Positions 1-64,000 of a stretch of DNA of 64,000 nucleotides are shown piece by piece. Position numbers and translations under genes: made by a program. The DNA lies in contig NZ_JAGYXY010000004.1 in assembly GCF_018362775.1 (NCBI RefSeq), forward strand, positions 357,630-421,629. Reading direction: 5' to 3'. The notes beneath the pieces were generated by a model that worked only from the letters and a program-made list of their open reading frames with translations, ran no database searches and had not been told where the DNA came from. Position 1 is the stretch's first letter. Each line of letters starts with the position of its first letter. This DNA comes from Alistipes montrealensis. GTDB lineage: Bacteria; Bacteroidota; Bacteroidia; Bacteroidales; Rikenellaceae.

Positions 1-745
1 CATCGTTACCGGTGTAAACCGCCATGTCGGAGACGTAGACGTATTCGTTGTAGTTCGAGTTGTAGTAGCCGATGGATTGCGCAGGTACGGTGCAACTGTT
101 GTCGTCGTGGACGATGAACTTGAATGTTACGCCGCTCGCCCAGTCTTTCAGGCGGTAGATGTTGGCGCCGATGGCCTTCTCGACCTCCAGACCCGAGTCG
201 CGGCCCGTGTAGTAGCCGTTGTAATGGTAGGTCGCGAGCTGGGGAATCACCTCGCCATCGCCGTTGGTGCGGTAGAAGGTCTCCCATTCCAGTTCGTAAG
301 TAGCCGAAAGAGTGACCTTGTCGGTGTACTGCGCGACTTGTGCTGCATTGTCGCCCGGGCGGACTTCACGGCTGCTGATGTAGAGCGTAGCTTTGTAGCT
401 GGAGCCCATGACGAGGTTCGAGAGGTCGACTCCGACCGGGATCGTTACGGCGTGCTTTCCGTCGGGGATGACCACCTCGGACGGCACGGTGAACAAGCCG
501 GCGTTGTCGCCTTTGGCCGTCAGATAAACCTTGTAGGAGCCTTTGTCGCCCGGGCGGGCGATCTCGACATCGATCATGCCGCTCGAAGCATCCTGTGCAA
601 ACTCCTTCTCGATGGACGACTGGATGAAATGAATCTCCTTCGCATCGTCCTTGTTGGGGGTGTAGAAGGTTCCCTCCTGCGTCTGGCTGCATGCAGCCGC
701 GAGGAGCAGCAATCCCGCACCCAGGTATTTCGATATGTTTTTCAT
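1..745 (-). CDS. Surface lipoprotein of a SusCD operon, 3' end outside the window
   Basis: The first 248 residues can be read; the C-terminus lies beyond position 1. The start is the ATG at 743-745, 33 bases after the SusD-like stop. A signal peptide ends in a lipobox (LLAAAC, lipidated Cys19), so the product should be an outer-membrane-anchored lipoprotein. The following region has the alternating beta-strand look of a DUF1735/BT_3987-like or other Ig-like N-terminal domain of Bacteroidetes surface proteins, with a segment near residues 45-120 of that type (PSEVVIPDGKHAVTIPVGVD). Its position directly after susC and susD suggests a surface glycan- or peptide-binding accessory. No catalytic motif is visible in the part present, and the true function depends on the missing C-terminus. 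Confidence 0.8.
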   Translation of the reverse strand, partial: MKNISKYLGAGLLLLAAACSQTQEGTFYTPNKDDAKEIHFIQSSIEKEFAQDASSGMIDVEIARPGDKGSYKVYLTAKGDNAGLFTVPSEVVIPDGKHAVTIPVGVDLSNLVMGSSYKATLYISSREVRPGDNAAQVAQYTDKVTLSATYELEWETFYRTNGDGEVIPQLATYHYNGYYTGRDSGLEVEKAIGANIYRLKDWASGVTFKFIVHDDNSCTVPAQSIGYYNSNYNEYVYVSDMAVYTGND

Positions 746-778
746 AGTGTACATGATTTTCACCGTTTCAATCGCTTG

Positions 779-2338
779 TTAGGGATTCTGGTCCTCTTCG
801 TTGATGTTCGGGTTGGCGTCGAGCTCGGCTTTGGGAATGGTCAGCACCCAATCGTAGGTGTCGGGTTTGGTGATGTTTACATTCCGGCGGTTCATGGTCG
901 AGATGCACTCTTCGGAAAAACCGTCGTCCGCGCGGCGGTCGATGCCCTGCCCCAGGCGGCGTACGTCGAACAGGCGTCCGTACTCGCCCCACAGTTCGAT
1001 GCGGCGCTGGGTGATGATGTCTTCGAGCAGCGAACCGGTCCAGGTCGTGGTCGTGGCGCCGAGCAGCGTGCCGCTGCGGTTATTGGCATTGTAGCCGGGG
1101 TCGCGGTCGGCCATGACGGTGTTCATCAGTTCGCGGGCGCTCTTGATGTCGTCCTGCCTCAGCGCGGCTTCGGCGGCGGTGAAATACATTTCTTCGACGC
1201 GCATGTAAATGTAGTCGCCCAGATACGACGCGAGGTTGCTGAACGAAAACTTCCTGCTGACGTAAGGCGATTCCTTGTCCGAGGGGTCCCACCAGTCACG
1301 GCGGATGTCGGTCGCGCTGATGCGGTTGTAGAGCTGCCTGTTGATCAGTTTCGGAGCTGCTTTGGCATAGGCCCCGTCCTTGTTGTCCATGTGGGTGAAG
1401 AAGCCGGCGTAGACGCCCGACTGGTCGGCGACCTGGATGCCTGCACCCCACATGACGTTGGGTTTGTCGAGCGAGTTCATGCCGCCCATCAGTTCGCTTT
1501 TGGCTCCGACCGTGTAGCCGCCTTCGTCGATCACGCGCTTGGCCGATTTGAACGCGCCGTTCCAGTCGCCTTCGGCCAGGCAGGCGCGCGATTTGATGCC
1601 CAGCGCCACGAAGAGCGAGATGTGCGACTTGTTGTTCTCGGCCAGCGTGGTCTTCAGTCCCTTTTCGAGCAGTTCGATGGCGCGGTCGATGTCCTGGTCG
1701 ATCCGGTCATAAACCGTGCGCAGCGACTCGCGGGGTTTTCCTCCCGTGTCGATCGACGTTCCGGTGGTGTAAACCGGAACACAGGCTTCGGTCCAGCGCG
1801 AGGTGTTCGTCATGGCGTTGTACGGCGCACGCGAGAACCACGTCGCCAGATTGAGGTAGCAGAGCGCGCGGATGGCGTAGGCCTGTCCCACGACGTAAGC
1901 CACGTCGGCTTCGCTCCCTTCCATCGTGGATTCAACGTCGATGATGTAGTTTACGTTAGCGATCCATTTGTAGTTAGCGTACCAGACATCGTACGAGCGG
2001 AAAGCCGATGAGGTGTAGTTACTCTTGACATTGTAGCAGTGGTCGCCCCAGAACCAGCCGTTGCCCTGCGACTGCATGATCAGGTCGTCGGCCATGCAGT
2101 CGAGCGCGAGGTTGTAGGCCGAAATGCCGAAGCACTGGTGGGTGTTAGCCGTCGTGGACCATCCGGAGCGCCACATCGAGCGGTAGACGCCGTTGACCGA
2201 CGAGATGGCCGTGGATGCGTTTTTTAGCAGTTCTTTGCCCGAACCGGAGTCGGTGGGCGAGAAGTCGAGCATCGAATCGCTGCACGACGGAGCCGATAAT
2301 CCGATCAGTGCGATGATGAGATATATTGCTTTTTTCAT
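779..2338 (-). CDS. SusD/RagB-like outer-membrane substrate-binding lipoprotein
   Basis: The 519-residue product has a signal peptide with lipobox (SAPSC), the usual SusD length and the typical helical TPR-like N-terminal half (VWYANYKWIANVNYIID, RALCYLNLATWFSRAPY), followed by the C-terminal signature around RRIELWGEYGRLFDVRRLGQG. SusD-like lipoproteins cap the partner SusC barrel and capture substrate at the cell surface. The gene starts 18 bases after the SusC-like stop, so the pair is clearly a unit. The substrate cannot be read from the sequence. The linkage to a subtilase and adhesin-like genes and the absence of glycoside hydrolases leave peptide as likely a ligand as glycan. Confidence 0.95.
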   Translation of the reverse strand: MKKAIYLIIALIGLSAPSCSDSMLDFSPTDSGSGKELLKNASTAISSVNGVYRSMWRSGWSTTANTHQCFGISAYNLALDCMADDLIMQSQGNGWFWGDHCYNVKSNYTSSAFRSYDVWYANYKWIANVNYIIDVESTMEGSEADVAYVVGQAYAIRALCYLNLATWFSRAPYNAMTNTSRWTEACVPVYTTGTSIDTGGKPRESLRTVYDRIDQDIDRAIELLEKGLKTTLAENNKSHISLFVALGIKSRACLAEGDWNGAFKSAKRVIDEGGYTVGAKSELMGGMNSLDKPNVMWGAGIQVADQSGVYAGFFTHMDNKDGAYAKAAPKLINRQLYNRISATDIRRDWWDPSDKESPYVSRKFSFSNLASYLGDYIYMRVEEMYFTAAEAALRQDDIKSARELMNTVMADRDPGYNANNRSGTLLGATTTTWTGSLLEDIITQRRIELWGEYGRLFDVRRLGQGIDRRADDGFSEECISTMNRRNVNITKPDTYDWVLTIPKAELDANPNINEEDQNP

Positions 2339-2356
2339 AGTTGTTTCCTCCCTTGG

Positions 2357-5300
2357 TTAAAAGTTCAAATCGATGCCGAATGCGATGACCCGCGAGGGGG
2401 CGTAACTGTAAGCCACCGTACCCGTGAAGTTATACTGCGGGTCCATGCCGTCCATGTGGTTGAACATGACGATGTTGTCCAGCGTTGCGTAGATGCGTAC
2501 GGATTCGATGTCGATTTTCTTGAGCCAGCGCTTCGGGAGCGTGTAGCCGACGGTGATGTTCTTGATGGCGAAATATGAGGCGTCGATCAGCGAATTGTCG
2601 GCCGTGGCGTACGAACCGCCCACTTCGAGCATCGGCACGTCGGTTTTGTCGCCGGGCTTCTGCCAGCGGCGCTTGGCGTTCTGATGCCAGTTGTTGCCTG
2701 CGTACTGTACATACATCGATCCGTTGTAGAGGCCGTCGTAAACCCATCCGCCGATCGAATAGGTCGTCAGGAACGAGAAGTCGATGTTCTTCAGGATCGT
2801 GAACGTCGAACCGATGCTGCCGAAGAGTTTCGGCTCGCGGCTGCCTTTGTAATACTTGCTCAGCGTGGCCATCGCCACGTCGTCGGTAATGTATTCGTCG
2901 CAGCGCGTGTTCACCAGCGAACCTTCGTCGTTGACCGTCTGGGTCCAGTAGGCGTAGTAGAGCTGCTTGCCGGTGGCGGGGTCTACGCCGGCGGTTTTCG
3001 GCAGGTAGAAGGTGTAGATCGGCTTGCCGACTTCGATGACCCGGATGCCCGAGGTGATCACGTCCTGTCCGCCTGTCAGCGAAAGCACCTTATTGCGGTT
3101 GAACGATCCCATCAGCGTGGCGTCCCAGCGGAAGTTTGTTTTGTTGAAGATCGTTCCGCGCAGCGAGACTTCCAGACCTTGGTTGCGCAACGAACCTACA
3201 TTGTCGTTGAATCCCTTGAATCCGGTCGAGATCGGCAGCGGGTTTTGCAGCAACATGTCGCGCGTCTTGCGGTTGTAGTACTCGACCGAGACGCCCATGC
3301 GTCCGTTGAACAGCGTGGCTTCGATGCCGGTGTTCAGGTTTCCGTTCTTCTCCCAGGTCACCTCCCTGTTTTCGAGTTTGTCGACGAAGGCTCCCGCATC
3401 GGTGGCATTGGGCCATGTGTAGTCGTAGAGTCCCTGCCAGGCGTAATAGGTTCCCAGGTTGTCGTTGCCCTGCACGCCGTAGGAGACTTTCAGGGTCAGG
3501 TTGTCCAGCCATGAGCGGGTTCCCTCCATGAACGACTCTTCGGAGATGCGCCACGATGCGCCTACCGACCAGAAATTACCCCAACGGCCGTCTTTGTGGA
3601 AGCGCGACGAGCCGTCCGTGCGCCAACTGCCGTCGATGTAGTAGCGATTCTTGTAGCCGTAGTTGACGCGCGAGAGATAGGACTCCACGGCGTAGTTGTG
3701 CGAATAGCTGTCGTTGTCGGTGGTCGTAACGGCGGGTCCGAGTTCATCGATGCCTTCCACGATGCCGGTCTTTTCGCCAATGGCGTAGTTGTACTTGTAG
3801 CGGTAGTACTCGTGTCCGGCCAGCAGGCTGACGGAGTGGTCGCCGAACGTGCGGTCGTAGGTCAGCAGTTGGTTGAACGTATAACTCAGCGTACGGGTGT
3901 TGGTTTTGCTGATGCGCCCGCCCTGCTGGGCCGCATTTCCGTGGTTCTTGTCGTTGACCAGCGTGCGTTGATAGTCGGTGTAGTCCATACCGAGATTCAT
4001 CGTGAATTTCAGCCCGTAGAGTTTTGCGTCCTCCTTGATCGTTCCGAACGTAACGTAGGTGCGGCCTGACAGCGAATTGCGCCCGTAGTAGGCTTTGTTG
4101 TTAAACAGTTCCGCTTTCGAGTTGAATCCCTGCGCCGAAGGACGGTTGGCGTAACCGTTGTCGTCCTCCGAACCGTATTCGTACTGCCGGTTGCCGTTCG
4201 CGTCGAGGATGTTGACGCCATTCATGTCTTTCAGGTAAACAGGATAGACCGGAGCCATGAACTGCGCCGTATACCAGACGTTCGAGGTCGCGGTGTCCTC
4301 GAAGTTCTGGTAGTCCGATTCGCTGTGCGCGAAGTTGGCGTTCAGGCCGATCTTGAACCAGTCTTTCGCCTGCGTGTCGGCGCTTACGCGTCCTGTATAG
4401 CGGGTGAAATCGGTGTTCTGGAGAATGCCGTCCTCCATGTAGTAACCCAGCGATATGAGGTAGTTCGAACGTTCCGAACCGCCGTTGACCGAAATGATGT
4501 GTTCGGTTCGCACGGCCGAGTCGTCGCTGATCTCGTCCATCCAGTTTTCGTTCCACGCCGCCTGGGCGTCTGCGCGGATCTTTCCGGTCGACTGGTCGAT
4601 CAGCGTCTCCCATTTGTAGTTTTTGTAGGGATTGTAGTACTCGGGATTCTTCAGGCCGCCGATCTGCTGGCCAAGGTTGGCTGCCGCATAGCGGCTCGCG
4701 CCTTCGAAATCCATGCCCGTACCGTATTGGGCGCTGTTGCGCAGCGCCTCGTAACTCATCTCGACATACTCCTTCATATTCACCAGGTCGTAGCGCGGCA
4801 GCGCCCGCGAGGCGATGCCGACATTGCCTTTGTACGAAATCCGGACTTTGTCGTTTTTGCCCTTCTTGGTGGTGATTATGATGACGCCGTTAGCGCCGCG
4901 GGCGCCGTAGAGCGTACCTGCCGAGGCGTCCTTGAGCACGGTCATCGTTTCGATGTCCGCCGGGTTGATGGCGCTCAGCGAACCGTCGTAGGGAATGCCG
5001 TCGACCACGTAGAGCGGGGTTGCCGAAGCGTTCACCGAACCGATGCCTCGGATGACGACCGAAGCGGCCTCGCCCGGCTGTCCGCCGCCGGATGCTACCT
5101 GCACGCCGGCTACGGTTCCTTCGAACGATTTGGTGACGTTGCCCACGATGCGCTTCTGCAGGTCGCCGCCCTTCACGACGGCGGCCGAGCCGGTGAACGA
5201 CTCTTTCTTGGCCGTACCGTAGGCCACGACCATCACGCCTTCGATTTCGGCGGCGTCTTCCTGCAGCAGGACATCGATTTTGGTTTTGCTGCCTACGGGG

Positions 5301-5551
5301 ATCTTCGTCGTCTTGTAGCCTACATAGGAGAAGACAAGGGTGGCATTGGCCGGGACGTTGGGCAGCGTATAGACGCCGTCGACGTTGGTCGTAACGCCCT
5401 GTGTGGTTCCGTCGATAAGGACGTTCGCACCGATGACGGCTTCACCGCCCGCTCCGGTAACCTTACCGCTGACGGTGGCGTTCTGCGCCGTGGAGGGTAT
5501 CATCCACACCAGCGACAGGAGACACCAGAGAAATGCTACTATTTTGTTCAT
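2357..5551 (-). CDS. SusC/RagA-like TonB-dependent transporter
   Basis: The product has 1064 residues when started at the ATG at 5549-5551 (MNKIVAFLWCLL); an upstream in-frame start would add 23 residues with no signal-peptide character. A signal peptide is followed by a carboxypeptidase-D-regulatory-like domain (about 25-105, TVSGKVTGAGGEAVIGANV), a TonB-box/plug region with the SusC hallmark (YGTAKKESFTGS, then YVVDGIPYDG and TVLKDASAGTLYGARGANGVIIITTKKGK) and a long beta-barrel ending in phenylalanine (IDLNF). It has no STN domain, so it is not expected to signal to a FecR anti-sigma factor, unlike the second SusC in this window. It imports substrate across the outer membrane with its SusD partner just downstream. 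Confidence 0.96.
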   Translation of the reverse strand: MNKIVAFLWCLLSLVWMIPSTAQNATVSGKVTGAGGEAVIGANVLIDGTTQGVTTNVDGVYTLPNVPANATLVFSYVGYKTTKIPVGSKTKIDVLLQEDAAEIEGVMVVAYGTAKKESFTGSAAVVKGGDLQKRIVGNVTKSFEGTVAGVQVASGGGQPGEAASVVIRGIGSVNASATPLYVVDGIPYDGSLSAINPADIETMTVLKDASAGTLYGARGANGVIIITTKKGKNDKVRISYKGNVGIASRALPRYDLVNMKEYVEMSYEALRNSAQYGTGMDFEGASRYAAANLGQQIGGLKNPEYYNPYKNYKWETLIDQSTGKIRADAQAAWNENWMDEISDDSAVRTEHIISVNGGSERSNYLISLGYYMEDGILQNTDFTRYTGRVSADTQAKDWFKIGLNANFAHSESDYQNFEDTATSNVWYTAQFMAPVYPVYLKDMNGVNILDANGNRQYEYGSEDDNGYANRPSAQGFNSKAELFNNKAYYGRNSLSGRTYVTFGTIKEDAKLYGLKFTMNLGMDYTDYQRTLVNDKNHGNAAQQGGRISKTNTRTLSYTFNQLLTYDRTFGDHSVSLLAGHEYYRYKYNYAIGEKTGIVEGIDELGPAVTTTDNDSYSHNYAVESYLSRVNYGYKNRYYIDGSWRTDGSSRFHKDGRWGNFWSVGASWRISEESFMEGTRSWLDNLTLKVSYGVQGNDNLGTYYAWQGLYDYTWPNATDAGAFVDKLENREVTWEKNGNLNTGIEATLFNGRMGVSVEYYNRKTRDMLLQNPLPISTGFKGFNDNVGSLRNQGLEVSLRGTIFNKTNFRWDATLMGSFNRNKVLSLTGGQDVITSGIRVIEVGKPIYTFYLPKTAGVDPATGKQLYYAYWTQTVNDEGSLVNTRCDEYITDDVAMATLSKYYKGSREPKLFGSIGSTFTILKNIDFSFLTTYSIGGWVYDGLYNGSMYVQYAGNNWHQNAKRRWQKPGDKTDVPMLEVGGSYATADNSLIDASYFAIKNITVGYTLPKRWLKKIDIESVRIYATLDNIVMFNHMDGMDPQYNFTGTVAYSYAPSRVIAFGIDLNF

Positions 5552-5561
5552 AGGTGTATGC

Positions 5562-7505
5562 TTATTTGATGTTGTGCGTATTGTGAATGAGGGTCCAGAG
5601 GTCGCCTTCAGGCTTCGCACCGGCCGGCAACCGCACGACCTCTGCCGGGTCGAAGATCCGAGCCGGATCGGTAACGGGTTTTCCGACGAAATCGAAGAAC
5701 TGTCGTCCGGCGCCGCGGGTCATGGTACGCGAGGCCGTTGCGGTTTCGCCCGGCGCAGCCGTCGTCTTGACCGATCCCCACTTGGTGATCTTGTCGCCTA
5801 CGGTGTTTGTCGCCGTGGCGATGAACGTGTAGGAGGTTTCGGGCTCGATGCCTGCCCCTTCGGGGTAGACGATGGCGAAGCCGTTGCCGTTGACCGAGGT
5901 CAGGTATTCCGGTTTCAGGTCGGAGCCGTATCCCTGAATCAGTTGCTCGTACTGCGACGTGGCGATGTCTGAAATCGACGTGCTTAAAAAAAGTTTGTAA
6001 CGGATGGAGGCGATGTCGACTCCTCGCATGATGCAGGCTACCGTGTTGTGTGTCGGGCCGTAGGCTTCGTTGGTTGCGGGATAGGCCGCGAACCAGGCGG
6101 CGGCATCCGTGCTGGTCTTCGTGGTGACGGAATTGACGCAGAGCGTCTCGGCGCCGCTCGACGAAGTGGCCAGCGTGAGCAGTGTGTAGGAAGTTCCCGT
6201 GCTGACATTCTGGGTCTGGCCGTTGTAGCCGTCGGCGCTGTTGACCGTCGCCGAGAGCAGGGCGGGGTTGAACTGGACTCCGTAGGCGGGGTCCTTTAGG
6301 AACGCGGCGATGGCCTGCTGGTCGTAGGGATCGGCGAAGACCTGGTTGAAAAGGTCGGTTTTCAGCGTGCGGTAACGAATGTCAGTTACGTCCTCTCCTT
6401 TCCAATGGGTCCATACGGAGTTGGTCCAGCCGTAACCCGTCAGAGCGAGGTAGGCGTTCGTGATGTAGAACCGCTGCATGAACCAGTCGCTGCCGCCGTA
6501 GTTCGGACCGTCGGAATAGCCGTCGGCCGGGGTTTTGAACTGCTTGCTGGCCAGATTCGAGGTGATGTTGCCCCGGAGGTCCATGCCGAACGCGAAGATC
6601 ACGTAGCTCAGTTCGGGGGTAAGGCCTGTAACCTGCAGGCTCTGGGTTCCCGATTTGAGCAGTGAGGCCATGGCCAGTTGGAGGCTGATACCCTGTTTTT
6701 TGGCATATTCGACGATGTACGTCTGGAATGTGGTCATGAGCTCTTCGGGCGAATATTTGGCGAAGGTCGTGGCCGGGAGGAGTTCGTAATAATAGGTCTC
6801 GTCGCTGGAGGCGTAGATGTCGAACGCCACGGCGTCGGAGATGACCGTCGTCGGAGCAATGAGCAGCGGCGGAATGTCGTCTTCCGAGGTGACGAACGAG
6901 AGCTGGGCGGCTTCCGAGTTGGCGAAGCGCGTCGCATCGGCCGTCATGGCGCGGACGGAGAAAGTATAGGATTCCCCTTTGGCGAGTTTCGACAGGACGA
7001 TCGTTCGTTCCGCGGTGGTCGTAGGCTCCCCGTCGTCGAGCGAAACCTCGTAGAGTTTCGCTTCGGGGACTTCTGTCCATGAAATGATGGTTTTCGATGC
7101 GTAGGCGCTACCGAGGGTGATCGTCGGTTTGGGTAGCTGCTCCAGATCGTCGGTTATCACATGGATATACGTAAAGGGGGATTCGGTATACTCGGCCGGG
7201 TCCTTCGGGCAGGCTTTGATGGCTACGACGTACTCTTTGCGGCGTTCCAGGTTGTTGAACGCCACCTGGCAGTCGCTGATCGAGGTCTCGGCGCCGTCGT
7301 TGAACGTATACAGGTAGGAGCCGGCGTCGTCGACTGCTTCCCAGCGCAGGGCGAAGCCGGTGGTCGTCAGGTCGCTGACGACGATCTGCGGCTGCGCGAC
7401 AGCGGTTTTGCCGGAACTGTCCGGCGTATCGTCGTCCGACGAGCAGGCGCACAGGCCCACGAGGCCCGCCGCAACGAATGCCGCGTATTTATAGAAGGTT
7501 TTCAT
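5562..7505 (-). CDS. Fibronectin type III repeat lipoprotein
   Basis: The 647-residue lipoprotein has a lipobox ending at Cys21 (VGLCAC). At least two fibronectin-III-like beta sandwiches are visible near residues 38-125 (LTTTGFALRWEAVDDAGSYLY) and 125-215 (SKTIISWTEVPEAKLYEVSLDD), and a third FN3-like strand pattern precedes the C-terminus (ETSYTFIATATNTVGD). The middle and C-terminal parts are not assigned to an enzyme family. The gene lies 10 bases upstream of the SusC-like start in transcription order and 33 bases after the subtilase. A surface-exposed binding or scaffold protein is the likely role; no catalytic motif was found. Confidence 0.8.
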   Translation of the reverse strand: MKTFYKYAAFVAAGLVGLCACSSDDDTPDSSGKTAVAQPQIVVSDLTTTGFALRWEAVDDAGSYLYTFNDGAETSISDCQVAFNNLERRKEYVVAIKACPKDPAEYTESPFTYIHVITDDLEQLPKPTITLGSAYASKTIISWTEVPEAKLYEVSLDDGEPTTTAERTIVLSKLAKGESYTFSVRAMTADATRFANSEAAQLSFVTSEDDIPPLLIAPTTVISDAVAFDIYASSDETYYYELLPATTFAKYSPEELMTTFQTYIVEYAKKQGISLQLAMASLLKSGTQSLQVTGLTPELSYVIFAFGMDLRGNITSNLASKQFKTPADGYSDGPNYGGSDWFMQRFYITNAYLALTGYGWTNSVWTHWKGEDVTDIRYRTLKTDLFNQVFADPYDQQAIAAFLKDPAYGVQFNPALLSATVNSADGYNGQTQNVSTGTSYTLLTLATSSSGAETLCVNSVTTKTSTDAAAWFAAYPATNEAYGPTHNTVACIMRGVDIASIRYKLFLSTSISDIATSQYEQLIQGYGSDLKPEYLTSVNGNGFAIVYPEGAGIEPETSYTFIATATNTVGDKITKWGSVKTTAAPGETATASRTMTRGAGRQFFDFVGKPVTDPARIFDPAEVVRLPAGAKPEGDLWTLIHNTHNIK

Positions 7506-7538
7506 AGTTCTGATTCTCGTTTAACATTAGTGAATGCG

Positions 7539-9464
7539 TCATCCGACAGTTATCTCGATCGGTTTGCGGATAGCAGCGCCGTCCGAAACGACAATCGTCG
7601 TGCGTCCCTTTTCGATGCCGGTGAGTTTCAACACTCCGCCCTGAAGCGTGATTTTCACGGGAGCGGGATCCGAAACTGTGTATACCAGTATATTGATGTC
7701 GACGAAATAACGGCTCAGGTCGATGTTTACGGTGGCTCCCACGTCGACCTTCTGCGCCGGGATGCCGTCCATCTTGGCCACTGTCAGCAGCAGTTTGTAG
7801 GTGTCGAGACTGCCGATGCCCATATTGCCCAGGTACTGTCCGTATTCGCCGACGCAGAAGCGGTCAATAGGTCGGGTGCTGCTCAGCAATGCCTGACGGA
7901 GCATTTCGCCTGTGAGCCCCTTGCGTTTTTCAGTGCCGTAATAGTAGCTGACCGCCAGCGCGCAGGCTCCCGACACGTGGGGGCAGGCCATCGAGGTCCC
8001 CTGGCTGCCTTCGTAGCCCGATGATCCGTCTGCGGCCACGCTTGTACTGTAAACGCCTCCATAGGAGTTGCTCAGTTTCTGGTCGCCGCCCGGGGCCGAC
8101 ATCTGGACCCACTTGCCGTAGTTGGTGTAGTAGGCCGGGGCTCCGGTAAATCCGGTAGCGCCCACGCTGACTACGTTGGGATCGGCGGCAGGGTAGCAGT
8201 TTTCGTTCGAGGCGTCGTTACCTGCGGCGAAGATGACGATGCCGCCGGCCATCGGACCGGTCTGGTTGTCGTTTTCGTCCAGGCCTGCGTACTTGTTGAA
8301 GTATTCCATGGCGCGCGATAGCGCCGAGTAGGAGCCGCGCGACCAGTCGGTCGCGGGGATGGTTCCTGCGGGGTAGCCCCAACTGTTCTGGCAAATTACG
8401 GCGCCGTTGTCGGCGGCGTACTTGATGGCGCGGATCTGTCCGGCCAGGCCTGCGCCCGACGATCCGGACTCCGACTTGCCCAGGATTTCGCAGGACATGA
8501 TCTTCACACCGTCGCCTTTGCCCGAGCCGCCTGCGATGCCGCATACGCCGATGCCGTTGTTGTTCACGGCGGCGATCGTTCCGGCGACGTGTGTGCCGTG
8601 CATCAGTTCGCCAGAGAAATTCAGTTCACCCGTGTTATTGGTGAAGTTGAAGCCGTAGATGTCGTCCACGTAGCCGTTGCCGTCGTCGTCGACGCCCGGC
8701 GTGCCGTTCAGTTCGGCCTGGTTCACCCACATGTTGGCGGCCAGGTCTTCATGGTCGTGCTTGACGCCCTGGTCCACTACGGCGACGATCACGTCGGGAT
8801 TGCCCGTCGAAAGTTCCCAGGCGGCATAGACGTTGGCGTCGGCGGCCAGCCGGGTTTCCTGTGCGAAGATATTGCCGGTGTTGTTGTAGTGCCATTGCAT
8901 CTGCTGCGAACGCTCGTTCTCGTTGAACGGGAAGGGAACGTTACGCAGTTCGTCGCTGATGGCACGGGTAGCGCTGAGCGCCTCGCTGGCCGGGGATGCC
9001 GTGTGCCGATAGTCCGATGTTTCGGCCGCCAGCGAGTATTCGATGATCTCGATCTCCTTGCACGAGGCGAGCATCCGGGCCATTTCGGATGTCGGGACCG
9101 ACGGGTCGTATTTGGCGTAATACCAGAGGTGCAGACCCTCCCGGCGGGTGCGTTCTTCGAAACGTCCGCCGTCCGGAAATAGCCGTTCGAACCGGACGGT
9201 GTTCACCGAGTTGAGGATGCGGTCGATTTCGTCGATGCCGCTGCTGTTCGGAATACCCTGGGCGCGGCTCTTTTCGGCGATTCCGGACGCCTCGCTTTTC
9301 AGCTTGAGGATGATTTCGCCGCCGATGGCTGCCGACGAGGCGTTGACGATGACGGGACCCGAATCCGAATCCGTGCCGCCGCCGTTTTGCGTGTCGTCCT
9401 TGGCGCATGACGCCGCTGCGAAAACGGCCGCTGCCAGGAGAAGCGATTTAAATATGTATTTCAT
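7539..9464 (-). CDS. Subtilisin-family (S8) serine protease lipoprotein
   Basis: The 641-residue product carries a lipobox signal peptide (AAASC, Cys20) and an N-terminal region compatible with an I9-type propeptide (about 45-150). The peptidase S8 domain is complete: catalytic Asp231 in VIVAVVDQG, His289 in HGTHVAG, the oxyanion Asn360 in QNSWG and Ser491 in GTSMACPHVSG. A Ca-binding-like loop (VDDDGNGYVDD) follows the Asp box. The final ~75 residues look like a small Ig-like domain. It sits inside the surface operon between the FISUMP-like and FN3 lipoproteins, so a tethered extracellular protease working with the SusCD importer, or maturing the co-encoded surface proteins, is the most natural inference. 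Confidence 0.95.
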   Translation of the reverse strand: MKYIFKSLLLAAAVFAAASCAKDDTQNGGGTDSDSGPVIVNASSAAIGGEIILKLKSEASGIAEKSRAQGIPNSSGIDEIDRILNSVNTVRFERLFPDGGRFEERTRREGLHLWYYAKYDPSVPTSEMARMLASCKEIEIIEYSLAAETSDYRHTASPASEALSATRAISDELRNVPFPFNENERSQQMQWHYNNTGNIFAQETRLAADANVYAAWELSTGNPDVIVAVVDQGVKHDHEDLAANMWVNQAELNGTPGVDDDGNGYVDDIYGFNFTNNTGELNFSGELMHGTHVAGTIAAVNNNGIGVCGIAGGSGKGDGVKIMSCEILGKSESGSSGAGLAGQIRAIKYAADNGAVICQNSWGYPAGTIPATDWSRGSYSALSRAMEYFNKYAGLDENDNQTGPMAGGIVIFAAGNDASNENCYPAADPNVVSVGATGFTGAPAYYTNYGKWVQMSAPGGDQKLSNSYGGVYSTSVAADGSSGYEGSQGTSMACPHVSGACALAVSYYYGTEKRKGLTGEMLRQALLSSTRPIDRFCVGEYGQYLGNMGIGSLDTYKLLLTVAKMDGIPAQKVDVGATVNIDLSRYFVDINILVYTVSDPAPVKITLQGGVLKLTGIEKGRTTIVVSDGAAIRKPIEITVG

Positions 9465-9482
9465 AGACGATCATAGTTTTAA

Positions 9483-11027
9483 TTATTCCTTGATGCAGCG
9501 TATCTGTGCGGAACAGTCGTGCTCGCCGAGTCGGTAATTGCACCAGTTGGTGTTGAAGTTCACGAAGTAAACCGAAGTTTTACTCATCTCGGGAGCCTCC
9601 TGTGTGGTCCAGTAGAACGCCATGCCGCCCGTGTAGTTGCAGATGCTGACGTAGATGTAGTCGGTGTAGTAGATGTTGCCGACCATCGGGTAGTAGTCGC
9701 CGGTGTTTTTCCAGCAGCGGCCGCAGTCTTTGTAGACGTTCCAGTCCCATTTGGCGCTGACGCCGTTTTCATCGTATTCGTCGACAGTGCCGCCGTTGGT
9801 GATGGAGGTATTGCCGGCGGGAACACCCCAAAGGTTAGCCCCCGGAACCTTGTAACCCGGCGGACAGGGATCGAAGATGGTTTTTTCCCTGCCCCACAGT
9901 CCCGGATGCGTCGCCTTTTCGTCGGTTCCCGAGCAGTACCAGTCGGCATGGCCGTTGAACGGGGATTGAAGATAGGTCATCGGGTTGCGGACTGAGTTGG
10001 GGATATTTGCCGGCGGCGTGGTGAGGATGGCGGCCTGTGCATCGTAAATCCAGGCGCCCATGCCGTCGCCGATTGCGGTGTTCGGTTCGTTGTAGGCCGG
10101 AACGTTGTTGCCGTCGGTGTCGGCGTGATAAGGCGAACGCGAAGGCGTGAACGGATCTTTGCGGCCCCATTCGTAGAACATGCCGCGGTTGCCGACATCC
10201 ATCGGGATGTTGTTCAGCGCTCCAAGGTTGCGGTCCATGATCACGGCAGCGACGTTGCCGTCCGAATCGACGTGGTCATGTGAGGTGATTTCGTCGTTGC
10301 AGACCCAGATGTGCCAACTCCAGAGGATGTCACCCTTGATATCCTTCACGGCGATCACGGCGTTTCCCTCCGAGCGGCCTGTTGAGAAGCTCACGTAGCC
10401 GCCCCTGTAGATCGGGGCGCCGTCGATGATCTCGCGCGACATGGTTTTGTCACCGTCGTGGCGTGACTCCCAAAGTAGTTCTGCGAAAACGCCGTCTTCG
10501 ATCCCTGCGCCGTAGTTGGCGATGTAGTCACTGAATCCGTCGCCGCCGCCGTTGCCCTTGACCGTGGCATCGAATTTATAGACGCCACCGGTTCGTGCAA
10601 TGTAGCAGTTGGCTGTGCCTTGGGCGCTGAGGTTGACGCTCCGTTCGGCGCGCTGTACGAGCGAAACCTCCTGCGAAATGGTCTCGCCTCCTTTTTTGCC
10701 GTTGACGGTGAGTTTGCCGGTCAGGGTTTCGGCCCCGGCGTTGATCGCGGTTTCGACCAGCAGAGAGTTGTCGTCCTGCCGGGCGACGGTGAACCATTCG
10801 CCCTCGCTGGTGTAGTCCCAGCCGTCGGCGTTTGTCGCCACAACGATTACGGCGTTGCCTCCGTCGGCGTCGAAGATCACTTTTTCGCTCGAAACCTCCA
10901 CGTAGGCTTTGCCTTCGCCTTCTTCCGGCCAGATCCGGGTAGTCTCGGTGCAGGCTGCCGACAAAACGGTCAACAACACTGCAATACTGAATATAATCGT
11001 GTTTTTCATGTTCCGGATAGTTTTCAT
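9483..11027 (-). CDS. BACON-domain lipoprotein with FISUMP-like C-terminal region
   Basis: The start was set at the ATG at 11025-11027 because AAGGAG (complement of 11036-11041) stands eight bases upstream, a strong Shine-Dalgarno for this phylum; an earlier in-frame start would overlap the preceding gene by 52 bases. This gives 514 residues with a lipobox (LSAAC). A BACON domain covers about residues 25-125 (VIFDADGGNAVIVVATNADGW). The C-terminal half has the cues VIMDRNLGA, YEWGRKDPF, CPPGYKVP and a Trp/Gly/Cys-rich end, which resemble the FISUMP/major-paralogous domain of Bacteroidetes and Fibrobacter surface proteins. The Shine-Dalgarno lies in the last codons of the preceding gene, so translation is probably coupled. 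Confidence 0.8.
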   Translation of the reverse strand: MKTIRNMKNTIIFSIAVLLTVLSAACTETTRIWPEEGEGKAYVEVSSEKVIFDADGGNAVIVVATNADGWDYTSEGEWFTVARQDDNSLLVETAINAGAETLTGKLTVNGKKGGETISQEVSLVQRAERSVNLSAQGTANCYIARTGGVYKFDATVKGNGGGDGFSDYIANYGAGIEDGVFAELLWESRHDGDKTMSREIIDGAPIYRGGYVSFSTGRSEGNAVIAVKDIKGDILWSWHIWVCNDEITSHDHVDSDGNVAAVIMDRNLGALNNIPMDVGNRGMFYEWGRKDPFTPSRSPYHADTDGNNVPAYNEPNTAIGDGMGAWIYDAQAAILTTPPANIPNSVRNPMTYLQSPFNGHADWYCSGTDEKATHPGLWGREKTIFDPCPPGYKVPGANLWGVPAGNTSITNGGTVDEYDENGVSAKWDWNVYKDCGRCWKNTGDYYPMVGNIYYTDYIYVSICNYTGGMAFYWTTQEAPEMSKTSVYFVNFNTNWCNYRLGEHDCSAQIRCIKE

Positions 11028-11032
11028 ATGTT

Positions 11033-14000
11033 CTACTCCTTCCACGTGGTCGGTATCTTGTCGTAGTCCGAGAGTTTCGTACATCCCTTGAAGCTGCTCA
11101 GGGCGGCAGTGATCGCCGTCAGCCCCGAAGCAGCGGCGTTTTCGGGCGTACGGTCGTAGAGGTGATACCTGACGCCGTTAACAACCGTGTAGGGCGATTC
11201 GCCTTCGAGCGATATGCAGCCCTCGAAGGTTGAGGTCAGCGTTTTGAGCTTTACGGCCTCGTCGAACATGCTTACGGGGATGGCCGTGAGCGACGAGCAG
11301 TTGCGGAAGAGATTCAGGATGCTTGTCAGTTTGGTGGCGCCGACCAGCATCTTTTCGCCGACCTGCCGGAGCGAGGTACACCCGTCGAAGACCGAATTGA
11401 AGGTGGTCGCCGAGGCGCAGTTGAATACTTCGGAGCCGACGCTGAGCAGCCCTGTGCAGCCGGAGAACAGGCTTGTGTAGTTTGAAATCTGCTGGGTTTT
11501 GAACAGTCCGTCGGGAAGCTCTTTGAGCGACGTGCAGTTCATGAAAGCTTTCATGAAGTTTAGCGACGTGCCGTTCAGTCCCGTAAAGGCATCCGCTGCG
11601 ATGCTTTCGATTCCCGAGCAGCCGGTGAACATCTCGGACAGGGTTTTCGTCTTGGTATTCGCGTTGAACAGGCGCGAAGGAACGGCTTTGAGCCGGGTGC
11701 AGTTTTGGAAACACAGGGCTACGGTCGTTACGTTGACATTCTTCGCGAAGAGTTCGCCGGGAAGGGTTTCCAGAGCGGTACAGCCTGCGAATGCGCTGTT
11801 GAAAGCCGTTGCGCCGGTCAGTCCGTCGAAGATTCCGGCGGGCAGGGTCTTCAGGGTTGTGCATCCCGAGAACAACAGGTCGCATTTGACCGCGGCCGTG
11901 CTCGTCCCGAAGAGGACGCCGACCGATTCAAGGGCCGTGCAGTTCTCCATGGCGTTGGAATAGACCGTTACTTTCGGGTTTCCGGTGAAGAGTCCGTCGG
12001 GCAGCGTCGTCAGCGCGGCGCAGTTCTGGAAGACTTTGCCGAAGCCCGTAATAGCCTGGTTATGGCGGAACAGGTCAGCCGGCGCTGTTTTCAGTCCCGA
12101 TGCCGCGAAGGCACTGGTGGCGGTCGTCAGTCCCGGCATGTCGGCGAAGATTTCTTCGGGAACGTTTTCGAGCAGGGTGCAGTTCTCGAATAGGCTGGAG
12201 ATGCTGGTGATTGCGGGGGCGCCTGCGAATGCTTCGGCCGAGATAGTTCTCAGGTTGCTGCAATCCTTGAACATCGAGGAGATGTTCTTGCAGGCGGTAC
12301 ATCCGGAGATGATGTTGGCTCCGATCTCTTCCAATCCCGAACAGCCTGCGAACAATCCCGAGAACGAGGTTACTTTGTTCAGCCCCTGGAAAAGTCCTGC
12401 GGGAATGCCTTTCAAAGAGGTGCACGACTTGAACGTGTTGGAGAACGAGGTGACTGCCGTATTCGTCGCAAACAGTCCGGCGGGCAGCGTCGCGAGTGAC
12501 GTGCAGCCGCTGAAAGCGTCGTTGAAGGCGGTTACTTTCGAGAATCCGTCGAATATGCCGGCGGGCACTTCTGTCAGTGCGGCGCAGTCCTTGAGGATGT
12601 TGTTGAAAGCGGTTTTCGTAACGGTCTCAAAGGCTCCGGAGTTCCTGAACAATCCGGCCGGGATACTTTGCAGTTTGGAACAGCCGGTGAAGCAGGACAT
12701 GAAGGTTGTAACTTGGTCGCATCCTTCGAACAGATCCTCCGGGACGCTTTGGATGGGTGCTTTACTGAATGTGCTTTGGAAATTCTCAACCTTTTTGTTG
12801 TTGGCGAACAGTCCGTCGGGAATGGTTTTCAGCCCTGTGCCCGAGAACAGCATGCGGAACGACTCGACCTCGGGGTTGTTGGCGAACAGTCCGGCCGGAA
12901 CGGATTCGAACGAGGGCGTGTTGGCGAACAGCGAGTTGAAAGTCGTAACCTTTTTGTTGTTGGCGAAGAGCTTTTCGGGAACCGAAGTCATCTTGCTGTT
13001 CGAGAAGATGATCGAGCAGTCGGTCAGTTCCGTGTTGTGAGAGAAGAAATTCTCGTCGATCGTCGAGATCGCCGTGCCCGAGAAAAGCGAGCATACCGAG
13101 GTGATTCCGGGACTGTTGTAGAGCAGGTCGGCGGGCACTTCTTCGATCAGTACGCAGTTCTGGAAGCAGTACTCGTAGGTTTTCGCCTCGGCCGCGTGGT
13201 CGAACAGTCCGTCGGGGATCGATCCGAGAGCCCGGCAGTCGCAGAAAGCGTAGTTGAAGGCGGTAACCTTGGCAAAGGCTTCGGTCTTGTCGGCGGGAAT
13301 CCGCTCCAGTCCGCGGCAGTTCTGGAAGGCCCGGGACATCGAAGTGAGCCCCGTCCGTCCCCAGTTGTAAACCTCGACGAACTGATTGCCTAGGCCGTAG
13401 GTGGGAATGTCGTAGGAGTTGAGCGAAGGCACGCTGCCTTTGACCGAGACGATGTAGTAGCCCGGGTCGGTGTAGGTGTGTGTCGGATAGGTGGATGTTA
13501 CGTTTTCCTCGACGTTGCCGTCGCCCCAGTCGATCGTGGCGTCGATCGCTTTGTCGAAGGGAAGGTAGGTCTTGAGGCTCGTTTGGGTGATGTCGATTCC
13601 GAGAATGAAGGCGTCGAGGTCCAGGCCGGACTGCGAGACGGTGATAACCTGTTCAGTCTGGTTCTGTTTGCCGTCGCCGGCCGATACGGTAATGGATGCG
13701 GTGCGGGATGATCCGCTGGAATTGGTTTCGGCGGTGAGCGAAAGCCCCTGCTCGGTTTTTGTGGCGGAGAGCCACTCTGAATTTTCAGAAACGATGTATT
13801 CCCAGTCGTAGTTGGATTCGACGGCCAACTCTTTTTTATCGGATTCGGTGGGAGTTGGCGAAAGCGGGATGGTTTTTAGCGAGACACGGATATAGACGGC
13901 GCGGTCCTGCGTGACGCGGATCGTTTCAGAAGCGGGATTTCCCCCCCCCTTGCCGGCAATCAGTTGGAAAGTCGTTTCACGATCCTCTATCTCTTCGTTG

Positions 14001-14575
14001 GGATCGAGCGTCATCTTAATTTTATTGCCCTCCTGCTCGAGCAGCAGCCACGGACAGTTCTGTGTTTCGAAGATCCAGTCCTCGTCGGTCGACTGCACCT
14101 CGAATTCGGCGGTAAGTTCACCGACGGCAGGAATCAGGAAATTGTTTTTCGAAGCGGCGATTTCGAGTGTGCCGTACGGATTCTGTGTCGCGGCGATGGT
14201 GGCGGTCTTGTCACCGGCGGTGATGGTGATCGTTGCCTTCTGCTCCGTTTCGACTTTGTTGCCTTCGCAGCTCAGGACGAGTTGGTCGGCGACATCGTCT
14301 TTCTCGATGGTCAGCCAGTCGGCGTTTACGGCGGCGTATTTCCAGGTTGTGTTGGTCCGGATGTCCACGACGACTTCGCCGCCGAGGCTTTTGAAGCCGA
14401 TGGAGCCATTGAGATTGTCCTCGGTGTCGAACCACGTGTTCTTCGAAGAGATGCCCAATTCGGCTGTGACACCGGACGGTTCGTCGCCCGGAACCGGATT
14501 GGTGTAGGTGATCGTCTCTTCAGAGCATCCCATTATGCCGAGCAGTGCGACTATCAGTGCATATAGTTTTTTCAT
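11033..14575 (-). CDS. Giant leucine-rich-repeat (BspA/DUF285-like) surface lipoprotein with BACON and PKD-like modules
   Basis: The 1180-residue lipoprotein (lipobox GIMGC) begins with about three BACON-like domains (roughly 40-320), then a PKD-like domain (ATIDWGDGNVEEN then HTYTDPGYYIVSV). From about residue 395 to the end there are roughly two dozen repeats of about 25 residues with the pattern F-x2-C-x2-L-x2-I/V-P-x-G-L-F-x2-N. The repeats resemble BspA-type LRR_5 / DUF285 repeats that form a solenoid and often bind host or bacterial proteins. A run of nine G on the coding strand encodes GlyGlyGly near residue 210 (13941-13949). The gene is third to last in spacing only: it follows the BACON lipoprotein by 12 bases and precedes the FISUMP gene by 5. 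Confidence 0.88.
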   Translation of the reverse strand: MKKLYALIVALLGIMGCSEETITYTNPVPGDEPSGVTAELGISSKNTWFDTEDNLNGSIGFKSLGGEVVVDIRTNTTWKYAAVNADWLTIEKDDVADQLVLSCEGNKVETEQKATITITAGDKTATIAATQNPYGTLEIAASKNNFLIPAVGELTAEFEVQSTDEDWIFETQNCPWLLLEQEGNKIKMTLDPNEEIEDRETTFQLIAGKGGGNPASETIRVTQDRAVYIRVSLKTIPLSPTPTESDKKELAVESNYDWEYIVSENSEWLSATKTEQGLSLTAETNSSGSSRTASITVSAGDGKQNQTEQVITVSQSGLDLDAFILGIDITQTSLKTYLPFDKAIDATIDWGDGNVEENVTSTYPTHTYTDPGYYIVSVKGSVPSLNSYDIPTYGLGNQFVEVYNWGRTGLTSMSRAFQNCRGLERIPADKTEAFAKVTAFNYAFCDCRALGSIPDGLFDHAAEAKTYEYCFQNCVLIEEVPADLLYNSPGITSVCSLFSGTAISTIDENFFSHNTELTDCSIIFSNSKMTSVPEKLFANNKKVTTFNSLFANTPSFESVPAGLFANNPEVESFRMLFSGTGLKTIPDGLFANNKKVENFQSTFSKAPIQSVPEDLFEGCDQVTTFMSCFTGCSKLQSIPAGLFRNSGAFETVTKTAFNNILKDCAALTEVPAGIFDGFSKVTAFNDAFSGCTSLATLPAGLFATNTAVTSFSNTFKSCTSLKGIPAGLFQGLNKVTSFSGLFAGCSGLEEIGANIISGCTACKNISSMFKDCSNLRTISAEAFAGAPAITSISSLFENCTLLENVPEEIFADMPGLTTATSAFAASGLKTAPADLFRHNQAITGFGKVFQNCAALTTLPDGLFTGNPKVTVYSNAMENCTALESVGVLFGTSTAAVKCDLLFSGCTTLKTLPAGIFDGLTGATAFNSAFAGCTALETLPGELFAKNVNVTTVALCFQNCTRLKAVPSRLFNANTKTKTLSEMFTGCSGIESIAADAFTGLNGTSLNFMKAFMNCTSLKELPDGLFKTQQISNYTSLFSGCTGLLSVGSEVFNCASATTFNSVFDGCTSLRQVGEKMLVGATKLTSILNLFRNCSSLTAIPVSMFDEAVKLKTLTSTFEGCISLEGESPYTVVNGVRYHLYDRTPENAAASGLTAITAALSSFKGCTKLSDYDKIPTTWKE

Positions 14576-14587
14576 GTGTGCTGCGGT

Positions 14588-15787
14588 TTAATTGTTGGAT
14601 AAGGGGAAACCTTCGGCGGCCGGCGTGATGGCTTCGGCGGCCCGGGTCACGGAGGTCGAAGCGGCTTCGGAGGCCGGGAGGTCGTTGTCCACGAGGTACA
14701 TCGTGCCGGTGGCGTAGTAGAGATCGCCGAACATGCTCCACTGCTGGTTTTGCAGGCTGGTTATGCCCAACGTGGTATAAGGCTCCTCGAATCCGGTCAG
14801 GCGGATCGCCTTGCGGTTTTCTTCCGCAATGTCGTTGTAGCCTTCGCCCAGCGTGCCGGTCAGCATGCCGCTGCGCAGGCCGCTTCCCTGCATGTTTATG
14901 TAGCGCAGGTAATGGTAGCGAATGACTGTTGAGGAAATCTCGCGGATGAAGCAGGGGGTGCTGCCGAGTTCGATCGACATGGTATGGGTATTTTTATCGT
15001 ATTTCGCTTCTACGACCGTGCCTTTCAGGAAAAGGTCCTTGATGTTGAAACTCTTGCGGTACTCTTTTTCTTCGACCGTGCAGAACGTACCCGTGCCGTC
15101 CACGCCGACCGGCTGGCGGCCGTAATACCAGTTTTCCGCATAAAGCCCGTAGTAACCGAGCATCTGGTAATAGGGGTTTTCCTCGCGTGAGATTTGTGAA
15201 ACGGCCACCTCGCAGGATTCCGTAGCCGAACCTCTGGTCGAACGGATGGTTAGTGTTGCGTTGCGGTGGGCGTCGGGATTGCGCGGGGCCTCGATCCGTA
15301 CTGTACCGGAGACCGGATCGCTGGTGACGGACACCCAATCAGCATCGCTCGAAACACCCCATTGGCCGTTGGTCTCGACGGTGAACAGGACGCTTTCGCC
15401 TTCGGAGTCCAATGAAATTTCATCCGAAACGGTGGTCGACAGCAGTACCGTTTCCCGCGAAAAGGCCTGCGAAACTGCGATTTCCTGTTTGTCGCTGTCC
15501 GTTTGCACGGTGATCTTCGAACTACGGACATCGTCGGTCGCATTGCCGTTTACGGAGATGGTCAGCAGGCCCTCTTCGGGAGTCAGCGTTACCCAACTGT
15601 CCGGGCAACTTACCTTCCATTCGGAGGGTGTGGCTACCGAGACGCTGGTTGTTCCGCCGCTTTCCGCGAATGCGACACTACTTCGCGAGAGGACGATCAC
15701 GTCAGCGACCTCCTCTTTGGTCTTGTCATCGCAACTGCTGGCCGCCAGGATGAAAAGAACCGTCAATAGTGTAAAACATCTTCTCAT
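14588..15787 (-). CDS. BACON-domain lipoprotein, first gene of the surface operon
   Basis: The product has 399 residues when started at the ATG at 15785-15787 (MRRCFTLLTVLF); a start nine codons upstream lacks signal-peptide character at its beginning. The lipobox is AASSC. Two BACON domains are visible at about 30-115 (SVAFAESGGTTSVSVATPSEWKV) and 115-205 (ISLDSEGESVLFTVETNGQW). The C-terminal half (YYQMLGYYGLYAENWYYG onward) is not recognised. It is the promoter-proximal gene of the eight-gene minus-strand operon, following an AT-rich gap of about 430 bases. A non-catalytic surface binding protein is likely. Confidence 0.82.
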   Translation of the reverse strand: MRRCFTLLTVLFILAASSCDDKTKEEVADVIVLSRSSVAFAESGGTTSVSVATPSEWKVSCPDSWVTLTPEEGLLTISVNGNATDDVRSSKITVQTDSDKQEIAVSQAFSRETVLLSTTVSDEISLDSEGESVLFTVETNGQWGVSSDADWVSVTSDPVSGTVRIEAPRNPDAHRNATLTIRSTRGSATESCEVAVSQISREENPYYQMLGYYGLYAENWYYGRQPVGVDGTGTFCTVEEKEYRKSFNIKDLFLKGTVVEAKYDKNTHTMSIELGSTPCFIREISSTVIRYHYLRYINMQGSGLRSGMLTGTLGEGYNDIAEENRKAIRLTGFEEPYTTLGITSLQNQQWSMFGDLYYATGTMYLVDNDLPASEAASTSVTRAAEAITPAAEGFPLSNN

Positions 15788-16217
15788 AGGTAATAATTTA
15801 AAATGAATAAACACCGATACAGACCTCCTGAATCCAGGTTGACTGCATTTGTTGAAAATTGAATATAATAAAGTTCGAATATTTTCGTTGTTCCGGTCCG
15901 AAATATAAGAAAAATAGCGTGTTTTATTCGATTTGGGCCTGAAAACTTTTCGAAAAATTGCCTTTATTGCGAATTTTGAATAATTCTTATATTGTTAATA
16001 TGTTTATTTATAGTGTATTATGTCGTATTTGCTTTCTGTCATCCGTTTTGTTTTATGTTGTAATATATTGACTGGGAATGTTGTCGGTGAAATTTGGTTT
16101 ATTTGTTAAATATTGACATGTTTCGGCGGTGTCATCTCTTCGTTTATAATCGGTGTGCGCTATTTTCGGGAGATAGTTCGGGGATTGTCGTGTTTTTTGT
16201 ATTTTTGCAAAAAGAAA
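15788..16217. other. AT-rich divergent intergenic region
   Basis: This 430-base gap separates the minus-strand surface operon from the plus-strand U32 gene and is strikingly AT-rich next to its GC-rich neighbours. It should hold the promoter of the eight-gene operon. No perfect TAnnTTTG box was found on the minus strand; the nearest is TATATTTC (complement of 15900-15907), one mismatch, with no good partner upstream. The plus-strand promoter is listed separately at 16177-16207. No convincing small ORF or RNA was seen. Confidence 0.6.
16177..16207 (+). promoter_or_regulatory. Bacteroidetes-type promoter of the U32 gene
   Basis: TATTTTTG at 16200-16207 matches the TAnnTTTG -7 consensus exactly. 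TTCG at 16177-16180, 19 bases upstream, matches three of four bases of the -33 TTTG. Only 10 bases separate the -7 box from the ATG at 16218, so the transcript would have almost no leader. Confidence 0.55.
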
Positions 16218-18053
16218 ATGATGAAAACCGTCGAATTGTTGGCGCCCGCCAAAGACTTTGCCTCGGCAGTGGCCGCTGTGGATTACGGCGCCGATGCCGT
16301 CTATATCGGCGGTGCGAAATTCGGTGCGCGGCAGGCCGCGGGAAACTCCGTAGAAGAGATCGCCCGGGTTGCGGAGTATGCCCACCGTTTCGGCGTGAGG
16401 GTTCATGCGACGCTCAACACGTTGTTGTGGGACGGTGAGTTGGAGGCTGCCGAACGACAGGCCCGCGAACTGATCGCGGCGGGGATCGATGCGCTGATCG
16501 TGCAGGACATGGCCCTGCGGCAGATGGATCTTCCGGTGGAACTGCATGCCTCGACGCAGGTCTGCAACCGGACTCCCGAGGGGGCGCGGTTTCTGGGGGA
16601 GGTCGGGTTCGCCCGGGTGATCCTGGAGCGCAACCTGTCGCTGGAGGAGATTCGGGCCATCTGCGACGCTACGGCGGCCGAAGTGGAGTGTTTTGTCCAT
16701 GGAGCGATCTGCGTGGGATACAGCGGCCGTTGTTTCCTGTCGCGGTCGATGTCCGAGCGCAGCGGCAACCGTGGTGCGTGCAGCCAGCCCTGTCGCCTGA
16801 CGTGGGACCTGACCGACGGAAAGGGCCGGACGTATATCGCCGGGAAGCACCTGTTGTCGGTACGCGATCTGAATCTTTCGGAATCCATTGGCGACCTGCT
16901 GGATGCGGGCGTTACCTCATTCAAGATTGAAGGTCGGTTGAAGGATCTCTCTTATGTCAAGAACGTTGTGGCTTATTACCGCCGGGCGGTCGACGAGGCA
17001 CTGGCCGTGCGTCCTGGATTCGTACGGTCGTCCGTCGGCGAGAGCGTTCCGGATTTCAGGCCCGACCCGTCGAAAAGTTTTACACGCGGGGAGTCGGCTT
17101 ATTTCCTCTCCGGAAAGCGGGCCGGAGTGGCTTCGTTCGACACTCCGAAGGCCGTCGGCGAACGGGTGGGCCGCGTGGCGAAGGTTTTCCCGAATGGTTT
17201 TATGCTTCTCGGGGAGGCGGAATTGGCGCCGGGCGACGGTATCTGCTTCATCACGCCGCGCGGCGTGACCGGAACCAACGTCAACGCCGTGGACGGCAAT
17301 CGTATCACGCCCAACCGCATGGAGGGGATCATCCCCGGTGCGGAGGTGTACCGGAATTTCGACCGCCGTTTTACGCTGGCGCTGGAACGCAGCCGTACGC
17401 GGCGGGTCATTCCGGCCAGGGCCGTGGCGGAGGCGACGGCGGAGGGGATTCGGATTACCTATGCAGATTGCGAGGGGGTGACGGCTTCGGCGGAACGGAG
17501 CGTGAAACTCGATCGGGCGAAAAATTCCGATGCCAATGCCGCTGCGCTGCGTACGCAGGCGATGAAGGGCGGCGATACGATTTTTTTGGTCCGGGAGGTC
17601 GAAGTGCGGGGTGCGGAGTGGTTCGTGCCTGCGTCACTGGCGGCGGAACTGCGACGCGAAGGACTTTCCGGGCTGGCCGAGGCCAGCCGGAAGCGGACGC
17701 CGGAACACCGTATCCTGTCCGGGGACCCCGCTGCGAAATACCCCTCGGAGCAGCTTGCGGCCGAAGAGAATGTGACCAACCGGCTGGCCGAAGCGTTTTA
17801 CAGGGATCACGGGGTCCGGACGATCGAGCGGGGGCTGGACCTTGCGCCGGCTACTGCCGGGCGGCGTGTGATGCACTCGTCCTACTGCATTCGCCGTGAG
17901 ATCGGCGAATGCCTCCGGGAGCGTCCGCGGCTTCGCGGCGACCTTTATCTCGAACGCGGCGCATACCGTTACCGGCTGGAATTCGACTGTGCGGCATGCG
18001 AAATGTCCCTGATCGACGAACCGCTCGGGAAGCGGGCTTTGGAAAGTTTATAA
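16218..18053 (+). CDS. U32 family protein, RlhA-like (23S rRNA hydroxylation)
   Basis: Started at the ATG at 16218 the product has 611 residues (MMKTVELLAPAKDF); a start at 16221 is equally possible, and an upstream in-frame extension of 35 codons is rejected because it spans the promoter. The N-terminal TIM-barrel-like region carries the U32 signature at about 157-175 (ECFVHGAICVGYSGRCFLS) with further Cys188 and Cys192, the four-cysteine set thought to bind a cluster. The length and C-terminal extension fit E. coli RlhA (hydroxycytidine 2501 of 23S rRNA) better than the shorter TrhP, though not decisively. The next gene, 21 bases away, is an rRNA-methyltransferase-like gene, which supports a ribosome-modification role. 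Confidence 0.85.
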   Translation: MMKTVELLAPAKDFASAVAAVDYGADAVYIGGAKFGARQAAGNSVEEIARVAEYAHRFGVRVHATLNTLLWDGELEAAERQARELIAAGIDALIVQDMALRQMDLPVELHASTQVCNRTPEGARFLGEVGFARVILERNLSLEEIRAICDATAAEVECFVHGAICVGYSGRCFLSRSMSERSGNRGACSQPCRLTWDLTDGKGRTYIAGKHLLSVRDLNLSESIGDLLDAGVTSFKIEGRLKDLSYVKNVVAYYRRAVDEALAVRPGFVRSSVGESVPDFRPDPSKSFTRGESAYFLSGKRAGVASFDTPKAVGERVGRVAKVFPNGFMLLGEAELAPGDGICFITPRGVTGTNVNAVDGNRITPNRMEGIIPGAEVYRNFDRRFTLALERSRTRRVIPARAVAEATAEGIRITYADCEGVTASAERSVKLDRAKNSDANAAALRTQAMKGGDTIFLVREVEVRGAEWFVPASLAAELRREGLSGLAEASRKRTPEHRILSGDPAAKYPSEQLAAEENVTNRLAEAFYRDHGVRTIERGLDLAPATAGRRVMHSSYCIRREIGECLRERPRLRGDLYLERGAYRYRLEFDCAACEMSLIDEPLGKRALESL

Positions 18054-18074
18054 CCGATTGCAATACGAAACTTT

Positions 18075-18962
18075 ATGCAGGAACAGCTTACACCCGATTT
18101 CGGGGATTATGAATTGCTCGACACGGGCGATTTCGAGAAACTGGAACGTTTCGGGCGCTATGTGACGCGCCGTCCCGAGCCGCAGGCCATCTGGCGGCGG
18201 ACACTCTCCGAAGAAGAGTGGCGGCAAACGGCCGACGCTTCGTTCCTGCGCGATGCGCGCAGCGACGAGCACGGGCAGTGGTGTCTCGGCGAGAAGATGC
18301 CCGACCGCTGGGTGGTGGAGTATGCCTATAAGGAGATGCGGCTGCGCATGCGGCTGGCCCTCACGTCGTTCAAACACGTGGGTATCTTCCCCGAGCAGGC
18401 GGCCAACTGGAATTTCATCTACGACAACTGCCGGGAGATGGTCGCTGCGGGAGGTTTTACGCCCAAGGTGCTGAACCTGTTCGCTTACACGGGCGGCGCG
18501 ACGCTCGCGGCGCGGGCTGCCGGGGCCGAGGTGACGCATGTCGATTCGGTAAAGCCGGTGGTGACCTGGTCGCGCGAGAACATGGAGCTGAGCGGCCTGG
18601 AGGGTGTGCGGTGGATTGTCGAGGATGCCTTGAAATTCGTTCAGCGCGAGGTGCGCCGCGGCAGCCGCTACCGTGGGATTATCCTCGATCCCCCGGCTTA
18701 CGGGCGCGGAGCCAACGGCGAGAAATGGATTCTGGAGGACAATATCGGCGAAATGCTCGATTGCTGTGCCCGGTTGCTGGAACCGCAGCGGGCATTCCTG
18801 GTGCTGAACCTCTATTCGATGGGATTGTCGTCGACGCTGGCCCGCACGGCCGTGAGGCAGGCATTCGGCGCGCCGCACGAGGAGCAGTGGGGCGAGTTGT
18901 GCTTCACCGACCGGGCCGGCAAAGAGTTGCCCCTGGGAACATATTACCGCTTTAAACGGTAA
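18075..18962 (+). CDS. Class I SAM-dependent methyltransferase, RlmI/RlmK-like
   Basis: The 295-residue product has a Rossmann methyltransferase core: motif I FAYTGGATLAA (136-146), an acidic residue after strand 2 (VTHVDSVKP) and motif IV DPPAYGRG (205-212), as in the RlmI/RlmK (YccW/YcbY) 23S rRNA methyltransferases. There is no PUA domain at the N-terminus, so it corresponds mainly to the catalytic part. It follows the U32 gene by 21 bases, and the two probably form a transcription unit for rRNA modification. The exact base modified cannot be assigned from sequence. Confidence 0.85.
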   Translation: MQEQLTPDFGDYELLDTGDFEKLERFGRYVTRRPEPQAIWRRTLSEEEWRQTADASFLRDARSDEHGQWCLGEKMPDRWVVEYAYKEMRLRMRLALTSFKHVGIFPEQAANWNFIYDNCREMVAAGGFTPKVLNLFAYTGGATLAARAAGAEVTHVDSVKPVVTWSRENMELSGLEGVRWIVEDALKFVQREVRRGSRYRGIILDPPAYGRGANGEKWILEDNIGEMLDCCARLLEPQRAFLVLNLYSMGLSSTLARTAVRQAFGAPHEEQWGELCFTDRAGKELPLGTYYRFKR

Positions 18963-19059
18963 GTTTCGCGGTTTCGGACGCCTTCGCCTGCGGCGGGCCG
19001 TCTGACGCTGGTTTGGGCGATTGTTCGTACTGGATTTTAAATAGAAATTAAATACGACT

Positions 19060-19347
19060 ATGAGCATTTTAACCGTAATATTCGGTCTGTTGAGCGGCTG
19101 TTTCCTCGCCGTGCTGGTCGGCATTATCGGCAGCCACCGCCGCATCGGCTTCGGCTGGGCGTTCCTTATCAGCCTGCTGTTCACGCCGTTGGTGGGGCTT
19201 ATCGTCGCCCTGCTGACCGATCCGCTGCCCGGCGGCGGACAGCGCTGGGGCTGTATCGGAACCTTCGTCGCCATTTTGGGACTGCTGTTCCTCTTCGTGT
19301 TCCTGCTGTTGGCCCTGACAGGCGGGGCCGTGCTGCTGTCGTTGTAA
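19060..19347 (+). CDS. Small integral membrane protein of unknown function
   Basis: The 95-residue product consists almost entirely of hydrophobic segments: about residues 3-24, 30-52 and 66-94, separated by short polar loops (GSHRRIGFG and DPLPGGGQRWG). It has an ATG start at 19060 in an A-rich context. It lies 12 bases before the AraC-type regulator, so the two may be co-transcribed. I recognise no family. The low-complexity membrane composition means that a small channel or accessory protein is only a guess. Confidence 0.6.
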   Translation: MSILTVIFGLLSGCFLAVLVGIIGSHRRIGFGWAFLISLLFTPLVGLIVALLTDPLPGGGQRWGCIGTFVAILGLLFLFVFLLLALTGGAVLLSL

Positions 19348-19359
19348 AACCGGGGCGAA

Positions 19360-20199
19360 ATGTCCATACCCCTGCATAAGGCGGCCCAACGCTTCGATTT
19401 CGGGATATTCCTGAAAGGCAACTCTTTCGTTCTGCCGGAAGAGCCTGTCGGATATGCCCACCGTGACGACTACTATGTATTCGGGATGGTCGACAGCGGA
19501 AGCTGCCGTGTCGCCATCGATTTCAAGGAGTACCGGCTGTCGGAGGGCGAAATAATCGCTGTCCAGCCGGGGCAGGTCCACCGGGTTGTGGATGTGGGCG
19601 ATGCGCGGAGGTCCGTTCTCTTTGTGGACGGCGCATTCGTCGGTCCTGCGGCCCGGCGGGTGCTTGCCGAGTATGCCTTGTGTCCGGCCCCTTTTCGTCC
19701 TGCCGATATACAGCGGGCGGAATTGGGCCAGTTGTTTGCGATGATCGCCCGCCGGATAGGCGATTTCGGAGACAACGATTCGAAAGGTGTCGTGCGGAGC
19801 CTGTCGGATGCGGTTATCGGTCTGATAACGCAAGAGATGCGGAAGGCGGCCGGCCGGTTGCCCGCAAACCGGCGGCATGTCGAGATCATGCTGGCGTTCA
19901 GGGACCTGCTGGCGAAGGACGACCGGATTGCCGGAAGTCCGTCCCGTTATGCGGCGGCCCTGCATATTTCGCCGGTCTACCTGAACGAAGTCGTGAAGGG
20001 CGTAACCGGGGAAAACGCCAGCAGGTATATTCAGAGCGAGATCGTATTGAGGGCCAAACGCATGTTGGTCTATACGCCGCAGCAGATCGGGGAGATCGCC
20101 CACAGCCTGGGATTCGACGATTCCGGTTACTTTACCCGCCTGTTCACCCGCCTCACGGGAATGAGTCCCACCGCATACCGGATGAAATACCTCGAATAG
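19360..20199 (+). CDS. AraC-family transcriptional regulator
   Basis: The 279-residue protein has an N-terminal cupin-like sensing region (about 10-110, VAIDFKEYRLSEGEIIAVQPGQVHRV) and a C-terminal pair of helix-turn-helix motifs (about 180-279). The AraC signature is clear at the end: AKRMLVYTPQQIGEIAHSLGF followed by YFTRLFTRLTGMSPTAYR. The effector is unknown. Its neighbours are the small membrane protein 12 bases upstream and a DUF4405 membrane protein 69 bases downstream with its own possible promoter, so either could be its target. Confidence 0.93.
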   Translation: MSIPLHKAAQRFDFGIFLKGNSFVLPEEPVGYAHRDDYYVFGMVDSGSCRVAIDFKEYRLSEGEIIAVQPGQVHRVVDVGDARRSVLFVDGAFVGPAARRVLAEYALCPAPFRPADIQRAELGQLFAMIARRIGDFGDNDSKGVVRSLSDAVIGLITQEMRKAAGRLPANRRHVEIMLAFRDLLAKDDRIAGSPSRYAAALHISPVYLNEVVKGVTGENASRYIQSEIVLRAKRMLVYTPQQIGEIAHSLGFDDSGYFTRLFTRLTGMSPTAYRMKYLE

Positions 20200-20247
20200 T
20201 CCAGATTTCACCTCGCACCGTCTATTCTCTGGCTTCTCGATAAGTCG

Positions 20248-20255
20248 TTACTTTG
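20248..20255 (+). promoter_or_regulatory. Possible -7 box of the DUF4405 gene
   Basis: TTACTTTG matches seven of eight bases of TAnnTTTG and is followed by C. It ends 13 bases before the ATG at 20269. No clear -33 partner is seen, so the call is weak. Confidence 0.35.
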
Positions 20256-20268
20256 CAACAAAAAAACG

Positions 20269-20772
20269 ATGCGAGGAAGACGGTCTATTTTTCTTACGGA
20301 TTTGATATTGATACCCCTTTTTGTCCTGACGGTATACTCGGGGATCGAACTGCACGTTGCGGGGCACGGCGCGGATCATGGGGCCTGGCATGACTGGGCG
20401 GTATTTCACACGCTTGCCGGCCTGTCGTTTACGGGGTTCGGCATCCTGCATGTCAAAGACCACCTGGGGTGGTACAAAGGTTTGGTTGCAAAAGGTACGA
20501 AAGGCAAAAGCCGAATCATATTGGCGTTCTCCTTCGTGTGTGTACCGGTGCTGGTTACGGCCGTGGTGTTACTGTGCGGCGTGAAAGGGGCCAATACGCC
20601 GGTCGGGCTGCTGCACTACGGAACAGGGCTTGTCGCGGGTGTTCTGGGAACCCTGCATATTTTGCTGCGCCTGCGGCGTCTGTATGGCGGATTGGCCGCC
20701 AAGCCGCCGCGATTCAGAATACGTAGTAAATCAGGATTCCCGTCCCGGCCGGGAGGACGATCGGCAGGATGA
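20269..20772 (+). CDS. DUF4405-like membrane protein with aberrant C-terminus
   Basis: The 167-residue product has four hydrophobic segments (about 7-25, 43-62, 83-104, 112-132) and histidines placed as in cytochrome-b-like DUF4405 proteins (HDWAVFHTLAGLSFTGFGILH, LLHYGTGLVAGVLGTLH), which may bind haem. After residue 150 the reading frame crosses into sequence that is an antisense remnant of a chrA 3' end (20718-20841), giving the odd tail RIRSKSGFPSRPGGRSAG. The original stop was probably lost in the rearrangement that left the remnant. The membrane core looks intact, so the protein may still work. Confidence 0.75.
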   Translation: MRGRRSIFLTDLILIPLFVLTVYSGIELHVAGHGADHGAWHDWAVFHTLAGLSFTGFGILHVKDHLGWYKGLVAKGTKGKSRIILAFSFVCVPVLVTAVVLLCGVKGANTPVGLLHYGTGLVAGVLGTLHILLRLRRLYGGLAAKPPRFRIRSKSGFPSRPGGRSAG

Positions 20773-20841
20773 AGTTGACCTTGCGCCACGTACCCGCTAA
20801 ACTCCGCCGAAGAGCATCCGCTGCCACGTGCCGATGACGTT
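20714..20841 (-). pseudogene. Decayed 3' end of a chrA-type transporter gene
   Basis: 20718-20841 aligns by eye with 21641-21765, the 3' end of the intact ChrA-type gene, at roughly three quarters identity or better and with one single-base deletion. The translated end (RKVNFILPIV then GILIYYVF) mirrors the intact end (RKVNPILLIV then GILIYYVF), followed by TGA at 20714-20716. Nothing upstream of about 20841 resembles the rest of ChrA, so this is a fragment left by a duplication and deletion or by recombination between paralogues. It is antisense to the end of the DUF4405 gene. Confidence 0.7.
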
Positions 20842-20934
20842 TTTTCATCCGGAATGGTGTTGCGGGGAGAGGCCGCCGCATCGGCTTCACCAGCCGCTTC
20901 GGCATCGGCGGGGCGGTTCTGGCCGCCATCTGAT

Positions 20935-21624
20935 CTACCGGTAGCGTTTCTCCAGCTCGGCGATCATCGCTTCGATCTTTTCTTCGTTCGTCTCGAAGTA
21001 GCGCGTGTCGAAAGCCCGCGGAATCATGCCGAGCCAGTTCCGCACCTTTTTGCTGGCGAGCATTTTGCCGAATGCCTTGTCGATATTCGTATCCGCAGAC
21101 CACAGGGTTTCCCCCATCTGTTCGGGCAGGATGGCTTTCATGCGCTGGTCGTAGTAGATATTCATCGAGTTGTCGAATGCCCCGAGGTCGTTGTAGCAGT
21201 GCAGAAGGTCGATGACGATCTGTTTGTCGGCGATGTCGGACGCGATGCCGGTCGTCTTGAACATCTCCAGCGCGTCGGTCAGGAAGCGATAGGGTTTGCC
21301 CATGCCGCCGGTGATCCGCCGGGTATAGTAGTCAACCGTGTCGGCGGGGAGGTTGTCGAGTGAGAAATCCTGCTCTTTCAGACGGTATGCGACCCGTTTC
21401 TCGTCGTTGTACATCCATTTGTAATCCTGTATAACTTGCAGGTTGTCGCGCAGTTCGAGCACGACGAGCTGCATGGCCTGCCGTACTTCTTTCTGCCGGG
21501 CCGAGTCGGTGATTCTGGCCGTCAGCCATAGTGTCAGCAGTACGCCGCCGGTAACGATCGAAAACTGGCGGACGTAGTCGCCTATATTCCAGTTTTTTAA
21601 ACGTTTTTTCAAGGATTTCTTCAT
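20935..21624 (-). CDS. Membrane-anchored protein of unknown function (DUF6090-like)
   Basis: The 229-residue product has a basic N-terminus (KKSLKKRLKNW), one transmembrane segment at about residues 21-36 and a helical, probably periplasmic, remainder with charged stretches. It resembles small one-TM Bacteroidetes proteins placed in DUF6090, but that assignment is from memory. The gene is the last of the rsmE-hyf-chrA run, starting 12 bases after the ChrA-type stop, so it is probably co-transcribed. No function is proposed. Confidence 0.65.
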   Translation of the reverse strand: MKKSLKKRLKNWNIGDYVRQFSIVTGGVLLTLWLTARITDSARQKEVRQAMQLVVLELRDNLQVIQDYKWMYNDEKRVAYRLKEQDFSLDNLPADTVDYYTRRITGGMGKPYRFLTDALEMFKTTGIASDIADKQIVIDLLHCYNDLGAFDNSMNIYYDQRMKAILPEQMGETLWSADTNIDKAFGKMLASKKVRNWLGMIPRAFDTRYFETNEEKIEAMIAELEKRYR

Positions 21625-21636
21625 GGTGTGTTCGGG

Positions 21637-22209
21637 TTAGAATACGTAATAAATCAGGATTCCGGCCGCGGCCGAGAGGACGATCAGCAGGATGGGATTG
21701 ACCTTGCGCCACGAGCCTATGAAAACCCCGCCGAAGAGCACCCAGCTCCACGCGTCGATGAAGTTCTGGTCGCCGGGAGCGGTGCTGTGGGGAAAGATCA
21801 GCAGCAGGGCTGCGGCGGCTATCATGCCGATCACCACGGGGCGCATGCCCCGCATGGCTCCTTCGACCAGCCGGTTTCCCTTGAGTTTCATGAAAAAACG
21901 TGCCACGAGAATCATCAGCGTCAGCGACGGCAGGCAGACGGCGAAGGTGGCGATCACGGAGCCGAGGATGCCGCACCAGGTGTGTCCGGTCTGGATACCG
22001 ACGCTGTAACCGACATAGGTGGCCGAGTTGATGGCGATAGGCCCGGGGGTGATCTGCGAAACGGCGACGATGTCGGCGAATTCGGCGGCAGTCATCCATT
22101 GGTGCTGTACGACTACTTCGTTCTGAATCAGCGACAGCATGGCATAGCCTCCGCCGAATCCGAAGAATCCGATTTTGAGATAGCTGATGAAAAGTTGCCA
22201 GAGAATCAT
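21637..22209 (-). CDS. chrA: Chromate transporter family protein, short-chain half
   Basis: The 190-residue product is a single ChrA domain: SYLKIGFFGFGGGYAML near the N-terminus, then PGPIAINSATYVGY and several membrane helices ending in GILIYYVF. Short-chain ChrA proteins work as pairs made by two genes; the partner is at 22687-23253, separated by one small periplasmic-protein gene. Chromate efflux is the family's named activity, but in many anaerobes the physiological anion is unknown. The 3' end has a decayed second copy at 20714-20841. Confidence 0.9.
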   Translation of the reverse strand: MILWQLFISYLKIGFFGFGGGYAMLSLIQNEVVVQHQWMTAAEFADIVAVSQITPGPIAINSATYVGYSVGIQTGHTWCGILGSVIATFAVCLPSLTLMILVARFFMKLKGNRLVEGAMRGMRPVVIGMIAAAALLLIFPHSTAPGDQNFIDAWSWVLFGGVFIGSWRKVNPILLIVLSAAAGILIYYVF

Positions 22210-22227
22210 ATGCCTGCGGTATGCCGG

Positions 22228-22674
22228 TTATTGGATTGTGATGTCGGTGATCTTCAGCGCGCCGTTCTCCACCGTCGCTTTCACGGGGATGACGACGCAC
22301 TTGTTGTTATACCGGTCGAGGTAGGCTACGGCATACCAGGCTCCGTCGACGTGCGTGGCGGTGATCGTCGCCACGGCATCCGTGTCGAAATCCTGCGCCC
22401 GGATAATCGGGTCGTAGAACTGTTCGGTGCGGACTCGGGTCACTTTCCGCAGGGTCTCCGGGGTCAGGTATTCGCGAAGTTTCGGCTCTGCGGCGGAATC
22501 CGGACCTTTGGCTATGAACGTGCAGTAGTCGGTGTAGAACGCTTGCAGCAACGTCTGCGTCTGCTCCGTTCCGGCTTTCGGGGCGGTTGCCGGTTCGCCG
22601 GCGACGGCCCGGCTGTTTGCCGCTGCGGCGAACAGCATGCAGGAAAGCGTTATGGTGAATAGGCTGATTTTCAT
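22228..22674 (-). CDS. Secreted DUF3828-like protein between the two ChrA halves
   Basis: The 148-residue product has a cleavable signal peptide (MKISLFTITLSCMLFAAAANSRA) and a small alpha/beta domain (TLLQAFYTDYCTFIAKG, LREYLTPETLRKV, VVIPVKATVENGALKITDI) that resembles the DUF3828 group of periplasmic proteins. It lies 18 bases before one ChrA gene and 12 bases after the other. Insertion between two genes whose products must pair suggests a role tied to the transporter, but no function is known. Confidence 0.7.
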   Translation of the reverse strand: MKISLFTITLSCMLFAAAANSRAVAGEPATAPKAGTEQTQTLLQAFYTDYCTFIAKGPDSAAEPKLREYLTPETLRKVTRVRTEQFYDPIIRAQDFDTDAVATITATHVDGAWYAVAYLDRYNNKCVVIPVKATVENGALKITDITIQ

Positions 22675-22686
22675 GGTTCTATGCTT

Positions 22687-23253
22687 TTAATCTTTCTTTT
22701 TCCGTTCGGGACGGTGCTTTCCTGCGACCGCCAGTTCCCAGGCGATGCCTATGGCCGCGGCTGTGACGAGTACGTAGATCGGCGACCAGTCGAGCCACCA
22801 GATGGCGAGGGCTGCGGCGGCGATGACGATGAACATGATCCAGTGCATGCCGCGGGCCAGTGAGATCACCGGACCGATGATCAGCGCCACGACAGCCGGG
22901 CGCATGCCCTTGAAGGCCGCGTCGACGACCGGATTGTGACGGATGTCGGTGAAGAAGATGGCGATCACGAGGATGATGACGAACGACGGCAGAACCGAAC
23001 CCAGCAGGGCGGCGACGGCCCCGCCGAATCCCCGGACCTTGTAACCCACGAATACCGACGTGTTGACGGCGATGGGGCCGGGAACCGACTGCGCAAGGGT
23101 CAGCAGGTCCAGAAATTCCTTCTGCTCGATCCATTTGCGTTTGGTGATCAGCTCCTGCTCGATCAGCGGCAGCATGGCGTAGCCGCCCCCGAAGGTGAAC
23201 ATTCCGATTTTCAGGAACGAAAAGAAGATGGTGCTCAGCCGTTGCATCGTCAT
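22687..23253 (-). CDS. chrA: Chromate transporter family protein, short-chain half
   Basis: Started at the ATG at 23251-23253, the product has 188 residues. This start overlaps the stop of the upstream ferredoxin/HyfI-like gene by four bases (ATGA), a sign of translational coupling, and any longer reading would run through that gene. The ChrA hallmarks are FFSFLKIGMFTFGGGYAMLPLIEQE and SVPGPIAVNTSVFVGYKV followed by five or six membrane helices. It is the likely partner of the ChrA half at 21637-22209. The direct coupling to a hydrogenase-related complex is unusual. Confidence 0.9.
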   Translation of the reverse strand: MTMQRLSTIFFSFLKIGMFTFGGGYAMLPLIEQELITKRKWIEQKEFLDLLTLAQSVPGPIAVNTSVFVGYKVRGFGGAVAALLGSVLPSFVIILVIAIFFTDIRHNPVVDAAFKGMRPAVVALIIGPVISLARGMHWIMFIVIAAAALAIWWLDWSPIYVLVTAAAIGIAWELAVAGKHRPERKKKD

Positions 23254-24032
23254 TCGCGTTTTTTTCGGCCCAGCAGGTTCAGCATGCCGTCGATGTAGGT
23301 CATCGGGTGGGTCGGTGCGCCGGGCAGCCAGAGGTCGGGGGTGTGGTCGTCGAGGAACGTGCGGTCGACGGCGCGGCTGTTGGCGAACAGGCCGCCCGAG
23401 CAGGCCTCCGTGCCGCAGGCGACCAGTATCTTGGGCTCTGCGACGGCGTCGTAGCAGATCGCCAGCGCTTCGGCCATATTGGCCGTGACGGGGCCGGAGA
23501 TCACCACACCGTCGGCATGGCGCGGCGAGGCGGTGAAGCCGATGCCGAAACGCCCGAGGTCGAAATTGACATTGCCCGTGGCGCCCAGTTCCATTTCGAC
23601 CGAGGCATCGCCCCCGGCCGAAACTTCGCGCAACTGGAGCGTGCGGGAGAAGCAGCGGCGGATTTCGGGGCGCACCTTTTCGGCGTCGAAGGCTATGCGC
23701 GTATCGCCCGGACGGACGACGAGGCCTTCGCGCGTGGGCGAGCCGATGCGGTAGTCGTTGGTGAAGCGGACGTTGCGGGGCGCGATGCGGGCGCATTCGC
23801 CGCAGAAGAGGCAGCGTCCCAGGTCGAGCGCCAGGGGTGCGGCCGTAAGGGCTCCCGTGGGGCATATGGCGGCGGCGCGCTCCGTGTCGCCGGTGTCTTC
23901 GGTGGCGGTCAGCACGGGACGGCCCCGGAACTCCGGAGTGAGTTCCACGGCGTCGAGATCGGGAATCGCCTGCCGTCCGTGGCTGTGCAGCACCTTTATT
24001 TTCGGAAAGATCATATCCGCAAAATTAAGCAT
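23250..24032 (-). CDS. Fused ferredoxin/HyfI-like subunit of a hydrogenase-related complex, cluster ligands lost
   Basis: The 260-residue product joins a HyfH/HycF-type ferredoxin region (about 1-105) to a HyfI/HycG/NuoB-type small subunit (about 128-255). In the ferredoxin part only Cys57 (CPTGALT) and Cys74, Cys77, Cys80 (CLFCGEC) remain: exactly the four ligands of one 4Fe-4S cluster, while the other set is absent. In the small-subunit part the fold motif is clear (FGIGFTASPRHADGVVISGPVT), yet positions of the N2 cysteines carry Ala139, Asp142 and Val145, the third site reads ACGTEACSGG and PGCPP has become PGAPT (Ala239). It follows the HyfG-like gene by 6 bases. It cannot bind a normal N2 cluster. 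Confidence 0.82.
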   Translation of the reverse strand: MLNFADMIFPKIKVLHSHGRQAIPDLDAVELTPEFRGRPVLTATEDTGDTERAAAICPTGALTAAPLALDLGRCLFCGECARIAPRNVRFTNDYRIGSPTREGLVVRPGDTRIAFDAEKVRPEIRRCFSRTLQLREVSAGGDASVEMELGATGNVNFDLGRFGIGFTASPRHADGVVISGPVTANMAEALAICYDAVAEPKILVACGTEACSGGLFANSRAVDRTFLDDHTPDLWLPGAPTHPMTYIDGMLNLLGRKKRE

Positions 24033-24038
24033 TAAAAA

Positions 24039-25562
24039 TCATAAATCGTGCCCGCAGTAGGAGAGGTTGAAACTCTTGTTGCAGATCGGGAAGTCGGAGA
24101 TGCCTTCGCTGCGTACGGCGAGGGCCAGCGCCAGCCAGTTGTGCAGGCTCGGGTCCTTGATGCGGCAGGCGGCGATGCGGCCTTCGGCGTCGGTCAGCAG
24201 GACGTGGCAGCTCTCGCCGCGCCACCCTTCGACAAGCCCGAATGCGAGCGACGACGGGGCCAGCGGCGCCGTGTAGTCGGGGGCGGAATTTTCCGCCGCG
24301 GTGCGTTCCTGTTCGCCGGTTTCCAGCAGGCGGTCGATGTATTCGGCCGATTGCAGCACCTCGCGGCTGCGCACCATCAGCCGGGCCATCACGTCGCCCT
24401 GCGTGCGGACGATGCTCTCGTGGCGCAGCGGTCCGGCAAAGACGCCCCACGGATGCGAGGTGCGGATGTCGCGGGCCAGACCGCTCGCGCGGGCCGCCTG
24501 TCCCACGCCGCCGATGCGCTGCATCTCGTCGCGCGGAACGATGCCGCACTGCTCGAAGCGTGCCAGCAGCGTAGGCGACGACTTGATGTCGCGGCGCACC
24601 TGGTCGTAGCGGCGGGCGATTTCGCGTACGTTGCGGCGGATCATCGCCGACTTTTCGGCCGTCAGCGGGTGGTCGGTTCCCTGGGGGCGGATCAGCCCTT
24701 TGCCGAAGCGGTTGCCGCACCATGCCTGGGTGGTGTTGATGGTCAGGGTGCGCAGAGCTTCCGAGGCCACTTGCCCGAGTTGATAACCCACGTCCATGCA
24801 CAGCGCGCCCGTGTCGGCGATCTGCATGGCCATGCGTTCGAGTTCGAGGGCTATGGCGCGTTCGCGTTCGAGGCGTGCCGGGTGTTGGAAGCCGGAGAGT
24901 TTCCCGACGGCCTGGGCGAAGGCCGTGGCGTGCGCCACGGCGCTGTCCCCGGCGACGGCTTCGGCGAGGCATGCCTGCCGCAGACGATTGTCCGTCGTTT
25001 CGAAGGCCTGCTCGACGCCCCGGTGCTGGTAGCCCAGCGCGATTTCGAGGTGCAGGACCTGCTCGCCGTTGCAGATGAAGCGGAACGCACCCGGTTCGAT
25101 GATGCCTGCGTGGATCGGTCCGACGTTGACTTCATGCAGCGAACGGCCCTCCATCGTGTAGAAGGGATAATTTTCGATCGAACTGCGGCGGTCGTAGCGG
25201 TCGGCGGGGAACCGCAGGGGCTTGGGCCACGGCATGCCTTCGAAGCGGATGCCGTAGCGCTCGGCGATGTCGCGCTCGAAGGGGTGCATCTGCGGATGCA
25301 GGGCCGTGAGCGAGGGGAGTTCGGCTTCGTCGTAATAATCCGTAGCGTGCGAGGTGATCAGCACCCGGTTTTCGGCGTCGTCGAGCAGGAGGCAGAAAAA
25401 ACGCATCCTGTCGCCTGCGGGAAGGGCGAAATAGTGGGCCACATGGTAGCGCGCATCGGCGAGCCGTGCCGAAAGGTCCTCGTAGAATGCGGCGTAGGAG
25501 ACTTCGGGGATGTCGCTCAACGATACGGCCCGGGCAGTATTGTCGGTTACGTAGTAATTCAT
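24039..25562 (-). CDS. hyfG: HyfG/HycE-like large subunit (NuoCD type) without Ni-Fe ligands
   Basis: Started at the ATG at 25560-25562, which overlaps the upstream stop as ATGA, the product has 507 residues. An N-terminal NuoC-like domain (about 1-125, HPFERDIAERYGI) precedes a NuoD/hydrogenase-large-subunit domain (SLHEVNVGPIHAGIIEPGAFRF, LALGYQHRGVE-like segment, RIGGVGQAARASGLARD). The CxxC of true group-4 hydrogenases aligns with Ala204 and Ser207 (EAVAGDSAVAH), and the C-terminal DPCxxC aligns with NLSYCG, where only an offset Cys503 remains. Nickel-iron hydrogenase activity is therefore unlikely. The subunit belongs with energy-converting-hydrogenase-related (Ehr) complexes. Confidence 0.85.
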   Translation of the reverse strand: MNYYVTDNTARAVSLSDIPEVSYAAFYEDLSARLADARYHVAHYFALPAGDRMRFFCLLLDDAENRVLITSHATDYYDEAELPSLTALHPQMHPFERDIAERYGIRFEGMPWPKPLRFPADRYDRRSSIENYPFYTMEGRSLHEVNVGPIHAGIIEPGAFRFICNGEQVLHLEIALGYQHRGVEQAFETTDNRLRQACLAEAVAGDSAVAHATAFAQAVGKLSGFQHPARLERERAIALELERMAMQIADTGALCMDVGYQLGQVASEALRTLTINTTQAWCGNRFGKGLIRPQGTDHPLTAEKSAMIRRNVREIARRYDQVRRDIKSSPTLLARFEQCGIVPRDEMQRIGGVGQAARASGLARDIRTSHPWGVFAGPLRHESIVRTQGDVMARLMVRSREVLQSAEYIDRLLETGEQERTAAENSAPDYTAPLAPSSLAFGLVEGWRGESCHVLLTDAEGRIAACRIKDPSLHNWLALALAVRSEGISDFPICNKSFNLSYCGHDL

Positions 25563-26959
25563 AGCGAAGCGATTTGGTCGATCAGCGTCAGGAGAAATTG
25601 CGGTTGCCAGAGGCCCAGCACGATGGCGGCGGCGAGCAGCGACAGTGCCGACCACGACAGCGTGCGGGCGGTTTTCGAGGGATGCAGTTCGCCCTGGCTG
25701 GGCTGGTAGCAGAGGCGCAGCAGGCGCGAGCAGAAGGAATAGATGACGATGCACAGGAGCAGGAGCATTCCGGCGACGAGCCACCAGCGCCCTTCGGCGA
25801 TGGTTTGCTTGAGAATCATCAACTCGGAGAGGAAGAACGGCGACGGAGGGAAGGCCACCATGAGGACCATGCCCGTGAGCAGCCCGACAGCACCTACGCG
25901 GTTGATGTGGATGTAGTCGCCGATGCGGTTGATGCGGTAGTTGTCATAGACCTGCCGCACGACGGCCATCTGGAGGAACAGGCTGCTCTTGACGAGCGTG
26001 TGGCAGACGACGTGGAACACCGCGGCCCAGACCCCGATGCCGCCGATGCCCAGTCCGATGGCCGCGATCCCCATGTTCTCGACCGTGGAGTAGGCCAGGA
26101 AGCGCTTGTAGTTGTTGGTTCGGCGCAGGAACAGCGCGCCGATCATGAGCGACAGCACGCCGACGAGCAGCAGTACGGAGCGCACCCACGGGAAAACCTC
26201 CGTGGCGGCGAGCAGTTTGTAGATGCGGAAGACGGCCAGGAACCCGGCGTTGACCAGTCCCGTAGAGATCAATGCCGCGGCGGGCGCCGGGGCGGCGAAG
26301 GCAGCGTCGATACCCACGGTATAGAGCGGGAACAGTTCGCATTTGCAACTGTAACCGCAGAGGATCAGCAAAAAGGCGGTCTTCAGGTAGAGGGCGTTGC
26401 TGCCCGGGGCCGCGGCGGCTACGGCCTCGTAGCCGAGCGACTCGCATTTGGTCGCAGCGGCCAGCAGCAGGATGCCCAGGTAGGCCATGGCGATACCTGT
26501 CGAGCAGACGAAGACGTATTTCCAGGCCGCTTCGAGCGCCTGGGCCGTGCGGCGGTGGTAGATGATGCCCGCCGAACAGAGCGTGGTGGCTTCGATGAAA
26601 ATCCACGTCACGGCGAGGTTCGAGGCGAAATAGGCCCCCGCGATGGCCGTGGTGAGGAGCATCAGGAGTCCCGAGTAGGTACGGACCTGGCTGAAACTGC
26701 AATCGTGGAGGCTGGCCTTCGAGTGGAAGAAGGCGAAACCGGAGACGATGCAGAGCAGTGCGTAGAAGAGCGTGCCCGGAGCGTCGAAGGTGAACCAGGC
26801 GGCCGAAGTCTGCCCGTAGAGTCCTCCGGCGGCGATCCAGACGGCAAAAGCAGCCTGCACGGCGTAGAAGACGATGCCCGCGAGGCGCAGCACGCTTTCG
26901 CGGCGGGCCGTGAAGGCCGCTGCGGCGACGAGGATGCTGAGGATGAGGTAACAGATCAT
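25559..26959 (-). CDS. hyfF: HyfF-like proton-conducting membrane subunit (NuoL/M/N family)
   Basis: The 466-residue polytopic protein starts with MICYLILSILVAAAAFTARRE and shows the antiporter-like core of the NuoL/M/N and Mrp families: the SALM-region equivalent around FAAPAPAAALISTGLVNAG, RRTNNYKRFLAYSTVENMG and the conserved H/K pair in VVCHTLVKSSLFLQMAVV. It is somewhat shorter than E. coli HyfF. It lies between the HyfE-like gene (4 bases upstream) and the HyfG-like gene (four-base overlap). In the complex it should form one of the ion-translocating modules. Confidence 0.9.
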   Translation of the reverse strand: MICYLILSILVAAAAFTARRESVLRLAGIVFYAVQAAFAVWIAAGGLYGQTSAAWFTFDAPGTLFYALLCIVSGFAFFHSKASLHDCSFSQVRTYSGLLMLLTTAIAGAYFASNLAVTWIFIEATTLCSAGIIYHRRTAQALEAAWKYVFVCSTGIAMAYLGILLLAAATKCESLGYEAVAAAAPGSNALYLKTAFLLILCGYSCKCELFPLYTVGIDAAFAAPAPAAALISTGLVNAGFLAVFRIYKLLAATEVFPWVRSVLLLVGVLSLMIGALFLRRTNNYKRFLAYSTVENMGIAAIGLGIGGIGVWAAVFHVVCHTLVKSSLFLQMAVVRQVYDNYRINRIGDYIHINRVGAVGLLTGMVLMVAFPPSPFFLSELMILKQTIAEGRWWLVAGMLLLLCIVIYSFCSRLLRLCYQPSQGELHPSKTARTLSWSALSLLAAAIVLGLWQPQFLLTLIDQIASL

Positions 26960-26963
26960 GGCG

Positions 26964-27593
26964 TCAGTCTTTTACGTTGGTGAGCGAATCGGCGTCGTCG
27001 GCGTGGAGCTTGTCGTCGATCTTGGTGAAGAAGATGCCCAGCATCAGTACCGAGATGAGGATGTCGAGCAGGATGGCGAAGTTGATCAGCAGCGGCATCT
27101 CGACGCCGATGGCCGTCGAAAAGAGGAACACGCCGTTTTCGATCACGAGGAAGCCGATCATGTGCGAGAAGATGCGGCGGCGCATGACGATCAGGATCAG
27201 GCCGCTCAGCAGCGAATAGAGGGCTACGCCGAAGAACACCAGGTCGATGGTCGTGTCGGCGATGTAGTAGGTGACCGAGGCGCTCACGGCCAGCGCCATG
27301 AGCGACAGCAGGAGCGATCCCGACTGCGTCGAGCCGGAGCGGCTCACGCGGTTGATCTTCGTGCGGCGAATGACGGCGAAGAGCATTCCCGGGACGAGGA
27401 TGCCTTTGAAAAGCAGGGTTTCGAGGCCGATGAAGGCCAGCTCGGCGGGGTTGATCGCGTGCAGGCGCACCAGTGCGATGGCGAACAGCAGCCACCCCTG
27501 AAGGCCGATCAGCGACGCGAAGTTGCGGAACCGTTCGGTGATCGCCAGGTAGACGAGCGTCACGACATAGAGGATAATCAGCGGCAGAATCAT
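26964..27593 (-). CDS. hyfE: HyfE-like membrane subunit
   Basis: The 209-residue protein has about six transmembrane helices and the HyfE layout: a helix rich start (LPLIILYVVTLVYLA), the conserved LLFKGILVPGMLFAVIRRTKI and a NuoK-like second half (FSHMIGFLVIENGVFLFS with conserved Glu, then MPLLINFAILLDILISVLMLGIF). The start overlaps the stop of the HyfC-like gene by four bases. HyfE and NuoK relatives contribute buried carboxylates to proton translocation. It ends in a charged cytoplasmic tail (DDKLHADDADSLTNVKD). Confidence 0.88.
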   Translation of the reverse strand: MILPLIILYVVTLVYLAITERFRNFASLIGLQGWLLFAIALVRLHAINPAELAFIGLETLLFKGILVPGMLFAVIRRTKINRVSRSGSTQSGSLLLSLMALAVSASVTYYIADTTIDLVFFGVALYSLLSGLILIVMRRRIFSHMIGFLVIENGVFLFSTAIGVEMPLLINFAILLDILISVLMLGIFFTKIDDKLHADDADSLTNVKD

Positions 27594-28504
27594 TGGATAC
27601 CGATGTTAAGTTGCAGCAGGTAGCCCGTGAAGAAGACCAGGGCGGCCAATGCGGCGACGGTGAGAATGAATGTGGTGTTGCGGGCGAGTTTGTTGCGGGC
27701 CTGGGTCGATTCGACGATGCCCACCGAAAGTCCTGTAATCAGCACTGCGAGCGGGGCCGCCGCCCACCAGCGGGGACAGCAGGTCGCGGCGACGGCGTTG
27801 GCTGCGATCACCGACAGTGCGGCGGTTTTGAGCCATCCGGCCATCTTGATGAACGCCAGGTCGACGCCGCAGTAGTCGAGACACATCACCTCGTGGATCA
27901 TCGTCAGTTCGAGGTGCGTGCGGGGATCGTCGACCGGTACGCGCCCGGCTTCGGTGAAGACGATCTTCGTCAGCACGTAGGCTGCGAGCAGCAGCACGAC
28001 GACGAGCTGCACGCCGTTCACGGCGTCGCCGGAGAAGATCGCGGCGAAGGAGGTGTAACCCGACAACAGGGCCAGCGTGCCGAAGACCAGCATCAGGGCC
28101 GGTTCGATGAGTGCGCCGTACAACGCTTCGCGGCTGGCGCCCATGCCTTCGAACGAACTTCCGGTGTCCATGGCCGCCAGGATGAGGGCCACGCGGCCCA
28201 GGGCCAGCAGGTAGGCGAAGGCGACGAGGTCGCCGTCGAACGAGAGCACCGGCGGCAGGTCGCCGACGGGGATCAGCAGTGCGGCGACGAGCGCCGTGCC
28301 GAGCATGACCGACGGAGCCGTGCGGAACAGCGCCGTAGTGGTAGGGGAGTAGACGGCGCCTTTGCGCAGCAGCAGGCGTACGTCGTAGAGGTGCTGGGCG
28401 AAACGGATGCCCTTGCGGCCCGCCAGGAGCGCCCGGGTGCGGTTGATCAGACCCGGAATCGCGAGGGCTGCCAGCAGGAGCAGAAGTGTATTGAGTACTG
28501 CCAT
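27590..28504 (-). CDS. hyfC: HyfC/NuoH-like membrane subunit
   Basis: The 304-residue protein matches the NuoH/HyfC/HycD family in length and motifs: GRKG and the charged loop at the start, MDTGSSFEGMGASREALYG in the middle, and EAGRVPVDDPRTHLELTMIHEVM, the loop that faces the quinone or cluster-bearing arm in complex I. These charged residues are kept, which suggests that the coupling path between the hydrophilic arm and the antiporter modules is still selected. It lies 3 bases after the HyfB-like stop and overlaps the HyfE-like start. Confidence 0.92.
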   Translation of the reverse strand: MAVLNTLLLLLAALAIPGLINRTRALLAGRKGIRFAQHLYDVRLLLRKGAVYSPTTTALFRTAPSVMLGTALVAALLIPVGDLPPVLSFDGDLVAFAYLLALGRVALILAAMDTGSSFEGMGASREALYGALIEPALMLVFGTLALLSGYTSFAAIFSGDAVNGVQLVVVLLLAAYVLTKIVFTEAGRVPVDDPRTHLELTMIHEVMCLDYCGVDLAFIKMAGWLKTAALSVIAANAVAATCCPRWWAAAPLAVLITGLSVGIVESTQARNKLARNTTFILTVAALAALVFFTGYLLQLNIGIQ

Positions 28505-28507
28505 CTT

Positions 28508-30496
28508 TTATATCATGTTAAATACCGACAACAGGAACACCAGCCCCAGGAAGGCCAGTGCGAAGAGGATGTAATGGTTGATCTTGCCCGTGCGCAGGCG
28601 CATCACGCGCTGGTTGATCATACGCAGCAGTTCGACCCACCAGGCGGAGAAGAGTTTGCCGATGCGGTCGCGGTGGCCGATGTCGAACGTGTGGGCCGCA
28701 GGGAAGATTTCGCCTTTGCCCACGGGGGAGCCTTCGCCGCTGTTCTGGGTCAGCGACGTGGCGATGGACTGCAACCCTTCGGAGAAGGATTCGCCCGTGT
28801 ACTGCATCCTCACGTTGGGCGCGGTGAAGCCGCAGCCCCAGGTGGGGCCTTTGGCGACGGTGCGTGTGCGCAGGGTGCGGCGGCGGAGCCAAAGCAGCAG
28901 GCATACCACGGCAATCAGCAGCCATGCCGTGCGTCCTACGGCGGAGAGCGTGGGCGAGAGCAGCCAGTCGGCGGCGTCGGCAGGGGTGCGGAGGAAGAAG
29001 CCTGCGGCGCGGGTCACGGCCGAGACGGCCGCCCGGGGGAAAAGCCCGACGAAGAGGATGCCTGCGAGCGGCAGGGCCATGGCGGCGATGCGGAAATTGT
29101 CGGCTTCGGTCGATTCGGCGACCTCGTGGGTGCGGGGCGAGCCGAGGAAGACCGTGCCGTAGAGTTTGGTGAAGGCCATGACGACGAGCCCGCCGATCAG
29201 GGCCAGTGCGGCCAGTCCGGCGGCGGAGGCCAGCACGTTACTGCCCGAAGCGATGCCGTCGAGCATCCCGAGGTAGATGAGCAGTTCCGAGATGAAGCCG
29301 TTGAGGGGCGGCAGGGCGCAGATGGCCACGGTCCCCGTGAGGAAAAGGATTGCCGTGAGGGGCATATGCTTCGCCACTCCTCCCAGCGCATCGAGCGACG
29401 TGGTGCGGGTTTGCGAGAGAAGGTTGCCCGCGCCGAAGAAGAGCAGGGTCTTGAACAGCGAGTGGTTGAGCGTGTGCAGCAGGGCGCCCGCGATGCCGCA
29501 CAGCGCGACGAGCTGGTTGCCCGATGATTTACCCAGCGCGGCGATGCCGAGGCCGATGAGGATGATGCCGACGTTCTCGATCGACGAGTAGGCCAGCAGG
29601 CGCTTTACGTCGTTTTGCAGGACGGCGAGGATTACGCCCCAGACGCCCGTAACGATGCCTGCCGTGAGCAGGATCACCCCTGCGGTGTGCAGGGCGGGCT
29701 GTTCGCCCAGCGCAGCCGTGACGCGCAGCAGGCCGTAGATGCCCGTCTTGATCATCACGCCCGACATCAGGGCCGAAACGTGGGACGGGGCTGCGGGGTG
29801 TGCTTCCGGGAGCCAGACGTGCATCGGGAAAAGGCCCGCCTTCATGCCGAAGCCGAGGAGGAAGACGATGAGCAGCGGCAGGGCCGGTTCGGTGCGGAAA
29901 TATTCGCCCAGCGCGCTGAACGAGGCGGCGCCGCAGACGGCGTCGAGCCGCACGAAACCCACGATGAGCAGCACGAAGCCGATGTGCATCATGATCAGGT
30001 AGGAGAGCGCCGCACGCCGGACCTCGCGACGCTGGGCGTCGAAAAGGATCAGCAGGAACGACGCCACGGTCATCAGTTCCCAGAAAAAGAGGAACGAGAA
30101 GCCTCCGTCGGAGAGGACCACGCCCAGCATGGCGTAAAACATCACCACCAGCGCCGTGTAGTGCAGCGAGATGTGGGCCGGGGATTTGCTTCGGAGGTAG
30201 TGCTCGAGGTAGCCCCGCGAGTAGAGCACTGCGGAGACCGCACCGACCGAAATGATTAAAACGAACAGCGCCGAGAGGCTGTCCATCGAGCCGGTGTCGC
30301 CGCCGAAAATCGTGCCGGGGATCGACCACAGCAGCTCGTGGGCGGTTCCGGCGAGCACCCCGACGGCATGCGCCGAGCACCACAGGGCTCCGACGGCCGT
30401 GAGGGCCAGTGCGGTCCAGACTTTGGACCGCAGCGGCGCGGCAAAAACGGCTGCCGCCACCACCCCCAGGGCGAGAAGTGAATAGAGAAAAAACAT
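28508..30496 (-). CDS. hyfB: HyfB/NuoL-like antiporter-type membrane subunit
   Basis: Started at the ATG at 30494-30496 the product has 662 residues; a TTG three codons earlier is less likely. It has about fifteen membrane helices and the NuoL/HyfB core motifs: LGFGMKAGLFPMHVWLPEAHPAAPSHVSALMSGVMIKTGIYG, KRLLAYSSIENVGII and LLHTLNHSLFKTLLFFGAGNLL (listed here as separate short stretches of one conserved core). A charged soluble loop and a final helix close the protein. It is the first gene of the six-gene complex, 20 bases after rsmE, and should form the distal ion-pumping module. Confidence 0.92.
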   Translation of the reverse strand: MFFLYSLLALGVVAAAVFAAPLRSKVWTALALTAVGALWCSAHAVGVLAGTAHELLWSIPGTIFGGDTGSMDSLSALFVLIISVGAVSAVLYSRGYLEHYLRSKSPAHISLHYTALVVMFYAMLGVVLSDGGFSFLFFWELMTVASFLLILFDAQRREVRRAALSYLIMMHIGFVLLIVGFVRLDAVCGAASFSALGEYFRTEPALPLLIVFLLGFGMKAGLFPMHVWLPEAHPAAPSHVSALMSGVMIKTGIYGLLRVTAALGEQPALHTAGVILLTAGIVTGVWGVILAVLQNDVKRLLAYSSIENVGIILIGLGIAALGKSSGNQLVALCGIAGALLHTLNHSLFKTLLFFGAGNLLSQTRTTSLDALGGVAKHMPLTAILFLTGTVAICALPPLNGFISELLIYLGMLDGIASGSNVLASAAGLAALALIGGLVVMAFTKLYGTVFLGSPRTHEVAESTEADNFRIAAMALPLAGILFVGLFPRAAVSAVTRAAGFFLRTPADAADWLLSPTLSAVGRTAWLLIAVVCLLLWLRRRTLRTRTVAKGPTWGCGFTAPNVRMQYTGESFSEGLQSIATSLTQNSGEGSPVGKGEIFPAAHTFDIGHRDRIGKLFSAWWVELLRMINQRVMRLRTGKINHYILFALAFLGLVFLLSVFNMI

Positions 30497-30516
30497 ATTT
30501 CGCAATTATTGTATTC

Positions 30517-31230
30517 CTAACCGTTGACCACCGCTGCCATGACCACAGCCGTGAGGGCCGCGGTCTCGGTGCGCAGGCGTTGCTGCCCGAGGGTGATCTC
30601 TTCGAAACCGTTTGCCAGCGCAAAATCGATTTCCGCAGGTGAAAAATCGCCTTCGGGACCGATGAAAACCAGGGCCGCCTCTCCCGGACGGAGTGTCCGG
30701 GCCAGGTAGGCTTTGCCGGCGGGCGACTGGGCCGGGGCGCAGTGGGCGATGAACTTCCGGCCTTCGAACGGGCGCAGCACCGCTTCGCGGAAGGGCGTGA
30801 GCGGTTCCAGCAGCGGCCGGTAGGCTTTGAGCGATTGTTTGAGCGCCGCGGTGACGACCTTTTCGCCCCGTTCTGGCTTGAAGACCCGGCGTTCGCTGTG
30901 TTCCGTTTCTAACGGGATGAACGCCGTGACGCCTACTTCGGTGGCTTTTTCGAGAAACCATTCGAAGCGGTCCGAGTTTTTGGTCGGCGCGACGGCCATC
31001 GTCAGCGCGTAGGGCAGTTTTTCGAATCCGGCTTCGGTGCTGACAACCCGCACGGTACAGCGTTTGGGGTTGTCGTCGGTGATTTCGCAACAAAATAAAT
31101 TGCCCCGTCCGTCAGTTATATGAATGCGCCCGCCACGCTGGAGCCGCAGTACGCGGATGCAGTGTTTCGACTCCTCCTCGCTCAGCGTATGGAGCGGGGG
31201 AACGATGTCCGGCGCGTAAAAGAGTTGCAT
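30517..31230 (-). CDS. rsmE: 16S rRNA (uracil-1498-N3)-methyltransferase RsmE
   Basis: The 237-residue product is a full-length SPOUT-class methyltransferase. It has the N-terminal RNA-binding domain (HCIRVLRLQRGGRIHITDG) and the C-terminal trefoil-knot signature IGPEGDFSPAEIDFA followed by EEITLGQQRLRTETAAL. It methylates U1498 of 16S rRNA. It is the first gene of the long minus-strand run that continues with the hydrogenase-related genes. A minus-strand promoter lies about 65 bases upstream at 31295-31326. Confidence 0.97.
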   Translation of the reverse strand: MQLFYAPDIVPPLHTLSEEESKHCIRVLRLQRGGRIHITDGRGNLFCCEITDDNPKRCTVRVVSTEAGFEKLPYALTMAVAPTKNSDRFEWFLEKATEVGVTAFIPLETEHSERRVFKPERGEKVVTAALKQSLKAYRPLLEPLTPFREAVLRPFEGRKFIAHCAPAQSPAGKAYLARTLRPGEAALVFIGPEGDFSPAEIDFALANGFEEITLGQQRLRTETAALTAVVMAAVVNG

Positions 31231-31271
31231 GTTGGAGACGTATTATTTATTTTATTTACAGATTTTTATTA

Positions 31272-31279
31272 TAACTTTG
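31272..31279 (+). promoter_or_regulatory. -7 box (plus strand) before the first M3 peptidase
   Basis: TAACTTTG is an exact TAnnTTTG match, 41 bases before the ATG at 31321. It is the left arm of a perfect inverted repeat whose right arm forms the opposite promoter. No clear -33 TTTG is seen at the expected distance; the region is T-rich. Confidence 0.55.
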
Positions 31280-31302
31280 TCAAATAATGCGCGACAAAGT
31301 TA
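31272..31302. repeat. Perfect 10-bp inverted repeat overlapping two opposed promoters
   Basis: TAACTTTGTC (31272-31281) and GACAAAGTTA (31293-31302) are exact inverse copies separated by 11 bases. Each arm contains a TAnnTTTG box reading inward, so two -7 elements face each other. It may be an operator as well as a promoter overlap. Confidence 0.85.
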
Positions 31303-31326
31303 CATAAAATAACACGATCGATGAAA
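31295..31326 (-). promoter_or_regulatory. Promoter of the rsmE-hyf-chrA run
   Basis: On the minus strand TAACTTTG (complement of 31295-31302) is an exact -7 match and TTTC (complement of 31323-31326), 20 bases upstream, matches three of four -33 bases. It points at rsmE, whose ATG is at 31228-31230. Confidence 0.6.
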
Positions 31327-33474
31327 CGTATCACCGCTTTATTAACACTTTTTCTGGCCATGACATTCGTATCCTGCAAGTCCGGGAAAACCGTAGGTGA
31401 AAATCCATTTTTCTCTGCCTGGGAAACTCCCTACGGCGTGCCGCCGTTCGATAAGATCGAACCCGGGCACTTCCTGCCCGCGCTCGAACGCGGCATGTCG
31501 CTGCACGAGGCCGAGATCGATGCCATCACGTCGAACAACGACGCCCCGACGTTCGAGAACGTCATCCTCGCCCATGACAATTCGGGGAAAATGCTTTCGC
31601 AGGTAGAGTTGATTTTCGGGATGCTCTGCGCCGCGGAGAATACCCCGGCCATGCAGGCGCTTGAGGAGCAGGTGATGCCCCTTATGGCGGCGCACAGCGA
31701 TAAGATCCGCCTCAACGAAAAACTTTTCGAACGCATCCGGGCGGTTTACGACCAGCGCGCCGCGTTGGGTCTCGACGCCGAACAGAGCCGCCTGCTGGAG
31801 AAGACCTACCGCGATTTCGTACGTGCGGGAGCGCTGCTCGACGCGGAGCAGAAGGCGCGCCTGAAGGCGATCAACGAGGAGTTGTCGCTCACGTCGGTGA
31901 AATTCGGACAGAACATCCTGGCCGAGAACAACAACTATGCGCTGGAACTTACGGCGGCCGACCTCGACGGGGTTCCGGTTTCGGCCCGCGATCAGGCCCG
32001 CGACAAGGCCGAGGCGATGGGGCGGAAGGGTAAATACGTCTTTACGCTGCACAAACCCAGTCTGATCCCGTTCCTGACCTATGCTTCGAAGCGCGAACTG
32101 CGCGAGGAGATTTACAAAGCCTATATCAACCGCTGCAACAACGGCGACCAGTACGACAACAAGCAACTGATCAACGATTTCATCCGCCTGCGTACGGAGA
32201 AGGCCCACCTGCTGGGTTATCCGTCGTACGCCGCCTACGTCGTGGCCGACCAGATGGCCGGAACGACCGACGCCGTGTACGGCCTGCTGGAGGAGATCTG
32301 GACCCCGGCGCTCGAAAGCGCCAAGGGCGAGTTGTCCGAGATGGAGGCGTTGTTCAAGAAGGACTTCCCCGACGGCGAGTTCGCTTCGTGGGACTGGTGG
32401 TATTACGCCGAGAAGGTCCGCAAACAGAAATATGCGCTTGACGAGGAGATGCTGCGGCCCTATTTCTCGCTGGAGAACGTGCAGGGAGGCATTTTCTTCC
32501 TGGCCAACCGCCTTTACGGCATCACGTTCCGGCCGATCGTCGTGCCGCTGTACCACCCCGACGCCACGGCTTACGAGGTGCTCGATGTCGACCAGTCACA
32601 CCTGGGCGTGCTCTATTTCGACTACTTCCCGCGCGACGGCAAGAGCCAGGGCGCCTGGTGCGGCAACTATGTCGAGCAGACTTACGAGGACGGCAAGCGT
32701 GTGGCGCCCGTGGTGTCGATCGTCTGCAACTTCACGCGCCCGGTGGGCGATACTCCCGCGCTGCTGACGCTCGACGAGACCGAGACGCTGTTCCACGAGT
32801 TCGGCCATGCGCTCCACTTCCTGTTCCACGACGTGAAGTACCGCGGCCTCACGGAGGTCGAAGGCGACTTCGTGGAACTGCCTTCGCAGTTGATGGAGAA
32901 CTGGGCGTTCGACTCCGAAGTGCTGAAGCAGTATGCCGTTCATTACCGCTCGAACGAGGTGATCCCGAAATACCTGGTCGAAAAACTGCACCGCAGCGAA
33001 CTCTTCAACCAAGGGTTTATGACGACCGAACTGATCGCTTCGTCGCTTTCGGACATGGATATCCATTCGATGACCGAGTATGCGCCTTTCGATCCGATGG
33101 AGTTCGAGCGCAAGTCCCTGACCGAAAAACGCGGACTGATCCCGCAGATCGAGCCGCGCTACCATTATCCCTATTTTTCGCACATCTTCGACGGAGGCTA
33201 CTCGGCAGGCTACTATTTTTATACGTGGGCCGAGGTGCTCGACAAGGATACGTTCGAGGCTTTCCGCGAGAGCGGCGACCTGTTCAACAAGAAGATCGCC
33301 GACGATTTCCGCCGCAAGGTGCTCGCCCGCGGCGGTTCGGAGGACGGTATGACGATGTACCGCGATTTCCGCGGCAAGGACCCCGACAAGAAAGCGATGC
33401 TTCGCAGCCGCGGCCTGCTGGACGAACCCGAACCGTCCGATAAAGACGCCGCGCCCGCTGCCCCCGAAATCTGA
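31321..33474 (+). CDS. M3 family metallopeptidase lipoprotein (Dcp-like), copy 1
   Basis: The 717-residue product has a lipobox signal peptide (FVSCK) and the peptidyl-dipeptidase Dcp/oligopeptidase layout: long helical N-terminal lid, then the zinc site HEFGHALH with His492, Glu493 and His496, and the downstream glutamate in GDFVELPSQLMENW. The substrate-side motif GGYSAGYYFYTWAEVLD is also kept. As an envelope lipoprotein it would trim short peptides in the periplasm or at the surface. A second M3 gene follows 40 bases later. A disordered Pro/Ala/Asp-rich tail ends the protein. Confidence 0.95.
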   Translation: MKRITALLTLFLAMTFVSCKSGKTVGENPFFSAWETPYGVPPFDKIEPGHFLPALERGMSLHEAEIDAITSNNDAPTFENVILAHDNSGKMLSQVELIFGMLCAAENTPAMQALEEQVMPLMAAHSDKIRLNEKLFERIRAVYDQRAALGLDAEQSRLLEKTYRDFVRAGALLDAEQKARLKAINEELSLTSVKFGQNILAENNNYALELTAADLDGVPVSARDQARDKAEAMGRKGKYVFTLHKPSLIPFLTYASKRELREEIYKAYINRCNNGDQYDNKQLINDFIRLRTEKAHLLGYPSYAAYVVADQMAGTTDAVYGLLEEIWTPALESAKGELSEMEALFKKDFPDGEFASWDWWYYAEKVRKQKYALDEEMLRPYFSLENVQGGIFFLANRLYGITFRPIVVPLYHPDATAYEVLDVDQSHLGVLYFDYFPRDGKSQGAWCGNYVEQTYEDGKRVAPVVSIVCNFTRPVGDTPALLTLDETETLFHEFGHALHFLFHDVKYRGLTEVEGDFVELPSQLMENWAFDSEVLKQYAVHYRSNEVIPKYLVEKLHRSELFNQGFMTTELIASSLSDMDIHSMTEYAPFDPMEFERKSLTEKRGLIPQIEPRYHYPYFSHIFDGGYSAGYYFYTWAEVLDKDTFEAFRESGDLFNKKIADDFRRKVLARGGSEDGMTMYRDFRGKDPDKKAMLRSRGLLDEPEPSDKDAAPAAPEI

Positions 33475-33514
33475 CCTGTAACCCATCGAGAAGAAACCGC
33501 ATAACTGATATAAA

Positions 33515-35632
33515 ATGAAAAAAGCACTGGTAATTATGGCATTTTCCGCTATGGCGGCAGGCTGCGCCGACAATTCGATCCCCAAAGCGCAACTGCCCGA
33601 ACTTGATCTGTCGAATCCCCTCCTGGCGGCGTGGAATACGCCCCACCAGACTCCGCCGTTCTCCGAGATCGAACTTTCGGACTATGAACCGGCGTTCGAC
33701 GCTGCGATCGCCTGCTCGCGCGCCGAGGTGGACGCGATCGTCAACAACCCCCAAAAGCCGACCTTCGGCAATACGATCGTGGCGCTGGAGCGCCAGGGGG
33801 AGTTGCTGAACCGCATTTCGGGCATTTTCTTCAACCTGCTCGAAGCCGACACGTCGGACGAAATGCAGGAGATCGCCCTGCGTGTGCAGCCCAAACTGAC
33901 CGAGTTCTCGAACGACCTTTCGCTCAATCCCGAGCTGTTCGCCCGGGTAAAATATGTTTACGAGCATCCGGGACGCCTCAAAAAAGAGGATAAAAAGCTG
34001 CTCGAAGACACCTACCAGGGTTTCGCGCGCAGCGGTGCGGCCCTGTCCGATGCCGATAAAGAGCTTTACCGCAAGTACTCCTCCGAACTCTCGGCGCTGA
34101 CGCTCCAGTTCGGGCAGAACGCACTGGCCGGAACCAATGCCTTCACGCTCAACATCACCGATCCGAAGGTGGTGGCCGAACTGCCTGCTTTCGTGAAGGA
34201 GGGTATGGCCGCCGATGCCAAGGCCCGCGGCGAGAAAGGCTGGACCGTGACGCTGCAACAGCCCAGTTACCTGCCGTTCATGACCTACTCGTCGAACCGG
34301 GACCTGAAGGAGAAACTCTGGCGCGCCCGCAGTACGATCGCGCTGGGCGGCGAGTTCGACAACTGCGAAAACGTGAAAAAGATCGCCAACACGCGTCTGA
34401 AAATCGCCAACCTGCTGGGTTACAAATGCTATGCGGATTATGTGCTCGAACGGCGCATGGCCGAGAACACCCCGACGGTCAATGCTTTCCTCGAAGAGTT
34501 GCTGACGGCGACCAAGTCCTATGCCGATGCCGACTACCGCATGGTGAGCGACTACGCCGCATCGCTCGGCTTCAAAGGACAACTGATGCCCTGGGACTGG
34601 TCTTACTACACCGAAAAATACAAGGATGAGAAATATGCCCTGAACACCGAGTTGGTGAAACCTTACCTGAAACTCGAAAACGTGAAGAAGGGCGTCTTCA
34701 TGCTGGCCAACAAGCTCTACGGGCTGAATTTCACGCCCAACGACAAGATCGGGGTTTACCATCCCGACGTGACGGCTTACGACGTGACGGACGAGAGCGG
34801 CCGTTTCATGGCGGTCCTCTACCTCGATTTCTTCCCCCGCGAATCGAAGCGTTCGGGGGCGTGGATGACTGAGTTCCGCGGCGCGAAGATCGAAAACGGC
34901 GAGGAGACCCGTCCGCTGGTGTCGCTGGTGATGAATTTCACCAAGCCGACCGAAACGGCCCCCTCGCTGCTGACGTTCGATGAACTGGAAACCTTCCTGC
35001 ACGAGTTCGGCCACGCCCTGCACGGCATGCTGGGCGAGGGCAAATACGAATCGCAGACCGGAACGAGCGTATACCGCGACTTCGTGGAGCTGCCTTCGCA
35101 GTTGATGGAGAACTGGGCTACCGAGAAGGAGTTTCTCGACCTGTGGGCCGTGCATTACGAGACCGGGGAGCCGATTCCCGCCGATCTGGTCGACCGCATC
35201 GTCGCTGCGCAGAATTACCTGGCTGCTTACAGCAATGTCCGCCAGTTGTCGTTCGGCCTGACCGACATGGCATGGCATACGCTCACGGAGCCTTTCGAAG
35301 GCGACGTGGTGGAGTTCGAAGCTGCTTCGATGACCCCGACGCAGGTACTGCCCGTCGTTCCCGGAACGGCGATGGCCCCCTCGTTCGGACATATCTTCTC
35401 GGGCGGTTATGCGGCCGGGTATTACGGCTACAAGTGGGCCGAGGTACTCGAAGCCGACGCCTTCTCGCTCTTCAAGGAGAAAGGCATCTTCAACCGCGAA
35501 GTGGCGTCGTCGTTCCGCGAGAATGTCCTCTCGAAGGGCGGCACGGAGCATCCGATGGAGCTCTACGTGCGTTTCCGCGGCCACAAGCCCGAAACCAAAG
35601 CCCTCATCGAGAAAATGGGACTCGGAAAATAA
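33515..35632 (+). CDS. M3 family metallopeptidase lipoprotein (Dcp-like), copy 2
   Basis: The 705-residue product is a paralogue of the preceding gene, alignable over its full length (WNTPHQTPPFSEIELSDYEPAFDAAI against WETPYGVPPFDKIEPGHFLPALERGM as short segments of the same region). The lipobox is AAGC. The zinc site HEFGHALHGML begins near residue 496 and FVELPSQLMENW provides the third ligand. The sequences have diverged well beyond a recent duplication, so the two enzymes may differ in peptide preference. A perfect palindromic terminator follows at 35651-35680. Confidence 0.95.
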   Translation: MKKALVIMAFSAMAAGCADNSIPKAQLPELDLSNPLLAAWNTPHQTPPFSEIELSDYEPAFDAAIACSRAEVDAIVNNPQKPTFGNTIVALERQGELLNRISGIFFNLLEADTSDEMQEIALRVQPKLTEFSNDLSLNPELFARVKYVYEHPGRLKKEDKKLLEDTYQGFARSGAALSDADKELYRKYSSELSALTLQFGQNALAGTNAFTLNITDPKVVAELPAFVKEGMAADAKARGEKGWTVTLQQPSYLPFMTYSSNRDLKEKLWRARSTIALGGEFDNCENVKKIANTRLKIANLLGYKCYADYVLERRMAENTPTVNAFLEELLTATKSYADADYRMVSDYAASLGFKGQLMPWDWSYYTEKYKDEKYALNTELVKPYLKLENVKKGVFMLANKLYGLNFTPNDKIGVYHPDVTAYDVTDESGRFMAVLYLDFFPRESKRSGAWMTEFRGAKIENGEETRPLVSLVMNFTKPTETAPSLLTFDELETFLHEFGHALHGMLGEGKYESQTGTSVYRDFVELPSQLMENWATEKEFLDLWAVHYETGEPIPADLVDRIVAAQNYLAAYSNVRQLSFGLTDMAWHTLTEPFEGDVVEFEAASMTPTQVLPVVPGTAMAPSFGHIFSGGYAAGYYGYKWAEVLEADAFSLFKEKGIFNREVASSFRENVLSKGGTEHPMELYVRFRGHKPETKALIEKMGLGK

Positions 35633-35650
35633 CGAATCCGCATGCTGTCA

Positions 35651-35680
35651 GCAAAGGAGGGCCCGCGGGCCCTCCTTTGC
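35651..35680 (+). terminator. Perfect 30-base palindromic terminator
   Basis: The 30 bases are fully self-complementary (GCAAAGGAGGGCCCG and its inverse), giving a long GC-rich stem 18 bases after the M3 stop. The following T-run is short (TTTA), so termination may be by stem strength. Confidence 0.75.
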
Positions 35681-35705
35681 TTTATCCCCGGGGTGGAACC
35701 GCAAA

Positions 35706-35737
35706 TTGCTGTTTCCGAATTATTTTTCGTATCTTTG
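35706..35737 (+). promoter_or_regulatory. Promoter of the HTH-like gene
   Basis: TATCTTTG at 35730-35737 is an exact -7 match; TTGC at 35706-35709 is a plausible -33 at 20 bases. A 19-base stretch ending in the -7 box (35713-35731) recurs exactly before the MFS permease gene. Confidence 0.65.
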
Positions 35738-35770
35738 CAAACTGGGAAGAGAATTTTTTTGACTACACCT

Positions 35771-36736
35771 ATGCTTGAAAAATCGAATGCAGCATTGATC
35801 GAGGCGATCCATGCACATACGCCGCACCATTCGAATCCGGCCGTGATGCTCATGGATATCCTGAATATAGGCCGCGAAGCTGCTTACCGCAGACTGCGCG
35901 GCGAAGTGCCGTTCACCTTCGGCGAGGCATGTCTGCTGTGTGCAGAAATGCACTTTTCGCTCGACCGGGTATTGGGGCTGGCGGCAACGGAGAACGTGTC
36001 GTTCCAACTCAAATTCAAGGAGTTTACATCGCCGCTCGAAACCTATAACGAGATCTTGGAGCGTGACATCGCCTTTATGCGCGAAGTGTCGTCGGATCCC
36101 GTGACCGAATTCGCAACAGCCAGCAATTCGCTGCCTGCGGAATTTTACGGCAAATACGAGAATCTGAACCGTTTCAAACTCTTCAAGTGGCTCTACCAGC
36201 ACGAGGTGGGCGATCCGGCGGTGAGAACCTTCGAGGAGTTGAAACTCCCCGAAAAACTGCAGCGCAACTGCCAGGAATATGTCGTGTGGGCGCAGTCGGT
36301 CGCGACGACCTACCTGATCTTCGACGACAGTAATTTCATGCACTGGCTCAACGCCCTGCGTGCATACCGGGAGATGCACCTGATTTCGCCGGAAAGCGTC
36401 CGGGTGCTGCGGGACGAGTTGTTCGGGATGCTCGACGAAATGGAGAAACTGGCCGTCAACGGGGAATTTCCGAACGGGAACAAGGTCTTCCTGTACCTTT
36501 CGGATATCGACCTCGAATCGTCGTACAGCTATGTCACGACCAGTAAACACCAGGCCGTGAACATCGGGTTGTTCTCGCTGAACGGGCTGCGGACGCCCGA
36601 TCCGCAGATGTATGAATATGTGAAAAAATGGATTAAGACCCAGAGCCGGTTTTCGACGCTCATATCCGGCAGCGGAGAGCTGCGGCGCATCCACTATTTC
36701 AAGCGCCAGCGCGAAATCGTCAGTCTGCTGGGCTAA
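35771..36736 (+). CDS. Bacteroidales protein with N-terminal HTH-like region, unknown function
   Basis: Started at the ATG at 35771, 33 bases after the -7 box, the product has 321 residues. The longer in-frame reading crosses the terminator and promoter and is rejected. Residues 25-70 look like a helix-turn-helix of the lambda-repressor/BetR type (IGREAAYRRLRGEVPFTFGEACLLCAEM). The remaining 250 residues are mainly helical and unassigned, with a final beta-rich part (GNKVFLYLSDIDLESSYSYV, SGELRRIHYF). Similar proteins are, to my memory, common in Bacteroidales as putative regulators. It stands alone, without an obvious operon partner. Confidence 0.7.
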   Translation: MLEKSNAALIEAIHAHTPHHSNPAVMLMDILNIGREAAYRRLRGEVPFTFGEACLLCAEMHFSLDRVLGLAATENVSFQLKFKEFTSPLETYNEILERDIAFMREVSSDPVTEFATASNSLPAEFYGKYENLNRFKLFKWLYQHEVGDPAVRTFEELKLPEKLQRNCQEYVVWAQSVATTYLIFDDSNFMHWLNALRAYREMHLISPESVRVLRDELFGMLDEMEKLAVNGEFPNGNKVFLYLSDIDLESSYSYVTTSKHQAVNIGLFSLNGLRTPDPQMYEYVKKWIKTQSRFSTLISGSGELRRIHYFKRQREIVSLLG

Positions 36737-36759
36737 GGGCGGAGGGTTCGTACAGGTAC

Positions 36760-36792
36760 AAAAAGAAAGGGGAGGATTTCCCAACCCTCCCC
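36760..36792 (-). terminator. Terminator for the 44-residue minus-strand ORF
   Basis: On the minus strand GGGGAGG (complement of 36786-36792) pairs with CCTCCCC (complement of 36769-36775), followed by TTTCTTTTT (complement of 36760-36768). The T-run exists only on the minus strand, so the structure ends leftward transcription, though the stem may also slow rightward readthrough. Confidence 0.7.
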
Positions 36793-36826
36793 TCCGAAGC
36801 TTCCGGATGTGCGGAACATAGTTGCG

Positions 36827-36961
36827 TCACTGTTTAGCAATCCTTCCAACTTCTGTGGGCGTCACTACATGCAAACTGAATTCTTCATAGTCCCTCTCGG
36901 AACTGATACAAACGTACTCCATTTCATCGGAAGAACCAAGTCGGAAAACGAAATATTTCAT
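36827..36961 (-). CDS. Small protein of 44 residues, unknown function
   Basis: The ATG at 36959-36961 opens a 44-codon frame: MKYFVFRLGSSDEMEYVCIS, then SERDYEEFSLHVVTPTEVG, ending RIAKQ and TGA. The composition is balanced, with an amphipathic beta-alpha look, not that of random AT-rich sequence. A rho-independent terminator on the same strand lies 34 bases beyond the stop, which favours a real transcript. No promoter or strong ribosome site could be found. No family recognised. Confidence 0.5.
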   Translation of the reverse strand: MKYFVFRLGSSDEMEYVCISSERDYEEFSLHVVTPTEVGRIAKQ

Positions 36962-37198
36962 CGTGTTATGTTCTAATTTCGTGGATAAAACTTTTTGTTG
37001 CATCTTAGTTTTCGAAATGCGACGATCCCGTGTCGGCTATTTTCGATATTCGAAACAAACGCTGTTTTTTCGTCCCGAATTTCGAAATGCGCTTTTTGTA
37101 GGATGCTCCGGTGAAAAAAGACTAAATTTTGCACAGACTGTAACCAAGTAGTAAAAAATTATTACTTTTACCCCGCCTGTTCATGTTCGGCGATTTCC
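36962..37198. other. AT-rich intergenic region before the ECF sigma gene
   Basis: This gap should hold the sigma-factor promoter, but no perfect TTTG-N19-TAnnTTTG pair is visible; TTACTTTT near 37161 is only a partial match. An 11-base direct repeat, TTCGAAATGCG, occurs at 37011-37021 and 37081-37091. A 62-codon plus-strand frame starting at 36963 has no coding character and is not called. Confidence 0.5.
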
Positions 37199-37735
37199 AT
37201 GGAAGACGAAAGAATACTGCTTGAAAAACTTGCCCGCGGCGACCGTGCGTCGTTCGACGCTCTCTATATGAGGTATGCGGCGAAGACGGAGGAATTCCTG
37301 TGCCGCATGCTCAAGGACCGGGCTGAGGCCGAGGACATCACCCACGACCTGTTCCTGAAAATCTGGCAGAACCGCACTTCGATGGCCGGCGTTACCGTGT
37401 TTGGTCCTTATCTGTTCCGGATGGCCCGCAATGCCGTCTACGACCGTTTCGACAGCCGTACGGTGCGGATGAACTTCGCCAAACAGGTCAATCTGCTGCC
37501 CGAATACGAATTGCCCGACGTGGACAACCGCGACCTGCTGCTGCTGATTCAGTTGGCCGTGGAGAAGATGCCCGGGCAGCGCCGTCGTATTTTCCGCATG
37601 AGCCGCGAGGAGGGAATTGCCAACGAGGAGATTGCCCGGCAGCTCTCGATCAGCATCCGTACGGTCGAAAACCAGATTTCGAGGGCCCTCTCCGAGCTGC
37701 GCAAACTCGTCACACTGATCCTGTTCTTCATCTAA
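37199..37735 (+). CDS. ECF-type RNA polymerase sigma factor
   Basis: The 178-residue protein has sigma region 2 (about 22-90, DRAEAEDITHDLFLKIWQNR) and region 4 (about 125-172, EEIARQLSISIRTVENQISRAL), and ends in the hydrophobic tail (LVTLILFFI) usual in Bacteroidetes sigma factors paired with FecR. The FecR-type gene follows 75 bases downstream, then an STN-containing SusC. This is the classic trans-envelope relay in which ligand at SusC frees the sigma factor to transcribe the susCD genes. Confidence 0.95.
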   Translation: MEDERILLEKLARGDRASFDALYMRYAAKTEEFLCRMLKDRAEAEDITHDLFLKIWQNRTSMAGVTVFGPYLFRMARNAVYDRFDSRTVRMNFAKQVNLLPEYELPDVDNRDLLLLIQLAVEKMPGQRRRIFRMSREEGIANEEIARQLSISIRTVENQISRALSELRKLVTLILFFI

Positions 37736-37810
37736 AAAAAACTTTTTTGTTTTTCAGGCGTGCGTATCGTACGCCCAAACCGTCTTATCTATGAAACGGG
37801 AAAGATTGTT

Positions 37811-38800
37811 ATGTCTGTAAATCGAGTAAAAAACATTATTGAGACCTTCCTCGGCAACGATATGCCCCGGGAGGTGCAGCAGCGCTTCGCGGGCTGGCTG
37901 CGCGATCCTGCCTCGCGCGACGAGAAGGAGCGGGAACTGGAAGCGTATTGGAACGGACTCCATGTCGAAGAGCATGCGGGTCGGGAGCGCAAACTCGAAC
38001 GGCTCCACGAGGCGATGCGCCGCGACGAGAGGTTCCGCCTGCGCCGCATTCGGCGCATCGTAGCTGCTGCGGCTGCCGTACTGCTGTTCGCGATCGGGGC
38101 AAACTACGTCGTCGTGAAAAATTACCTGCAAACGAAAGTGCAGACCAATATCGTGACTTCGGCCCACGACAAGGGCGAGTATATGCTGCCCGACGGTACG
38201 CAAATCTGGCTCAATGCCGGGAGTGTGCTCCGTTATTACGGCGACCTGAAAGGACGCCGCAGGGTGGTGGAGCTCAGCGGCGAGGGATTCTTCAAGGTAC
38301 GGCACGACGCGGAACGTCCCTTCATCCTGCAGATGAACGACATGAATATCGAGGTGCTCGGTACGGAGTTCGACGTGATCAACTACGAGGAGTTCGCCAC
38401 GACGGAAGCGATCCTTTGCAGCGGCAGTATCCGCGCTTACGGCGGCCGCCTGCCGGCGCCCGTGACGCTGAAACCCGGCGACAGGCTGGTTTTCGACAAG
38501 AAGAGCGGCCGGGCCTCGCGCTCGGCGGTTTCGACGCAGAACTACTCGCAGTGGATGGGCGGCTCGCTGTCGTTCGACGATACGCCGCTGGGCGATATTC
38601 TCACCAATCTCGAACGCTGGTATGCCGTCGAGATCGACGCGCCGGACGAGTGGGTGCAGCACGTACGCATGTCGTTCAAACTGGACCGCAAGGAAAATAT
38701 CGAGGAGATACTCAAAGCCATGTCGCTCGTCGTGGAGATGGACTATGTCTGCGCCGGGCGTCACATAACGATCATTCCCAAACACCCGAAAAAACAATAA
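37811..38800 (+). CDS. FecR-family anti-sigma factor
   Basis: Started at the ATG at 37811 (MSVNRVKNIIETFLG) the product has 329 residues. A cytoplasmic sigma-binding part (about 1-80) is followed by one membrane helix (about 84-105, VAAAAAVLLFAIGANYVV) and a periplasmic FecR domain (ILPDGTQIWLNAGS-like segment, here YMLPDGTQIWLNAGSVLRYYG) and a C-terminal STN-binding-like domain (FDDTPLGDILTNLERWY). It should hold the neighbouring sigma factor until signalled by the STN domain of the downstream SusC. Confidence 0.95.
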   Translation: MSVNRVKNIIETFLGNDMPREVQQRFAGWLRDPASRDEKERELEAYWNGLHVEEHAGRERKLERLHEAMRRDERFRLRRIRRIVAAAAAVLLFAIGANYVVVKNYLQTKVQTNIVTSAHDKGEYMLPDGTQIWLNAGSVLRYYGDLKGRRRVVELSGEGFFKVRHDAERPFILQMNDMNIEVLGTEFDVINYEEFATTEAILCSGSIRAYGGRLPAPVTLKPGDRLVFDKKSGRASRSAVSTQNYSQWMGGSLSFDDTPLGDILTNLERWYAVEIDAPDEWVQHVRMSFKLDRKENIEEILKAMSLVVEMDYVCAGRHITIIPKHPKKQ

Positions 38801-38902
38801 AAATACGCGCCTATGTAGAAAGGACCTGGACTTTCCCGCTTTCACATCCGGAACACCGACCCCGTTCCGGGCCATTTTTACCATCACCTAAATTACAAAC
38901 CC

Positions 38903-41900
38903 ATGCGTAAACTTATCCAAGCCAAAATCCTTGGTGTAGCCCTGCTATTGCTGTTACTGGCCACGGGAGGACGGGCCCAAACTCCCCCCCCCACGGTGAG
39001 CATCACTAAGGATAATGTCTCTATCGAGCAGGTTCTAAAAGAGATAGAGCGACTTACCAATTACACGTTTTTCTATAACAACGGCGATTTCGACCTCAAA
39101 CGGATCGTTTCCGTCTCGGTTGTCCGCAAGCCCGTGGCCGATGTGGTGCGCGAGATGCTGCCCGACTGTTCGTGCCGTTTCGAAAACCGCCGCATCATCC
39201 TCGTCAAGAACGCTGCGCCCCAGCGCCAGACGGTGAAGGGCGTCGTCAAGGACGAGAAGGGCGCACCCGTGATCGGTGCGACGGTGCTGCTCACCGACGC
39301 CGGGCAGACCCGTGGCGTTTCGACCGACCTGAACGGTAATTTCACCCTCACGGTTCCGGCCCTTACGCCCGAAGCCTTGATCGAGGTGTCGTTTATCGGT
39401 TTCGACTCCTACAAATCCACCGTCGGCAGCCGCACGTTCTTCGATGTGGTGCTGACTTATGCCCAGCAGAGCATCGACGAGGTGGTCGTGGTGGGTTACG
39501 GCGTGCAGAAGAAGGCCAACCTCACGGGAGCCGTGGCAACCGTATCGCAGAAGGAACTGAAAGACCGTCCCGTGTCGAACGTGGGCCGCGCCCTGCAGGG
39601 CGTAATCCCCAACCTCAACGTGACGCTCTCGTCGGGCCAGCCCGGAGCCGGAGCCACCTACAACATCCGCGGTACGACCTCGCCCAACGGCGGTAACCCG
39701 CTGGTGCTGATCGACGGCGTGGAAACCTATCCCGACCGCATCAACTCGAACGACATCGAGTCGATCACCGTCCTGAAGGACGCTTCGTCGGCCGCCATCT
39801 ACGGCGCCCGCGGAGCCTTCGGCGTGATCCTGATCACGACCAAGAGCGGTAAATACAACGAGAAGGCCGAAGTGTCGTACAACGGCTATTTTTCGGTGTC
39901 GAGTCCCACGACTTCGACCGACTACGAGACCCGCGGTTACTATTCGGCCAAGATCGCCGACTTCTTCATGATGTCGACGCAGAACACGCCCTACACCTCT
40001 TATACCGATGCCGATTACAAGGCCCTTTGGGAGCGGCGTAACGACAAGACCGAGAATCCGGCGCGTCCGTGGGTGATTACCGACAAGCGCAACGGCCGCC
40101 AGCAGTATGTCTACCTGGCCAACTTCGACTGGTACAACTACCTCTACGACGACAGCCGCCCGACGTGGGACCACAATATCAACATCAAGGGCGGAACCAA
40201 ATCGCTGTCGTACATGGTCAGCGGGCGCTACTACCAGCAGAAAGGCGTCAACCGCATCGAGCCCGACATGTTCAAGTCCTATAACTTCCGCGTGAAGCTG
40301 CAGGCCGAGATCAAACCGTGGCTGACCATCGCCAGCAACACCAAGTTCTTCCAGTCGAACTACAAATATTACGGTTACGAGGACGAGTACAACAACTTCC
40401 GCAAACCCACGCTGCATGCGCTGGCGTCGTTCGTGCCGGTGAATCCCGACGGAACAGCCGTGTCGCACACGTCGGTGACCAACTCTTCGACCCACTACCT
40501 GATGGACGGTTACAGCGCCATGATGCAGAAGGGAAAGAGCTTCGGCAACAAGAAGACGCAGGAGATTACCACGACGTTCGAGGCCACGTTCAAGCTGCAC
40601 AAGAACTTCAACGTCAAGGCCGATTTCAGCTATACGCAGGGTTACCTGCACAACGACTACCGCAGCGTCAATGTCCAGTATTCGCAGTATCCGGGCGAGG
40701 TGATGACCGAACCCGAGGGCAGTTTCCCCAATAAATACAAGGAGGTCGTGTGGGACCAGAACTACTACGTCGCCGATGTCTACGGAACCTACAACAAGTC
40801 CTTCAACGAGAAGCACAACCTGACGGTTATCGGCGGTTACAACTACGAAGCCAAGTATTTCCGCGACCTTACGGCGGCTAACGACGGCCTGCTGTCCGAG
40901 GATCTTTCGGACTTCAACCTGGCCAAGGGAACCAACAACTTTACGCTCAACGGCGGGCGTAACGAGTATGCCATCATGGGCGTGTTCTATCGTGTGGCTT
41001 ACGATTATAAAGGCAAGTACCTGGCCGAGGTCAACGGCCGTTACGACGGTACGTCGCGCTTCCCGCGCGGCAAGCGTTACGGCTTCTTCCCCTCGTTCTC
41101 GGCAGCTTACCGCATCAGCGAAGAGGCTTTCTTCGAACCCCTGCGCAAGACGGTCGACAACCTCAAGATACGCCTTTCGTACGGTTCGCTCGGCAACCAG
41201 CAGATCGGTTACTACGATTTCATCCAGACCATCACGACCAAGGGTTCGATGAGCGATTACTCGTTCGACGGCACGGCGCTCGGGCAGCATGCCACGGTGA
41301 GCGATCCCGTGTCGGGCGACCAGACCTGGGAGAAGGTCGTTTCGAAGAACCTCGGACTCGACCTCAATATGTTCAGCAACCGCCTGTCGCTCACGGCCGA
41401 TTTCTACATCCGCGATACGAAGGGTATTCTCGGAACAGGCAAGAAGCTGCCTTCGATCTACGGTGCTACGGAGCCGCAGGTCAACTCCAGCGACCTGCGC
41501 ACGAAGGGTTACGAACTGGTGCTCGGCTGGCGCGACTCGTTCAAACTGGCGGGAAGCACCTTCAGCTACGGCATTACGGGCTCGTTCTCGGACTATACGG
41601 CCAAGTATACCAAGTGCGACAACCCTTCGGGGCTGATCAACCAGCCTTATGTGGGCCAGAAATACGGCGAAATATGGGGCTATAAGGTCGACGGACTGTT
41701 CCGCACCGACGAGGAGGCTGCCGAATACGCTTCGCGGATCGACCTCTCGACCGTGGCGGCGGGTTACTACTCCGCAACGGGCGCTTACGGCAAAGGCGTG
41801 CGCGCCGGCGACATCAAGTACCTCGACCTGGACGGCAACAACATCGTCAACGGCGGCGCGGGTACGCTCGACGATCCGGGCGACCGCCGTGTGATCGGCA

Positions 41901-42430
41901 ACTCGTCGCCCCGCTATCAGTACGGACTCACGCTCAACTTCTCGTGGTATGGATTCGACTTTTCGGTGTTCATGCAGGGCATCGGCCGGCTGGACTGGTA
42001 TCCCGGCGCGGACAACCTGCGTTTCTGGGGCCCTTACAGCCGTCCCTATGCGACGTTCATTCCCAAAAACTTCATGAGCCGGGTGTGGAGCGAGGACAAT
42101 CCCGACGCTTACCTGCCGCGTGCCCGCGCCTACACGTCGCTCAATGCGTCGTCCGGTACGGCTTACTATACCAACGACCGCTATCTGCAGAACCTGGCTT
42201 ACTGCCGCCTGAAAAACCTTACGGTCGGCTACACGATTCCCAAGCGGCTGACCTCGAAGGTCGGCATCAAGGAGTGCCGCGTCTATTTCAGCGGCGAGAA
42301 CCTTGCTACGTGGAGTGCCCTGAAAAACGATTTCCTCGATCCCGAGCAGGCTGCTGCTGACAAGGACAAGAAGTCGAACGTCTATCCCTGGTGTAGGACC
42401 TACTCCGTGGGCCTGAACTTAACCTTCTAA
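38903..42430 (+). CDS. SusC/RagA-like TonB-dependent transporter with STN signalling domain
   Basis: The 1175-residue protein has a signal peptide, an STN (secretin/TonB short N-terminal) domain at about 35-95 (VSIEQVLKEIERLTNYTFFY), a carboxypeptidase-D-regulatory-like domain (about 112-190), the plug (LIDGVETYPDRINSNDIESI, VLKDASSAAIYGARGAFGVIL) and a full barrel ending in aromatic LTF. The STN domain contacts the FecR anti-sigma factor, which matches the two upstream genes. A run of exactly nine C (38984-38992) encodes ProProPro at residues 28-30, right behind the signal peptide. SusD follows after 13 bases. Confidence 0.96.
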   Translation: MRKLIQAKILGVALLLLLLATGGRAQTPPPTVSITKDNVSIEQVLKEIERLTNYTFFYNNGDFDLKRIVSVSVVRKPVADVVREMLPDCSCRFENRRIILVKNAAPQRQTVKGVVKDEKGAPVIGATVLLTDAGQTRGVSTDLNGNFTLTVPALTPEALIEVSFIGFDSYKSTVGSRTFFDVVLTYAQQSIDEVVVVGYGVQKKANLTGAVATVSQKELKDRPVSNVGRALQGVIPNLNVTLSSGQPGAGATYNIRGTTSPNGGNPLVLIDGVETYPDRINSNDIESITVLKDASSAAIYGARGAFGVILITTKSGKYNEKAEVSYNGYFSVSSPTTSTDYETRGYYSAKIADFFMMSTQNTPYTSYTDADYKALWERRNDKTENPARPWVITDKRNGRQQYVYLANFDWYNYLYDDSRPTWDHNINIKGGTKSLSYMVSGRYYQQKGVNRIEPDMFKSYNFRVKLQAEIKPWLTIASNTKFFQSNYKYYGYEDEYNNFRKPTLHALASFVPVNPDGTAVSHTSVTNSSTHYLMDGYSAMMQKGKSFGNKKTQEITTTFEATFKLHKNFNVKADFSYTQGYLHNDYRSVNVQYSQYPGEVMTEPEGSFPNKYKEVVWDQNYYVADVYGTYNKSFNEKHNLTVIGGYNYEAKYFRDLTAANDGLLSEDLSDFNLAKGTNNFTLNGGRNEYAIMGVFYRVAYDYKGKYLAEVNGRYDGTSRFPRGKRYGFFPSFSAAYRISEEAFFEPLRKTVDNLKIRLSYGSLGNQQIGYYDFIQTITTKGSMSDYSFDGTALGQHATVSDPVSGDQTWEKVVSKNLGLDLNMFSNRLSLTADFYIRDTKGILGTGKKLPSIYGATEPQVNSSDLRTKGYELVLGWRDSFKLAGSTFSYGITGSFSDYTAKYTKCDNPSGLINQPYVGQKYGEIWGYKVDGLFRTDEEAAEYASRIDLSTVAAGYYSATGAYGKGVRAGDIKYLDLDGNNIVNGGAGTLDDPGDRRVIGNSSPRYQYGLTLNFSWYGFDFSVFMQGIGRLDWYPGADNLRFWGPYSRPYATFIPKNFMSRVWSEDNPDAYLPRARAYTSLNASSGTAYYTNDRYLQNLAYCRLKNLTVGYTIPKRLTSKVGIKECRVYFSGENLATWSALKNDFLDPEQAAADKDKKSNVYPWCRTYSVGLNLTF

Positions 42431-42443
42431 AGCGACTGCCGTT

Positions 42444-44195
42444 ATGAAAAAATACATTCTTTATCTACTTGCCGGAGTGGCTGCGTGCGGACTGAACAGC
42501 TGTGAGGATGCACTCGACCGCTTCCCGAAAGACAGGCTCTCTCCCGACGAATTTTTCCACACGGAAGAGGAGTGCCAGCTCTATACCAACGATTTCTATA
42601 CCATTTTCCCCGCTGCCGGGACGATCTACGGCGAGACGGCGGATATCATTGCCAAAACCACGCTTACGAGCGAGGTGCTGGGCAACCGCACGATTCCGGC
42701 GAAGGCCGACAGTTGGAAATGGGAAAAACTGCGCGACATCAATTTCTTCCTGCAATACTCTTCCAACTGTACCGACGAGCATGTACGGCTTCAGTATGAA
42801 GGCGTGGCGCGTTTCTTCCGGGCTTACTTCTATTTTGAAAAGGTGAAGTACTACGGCGATGTGCCCTGGGTCGACCGTCCGATCGCTTCGGACGACCAGG
42901 AACTCTACAAGGGCCGCGATTCGCGCGAAATGGTGATGCAGAAGGTGATCGGGGACCTCGATTTCGCTATCGCCAACCTGCCTGCCGAAAAGTCGGTTTA
43001 CCGCGTGACGCGCTGGACGGCGCTGGCGCTCAAGAGCCGCGTCTGCCTGTTTGAGGGAACCTTCCGCAAATACCATGGACTGGAGGGTTACGAAAGTTAC
43101 CTTTCGGCGTGCGAGACGGCTTCGAAGCGCTTTATGACCGAGAGCGGTTATTCGGTCTATACGTCGGGGACTACGCCTTACCTCAACCTGTTCTCGTCGC
43201 TCAAAGCCATCGACACGGAGATCGTTCTCGCCCGGGCCTATAACACGGCCATCGGCCTGAAGCACGACGTAAACGGCTACCTGACGAGTATCACGATGGG
43301 ACGCCCGGGCCTGCTGAAGAACATTGCCAACATGTACCTGATGAAGGACGGCACGCCTTTCACGGCGCAGCCCGGCTGGGAGACGATGCAACTGCCCGAC
43401 GAGAGCAAAAACCGCGACGGCCGCTTCGCCCAGACGGTTCGCACGCCCGGCTACAAACGCATCGACGACACGGCCCTGTCGGCCCCGAACCTTGCGGCGA
43501 CGATGACCGGCTATCAGTTGGTGAAATACCTGCAGGCGGCCAAGTACGATTCGTACAACGCATCGACGAGCGACATGCCGTTGTTCCGCGCGGCCGAGGT
43601 AATGCTCAACTATGCCGAGGCCAAGGCCGAACTGGGAACGCTGACGCAGGCCGACATCGACCTTGCGATCAAGCCGCTGCGCGACCGTGCGGGCGTTGTG
43701 AACCTCTCGCTCGAAGCAGCCAATGCCGCCCCCGACCCCTACCTGGCGTCGGCTGAAACGGGCTATGCCAATGTGACGGGCGACAACAAGGGCGTGATTC
43801 TCGAAATCCGCCGCGAACGTACCGTCGAACTGCTGATGGAGAACCTCCGCTACTGGGACATCATGCGCTGGAAGGAGGGCAAACGTTTCGAAAAGCCCTT
43901 CACGGGACTTTATTTCCCCGGCACGGGTTCCTACGACCTGAACGGCGACGGCGTGGATGACATCTGTATCTGGTCGGGCTCTAAGCCCTCGACCTCGGCG
44001 CCGGTGGTGTACGAACTCGGCAAGGAGATATTCCTCAGCGGGGGCGGGAGCGGTTACGTCATCGTTCACACGGACTATACCCGTACGTGGAACGAAGCGC
44101 GCGACTACCTCTATCCTGTGCCTACCGACGACCGGGTGCTGACACAGGGCGCCATTTCGCAGAATCCCGGCTGGAACGACGGCCTGAATTTCTAA
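42444..44195 (+). CDS. SusD/RagB-like outer-membrane lipoprotein
   Basis: The 583-residue lipoprotein (lipobox LNSC) shows the SusD features: the start of the mature part CEDALDRFPKDRLSPDEFF, the helix pair RFFRAYFYFEKVKYYGDVPWVD and the C-terminal RRERTVELLMENLRYWDIMRW. The last part has a Ca-binding-like loop (DLNGDGVDDICIW). It forms the surface capture unit with the preceding SusC. The substrate is unknown. Confidence 0.96.
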   Translation: MKKYILYLLAGVAACGLNSCEDALDRFPKDRLSPDEFFHTEEECQLYTNDFYTIFPAAGTIYGETADIIAKTTLTSEVLGNRTIPAKADSWKWEKLRDINFFLQYSSNCTDEHVRLQYEGVARFFRAYFYFEKVKYYGDVPWVDRPIASDDQELYKGRDSREMVMQKVIGDLDFAIANLPAEKSVYRVTRWTALALKSRVCLFEGTFRKYHGLEGYESYLSACETASKRFMTESGYSVYTSGTTPYLNLFSSLKAIDTEIVLARAYNTAIGLKHDVNGYLTSITMGRPGLLKNIANMYLMKDGTPFTAQPGWETMQLPDESKNRDGRFAQTVRTPGYKRIDDTALSAPNLAATMTGYQLVKYLQAAKYDSYNASTSDMPLFRAAEVMLNYAEAKAELGTLTQADIDLAIKPLRDRAGVVNLSLEAANAAPDPYLASAETGYANVTGDNKGVILEIRRERTVELLMENLRYWDIMRWKEGKRFEKPFTGLYFPGTGSYDLNGDGVDDICIWSGSKPSTSAPVVYELGKEIFLSGGGSGYVIVHTDYTRTWNEARDYLYPVPTDDRVLTQGAISQNPGWNDGLNF

Positions 44196-44213
44196 CCTGA
44201 AAAACGAAAGATC

Positions 44214-45089
44214 ATGAAAATCAAACGATTCATATTGCTCGCCTTCTCCGGTTGCTGCCTCATGCTGTCCGGAGCGGCCTGCTCCGAACTGGACGGGGAC
44301 AACTCCGATTTCGATTTCGGGGACATGACCTCCAACGAACCCGAGAATCCCTACGACGGGCAGGGTTACGACCGCCTGCCCAATTCGGTCCGGCTGGCGA
44401 CCTACAACACCCATCGCTGCGAGGGGTGGACCCAGAACTCCGGGACCGACCGTGCGAACTATAACAACACGGCCAAGGTCATCTCGCTGATGGACCCCGA
44501 CGTGATCGCGCTGCAGGAGTTGGACAAGAACACCACGTGGCATCCCAACGACCAGTTACGGGAGTTGGCGGACCGCACGGGCCTGCGTCCCTATTACTGC
44601 AAGACGATCGACTACCGCGGGGGTGAATATGGTATCGGCATCCTCTGCAAGGCGGCGCCCAAGACCACCTATGCCGGCGACCTGCCCGGTACGGAGGCCC
44701 GCAAGTTCTTCCTCGCGGAGTTCGACGATTACATCTTCATCGCCACGCACTTCTGTCACCAGGAAGAGGCGAACCGGTTGCGGTCGTTCGAGATCATCAG
44801 CGAGTATATCGCCGCCAACTATGCTTCCTACACCAAGCCGATTTACCTGGCCGGCGACCTCAACACGTCGAAACTGCCGGCTGTGGCGCTCGAATCGTGG
44901 AAGATTATCAGCACCTCGGCCAATACCTTCGTGAATACCACTTCGCCGTCGCGCATCGACTATGTGCTCGTCTACACGGGCAACTCGCCGGAATACGAGG
45001 TGCTGGGGACAGCCGTGCCGTCGTATGAGGAGATCAACGTGATGACGGTTTCCGACCACCTTCCCGTATTGGTAGACCTCAAAAAGTAA
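44214..45089 (+). CDS. Secreted endonuclease/exonuclease/phosphatase-family lipoprotein
   Basis: The 291-residue protein has a lipobox (SGAAC) and the metal-dependent EEP fold: VRLATYNTHRC (first Asn), VIALQELDKN (metal-binding Glu), IFIATHFCHQ, YLAGDLNTSK (catalytic Asp and Asn), SRIDYVLVY and the final SDHLPVLVDL (Asp-His pair). Members cleave phosphodiesters in DNA, inositol phosphates or sphingomyelin. As the only enzyme in this SusCD locus it is likely to act on the imported ligand, so a phosphorylated or nucleic-acid-like substrate is a reasonable inference. It lies 18 bases after susD. Confidence 0.92.
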   Translation: MKIKRFILLAFSGCCLMLSGAACSELDGDNSDFDFGDMTSNEPENPYDGQGYDRLPNSVRLATYNTHRCEGWTQNSGTDRANYNNTAKVISLMDPDVIALQELDKNTTWHPNDQLRELADRTGLRPYYCKTIDYRGGEYGIGILCKAAPKTTYAGDLPGTEARKFFLAEFDDYIFIATHFCHQEEANRLRSFEIISEYIAANYASYTKPIYLAGDLNTSKLPAVALESWKIISTSANTFVNTTSPSRIDYVLVYTGNSPEYEVLGTAVPSYEEINVMTVSDHLPVLVDLKK

Positions 45090-45094
45090 GCATT

Positions 45095-47314
45095 ATGAAG
45101 AACAGATTTTTAAATAGCTTTTTCCGGATCGCGGCAGCCTTCGCGCTGCTGCTCGCGGCCGGGGCGTGCAAAGACGGCGTGGACCTGCCCGGACAGTCGG
45201 TTTCGCTGAGCACGCATGCGATTCTCGCGCCGTCGTTCGCAACGACGCTCTCTTTCGACGTTGCGGCCAACTGCGACTGGACGATCTCCGTAGCGGGTGA
45301 CGACACCTCGTGGGCCGAACTTTCGAAGACCGAAGCCACGGGTATGGCTACCGTAGCGGTATCTATCGCCGAAAACGATACTTCCGGGGCCCGGACGCTG
45401 ACGATCCGCGTTACGGCCAAACGGAACCCGTCGGTCGTGGAGGAGTTGTCCTTCGTGCAGGCTTCGTCGACGGCACAGGGTTACCTGAGCATTCCGGACC
45501 TGCGGAAACTGGCCGCCGACGGCGATTACACGGTGACGCAGGATGTGAAGATGCGCGGAATCGTGGTGTCGAGTGTCCAGGACAACAATTATTATGACAA
45601 CTGCATCGCGCTTCAGAGCGCCCTGAAAGCCAACTGCGGCATCACGCTGCGCACCGACGAGGTGCTCTACCGCAAACCGGGCGAAGAGCTGGAGATCGAC
45701 CTGAAAGGCGCGGTCGTCGGGGTGAATGCCGCGACCGGCGTGATGGAGGTGAAGCCTGCTTCGGACGAGATGGTGAGCCGGACGGAGACGACGCAGGTGA
45801 CGCCTGCGGCGATTCCCGTGACCTATGCCGAACTGATGTCCGGCGAGTATGAGTCGATGTTCGTGACGCTTAATGTGCAGGTAGTGGTCAGCGACATAAA
45901 CAAGAAGCTGAGCGACAACGTCACCGTGCAGACGCAGGACGACGAACGGTTCGTGCTTTACGCCCGCCAGGCCAGCACGTTCGGTATCGACGCGGTTCCC
46001 GTCGGGAGCGGCCAATTGTGCGGCATTGCCGGAATTTACGACGGCGCTTATGCCGTGATGCCCTGTACGGAGAAGGACATTACGATGTCGTCGCCCCGTT
46101 TCGACGGCGGTATCGGGCTGCCTTACGTGCTTTCGATCATGACCAAGACGGCGACCAACGGCGACGGCAAGTATATCTATTATTCCGGTTCGAACGGTAC
46201 GGGTTCGATCGACGGCGTGGCCGTGACGGCCATGGACGGCACGGGGGCCAATATCACCGCCAAACTGAGCTCCTCGGGCGGCAATCTGGGTTTCCGCTAC
46301 TGGAACGAGGGCAGCGGCCACCACAACCTGCCGATGAAGTCGTGGACCAGCGGCAAGGACAAGGACTATGCGCTCTTCACCTTCCCGCTCAACGAGGCGA
46401 TCGACGGCGCGTTCCGCTTCTCGTTCGGATGGAGCGGATCGGGAACGGCTCCGGCCAACTGGACGCTCTCTTATTCGAATGACAATACCGTCTGGTATAC
46501 GCCGGCCCCAACCGATGAACCGCATTTCGTGATTCCGCAGGGCAAGACGGTCGGCAGCGGTAAGAACTTCTTCTACTGGACGATCGACATTACCCCGCAG
46601 ATACCGCTCGAACGCCGCGGAACGCTTTATATCCGGGTTACGCCGTTCAATCAGGTCACGGTGAACGCCGGAACGGTGGGTAACGGCGGTGAGATACGTC
46701 TCCATTCGTGCGTGGTCGTCGAGAAGATTCCCACCTTCAATACCCAGAAACCGGCGGGTGCGGTCTACTTCGAGCCGTTCGACCGCCTGACGACGGGACT
46801 CGACTACCGTCACGGCGACAAACTGGCCGGCATGCTCAACTTCTGCGGCAGCGACATCGCGACGTGGGATGCAGCGACGAAGAACGGTCTTTCGGGCAGC
46901 AATGTCCGCCAGCGTCCGGGATATGCCCAGATCGGTTTTGTCGAGACGCAGACCGTGGCCCAGGGTTCGTACACGAACAATACGGGCGCATTGCTGACCC
47001 CGGCTTTCGGGGTTTCGGGAACGCTGAAACTCTCGTTCGACGCGATGGCTTACAAGAACACTTCGGTGCATTCGAACAGCGGCGCCAAGGACATGAACGG
47101 CGACCTGAAGTCGGTAGTCGTCGAGGTGATCGGCGGCGGTACGATTGACGGCGCAGCGAAAAAGGTCGTGAGCGGTTTGACCTACACGGAATTTAAGAAT
47201 TTCACGCTGACGATCGAGGGTGCGACGGCTTCCACGGCAGTGCGTTTCACGAGCGAACCGGCTTCGGGTCAGTTCTCGCGCTGGTTTATCGACGATATTT
47301 GCGTGACGAAGTAG
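45095..47314 (+). CDS. BACON/DUF5689-type surface lipoprotein
   Basis: The 739-residue lipoprotein (lipobox AAGAC) begins with a BACON domain (about 35-125, FDVAANCDWTISVAGDDTSW), followed by a DUF5689/OB-fold-like region (about 130-345, YLSIPDLRKLAADGDYTVTQDVKMRGIVVSS). The C-terminal half has two beta-sandwich regions typical of carbohydrate- or surface-binding modules (FRFSFGWSGSG, LKLSFDAMAYKNTS, RWFIDDICVTK at the end). It starts 5 bases after the phosphodiesterase stop, so the four genes from susC onward form one operon. A terminator follows at 47335-47369. Confidence 0.85.
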   Translation: MKNRFLNSFFRIAAAFALLLAAGACKDGVDLPGQSVSLSTHAILAPSFATTLSFDVAANCDWTISVAGDDTSWAELSKTEATGMATVAVSIAENDTSGARTLTIRVTAKRNPSVVEELSFVQASSTAQGYLSIPDLRKLAADGDYTVTQDVKMRGIVVSSVQDNNYYDNCIALQSALKANCGITLRTDEVLYRKPGEELEIDLKGAVVGVNAATGVMEVKPASDEMVSRTETTQVTPAAIPVTYAELMSGEYESMFVTLNVQVVVSDINKKLSDNVTVQTQDDERFVLYARQASTFGIDAVPVGSGQLCGIAGIYDGAYAVMPCTEKDITMSSPRFDGGIGLPYVLSIMTKTATNGDGKYIYYSGSNGTGSIDGVAVTAMDGTGANITAKLSSSGGNLGFRYWNEGSGHHNLPMKSWTSGKDKDYALFTFPLNEAIDGAFRFSFGWSGSGTAPANWTLSYSNDNTVWYTPAPTDEPHFVIPQGKTVGSGKNFFYWTIDITPQIPLERRGTLYIRVTPFNQVTVNAGTVGNGGEIRLHSCVVVEKIPTFNTQKPAGAVYFEPFDRLTTGLDYRHGDKLAGMLNFCGSDIATWDAATKNGLSGSNVRQRPGYAQIGFVETQTVAQGSYTNNTGALLTPAFGVSGTLKLSFDAMAYKNTSVHSNSGAKDMNGDLKSVVVEVIGGGTIDGAAKKVVSGLTYTEFKNFTLTIEGATASTAVRFTSEPASGQFSRWFIDDICVTK

Positions 47315-47334
47315 GGTATTGTCCGATTTTTGAG

Positions 47335-47369
47335 GGAGTTCCGGCCGTTGGGTCCGGGACTCCTTTTTT
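47335..47369 (+). terminator. Rho-independent terminator of the SusCD operon
   Basis: GGAGTTCCGG (47335-47344) pairs with CCGGGACTCC (47354-47363, one G-U type pair), followed by six T at 47364-47369. It lies 20 bases after the stop. Confidence 0.85.
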
Positions 47370-47384
47370 ACGGCTATAAAACAT

Positions 47385-47414
47385 AAAAAAGGATGTTCGC
47401 GATGAACATCCTTT
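47385..47414 (-). terminator. Terminator of tRNA-Gln
   Basis: Arms AAAGGATGTTC (47388-47398) and GAACATCCTTT (47404-47414) form an 11-bp stem around GCGAT; on the minus strand it is followed by further T. It lies a few bases downstream of the tRNA and ends the leftward transcript. Confidence 0.85.
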
Positions 47415-47420
47415 CTTGTG

Positions 47421-47491
47421 TTGAGCTACCAGGATTCGAACCTAGAATAACAGGACCAGAATCTGTTGTGTTACCATTACACCATAGCTCA
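47421..47491 (-). tRNA. tRNA-Gln (anticodon CTG)
   Basis: The minus strand folds as a cloverleaf: acceptor TGAGCTA/TAGCTCA, D arm GTGT-AATGGTA-ACAC, anticodon arm ACAGA-TTCTGGT-CCTGT with anticodon CTG (reads CAG, Gln), and T arm CTAGG-TTCGAAT-CCTGG, with discriminator A. CCA is not encoded. The bottom of the anticodon stem has an A-C mismatch (31-39). A perfect promoter precedes it and a terminator follows, so it is a single-gene unit. Confidence 0.93.
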
Positions 47492-47508
47492 ATGATATTT
47501 TGGTGATG

Positions 47509-47539
47509 CAAAAGTAGAACTTTATTTTGCAAATGCAAA
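47509..47539 (-). promoter_or_regulatory. Consensus promoter of tRNA-Gln
   Basis: On the minus strand TTTG (complement of 47536-47539), exactly 19 bases, then TACTTTTG (complement of 47509-47516): both boxes match the Bacteroidetes consensus fully. Transcription would start about 10 bases before the mature tRNA. Confidence 0.8.
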
Positions 47540-47561
47540 GAAAATTCCGAATTATTTTTCG

Positions 47562-47569
47562 TACATTTG
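47562..47569 (+). promoter_or_regulatory. -7 box of the nucleoside permease gene
   Basis: TACATTTG is an exact TAnnTTTG match 60 bases before the ATG at 47630. The 19 bases at 47545-47563 are identical to those before the -7 box at 35730. No classic -33 TTTG is found at the usual spacing. Confidence 0.6.
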
Positions 47570-47629
47570 CTTTAATCCCGGAAGGGAAAAACCGCTTGAA
47601 ACTTAAAATTTACACAAAATCAGAAAATT

Positions 47630-48874
47630 ATGGGAATTAAATTTCGGCTTATCGTCATGAACTTTCTCCAGTATGCGATCTGGGGCTCGTGGCTTATTTC
47701 GCTGGGCGCTTATCTGGGCGGCGGCCTCGACTTCTCGGGATTGCAGATCGGCAGTTTTTTCGCGACGATGGGGATCGCCTCGCTGTTCATGCCGGCCGTG
47801 ATGGGAATCATCGCCGACAGATGGATTCCGGCGCAGAAACTGCTGGGCATCTGCCACCTTGTCAGCGGTGCGTTTCTGATTGCCGCAGCCTCGCAGACGG
47901 CCTATGCTCCGCTGTATAGCTGCATGCTGCTGAGCGTGATGTTCTACATGCCGACCATTGCCCTGTCGAACTCGGTGGCCTACAACGCCCTCGATCTGGC
48001 GAAGCTCGATACCGTGAAACACTTCCCGCCCATCCGCGTATGGGGAACCGTGGGATTCATCGCCGCAATGTGGTTCGTCGACCTGACGCACATCGGGGGC
48101 GTGCAGATCAAACTCACCGAGTGGCAGTTGTACGTTTCGGCCCTGCTGTCGTTCGTATTGGCGGTCTATTCGTTTTCGCTGCCCGGGTGTCCCGTCCAGC
48201 GCAGCGTGCAGAAGCAGTCGTGGGTCGATACGCTGGGCCTGCGGGCTTTCGCGCTCTTCAAGGAGAAGCGCATGGCCATCTTCTTTATTTTCTCGATGCT
48301 GCTGGGCGCTGCGTTGCAGATTACCAACGCTTTCGGCGACAGCTATATCCAGAATTTCGGCACGATGGCCGAGTATGCCGATTCGGCGATCGTGAAGCAC
48401 TCGGTAATTCTGCTGTCGCTGTCACAGATGTCCGAGACCTTCTGTATCCTGTTGATTCCCTTCTTCCTGAAACGCTTCGGCATCAAGAAGGTCATGCTGA
48501 TCTCGATGCTGGCGTGGGTACTGCGCTTCGGATTCTTCGGAATCGGCAACCCCGGGTCGGGTGCGGCGTTCCTCGTACTTTCGATGATCGTCTACGGCGT
48601 AGCGTTCGACTTCTTCAACATTTCGGGGTCGCTCTTCGTCGAGAAGGAGACCAGCCGCGAAATCCGCTCTTCGGCGCAGGGCGTTTTCATGATCATGACC
48701 AACGGTTTCGGCGCTTTCTTCGGTTCGTATGCCGCGGGCGCCGTCGTGGATGCCTTCCATTGGCCCGATTCGTGGTTCATCTTCGCAGGGTATGCGCTCG
48801 TGGTGGCGGTGGTCTTCGCCTTCGTCTTCAAATACAAGCACGACCCGGCCGAAATGGAGGGTGTGAAACACTGA
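47630..48874 (+). CDS. nupG: MFS nucleoside:H+ symporter (NupG/XapB family)
   Basis: The 414-residue protein has twelve membrane helices and family features at the start (FRLIVMNFLQYAIWGSWLISLGAYLGG) and GIIADRWIPAQKLLGICHL, FPPIRVWGTVGFIAAMWF and SSAQGVFMIMTNGFGAFFGSYAAG, as in NupG/XapB nucleoside permeases. It should bring nucleosides across the inner membrane. It is a single-gene unit with its own promoter and terminator. The exact nucleoside is not predictable, and the symbol is by family only. Confidence 0.88.
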   Translation: MGIKFRLIVMNFLQYAIWGSWLISLGAYLGGGLDFSGLQIGSFFATMGIASLFMPAVMGIIADRWIPAQKLLGICHLVSGAFLIAAASQTAYAPLYSCMLLSVMFYMPTIALSNSVAYNALDLAKLDTVKHFPPIRVWGTVGFIAAMWFVDLTHIGGVQIKLTEWQLYVSALLSFVLAVYSFSLPGCPVQRSVQKQSWVDTLGLRAFALFKEKRMAIFFIFSMLLGAALQITNAFGDSYIQNFGTMAEYADSAIVKHSVILLSLSQMSETFCILLIPFFLKRFGIKKVMLISMLAWVLRFGFFGIGNPGSGAAFLVLSMIVYGVAFDFFNISGSLFVEKETSREIRSSAQGVFMIMTNGFGAFFGSYAAGAVVDAFHWPDSWFIFAGYALVVAVVFAFVFKYKHDPAEMEGVKH

Positions 48875-48883
48875 TCGGAATCC

Positions 48884-48916
48884 GGCGGCGGGGCAGACCT
48901 TGCCGCCGGGGTTCTT
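48884..48916 (+). terminator. Terminator of the permease gene
   Basis: CCGGCGGC (48884-48891) pairs with GCCGCCGG (48904-48911), followed by GGTTCTTTTA. It sits between the convergent permease and elaA genes. Confidence 0.7.
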
Positions 48917-49363
48917 TTATTTGCGCAGGAGCATTTTGACATGGGGGATGCCCGCTTCGAAGTATTCGCCGGAGACGGTTTCGAAACCCAGTGACGCGTA
49001 GAATTCCGCGAGGTGCTTCTGGGCTGAGATACGGACGGGCTGCGGGCCCCAGTGTTCGGCGATGTAGCGCAAGGCCTGGTGCATTGCCAGACGGCACAAC
49101 CCGCGGCGGCGGTAGGAGGCGTCGACCAGCACCCGCCCGATGGAGGCTTCGGCGTAGACGATCCCGGCGGGGATGATGCGCAGGAAAGCCACGACGCGTT
49201 CCCCGTCCTCCATCCACAGGAACACGCTCTGCGGATCGACTGCATCCGCATCGGGGGCGGTGATGTGCTGTTCGAGGAAAAAGACGGCTTCCCGCGCCCG
49301 GACGATGCGGTGGTATTCGTCGGCGGAGAGGCGGCTGAAAGGACGGATGATGACGGGGTACAT
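48917..49363 (-). CDS. elaA: ElaA-type GNAT acetyltransferase
   Basis: Started at the ATG at 49361-49363 the product has 148 residues; longer in-frame readings would cross the promoter and the opposite nitroreductase gene. It matches E. coli ElaA along its length: RAREAVFFLEQHITAPDADAVD (VFVVEQ equivalent), VVAFLRIIPAG, IGRVLVDASYRRRGLCRLAM (acetyl-CoA loop RxxG) and AQKHLAEFYASLGFETV then GIPHVKM. The acetyl acceptor is unknown. A consensus promoter lies 24 bases upstream. Confidence 0.93.
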   Translation of the reverse strand: MYPVIIRPFSRLSADEYHRIVRAREAVFFLEQHITAPDADAVDPQSVFLWMEDGERVVAFLRIIPAGIVYAEASIGRVLVDASYRRRGLCRLAMHQALRYIAEHWGPQPVRISAQKHLAEFYASLGFETVSGEYFEAGIPHVKMLLRK

Positions 49364-49386
49364 GGTTCTGGGAATTGAAATCGGTA

Positions 49387-49417
49387 CAAAGGTACGAAAA
49401 AGCCGGGTAGGGCCAAA
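49387..49417 (-). promoter_or_regulatory. Consensus promoter of elaA
   Basis: On the minus strand TTTG (complement of 49414-49417), 19 bases, TACCTTTG (complement of 49387-49394): both boxes and the spacing are exact. A second minus-strand -7 match, TATCTTTG (complement of 49467-49474), has no -33 partner. Confidence 0.8.
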
Positions 49418-49492
49418 AAACGGATTTGTGCCGGGGTTCCGGCAAATAGAAGTGCCGTTAGGAAACCAAAGATACGTAAAAAATCGAATGAT

Positions 49493-50356
49493 ATGGATAT
49501 GATTCGTGTGAATGATTCGAGCTGCATCCGCTGCGGCCGTTGTGTGAAGGTATGCCCTTCGCAGATTTTCGTGCAGGAGAAGGCGGGCGGCGACGTGACG
49601 CTGCACAAACCCGAAAACTGCATCGTCTGCGGGCATTGCGTGGCAGCCTGTCCCACGGGATCGGTGGAGCATGCGGAGTTCCCGGCGGGGCGGGTGCATG
49701 CGGCCGATTACGCCGCGATGCCTACGCCCGAACAGGTGGAACTGCTGTTGGCCGTGCGGCGTTCGAACCGCGCCCTTCTGACGCGTCCCGTGCCGCAGGA
49801 GATGCTGGACCGCATTATCGCAGCGGCCGACCGTGCTCCGACGGCGAGCAACGCCCGCCAGTTGGGCTATACGCTGGTGACCGACCCGGCGCAGTTGCGC
49901 GCCATTGCGGAATATACGCTCGGGGTTTTCGGCAAACTCGAAAAACGTCTGCTGCATCCCCTCGTGAAACCGTGGCTGAGCCGTATCGTGCCGGGGGTTT
50001 ACCGCTACGTTCCGGTTTTCAAACGCCTGCGGCGCGAATATGCCGAAGGGCGCGACCGTATCCTGCGGGGCGCTACGGCGGTGCTGTTCATCCATGCCCC
50101 GAAGGCGAACCGTTTCGGGGCGGAGGATGCCAACCTGGCTTACCAGAATGCCTCGCTGATGGCCGAAGCGCTGGGCGTGAGTCAGATTTACATGGGATTC
50201 GTGCTGACGGCCCTGCGGCAGGACAAGCAGGAGAAACTGGCCGGGATGCTGGGGCTGGACGACCGCCGCATCTGCGCCGTGATGGCGCTCGGAATGCCGC
50301 AGTTCCGCTATCCCAACTACATCGACCGCACGCCGGCGGAGGTGACGCGTAAATAA
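49493..50356 (+). CDS. Ferredoxin-fused nitroreductase-family protein
   Basis: The 287-residue protein has an N-terminal 2[4Fe-4S] ferredoxin with complete ligand sets (Cys11, 14, 17, 21 and Cys43, 46, 49, 53) followed by an FMN-dependent nitroreductase domain from about residue 78 (LLAVRRSNRALLTRPVPQEML, APTASNARQLGYTLV). The fusion lets electrons pass from a cluster pair to FMN. Such proteins are common in anaerobes; substrates range from nitroaromatics to quinones. A start at the second Met (49499) is possible. It ends at a long bidirectional terminator. Confidence 0.93.
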   Translation: MDMIRVNDSSCIRCGRCVKVCPSQIFVQEKAGGDVTLHKPENCIVCGHCVAACPTGSVEHAEFPAGRVHAADYAAMPTPEQVELLLAVRRSNRALLTRPVPQEMLDRIIAAADRAPTASNARQLGYTLVTDPAQLRAIAEYTLGVFGKLEKRLLHPLVKPWLSRIVPGVYRYVPVFKRLRREYAEGRDRILRGATAVLFIHAPKANRFGAEDANLAYQNASLMAEALGVSQIYMGFVLTALRQDKQEKLAGMLGLDDRRICAVMALGMPQFRYPNYIDRTPAEVTRK

Positions 50357-50363
50357 AAACATG

Positions 50364-50399
50364 AAAAGGCGGGGATGCGATCGAGCATCCCCGCCTTTT
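50364..50399. terminator. Bidirectional terminator between convergent genes
   Basis: AAAAGGCGGGGATGC (50364-50378) and GCATCCCCGCCTTTT (50385-50399) form a perfect 15-bp stem with a six-base loop and A/T ends on both sides, serving the nitroreductase and the nuclease region. Confidence 0.9.
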
Positions 50400-50417
50400 T
50401 CCATAGACTCCTCTCGT

Positions 50418-51275
50418 TTACAGGTTCCAGTCGGAAAGCGTGTAACTGCTTTTCGGTGCGTAGGGTACATTGGCGAAGAAGGAGAAGCCTGTCAGGTTTT
50501 CGATCTCTTCTACGCTGCGGACGCTTCCCGTTATGCTCCAGCTTCCGGCAGCATGGTCGACCCAGAATCCGATGCATTGCAACTCGGAGGCGGCGCAGTC
50601 GACAACCCATTTGCCGCTTACCCGCGACTTCAATACCACTTTGTAGTAGCTCGTCGGCACGGGGCAGGCTTTTCCGCTGCCCTTGTTGTCGTAAACCAGG
50701 TTGTTTTTATTCGCAAAATACGCTCCCGTAACCACATAGAGCGTATCGCTCGAAGCCCATTGGCGCACTTTGCCTTCCAGTTGCTGCCACATGCCGCCGT
50801 TGAGCGTTTGCAACTGCGGGGTCATGTTCGTCGCATAGAACGTCGTGTTGTTGTCGGCGGTGTTACGGTTGCGGTCGGCCGAGGGTAACTGGTGTCCCCG
50901 CGAGTGGGTCTGCACGCCGGCCGCGGAGTAGTAAGCCCCCGTGCCGATGTTCGCCTGATACTGTCCGGCATAGCTTTCCCATGCCGACTCGAATTCCTTG
51001 TCGTAGCCGAAGTTGTCCGTCCTGACGCCGCTGTCGACGAAATAGCACGCATGCAACGGATAAGCCACCCATTGCGAGCAGTTGACTGTCTTGTCGAAAC
51101 AGAACGAGTAGTTGCGTTTCGATGCGTCGGACGGCAGCGCCTTGTGCGTAAAACAGATGTAGTCGTTATCCTCTTTTGCCGCGGGCAGCTCTGCCCAGCC
51201 GGTATATTCGGGGATAGCGGGTTTTAATCCCGGGGTAGGGCCTGGGGGAGGATTGTCACCTCCCCCGCCCGAAGT
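50418..51275 (-). pseudogene. DNA/RNA non-specific endonuclease domain cut off from its N-terminal part by an in-frame TGA
   Basis: The frame reads about 285 residues from just after the TGA at 51276-51278. It begins with a Gly/Pro linker (TSGGGDNPPPGPTPG) and then a NUC-type nuclease: WVAYPLHACYF, GAYYSAAGVQTHSRGHQLPS with the RGH catalytic His near 50892-50894, and NNTTFYATNMTPQLQTLNGGMWQQLE. No ATG lies between the TGA and the domain; the only near start is a GTG at 51066-51068, which would cut into the domain. The same frame upstream is the lipoprotein ending GTFRIFKKQ. It looks like the C-terminal half of one large secreted nuclease. A recoding event or sequencing error could also explain it. 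Confidence 0.75.
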
Positions 51276-53561
51276 TCATTGTTTTTTAAAAATGCGGAAT
51301 GTTCCGTTCTGGTTAGTTCCTGCACCTCCGTATGTTCGCCAATTGGTTGCATTGTAAGTGGCCATGTACCTTGGCGAGATAGAACTTCCACTACCCGGAG
51401 CTTTTGTGTCGCAGATACTCCAACCATAGTTTGCACTCACTTTTGAGAGCGTCCATATATGGTTCGAATAGGAATTGCCGATACTCAAGCCATTATTATT
51501 GTTGATGCATCCGAGTGCTTGGGTTGGATCGGCTGTTGAGGTGATGATAAAACCATCTCCGGAGGTTGTAAATGTCCATGTCATATCGCTGGTGGGTGAT
51601 GATATGGTATTTCCCGAAAAGATAACACTCGACGGAATGGCTGAAGAAACAGGGCGGGTTGAGGTTGGAGTTGTCGGTAAATAATAGGATGTTCCTGAAA
51701 ATTCACCTATGAAAATGTATTCCCCATTGGTAATATCATCCGTTGTCGTTGCTTCCACGTAAGTTATGGTTGTCGCCCCGGCAGCTTTTTGTGTGATGGT
51801 AATGACATGTGTTATTGCTGGGGTACTATTTTTTATTAAAGCTATCGTTACTTTACCCGTGCGATCTGCGTCGGTAGCTGTGTATTGATCGGTCTGGATG
51901 GTCAGCGTGCCGGTTCCGTTGCCGTTGTCGTTTTGCGTAACGGTGTACCACGTGTCCGCATCAGCTTTTTTGAACGTAAGCGTGCAGTCGTCGCCTTCCC
52001 ACGTATATTCGATCATCTGGCTTTCGGGAGCTGCCTCCGAACCGTTATCGGCGGCGAAACTCAACGTTCCGCCGTCGTCGGGCGTCGTAGTCAATCCGGG
52101 GGCTATTTTCCAGTCGATCAGGAAAGAATCCTCTGCGGGAGCATCCAGCGGCATCAGTTTGATGTCGTCGAGTTGGCAACTGTTAGCACCCGTGTTTTCG
52201 AATTTGATGAATACGGTTTCGGTGACGGCGGCATTCAGATTGAAGTTCACGGTTTTCAGCAGACCGGTTCCGGTCTTGTCGGCCGTTATGGCAGCGTCGT
52301 TTAGGGAGAGCGGGAAGAAATTGGTCCCGTCTTTGGAGATCGAAGCTTGTATGGTGGTGGCTCCGGCTCCGGCGGCAAATGTTAGGGCGAAGTTGCTTTT
52401 ACCGTTTAGGTCGATACTGCCGAGCGTCAGGGTCGTATTTTTTGCCGACCACCAGCCGTGGCCGCCTGATGCTCCGTCGTAACCGCTTAATGGATTTGTG
52501 CTTCGGATCGCTTCGCTGGTAGTCGAAAATGCGAATGTGAGCTTCGATGCCGAACTGCCCGTCACGCCGAGGTTGAGTTCGGGGGTATAATTAACTTTTG
52601 AGACCGGATGTGAGCCGAAGGTAACCGTGAAGACCGAGGGGTCGGTAACGGCCGGGGTAAAGTCGGCCGAAGACATATTGACGCTGAAGGTCGTCAGGTC
52701 GCCCAATGTGAAATTCAGGCTGCCGTCGGCAGGAATGGTTACGGTGCGGGTGTAAGTCCCTCGCGAGGTAACGACCTCGACGGTAAAGGTTTCGTTGGCT
52801 CCGACCGAGAACGGGGCGCAGGAAAACCAGGCGTCGAAGGTTGCAGTCGCGGATACATCGTCGTACAGCATGGAAACATATTCCTTGCTTTGTCCGGAGT
52901 AACCCCATTGATCCGTCAGGATATTGCCGGTATCGAAATTGAATTTGCCGCGGCCGGTAACCACTTTGCCGGGGGCGGTGAACGTGATGTCGGAAACGGT
53001 TTCGTCCGTTTCCACGGCCAGGTCGGTCAGCTGCATTTTACCGAGCGCGACGATTCGGGCGAATTGAAGCGACAGAGATGTCGGCTGGGCGTCGGTCACA
53101 ATCGTCTTCGATGCCAGAATGTCGGCATCGGGGTCGAAACTCGTTGTTGTCGGAAGCTGAATTTCGGGAACGACGAATTTGATTGCGGCGAAGTCGGTGT
53201 TGCTGCTGGATGCGTAAGCTCCTTTGGGATGGAGGGTCGCGTAATGGAACGAGGTCCCCGTTTTGGCCGGCAGCGCAACCGTGAAAGAGGCTTTGCCCGA
53301 GGCCGCATCTTTCGTGTAACCGTTGTTGTCCAGTGCGCTCAGAGTCGCCGCGTCTACTTTTTCGAGGATTTTGAGGGTTTCGCCGGATTCGCTCCAGGAG
53401 ATTTTGTTATCCGGACCGATCTCGGTCCGCGTTGTGTTTCCGGCAATGAGTTCCAACTGAATAGGTTGTACTTCGGGAGCTACTTCCGGATCGGAAGAAC
53501 ACCCGGTGAATGCCATTGCAGCTACTGCAAAGGACATCATCGATTGGAAGAATGTCTTCAT
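51276..53561 (-). CDS. Fimbrillin-like/BACON lipoprotein, N-terminal part of an interrupted secreted nuclease
   Basis: The 761-residue lipoprotein (lipobox FTGC) starts with a fimbrillin-like domain (about 30-300, TRTEIGPDNKISWSESGETLKI), continues with a beta-sandwich region (LTFAFSTTSEAIRS, FIKFENTGANSCQLDDIKLMP), a BACON-like domain (about 495-590, VITITQKAAG) and a C-terminal domain of the YIFIGEFSGTSYYLP type. The codon after the last Gln is TGA, after which the frame continues into a linker and a nuclease domain with no new start. The last 600 bases are much poorer in GC than the rest. Whether the 761-residue form is functional alone is unknown. Confidence 0.8.
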   Translation of the reverse strand: MKTFFQSMMSFAVAAMAFTGCSSDPEVAPEVQPIQLELIAGNTTRTEIGPDNKISWSESGETLKILEKVDAATLSALDNNGYTKDAASGKASFTVALPAKTGTSFHYATLHPKGAYASSSNTDFAAIKFVVPEIQLPTTTSFDPDADILASKTIVTDAQPTSLSLQFARIVALGKMQLTDLAVETDETVSDITFTAPGKVVTGRGKFNFDTGNILTDQWGYSGQSKEYVSMLYDDVSATATFDAWFSCAPFSVGANETFTVEVVTSRGTYTRTVTIPADGSLNFTLGDLTTFSVNMSSADFTPAVTDPSVFTVTFGSHPVSKVNYTPELNLGVTGSSASKLTFAFSTTSEAIRSTNPLSGYDGASGGHGWWSAKNTTLTLGSIDLNGKSNFALTFAAGAGATTIQASISKDGTNFFPLSLNDAAITADKTGTGLLKTVNFNLNAAVTETVFIKFENTGANSCQLDDIKLMPLDAPAEDSFLIDWKIAPGLTTTPDDGGTLSFAADNGSEAAPESQMIEYTWEGDDCTLTFKKADADTWYTVTQNDNGNGTGTLTIQTDQYTATDADRTGKVTIALIKNSTPAITHVITITQKAAGATTITYVEATTTDDITNGEYIFIGEFSGTSYYLPTTPTSTRPVSSAIPSSVIFSGNTISSPTSDMTWTFTTSGDGFIITSTADPTQALGCINNNNGLSIGNSYSNHIWTLSKVSANYGWSICDTKAPGSGSSISPRYMATYNATNWRTYGGAGTNQNGTFRIFKKQ

Positions 53562-53572
53562 TGCAGTCGGTT

Positions 53573-53746
53573 TTAATAGCTGCCGCCGTCGTTGAGCCCC
53601 GGATCGCTGCCGGCGTCTCCTTCGGGACCGTAGTTTACAACGTCGCTTTCGGCGAATCCTTTTTCAATGCGGACATCTACGATGTCGATGGCCGGGGCGG
53701 AGTACTCAAATTCCCCCCCCCTTGTGCTGAGGCGAGTTCTGTTCAT
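53573..53746 (-). CDS. Small Asp/Gly-rich protein of 57 residues
   Basis: The ATG at 53744-53746 opens a frame MNRTRLSTRGGEFEYSAPAI then DIVDVRIEKGFAESDVVNYG and PEGDAGSDPGLNDGGSY with stop TAA at 53573-53575, 11 bases before the fimbrillin-like gene. The pattern of an aliphatic segment followed by EKGFAxS and an Asp/Gly-rich end recalls small proteins I have seen beside Bacteroidales surface-protein genes; this should be confirmed by search. A run of nine G in the coding strand (53713-53721) sits at codons 9-11. Confidence 0.6.
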   Translation of the reverse strand: MNRTRLSTRGGEFEYSAPAIDIVDVRIEKGFAESDVVNYGPEGDAGSDPGLNDGGSY

Positions 53747-53937
53747 AGGTACGTATGTGTTTTAAGGTGTTGTGGTTTAAATATACGCATAATAAAGGAA
53801 AACTACGTTACGCAGACGTGAAAATTTATAATTTATCCGTATCATAGACCAATATTGCTTTTGGGAATAGCGAATCCGCCCGGATGCAGTATGGTTTCGC
53901 CGAAATCGACATCCGTCCTTTCGGGGCCGGGGAGCAT

Positions 53938-53960
53938 AAAAAAACGCTCCCGAGGAGCGT
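53938..53960 (-). terminator. Terminator of lptD
   Basis: On the minus strand ACGCTCC and GGAGCGT (53944-53950 and 53954-53960) form a stem with loop CGA-complement, followed by a run of T (complement of 53938-53943), 34 bases after the lptD stop. Confidence 0.85.
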
Positions 53961-53993
53961 TGTGGGTTTATACCGCGGTGTGTTGACCGAGGA

Positions 53994-56837
53994 TTAGTAC
54001 ATGTTGTCGTACATCGACTGCGACTTGTCGTATTTCAGGTCGGAAAGCGATGCGGCCTTGACGCCGATGTTGAAACTCCATGAGCGGTGGTAACCGAACG
54101 GAATCCACGAGAAGGACATCTGCCAGCAGTGGAGGTCGCGCGTGATGGAGACCGACGACGTGGTGAGTTTGCGTTGCTTGATGTCGTAACCGCCCTGGAA
54201 GGTGATACCGGTTTTGGGCGTGACGTTCAGCGAGCCGTTGAACCCGACGGTCTGGGTGACGTTTTTCCGATAGCCCGTCGTGCCGTTGTTGGTGTACGAG
54301 ATCGAGTAATTGACCGCGTAGTTGAATCCGAAGTTCCATGGCAGGGAGAAGTCGTAATAACTTTGGGCCATGTATTGCCTTCGCATCACGGGGTCGAGCT
54401 GCCCGTAGGGGTCGTAGAATGGATTCTGGTACTCCGGGGGAATCGACGTAATGTCGTTGATGGCCGTCTCGGTCCGGTCGTTGCGCGATTTGAACGTGTA
54501 GCCGAACGACCAGCCTGTCGAGACGACACGGCCCGGGAAGAAGAGTTTGTTGTAGCGTTTGCCTTCGGGCGAAACACGGTAAGGGTCGAGCGTCAGCGAG
54601 AGGTTGATGCCGAAGTTGTTGAACAGTGTCGTCCGGAACGAAACCGGGATGTTCGAAAGCCCCATCGAGTCGGCCAGGAAGTTGTACGAACCGCTGATGC
54701 GCAGTTCGTCGATCAGCTTGATCTTTTTCACGCCCGAGGTGTCGCGTTTCGAGAGTATTTTCATTTCGAGGTTTTGCGACAGCGAAAAGTTCATCGACAT
54801 CGAACGGCCCGACGAGGGGACGCCGTAGGCGTTGACCGCATAGGGCGAATAGGTCGTGAAGCGGCCCGTCGAGTCGGTCTGGCGGGTCTTGTAATAGCCG
54901 TATTTCTGGTCGCTGAAGTCCGGGGCGTAGGAGAATCCGAACGAGGGGGTCAGCGTGTGGCGGATCGCCTGGATTTTGCGGTTGCGGCTCTTTTTGGTGA
55001 AGTCGTACATGCCGTAAACCGTCGTGGAGGCAGAAACGCTGAAATTGTAATTGTAGAGGCGGTAGAAACCGTAGTTCGTGGGAAGCGTGTCGGTCTGGTT
55101 GGTGACGGGGTTCCACTCGAACTCCACCTTTTTGAAATACCACTTCTCGTTGTAGTTGACCGACGGTGAGAGGTTGATGTAGTTGAACAGGTTGAACGAC
55201 GCCGAGACGGGAATCGAGTGCTCGATACCGTTCTTCATGTTTTCGAGCGTCTCCTTGGAGAAGACCTCCGATTCGGTGGTGGTCACCGAGTTGGTCATCT
55301 TACCCGTATACTGCATCGAAATCTTTTCGTACCAGCGGTCCTTGCCGGTTTTCTCCTTGCGCTTGAACGGATAGAAGCGCGAGACGTTGAAGACCATCGT
55401 AGGCAGCGTGATGGAGATCGTCTTGTTCTGCGAGTTCTGCGAGATGGCCATGTTCGCCGACAGCGAGAAAGGCGTTCCGGCCCAGTTTTTCGAATAGGAG
55501 ACCGTCGAGTTGGTCTGCGTCGAGAGGATGTCGTTGAGGTTGGTGGCCGAGTAGCGACTGTAACCGCTGGTGGCGAAGTTCACCGAGGCCGAGAAGGTCG
55601 ATCCCGGGTTGGCCTTGGCGTCCTGCGAGTGGGTCCACTGGATGCGGAAGTTGCTCTGCTTGATGTAGTCGTCCTCGCCCTTTTCACCGGTCTTGACGTT
55701 CGAGTACTGCATGTTGAAACTGCCGCTGTACTTGTAGCGCTTGATGTAGCGCGAGGCGGCCGAAGCCTCCCACGAGCCGAGTGTGTAGATACCGCCGCGC
55801 ACGGCCAGGTCGGCGTATTCGCCCAGGGTGAAGTAGTAACCCAGATCGCGCAGGAAGAAGCCCTTGGAGTACTCTTCGCCGTAGGTGGGCATCAGCAGTC
55901 CCGATTTGGGGCCCATGTTGATCGGGAAGAAACCCTCGGGGATGCCGAGGAAGTAGATCGGTACGTCCTCCATCACGAGGTAGGCCGGGCCGGTGATCAC
56001 CTTTTTGCCGGGAATGACCTTGGCTTTGGTCATCGCCAGGTAGAAGTGGGGGTGGTCCGTCTCGTCGCAGGTGGTGTATTTGCCGTGCTCGATGTTGATC
56101 GTGTTGTCGGGCATCTTCTTCACGCTGCCGCCTACCAGCCAGCCATCGCCCTGCTGCGTGGCCACGCCCTTGATTTTCGCTTTCTTCGAGTTGAGGTTGT
56201 AGGTGATCGTGTCCATCTGGTAAGTGGCCGACCCTTCGGTGAATTCGGGCTTGGTGACGATCGCCTTGCCCTCGAGCGAATCGGGCTTGCCGTAGGCGTA
56301 GACCATTTTCGAATCCATGTTGATACGCATGTAGTCGGCCTTCAGGTTGCTGTTCTGGTAGGTCACGTCGCCCTGGTTGTAGATGTAGACGAGTTTGTTG
56401 CGGACATCGTAGACCAGCGAGTCGGTGTTTTTACCCGAAATCGGATCGTCGAGGAATGCTCCTGCGGGCCGGGGCTTTTTTACCGAGTCGCGGTGGAGCG
56501 TGTCCGTTGCGAGCGAGTCGGCTTTCAGCGAGTCGGCTTTCTGTGCCACGAGCGAATCGACCTGTGCCGAGAAGAGCGAATCCTTCTCCTGCTGCGACAG
56601 AGCGTTGAAGGCCGCATTGCGGCGGTTCTGCCGGCGGGCTTCGCGGCGCGAAGGAGTGATGAAGGAGGGACGGACGCTCGTATCGGGGCGGATCGAGTCG
56701 GCCCGGGAAGGAGTTTGGATGCTGTCTCCGGCGGCGGGAAAATAGGCCGTGCGGGACGTTCCGCCGCCCAGAACCATCTGGGCAAACAGCAGGATTACCG
56801 TCGCCGACAAGAGATATTTTACCCTAATTTTATCCAA
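53994..56837 (-). CDS. lptD: LPS-assembly outer-membrane protein LptD
   Basis: The 947-residue protein has an N-terminal membrane anchor/signal region, a charged low-complexity stretch with repeated DSL motifs (about 85-120), an OstA/LptA-like beta-jellyroll (about 135-260, LVYDVRNKLVYIYNQGDVTYQN, TITYNLNSKKAKIKGV) and a very long LptD barrel (FLGIPEGFFPINMGPKSGLLMP onward). It inserts lipopolysaccharide into the outer leaflet with LptE. No in-frame ATG is available upstream of the signal region; the start appears to be TTG at 56835-56837, which is unusual. A terminator follows the stop. Confidence 0.93.
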   Translation of the reverse strand: MDKIRVKYLLSATVILLFAQMVLGGGTSRTAYFPAAGDSIQTPSRADSIRPDTSVRPSFITPSRREARRQNRRNAAFNALSQQEKDSLFSAQVDSLVAQKADSLKADSLATDTLHRDSVKKPRPAGAFLDDPISGKNTDSLVYDVRNKLVYIYNQGDVTYQNSNLKADYMRINMDSKMVYAYGKPDSLEGKAIVTKPEFTEGSATYQMDTITYNLNSKKAKIKGVATQQGDGWLVGGSVKKMPDNTINIEHGKYTTCDETDHPHFYLAMTKAKVIPGKKVITGPAYLVMEDVPIYFLGIPEGFFPINMGPKSGLLMPTYGEEYSKGFFLRDLGYYFTLGEYADLAVRGGIYTLGSWEASAASRYIKRYKYSGSFNMQYSNVKTGEKGEDDYIKQSNFRIQWTHSQDAKANPGSTFSASVNFATSGYSRYSATNLNDILSTQTNSTVSYSKNWAGTPFSLSANMAISQNSQNKTISITLPTMVFNVSRFYPFKRKEKTGKDRWYEKISMQYTGKMTNSVTTTESEVFSKETLENMKNGIEHSIPVSASFNLFNYINLSPSVNYNEKWYFKKVEFEWNPVTNQTDTLPTNYGFYRLYNYNFSVSASTTVYGMYDFTKKSRNRKIQAIRHTLTPSFGFSYAPDFSDQKYGYYKTRQTDSTGRFTTYSPYAVNAYGVPSSGRSMSMNFSLSQNLEMKILSKRDTSGVKKIKLIDELRISGSYNFLADSMGLSNIPVSFRTTLFNNFGINLSLTLDPYRVSPEGKRYNKLFFPGRVVSTGWSFGYTFKSRNDRTETAINDITSIPPEYQNPFYDPYGQLDPVMRRQYMAQSYYDFSLPWNFGFNYAVNYSISYTNNGTTGYRKNVTQTVGFNGSLNVTPKTGITFQGGYDIKQRKLTTSSVSITRDLHCWQMSFSWIPFGYHRSWSFNIGVKAASLSDLKYDKSQSMYDNMY

Positions 56838-56855
56838 AATCCCAAAAAATTTCAG

Positions 56856-56863
56856 TACCTTTG
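56856..56863 (+). promoter_or_regulatory. -7 box of the amidase gene
   Basis: TACCTTTG is an exact TAnnTTTG match in the divergent lptD/amidase gap, about 115 bases before the ATG. It runs into a 9-bp inverted repeat (56860-56868 and 56871-56879). No -33 TTTG is visible. Confidence 0.5.
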
Positions 56864-56977
56864 CCGACGTGTCGGCAAAAACGCCCGGATCGGGGCTCTG
56901 AACCCTTCCCGCCGCGTTTTCGGCCCGACAAAGATAGGTAAAAATTTATAGAAAGCTCACACTTGATACTATTAAAT

Positions 56978-58252
56978 ATGCGCACACGACTATTGTTGTT
57001 ATTCGCCTTCGCTGCCGTAACTGTTTTTAGGAACGTTGCGTCTGCGGGGAATATTGCGCACGGTGTCGAAGTCGTGGTAATCGATGCCGGGCACGGAGGA
57101 AAATTTCCCGGTGCACACTACGGCGGGGTCTATGAAAAGGACCTCACGCTGAAGGTGGCGCTCAAACTCGGAAAACTCATCGAGGATGGGATGCCCGGTG
57201 TGAAGGTGGTCTACACCCGCACGACGGACAAGACGCTGGGAAGCGACCTGGCGACCGACCTGCAGGCCCGGGCCGACATTGCCAACAAGGCCGGCGGCGA
57301 CCTCTTCATCTCGATCCACGCCAATGCCGCGCCCAAGGCGACGGGGGTGCGGGGCGTCGAGACGCTGATCATGGGCGAAAGTTCGAAGGAGCAGCGTTAC
57401 AATGAGAACGCCCTGTTCGAGAACAACCGCGAAGACCTGATCGACATGTCCGACGAACGGACGGCGGCCATCGTACGGGCCTATATCCAGAATCTCCAGT
57501 TCACCTACGGCGAATACAGCATGGCTTTTGCCCGGTGCGTCCAGAACAGCTACCTCAAGGCGGGCCGCCATTCGCGCGGCGTGAAGCCGCAGTTGCTGCG
57601 TGTGCTCTATGCTACGGACATGCCGGGCGTGCTGACCGAGATCGGTTTTATGTCCAACCAGCAGGAGCTGGCTTACATGAAGTCGGAGAAAGGGCAGAAC
57701 GAGATCGCCCGGTCGCTCTACCAGGCCGTGCGCAACTATTCGGCCTATGTGCTCGGGGCCCGGATGGCCGAGGAAGAGCAGGCCGTGACGACGGCTCCGG
57801 CGGTTGCCGAACAGGCTCCCGCCGGGAAACCGGCTCCGGAGAAGAAATCCGAAGAAAAGCCCGCCGGGAAACCGACGGCCAAACCCACGGAGAAGCCCGC
57901 TGAAAAACCGGCGGCGAAGCCCGCGCAGGGGAAAACCGCGACGCCTGCTCCGGCTGCCAAGTCACCGGAAAAGACGGCAGATAAACCTGCTGCGCAGAAA
58001 CCGGCCGAGCCGCCTTTGCGCTATACGATCCAGGTAATGGCTTCGGCGTCGTCCGTGCCCGTCACCTCGCCGCAGTTCCGTTCTTACAGCGGAAAAGTGA
58101 CGCAGTTTACGGCGGAAGGGCGGTTCCCCTATAAATACGGCGTGGGCGAATACGACACGCGCGAAGCCGCACAGCGGAAACTGTCCGAGGTGCGCAAAGT
58201 GTTCCCGGGGGCCTTTGTGGTGAGTTGCAGAGGTACGCGGATTGTGAAATAG
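56978..58252 (+). CDS. N-acetylmuramoyl-L-alanine amidase (Amidase_3) with SPOR-like C-terminus
   Basis: Started at the ATG at 56978 the product has 424 residues (a TTG five codons upstream adds no signal feature). After the signal peptide comes the zinc amidase domain: His39 and Glu53 in VVIDAGHGGKFPGAH and VYEKDLT, LFISIHANAAP, and the catalytic Glu in LTEIGFMSN. Residues about 270-345 are a Pro/Lys/Ala linker of repeated KPxEKP units, followed by a SPOR-like domain (about 350-424, YTIQVMASASSVPVT, REAAQRKLSEVRKVFPGAFVV) that targets septal peptidoglycan. It probably cleaves cross-bridge peptides during division. The MCE gene lies 127 bases downstream. Confidence 0.94.
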   Translation: MRTRLLLLFAFAAVTVFRNVASAGNIAHGVEVVVIDAGHGGKFPGAHYGGVYEKDLTLKVALKLGKLIEDGMPGVKVVYTRTTDKTLGSDLATDLQARADIANKAGGDLFISIHANAAPKATGVRGVETLIMGESSKEQRYNENALFENNREDLIDMSDERTAAIVRAYIQNLQFTYGEYSMAFARCVQNSYLKAGRHSRGVKPQLLRVLYATDMPGVLTEIGFMSNQQELAYMKSEKGQNEIARSLYQAVRNYSAYVLGARMAEEEQAVTTAPAVAEQAPAGKPAPEKKSEEKPAGKPTAKPTEKPAEKPAAKPAQGKTATPAPAAKSPEKTADKPAAQKPAEPPLRYTIQVMASASSVPVTSPQFRSYSGKVTQFTAEGRFPYKYGVGEYDTREAAQRKLSEVRKVFPGAFVVSCRGTRIVK

Positions 58253-58379
58253 CAATCCTTTCCGGGCGTTCGCGATTAAGTCCCTGCCGGGACGGGGATG
58301 CGGTGTAAAGACACGCGCCGCGGTGGTTTCGGGCAATAGCGGAAGACGGTAAGATTTATGAATTAAGATTTATTTGGAT

Positions 58380-59387
58380 ATGAAAAGGGAAGTTAAAATC
58401 GGAATTTTCGGTGTGACGATGATCATTGCCGCGTGGGCCGGAGTCCGGTTTTTGAAAGGATTCGATATTTTCAGCCGGAATTCGGTTTATTACGCTGCTT
58501 ATGACCAGGTTAACGGTGTGCAGTCGGCATCGCCCATCATGATGAAGGGTGTCAAGATCGGTACGGTGACGGGCATTTCGTTCGACCCCCGGCGCAGCGA
58601 CAACGTCGTGCTGCAATTCACCATCAAGCGCCAGTACCATATTCCGACCGACTCCGAGGCCAAGATATTCAGCAACGGACTGATGGGAGCCAAGGCCATC
58701 GAGATCAACTACGGTACGGCGCATACCTACCTCCAGTCGGGCGACACGCTGCGTTCGCTCCGCGAGCGCGACCTGATGGACGTGGCCGGGTCGGAACTGG
58801 ATTTCTTCAAGCAGAAGATTTCGCAGGTGACGGGCGATCTGTCGCGCACGCTGACGAACCTCAATAACCTGATGGAGGCCAACACGCAGAATATCACCGG
58901 GACGCTGGGCCATCTGAACGCCATTACGGGCGATATGGCCGGAATCCTCGATGCCGAGAAGCACAACCTGAAAGTTGCTATCGAGGATCTTTCGAAGTTT
59001 GCCAATGCGCTGGGCGACAATGCTCCGCGTGTCGACAGCATCGTCGGCAGCCTGAACCGGATGACCACCGAACTGGCCGATGCCGGGTTCGCCCGCAAAC
59101 TCACCGATGCGGTGAGCGAGGTGAACGGCCTGCTGGCGAAGATCGAAACGGGCGAGGGAACCGTTGGCAAGCTGATGAACGATCCGGCCCTCTACGATTC
59201 GCTGACCGAAGCCAGTGACAACCTCGCGTCGCTGTTGGCAAACCTGCAGCAATACCCCGGCCGCTATGTGCATTTTTCGCTCTTCGGGCGCAGCCCCGAG
59301 AAAATGCAGGAGAAGGCCGAACGGAAAGCCGCCAAAGCTGCTGCCAAGGCCGAGCGGGACTCCGTGAAATTGAAAATGAAAAATTGA
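58380..59387 (+). CDS. MCE-family (MlaD-like) lipid-transport protein
   Basis: Started at the ATG at 58380 the product has 335 residues. A single N-terminal membrane helix (about 7-24) is followed by the MCE domain (about 38-125, YYAAYDQVNGVQSASPIMMKGVKIG and SNGLMGAKAIEINYG), then a long helical part (about 135-295) that in this family forms a tunnel or needle. The C-terminus is Lys/Ala-rich. MCE proteins move phospholipids between membranes with an ABC transporter; no permease or ATPase gene is adjacent here, so the partners must be elsewhere. Confidence 0.92.
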   Translation: MKREVKIGIFGVTMIIAAWAGVRFLKGFDIFSRNSVYYAAYDQVNGVQSASPIMMKGVKIGTVTGISFDPRRSDNVVLQFTIKRQYHIPTDSEAKIFSNGLMGAKAIEINYGTAHTYLQSGDTLRSLRERDLMDVAGSELDFFKQKISQVTGDLSRTLTNLNNLMEANTQNITGTLGHLNAITGDMAGILDAEKHNLKVAIEDLSKFANALGDNAPRVDSIVGSLNRMTTELADAGFARKLTDAVSEVNGLLAKIETGEGTVGKLMNDPALYDSLTEASDNLASLLANLQQYPGRYVHFSLFGRSPEKMQEKAERKAAKAAAKAERDSVKLKMKN

Positions 59388-59522
59388 GAATTAAAAATAG
59401 ACGGCTGACAGGAGGTTTATTCAGCCCTTTCGGTAGGATGATGTGGTCGTATAGGGCGTGGTGCGAAATTTCCCGGCCGGCGTCCTTTCGATTTTTCATT
59501 TTTCATTTTTAATTTTTAATTC
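59366..59522. repeat. A/T-rich inverted motif flanking the mce-mutS2 gap
   Basis: 59366-59400 and, in inverse orientation, 59491-59522 contain related A-rich strings (shared elements ATGAAAAAT and AATTAAAAAT). The left copy overlaps the mce stop, the right copy ends at the mutS2 start. Similar strings are, from memory, common between Bacteroidetes genes. Confidence 0.55.
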
Positions 59523-59525
59523 CCC

Positions 59526-62015
59526 ATGATTTACCCTGCCACATTCGAGCAGAAAATAGGTTTCGACCGGCTCCGTGAGCAGGTCGCAGGGCGTTGTACC
59601 ATGCGCGCCGCCCGTGAACGGCTGGCCGCGGAGGGTTTCTCGACCTCTGCGCGCGAGATCGAACTCCGGTTGTCTCTGGCCGACGAAATGCGCCTGCTCC
59701 TGGACATGGAGCACGATTTTCCCGGGGGCGAATACCCCGATGTCGATTACATCGTCGCCAAACTGCGTGTCGAAGGCTCGTTCCTCGACGTGGAGGAGGT
59801 CGTGACCCTGCGCCGCGCGCTGGCCGCGATCGGCGGCATCGTTTCGTTCATCCTCAACCGTGAAGAGCGTTATCCGGCCCTTTATGCCCGTACGCGCGGT
59901 GTCGCGGCGTTTCCCGAGATCGTACAGCGCATCGACGGCATCCTCGACCGCTTCGGCAACGTCAAGGACAATGCGTCGCCCGCCCTGCAGGAGATTCGCC
60001 GCTCCATTCGCGAACGCGAAGGGCAGGCCGCCAAGCGGCTGCAGGCCGTGCTGGCCTCGGCCAAGGGGGCGGGTATCGTCGACGCCGACGCCCAGATTTC
60101 GATCCGCGAAGGCAAGGCCGTGATTCCGGTGTCGGCGGCCAACAAACGCAAACTGAGCGGCTTTATCCACGACGAATCGGCGACGGGAAAGACTTTTTAC
60201 GTCGAGCCGGTCGAGGTGGTGGAGATCAACAACGAACTGCGCGAACTGGAATATGCCGAGCGGCGCGAGATCGTGCGCATCCTTACGGAGTTTACCGAAG
60301 CGATCCGTCCCGATGCGGGGCTGATCGCCGATTCGGGCGACTACCTCGCCGAGATCGACATGCTGCGTGCCAAGGGCCGCTGGGCTTCGGAGAACGGGTG
60401 TGTGAAGCCGATCCTTTCGACCGACGACCGGCTGGTGCTGAAGAATGCCCGCCATCCGCTGTTGCAGCAGACGCTGCGCGCTGCCGGGCGCGAGATCGTG
60501 CCGCTGGATTTGCAGCTCGACCGCCGCAAGCATATCCTCGTCATTTCGGGTCCTAATGCCGGCGGTAAGTCGGTGTGCCTGAAAACCACCGGTATCGTGC
60601 AGTATATGTTCCAGTGCGGATTTCCGGTTCCGGCCTCGGAGGTTTCGGAACTGCCCGTCTTCACGAGTATTTTCATCGACATCGGCGACGAACAGTCGAT
60701 CGACAACGACCTGTCGACCTATTCGTCGCACCTGCTCAATATGAAGCACATGTTGGCCGGGGCTTCCGGCCGCACATTGGTGCTGATCGATGAATTCGGG
60801 TCGGGAACCGAGCCGATCATCGGCGGGGCCATCGCCGAGGCGATTCTCGAACGGCTGCTCGACAAAGGGTGTTACGGCGTGATTACGACCCACTATGCCA
60901 ATATCAAGTATTACGCTTCGTCGGTAGAGGGCATCGCCAACGGTGCGATGATGTTCGACGTGCAGAATATCCGGCCGTTGTTCCGCCTCGAAACGGGAAA
61001 GCCGGGCAGTTCGTTCGCGGTGGAGATCGCCCGTAAGATCGGGCTTCCGGAGGATATTATCCGTGCTGCGAGCGAGAAGGCCGGGTCGGACCATGTCAAT
61101 ATCGAAAAACAACTGCGCGAGATCGCCCGCGACAAACACTACTGGGAACAGAAGCGCGACCGCATCCGCCTGACGGACCGCAAGGTCGAGGAACTGGAAC
61201 AGAATTATGCCGAGCAGTTGGCGAAGATCCGCGCCGAACGGCAGGAAATTCTGAAAAAAGCCAAGCAGGAGGCACAGCAGCTGATTGCCGACGCCAACAG
61301 GCAGATCGAGAATACCATCAAAACCATCCGCGAGGCGCAGGCCGAGAAGGAGCTGACGCGGCTGGCGCGGCGCGAGCTGGACGACTTCCGCGAAGTGGTC
61401 GAGAAGGCCGATTCGGCCGAGAAGGAGGCCTCCGTGGCGCGTGAGATCGAGCGCATCGAACGCCGCCGCCAGCGCCGCGCCGAGCGCAAGGCGCAGCCGG
61501 ACGCGAAGGCTCCGGATGCCGCGCCGGAACCCGAGAAGCCGTGCGAGGTGGTTGCCGGATCGAAGGTCCGCATGACCGGGCAGGATATGGTCGGCGTGGT
61601 GCAATCGGTGAAGGGTAAACGGGCTCAGGTGGCGTTCGGACAGATACTTACGACGGTGGATAAAAGCCTGCTGACGGTGGTGTCGAACAACGAATACCGC
61701 GAGGCGACGCGTCCCGTTGCGGCCCGCACGGTCGTGTCGGTGGACATTTCGTCGCGCAAGCTCAACTTCAAGGACCACATCGACGTGCGTGGTATGCGCG
61801 CTTCGGAGGCCCTGGACGAGGTGCGGAACTTTATCGACGATGCCCTGATGGTGGGAGTCGGCACGGTGTCGATTCTCCACGGCAAGGGTACGGGCGCTCT
61901 GAAGGAGGAGATTCGCCGTTATCTGCGGACGGTTCCCGAGATCGCCTCGGCGGCCGATGAACATGCGGACCGAGGCGGGGCGGGGATTACGATCGTGACG
62001 TTTGATTTGTCGTGA
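59526..62015 (+). CDS. mutS2: Endonuclease MutS2
   Basis: The 829-residue protein has the MutS core and clamp helices, the Walker A motif GPNAGGKS (342-349), Walker B with LVLIDEFGSGTEP, the signature STYSSHLLNMKHML, a long coiled coil (about 520-650) and a C-terminal Smr nuclease domain (from about 750, IDVRGMRASEALDEV and ILHGKGTGALKEEIRRYL). There is no mismatch-recognition domain I, as expected for MutS2, which acts on recombination intermediates or collided ribosomes rather than in mismatch repair. The start at 59526 follows the A-rich repeat directly. Confidence 0.95.
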   Translation: MIYPATFEQKIGFDRLREQVAGRCTMRAARERLAAEGFSTSAREIELRLSLADEMRLLLDMEHDFPGGEYPDVDYIVAKLRVEGSFLDVEEVVTLRRALAAIGGIVSFILNREERYPALYARTRGVAAFPEIVQRIDGILDRFGNVKDNASPALQEIRRSIREREGQAAKRLQAVLASAKGAGIVDADAQISIREGKAVIPVSAANKRKLSGFIHDESATGKTFYVEPVEVVEINNELRELEYAERREIVRILTEFTEAIRPDAGLIADSGDYLAEIDMLRAKGRWASENGCVKPILSTDDRLVLKNARHPLLQQTLRAAGREIVPLDLQLDRRKHILVISGPNAGGKSVCLKTTGIVQYMFQCGFPVPASEVSELPVFTSIFIDIGDEQSIDNDLSTYSSHLLNMKHMLAGASGRTLVLIDEFGSGTEPIIGGAIAEAILERLLDKGCYGVITTHYANIKYYASSVEGIANGAMMFDVQNIRPLFRLETGKPGSSFAVEIARKIGLPEDIIRAASEKAGSDHVNIEKQLREIARDKHYWEQKRDRIRLTDRKVEELEQNYAEQLAKIRAERQEILKKAKQEAQQLIADANRQIENTIKTIREAQAEKELTRLARRELDDFREVVEKADSAEKEASVAREIERIERRRQRRAERKAQPDAKAPDAAPEPEKPCEVVAGSKVRMTGQDMVGVVQSVKGKRAQVAFGQILTTVDKSLLTVVSNNEYREATRPVAARTVVSVDISSRKLNFKDHIDVRGMRASEALDEVRNFIDDALMVGVGTVSILHGKGTGALKEEIRRYLRTVPEIASAADEHADRGGAGITIVTFDLS

Positions 62016-62328
62016 TTTCGCAGTCTGCGTCCGCGGGGCTTCTTTGTACTTTTTGACCGCAAAAAGTACCAAAAACTCTCCGGCGGAGGCCTTGCCTACA
62101 ACGTCCCGGCTAACGTTCGAAACGGGCGCCTATTCGCGGGGGCGCACGCGCCCGGCCCCGTTTCTTGCCACTTTTAGCCGGATCGTTGTTTCACGGCTCC
62201 GGCATCGGGTCGGAATCCTGCGCTGCTTTTTGCCGATCAAAAAGCGGCAACGGACACCAGTTGCAGACTGCAAAATGGTTTCGTACTTTTGAAAATGAAA
62301 GTACAAAAGATAAACTATTGGATATTTT
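62016..62328. repeat. Intergenic cluster of related short hairpins before murF-alr
   Basis: This gap holds a perfect 10-bp inverted repeat GTACTTTTTG/CAAAAAGTAC (62046-62055 and 62060-62069), a related 8-bp one GCTTTTTG/CAAAAAGC (62225-62232 and 62238-62245) and a 7-bp one GTACTTT/AAAGTAC (62283-62289 and 62298-62304) that overlaps the promoter. The GC-rich middle (62080-62200) has no convincing ORF. It looks like a mobile or dispersed intergenic repeat, but other copies are needed to show that. Confidence 0.55.
62261..62291 (+). promoter_or_regulatory. Promoter of murF-alr
   Basis: TACTTTTG (62284-62291) is an exact -7 match and TTGC (62261-62264) lies exactly 19 bases upstream. The ATG follows 37 bases after the -7 box. 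Confidence 0.65.
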
Positions 62329-64000
62329 ATGAAATATCTTCTTTCGCAAATCGCCGCCGTCGTGGGCGGTAAGTTCTCGGGAACGGACTGTGACGTGCAG
62401 TCGGTGGTGACCGACAGCCGTTCGCTGACGTGCGAACTGGGCTCGGGACCGATGTTCGTCGCCATGTGCGGCGCGAACCACGATTCGCACGCGTTTATCG
62501 CACAGATGTACGCGCGAGGAGTGCGGGCTTTCCTGGTCGAACGGCCCGTCGAAACGCTCCCGGGCTGCGGTTACGTGCTCGTGGAGAATGCCATTGCCGC
62601 TTTGCAGTGCCTGGCGGCCTACCACCGGGCGCAGTTCAAGGGTACGGTGGTGGGCATCACCGGGTCGAACGGCAAGACGGTCATCAAGGAGTGGATCGCC
62701 GAGGAACTGCCTGCGGGGATGAAGTGCTACCGCTCGCCCAAGAGCTACAATTCGCAGTTGGGCGTGCCGCTGTCGGTGCTGATGATCGAGGGCGATGAAC
62801 AACTGGCGCTGATCGAAGCCGGAATTTCGAAGCCCGGTGAGATGGCGCGCCTGGAGCGCATCATCCGTCCCGACGTGGTGGTTTTCACCTCGATTGGCGA
62901 TGCGCATCAGGAAAATTTCCTCAATCTGGAACAAAAATGTATCGAAAAAATGGTGCTGGCCCACAGCGCCAAAACGATCGTCTATCATAGTTATTACGAA
63001 CCGTTGGGCCGCATGATCGCATCGCATTTCGCGGGGCGGAAACTCTGTGACGCGGCGGCCTGCCGCGAGGTTCCGGAGGCGGTGATCGGCAATGCGGCGT
63101 CGCGCCGCAACGCCCAGATCGTCGAGGCGTTCTGTGCGGCGATGGGGTATCCCGCACCGTCGTTTACGGAGGCTCCCGAGGTGGCCATGCGTCTCGAAGT
63201 CAAGGACGGCATCAACGACTCGGTGCTGATCAACGACGCTTACAGCCTCGACCTCAATTCGTTGGCGCTGGCGCTGGATTATCTGCACAACGTGGCGCTT
63301 TCGCGCCGCCGGACGTTGGTGTTGTCGGACATCGCGCAGAGCGGCCTGACGGACGACGAACTTTACAGCCGCGTGGCGGGGATGGTCTCGCGGGCGGGCA
63401 TCGACACGCTGATCGGTATCGGGCCGAAACTGAAACGTTACGCCTCGCTGTTCGACTGTGACAAGGAGTTTTACGCTTCGACCGACGAGTGCATCGCCCG
63501 CATCGGCCGCCGGGCCGTGGCGGGGCGTGCCGTACTGCTGAAAGGCGCCCGGGAGTACCGTTTCGAGAAGTTGGCCCACGCGCTGGCGCGTAAGAGTCAT
63601 ACGACGGTGCTGGAGGTCGATCTCGATGCCATGATCCACAATCTCAATTATTTCCGCTCGAAACTCGATTTCTCTGCGAAGCTCGTAGCGATGGTCAAGG
63701 CCGGGTCTTACGGTGCGGGCGATTTCGAGGTGGCGCAGATGCTCCAGCACCAGGGTGTCGACTACCTCGCCGTGGCGTTTGCCGACGAGGGCGTGCTGCT
63801 GCGCGAACGGGGGATTACGATGCCTGTCGTGGTGCTGAACGCCGATGCCGACAGCTTCGATGTGATGATCGCCAACCGCCTCGAACCCGAGATATACAGT
63901 TTCCGCTCGCTCGCCGACTTTGCCGACGCGGTGTCGCACGCCGGGGAAATCCGCTACCCGATCCACCTGAAACTCGATACGGGCATGCACCGGCTGGGAT
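62329..64000 (+). CDS. murF: Bifunctional UDP-MurNAc-tripeptide:D-Ala-D-Ala ligase / alanine racemase, 3' end outside the window
   Basis: About 557 residues are present. The N-terminal MurF part has the Mur-ligase Walker loop GSNGKT (112-117), SPKSYNSQLGVPLS and the tail domain (INDSVLINDAYSLDLNSLALAL). From about residue 425 an alanine racemase domain begins (EVDLDAMIHNLNYFRS) with the pyridoxal-binding Lys457 in VKAGSYGAG and LKLDTGMHRLG at the window edge. This fusion is known in Bacteroidetes: the racemase makes D-Ala and the ligase adds D-Ala-D-Ala to the peptidoglycan precursor. Whether the racemase half is complete cannot be judged here. Confidence 0.95.
   Translation, partial: MKYLLSQIAAVVGGKFSGTDCDVQSVVTDSRSLTCELGSGPMFVAMCGANHDSHAFIAQMYARGVRAFLVERPVETLPGCGYVLVENAIAALQCLAAYHRAQFKGTVVGITGSNGKTVIKEWIAEELPAGMKCYRSPKSYNSQLGVPLSVLMIEGDEQLALIEAGISKPGEMARLERIIRPDVVVFTSIGDAHQENFLNLEQKCIEKMVLAHSAKTIVYHSYYEPLGRMIASHFAGRKLCDAAACREVPEAVIGNAASRRNAQIVEAFCAAMGYPAPSFTEAPEVAMRLEVKDGINDSVLINDAYSLDLNSLALALDYLHNVALSRRRTLVLSDIAQSGLTDDELYSRVAGMVSRAGIDTLIGIGPKLKRYASLFDCDKEFYASTDECIARIGRRAVAGRAVLLKGAREYRFEKLAHALARKSHTTVLEVDLDAMIHNLNYFRSKLDFSAKLVAMVKAGSYGAGDFEVAQMLQHQGVDYLAVAFADEGVLLRERGITMPVVVLNADADSFDVMIANRLEPEIYSFRSLADFADAVSHAGEIRYPIHLKLDTGMHRLG

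Follow-up and report, generated by a model that had tools for sequence, protein, structure and literature searches.

A predicted energy-converting-hydrogenase-related complex without N2 cluster ligands in Alistipes montrealensis

In this study, we analyzed a stretch of 64,000 nucleotides of the Alistipes montrealensis genome (hereafter the window) and identified a six-gene operon that, judging from its sequence, encodes an energy-converting-hydrogenase-related (Ehr) complex. Missing Ni-Fe ligands are by themselves a known hallmark of Ehr complexes; the notable part is that the small subunit has also lost the ligands of the N2-type cluster. Our preferred reading, to which we give a probability of about 0.45, is that this N2-less variant would move ions without being powered by electrons delivered to its old active site. 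It has long been asked how complex I couples electron transfer with proton pumping, and a conserved natural relative that has the pump and the coupling loops and lacks the last electron carrier provides a ready-made test, as well as a new handle on Ehr complexes.

Operon structure and family assignment

The six genes (hyfB, hyfC, hyfE, hyfF, hyfG and a fused ferredoxin/hyfI gene) all lie on the minus strand between 23250 and 30496 and overlap or nearly abut each other. Their features are as follows (positions in the window).

28508..30496, minus strand: hyfB, antiporter-like membrane subunit (Pfam/NCBIfam family, residue mapping)
27590..28504, minus strand: hyfC, NuoH-like subunit with a charged EAGRVPVDDPRTHLELTMIHE loop
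26964..27593, minus strand: hyfE, small hydrogenase-4-type membrane subunit
25559..26959, minus strand: hyfF, second antiporter-like membrane subunit
24039..25562, minus strand: hyfG, fused 30/49-kDa-type large subunit, 507 aa, without Ni-Fe ligands
25095..25097, minus strand: HyfG E156, the beta1-beta2 loop Glu, aligned with HycE E193, invariant
24942..24953, minus strand: former first Ni-Fe motif, A204, G205, D206 and S207 (alignment with HycE)
24051..24062, minus strand: former second Ni-Fe motif, S501 to G504 in NKSFNLSYCGHDL (alignment with HycE)
23250..24032, minus strand: ferredoxin domain fused to the HyfI small subunit, 260 aa
23793..23864, minus strand: remaining ferredoxin cluster ligands C57, C74, C77 and C80
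23598..23609, minus strand: former N2 ligand positions 1 and 2, D142 and V145 (alignment with MbhJ and HycG)
23406..23408, minus strand: former N2 ligand position 3, E209 (alignment with MbhJ and HycG)
23316..23318, minus strand: former N2 ligand position 4, A239 (alignment with MbhJ and HycG)

The listed open reading frame of hyfB begins at a TTG at 30505, and the ATG is at 30496. Pfam and NCBIfam assigned the expected families to the subunits, with HyfE showing no Pfam match and a sub-cut-off match to the NCBIfam model of the hydrogenase 4 membrane subunit. Both the gene set and the compact layout given in a preliminary description of this DNA were thus borne out.

In passages of two papers that report Ehr complexes in Melainabacteria and Nitrospira, the hallmark of these complexes is a group-4-like large subunit without Ni-Fe ligands (PMC6349859, PMC10284858), and their function is called unknown in one of them (PMC10284858). 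HyfG is such a subunit, and antiporter-like and NuoH-like subunits are encoded in the same operon. In a tree built without any published Ehr sequence, the window's complex grouped with signature-sharing loci of Melainabacteria and other phyla. The likeness comprises the A-G-D region and the DFPxxNKSFNLSYCGxDL motif without Ni-Fe cysteines in HyfG, the antiporter-like subunits and, in most loci read, the fused ferredoxin/small subunit. However, members sampled from other phyla mostly retain the four N2 cysteines, which the window's branch lacks; the branch also lacks the outer ferredoxin motif that many N2-bearing rows retain. No account of an Ehr complex without N2 was found among the literature matches listed, and the founding Ehr paper, reportedly of 2013, lay outside that search.

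Former cofactor sites of the large and small subunits

A profile alignment with solved chains placed the Ni-Fe cysteines of HycE (7z0s_E) on HyfG A204, S207, S501 and G504, in agreement with the earlier proposal that CxxC corresponds to Ala204/Ser207 and DPCxxC to NLSYCG, and put no set of four cysteines at the Ni-Fe positions. The cluster cysteines of MbhJ and HycG (6cfw_J, 7z0s_G) fell on HyfI D142, V145, E209 and A239. All four N2 ligand positions are changed, as had been claimed, and the profile alignment revealed no intact N2 motif. An N2-type proximal cluster is usual in Ehr complexes, although it stands outside the definitions read. The fold comparison of HyfI spans residues 118-260 and barely covers the ferredoxin domain.

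To place this loss among relatives, 175 rows were reduced to 151 distinct Ehr small subunits by dropping six rows from complex I and duplicate entries of a gene. In this sample, which was ranked by likeness to the window or relative queries and is not a census, 50 sequences carried all four N2 cysteines and 101 did not. The window's group accounts for 98 of the latter, nearly all from Bacteroidota (the trees hold only part of the 98). Residues standing in for cysteine in the N2 pocket are themselves conserved: acids occupy ligand positions 1 and 3 in 96 of the 98 rows, position 2 is still cysteine in most N2-less relatives outside the genus, and Asp-Cys-Asp-Asn is the commonest N2-less pattern. 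The genus itself mostly shows Asp-Val/Ile-Glu-Ala/Thr (22 of 27 rows, assigned to the genus via kinship code or likeness).

Outside this group, N2 loss was observed in two Verrucomicrobia (L112 and L118) and in a deep Ehr lineage (L134), a single MAG contig on a long branch that again has acids at positions 1 and 3. The L134 contig extends 612 bases upstream of hyfI, and a ferredoxin gene might lie beyond its end. In an 87-row tree, three N2-bearing rows (L166, L221 and L222) fell inside or at the base of the N2-less group, and holding 39 N2-less rows together was not rejected (likelihood 6.87 higher, p-AU 0.62; same rows minus four deep ones). These trees leave out partial or repeated loci and near-copies, which include most of the genus. 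N2-bearing members are present in Bacteroidales as well (L192 and L194).

Coupling residues and possible ways of working

HyfB retains the TM5 Glu, the TM7 and TM8 Lys, the TM12 Glu and the coupling-loop Cys, the last being invariant in 86 rows. Nearly all rows, whether N2-less or N2-bearing, retain the key Lys/Glu residues of HyfB and HyfF and eight charged HyfC loop residues (all these counts include near-copies), which agrees with the antiporter and NuoH-loop residues described previously. HyfG E156, H151, E401 and R448 are invariant in 99 rows, near-copies included; the FHL structure paper (PMC9474812) served to map residues of HyfG and HyfB. Most Ehr complexes have Asn in place of the canopy Asp (HycE D529), so the proton path is incomplete in some residues, while most mapped coupling and proton-path residues are retained. 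From these retained residues we infer that the complex may move H+.

According to our preferred reading, HyfB, HyfC, HyfE and HyfF in the membrane together with HyfG and HyfI in the cytoplasm would amount to an entire coupling machine of the complex-I type in which electrons are no longer delivered to the pocket that was once catalytic. H+ would move via the two antiporter-like subunits, perhaps in exchange for Na+, in a cycle for which protonation or a bound ligand in the old pocket, instead of a redox reaction there, might supply the drive or the gating. The lone ferredoxin cluster could be structural or a sensor of redox state, and the acids replacing N2 ligands 1 and 3 could form a buried protonatable or negatively charged site at the former N2 location. 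A more specific version, which we regard as unlikely, is that the redox switch of complex I has been replaced by a protonation switch, in which the carboxylates at positions 1 and 3 carry a charge like that of a reduced cluster and, through protonation and release, power the same conformational pump cycle. The existence of any input reaction is itself an assumption, and loss of the electron wire also permits none.

Mrp-type antiporters carry out redox-free ion exchange by homologous membrane subunits and have no hydrophilic arm. Such exchange is the way of working proposed here, but the window's complex retains a hydrophilic arm, with hyfG and hyfI present and conserved, and a NuoH-like subunit. 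If the complex does move ions, redox at the old pocket is not needed for the coupling machine to run. The N2-less variant is conserved in many Bacteroidota, and such machines may thus run without the usual redox drive.

On the other hand, the complex could possibly still be redox-driven, although we consider this rather doubtful: the remaining cluster would take electrons from ferredoxin and pass them to a nearby acceptor or an unknown cofactor in the N2 pocket, thereby driving or regulating the pump. The near-invariance of that cluster is the main evidence against a redox-independent reading. The fused ferredoxin domain has exactly one four-cysteine set, ligands for one cluster. All four cysteines persist in 148 of 151 rows, a hint that the cluster or electrons remain important (a second apparent loss of the domain, in L180, a locus at a contig end, was set aside). 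Moreover, the conserved stand-ins in the N2 pocket favor such a role, and Asp-Cys-Asp-Asn could bind a metal, whereas the genus pattern would make a poor metal site. In the window's group, 97 of 98 rows have also lost the outer ferredoxin cluster cysteines, while the motif is kept in 32 of 50 N2-bearing rows (both rough counts). The large-subunit pocket motifs, likewise conserved, are identical in N2-bearing and N2-less Ehr. Therefore the pocket may still do the canonical Ehr job, chemistry included; under the protonation-switch version, Ehr pockets as a whole may do no redox chemistry.

A dedicated redox partner was sought among neighboring genes. In clustering, each non-core family turned up in at most 2 of the 33 N2-less loci from outside the genus, within flanks that were <1 kb on one or both sides in several loci and by a procedure that misses divergent genes; this too speaks against redox drive. 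Downstream chromate-transporter genes were rejected as part of the complex: they occur in 11 loci, all assigned to the genus, are adjacent in some only and lie several kb from the operon in L038-L040.

It is improbable that the complex has stopped moving ions itself and serves as a scaffold or regulator, for example by holding membrane subunits for another system. Its lack of a nameable reaction and the lost electron sites fit such a role, but nearly all rows preserve the charged intramembrane residues, for which a scaffold would have no use.

Conservation, decay and remaining identities

The preliminary description had claimed that the complex is under selection, and both substitution rates and gene conservation uphold this. 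Compared with the close relatives L034, L035 and L037, dN/dS was 0.13-0.25 in all six subunits and 0.14-0.23 in flanking genes. All six genes were kept together in 19 of 20 loci fetched, and small-subunit relatives at E < 1e-80 were found in 66 of 295 Bacteroidales genomes searched (67 matches). The best-scoring 30 of the 67 were all N2-less, a reading biased by a query alignment that was itself mostly N2-less. Eight of the 67 were flagged with one stop; their open frames measured 249-264 aa, so that the stop sits at the gene end. In three loci (L036, L060 and L081) hyfI seemed to be missing beside hyfG and was intact elsewhere in each genome.

Given these findings and the invariant large-subunit motifs, it is very unlikely that the genes are what remains of an Ehr or hydrogenase operon in decay, even with many cofactor ligands lost. 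The check for decay was not uniformly clean: the low dN/dS argued against it, but one relative, L040 (G036, a 71%-complete MAG), has a broken hyfI frame with an in-frame stop about 24 residues before its end. A close hyfG copy was also absent from 16 of 37 genus genomes, though many of these are incomplete.

A [NiFe] hydrogenase or ordinary quinone reductase with divergent ligands, suggested by the overall fold and subunit set, can be dismissed almost entirely, with Ni-Fe cysteines and N2 ligands absent, HypD found in none of the 37 genus genomes (the search control was positive in 4 of 14 known genomes), and the positions of 2fug_4 that we take to be the quinone Tyr and His of complex I not kept in the aligned HyfG. 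A hydrogenase identity was therefore rejected, and the earlier claims of neither hydrogen nor ordinary quinone chemistry hold as far as sequence can tell. The window's complex resembles E. coli FHL/hydrogenase-4 (HycE, HycG; 7z0s) in fold, beta1-beta2 loop Glu, canopy Arg and coupling Cys; it differs in having neither Ni-Fe site nor proximal cluster, in the Asn at the canopy Asp and in the absence of a recurring partner gene near window-type operons within the flanks covered. Similarly, it shares homologous modules and charged membrane-arm residues with complex I, but lacks N2, the quinone positions and, in the operon, an NADH module. The genome encodes a NuoCD of its own elsewhere, outside the operon.

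Metal-ligand positions of the two hydrogenase-like subunits

Profile alignment with HycE of E. coli formate hydrogenlyase (FHL; chain 7z0s_E) placed its four Ni-Fe cysteines at A204, S207, S501 and G504 of HyfG. Among 99 aligned large subunits, each with a small-subunit call, the A204 position was Cys in six and the other three were Cys in none; D206, D490, N495, K496, S501, Y502, G504 and D506 were invariant, and E201 and G205 had one deviating row each. PMC6349859 and PMC10284858 describe energy-converting-hydrogenase-related (Ehr) complexes as having no Ni-Fe-binding residues, and the latter terms their function unknown. Since the replaced ligand positions match these descriptions, the window's large subunit is assigned by sequence to the Ehr class. 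Its single-chain model (mean pLDDT 90.2, with low confidence at the beta1-beta2 loop, 149-157) matched HycE with a TM of 0.86 by query length. HypD is required for Ni-Fe maturation; it was detected in none of 37 genomes of the genus, including the host's own. Elsewhere in the order, 7 of 24 genomes had it.

In the small subunit, the proximal-cluster (N2) cysteines of MbhJ (6cfw_J) and HycG aligned to D142, V145, E209 and A239 of HyfI. After removal of six complex I rows and repeats from 175 aligned rows, 151 distinct Ehr small subunits were obtained, 50 of which had the four-Cys set (N2-bearing) and 101 did not; subtracting L112, L118 and L134, three loci discussed below, gave 98 rows termed N2-less. 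All of these came from Bacteroidota genomes except L075, which was placed among Bacteroidota in the tree despite its Planctomycetota label. Acidic residues occupied N2 positions 1 and 3 in 96 of the 98 (exceptions, L070 and L082). The genus-assigned rows carried Asp-Val/Ile-Glu-Ala/Thr (22/27, one row incomplete), Asp-Val-Asp-Ala (4/27) or Asp-Cys-Asp-Ala (1/27), and Asp-Cys-Asp-Asn was found in 56 of 71 N2-less rows outside the genus. Small subunits with two or three ligand cysteines were rare, L118 having two.

By the usual ferredoxin pattern, we take residues C57, C74, C77 and C80 of the ferredoxin domain to hold one cluster, that nearer the small subunit. No row of alignment A2 (68 rows) deviated at these positions, and 148 of the 151 small subunits kept all four; the exceptions were L113, L134 and L180, a fragment at a contig end. 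By a rough count, fewer than three upstream cysteines of the other cluster were present in 97/98 N2-less and 18/50 N2-bearing rows. The HyfI single-chain model (mean pLDDT 93.1) matched HycG over residues 118-260 (Z 16.0).

Retained coupling residues and a possible mode of action

In HyfB and HyfF the key Lys/Glu residues, and in the HyfC loop eight charged residues, were present in nearly every row, whether N2-less or N2-bearing. Some other charged residues vary, such as one HyfE Glu found in 51/55 N2-less versus 6/34 N2-bearing rows. Using the proton-path and coupling residue map in PMC9474812 together with the HycE profile alignment, we transferred HycE numbering to HyfG. HycE H188, E193, E437 and R478 correspond to H151, E156, E401 and R448, each present in 62/62 N2-less and 37/37 N2-bearing rows. 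The R395 position was Arg in 58/62 and 35/37 of these rows, respectively, and the H284 position (Q247 in the window) was His or Gln in 61/62 and 37/37; the HyfB equivalent of HycC Cys537 was Cys in 52/52 and 34/34. On the other hand, the D529 position was Asn in 53/62 N2-less and 36/37 N2-bearing rows and that of the Ni ligand Cys531 was Ser in every row, which counts against a complete proton path. Taken with the ligand losses, the retained residues imply that the electron-handling parts are gone and most proton-handling parts are kept.

In FHL, every step of the electron relay is shorter than 14 Å according to PMC9474812. Without N2, an electron at the remaining cluster would face a predicted longer step to the former Ni-Fe pocket. 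Read most economically, this would be a complex that moves ions in a cycle independent of electron delivery to this pocket; such a cycle may be driven by ion gradients or by a ligand, or gated by a redox-sensing cluster. The near-invariance of the ferredoxin cluster weighs most heavily against a wholly redox-free machine. Ehr complexes without Ni-Fe ligands are already known; no report of Ehr without N2 was found in the open-licence literature searched.

Evolutionary history of N2 loss

In a 90-row large-subunit tree, the 43 N2-less and 6 unscored rows of the window's group formed a single branch (SH-aLRT 100), neighboured by N2-bearing Spirochaetes, Ignavibacteria, one Bacteroidetes MAG (metagenome-assembled genome) and Melainabacteria. 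An 87-row tree with more genomes placed the N2-bearing loci L166, L221 and L222 inside or at the base of this group, and a single N2-less clade was not rejected (p-AU 0.62; 39 vs 37 rows). N2 may have been lost first, as L082 lacks the N2 ligands and has both ferredoxin motifs. Some other rows lack the outer ferredoxin motif and have N2; thus, the two losses are separable.

Further N2 ligand losses were found in two Verrucomicrobia, where the changes were separate events, and in L134:

L112, 10599-11330: Ehr small subunit, Verrucomicrobia; Trp at N2 position 4, both ferredoxin motifs present
L118, 10535-11236: Ehr small subunit, Verrucomicrobia; Trp at N2 position 4, both ferredoxin motifs present
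L134, G048:C386:1-8370: deep-type Ehr operon on one MAG contig, long branch

The relatives of L134 in this deep Ehr type (L158, L159 and the second L101 operon) are N2-bearing. Its N2 positions read Asp-Cys-Asp-Asp, a ferredoxin domain is missing from its small subunit (175 aa) and no ORF lies upstream on its contig; this single MAG contig possibly encodes a complex devoid of any iron-sulfur cluster. The Verrucomicrobia contig of L101 (3222-18904) carries tandem Ehr operons of two different types, and some Ehr operons, both N2-less and N2-bearing (L052, L164, L169), have a second hyfB-like gene upstream.

Conservation and genomic setting of the operon

The six minus-strand genes hyfB, hyfC, hyfE, hyfF, hyfG and the ferredoxin-hyfI fusion (23250-30496) overlap or nearly abut, and family searches were consistent with these assignments. 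The host genome (3.48 Mb; window on contig C8) also encodes complex I NuoCD elsewhere and two PF03116 proteins (Nqr/Rnf family). The best named match of hyfG was an uncultured Alistipes protein (81% identity).

High-similarity hyfG was present in 21 of 37 genus genomes, the host's included, and the six genes occurred together in 19 of 20 fetched loci, the exception being L036, whose hyfI lies elsewhere in the genome. A contig end interrupts hyfB in L051. In L040 (genus MAG G036), the hyfI frame is broken by a stop codon some 24 residues short of the usual end (about 8133-8135, minus strand), past which the usual residues continue in frame; the stop is either real or an assembly error. Intact hyfI stands apart from the remaining operon genes in genomes G007, G510 (L060) and G511 (L081), through either rearrangement or assembly. 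Against L034, L035 and L037, dN/dS (Nei-Gojobori) was 0.13-0.25 for all six genes and 0.14-0.23 for the flanking rsmE and M3 peptidase; against L039 and L041 it was 0.11-0.25, with dS saturated. The small subunit was found in 66 of 295 Bacteroidales genomes (E <1e-80), and the best 30 of 67 matches, a biased sample, were all N2-less.

Neighbour comparison revealed no recurring partner gene beside the operon in the flanks covered. The neighbours of the operon in the window include:

21637-23253, minus: two chromate-transporter half genes (both PF02417), 3' of the operon on the same strand
22228-22674, minus: small protein, weakly DUF3828-like, between these half genes
31321-35632, plus: two adjoining M3-family peptidase genes (PF01432), upstream and divergent to rsmE and hyf

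The chromate-transporter family occurred at 11 loci, every one assigned to the genus, and the first M3 peptidase gene in all 16 fetched genus loci.
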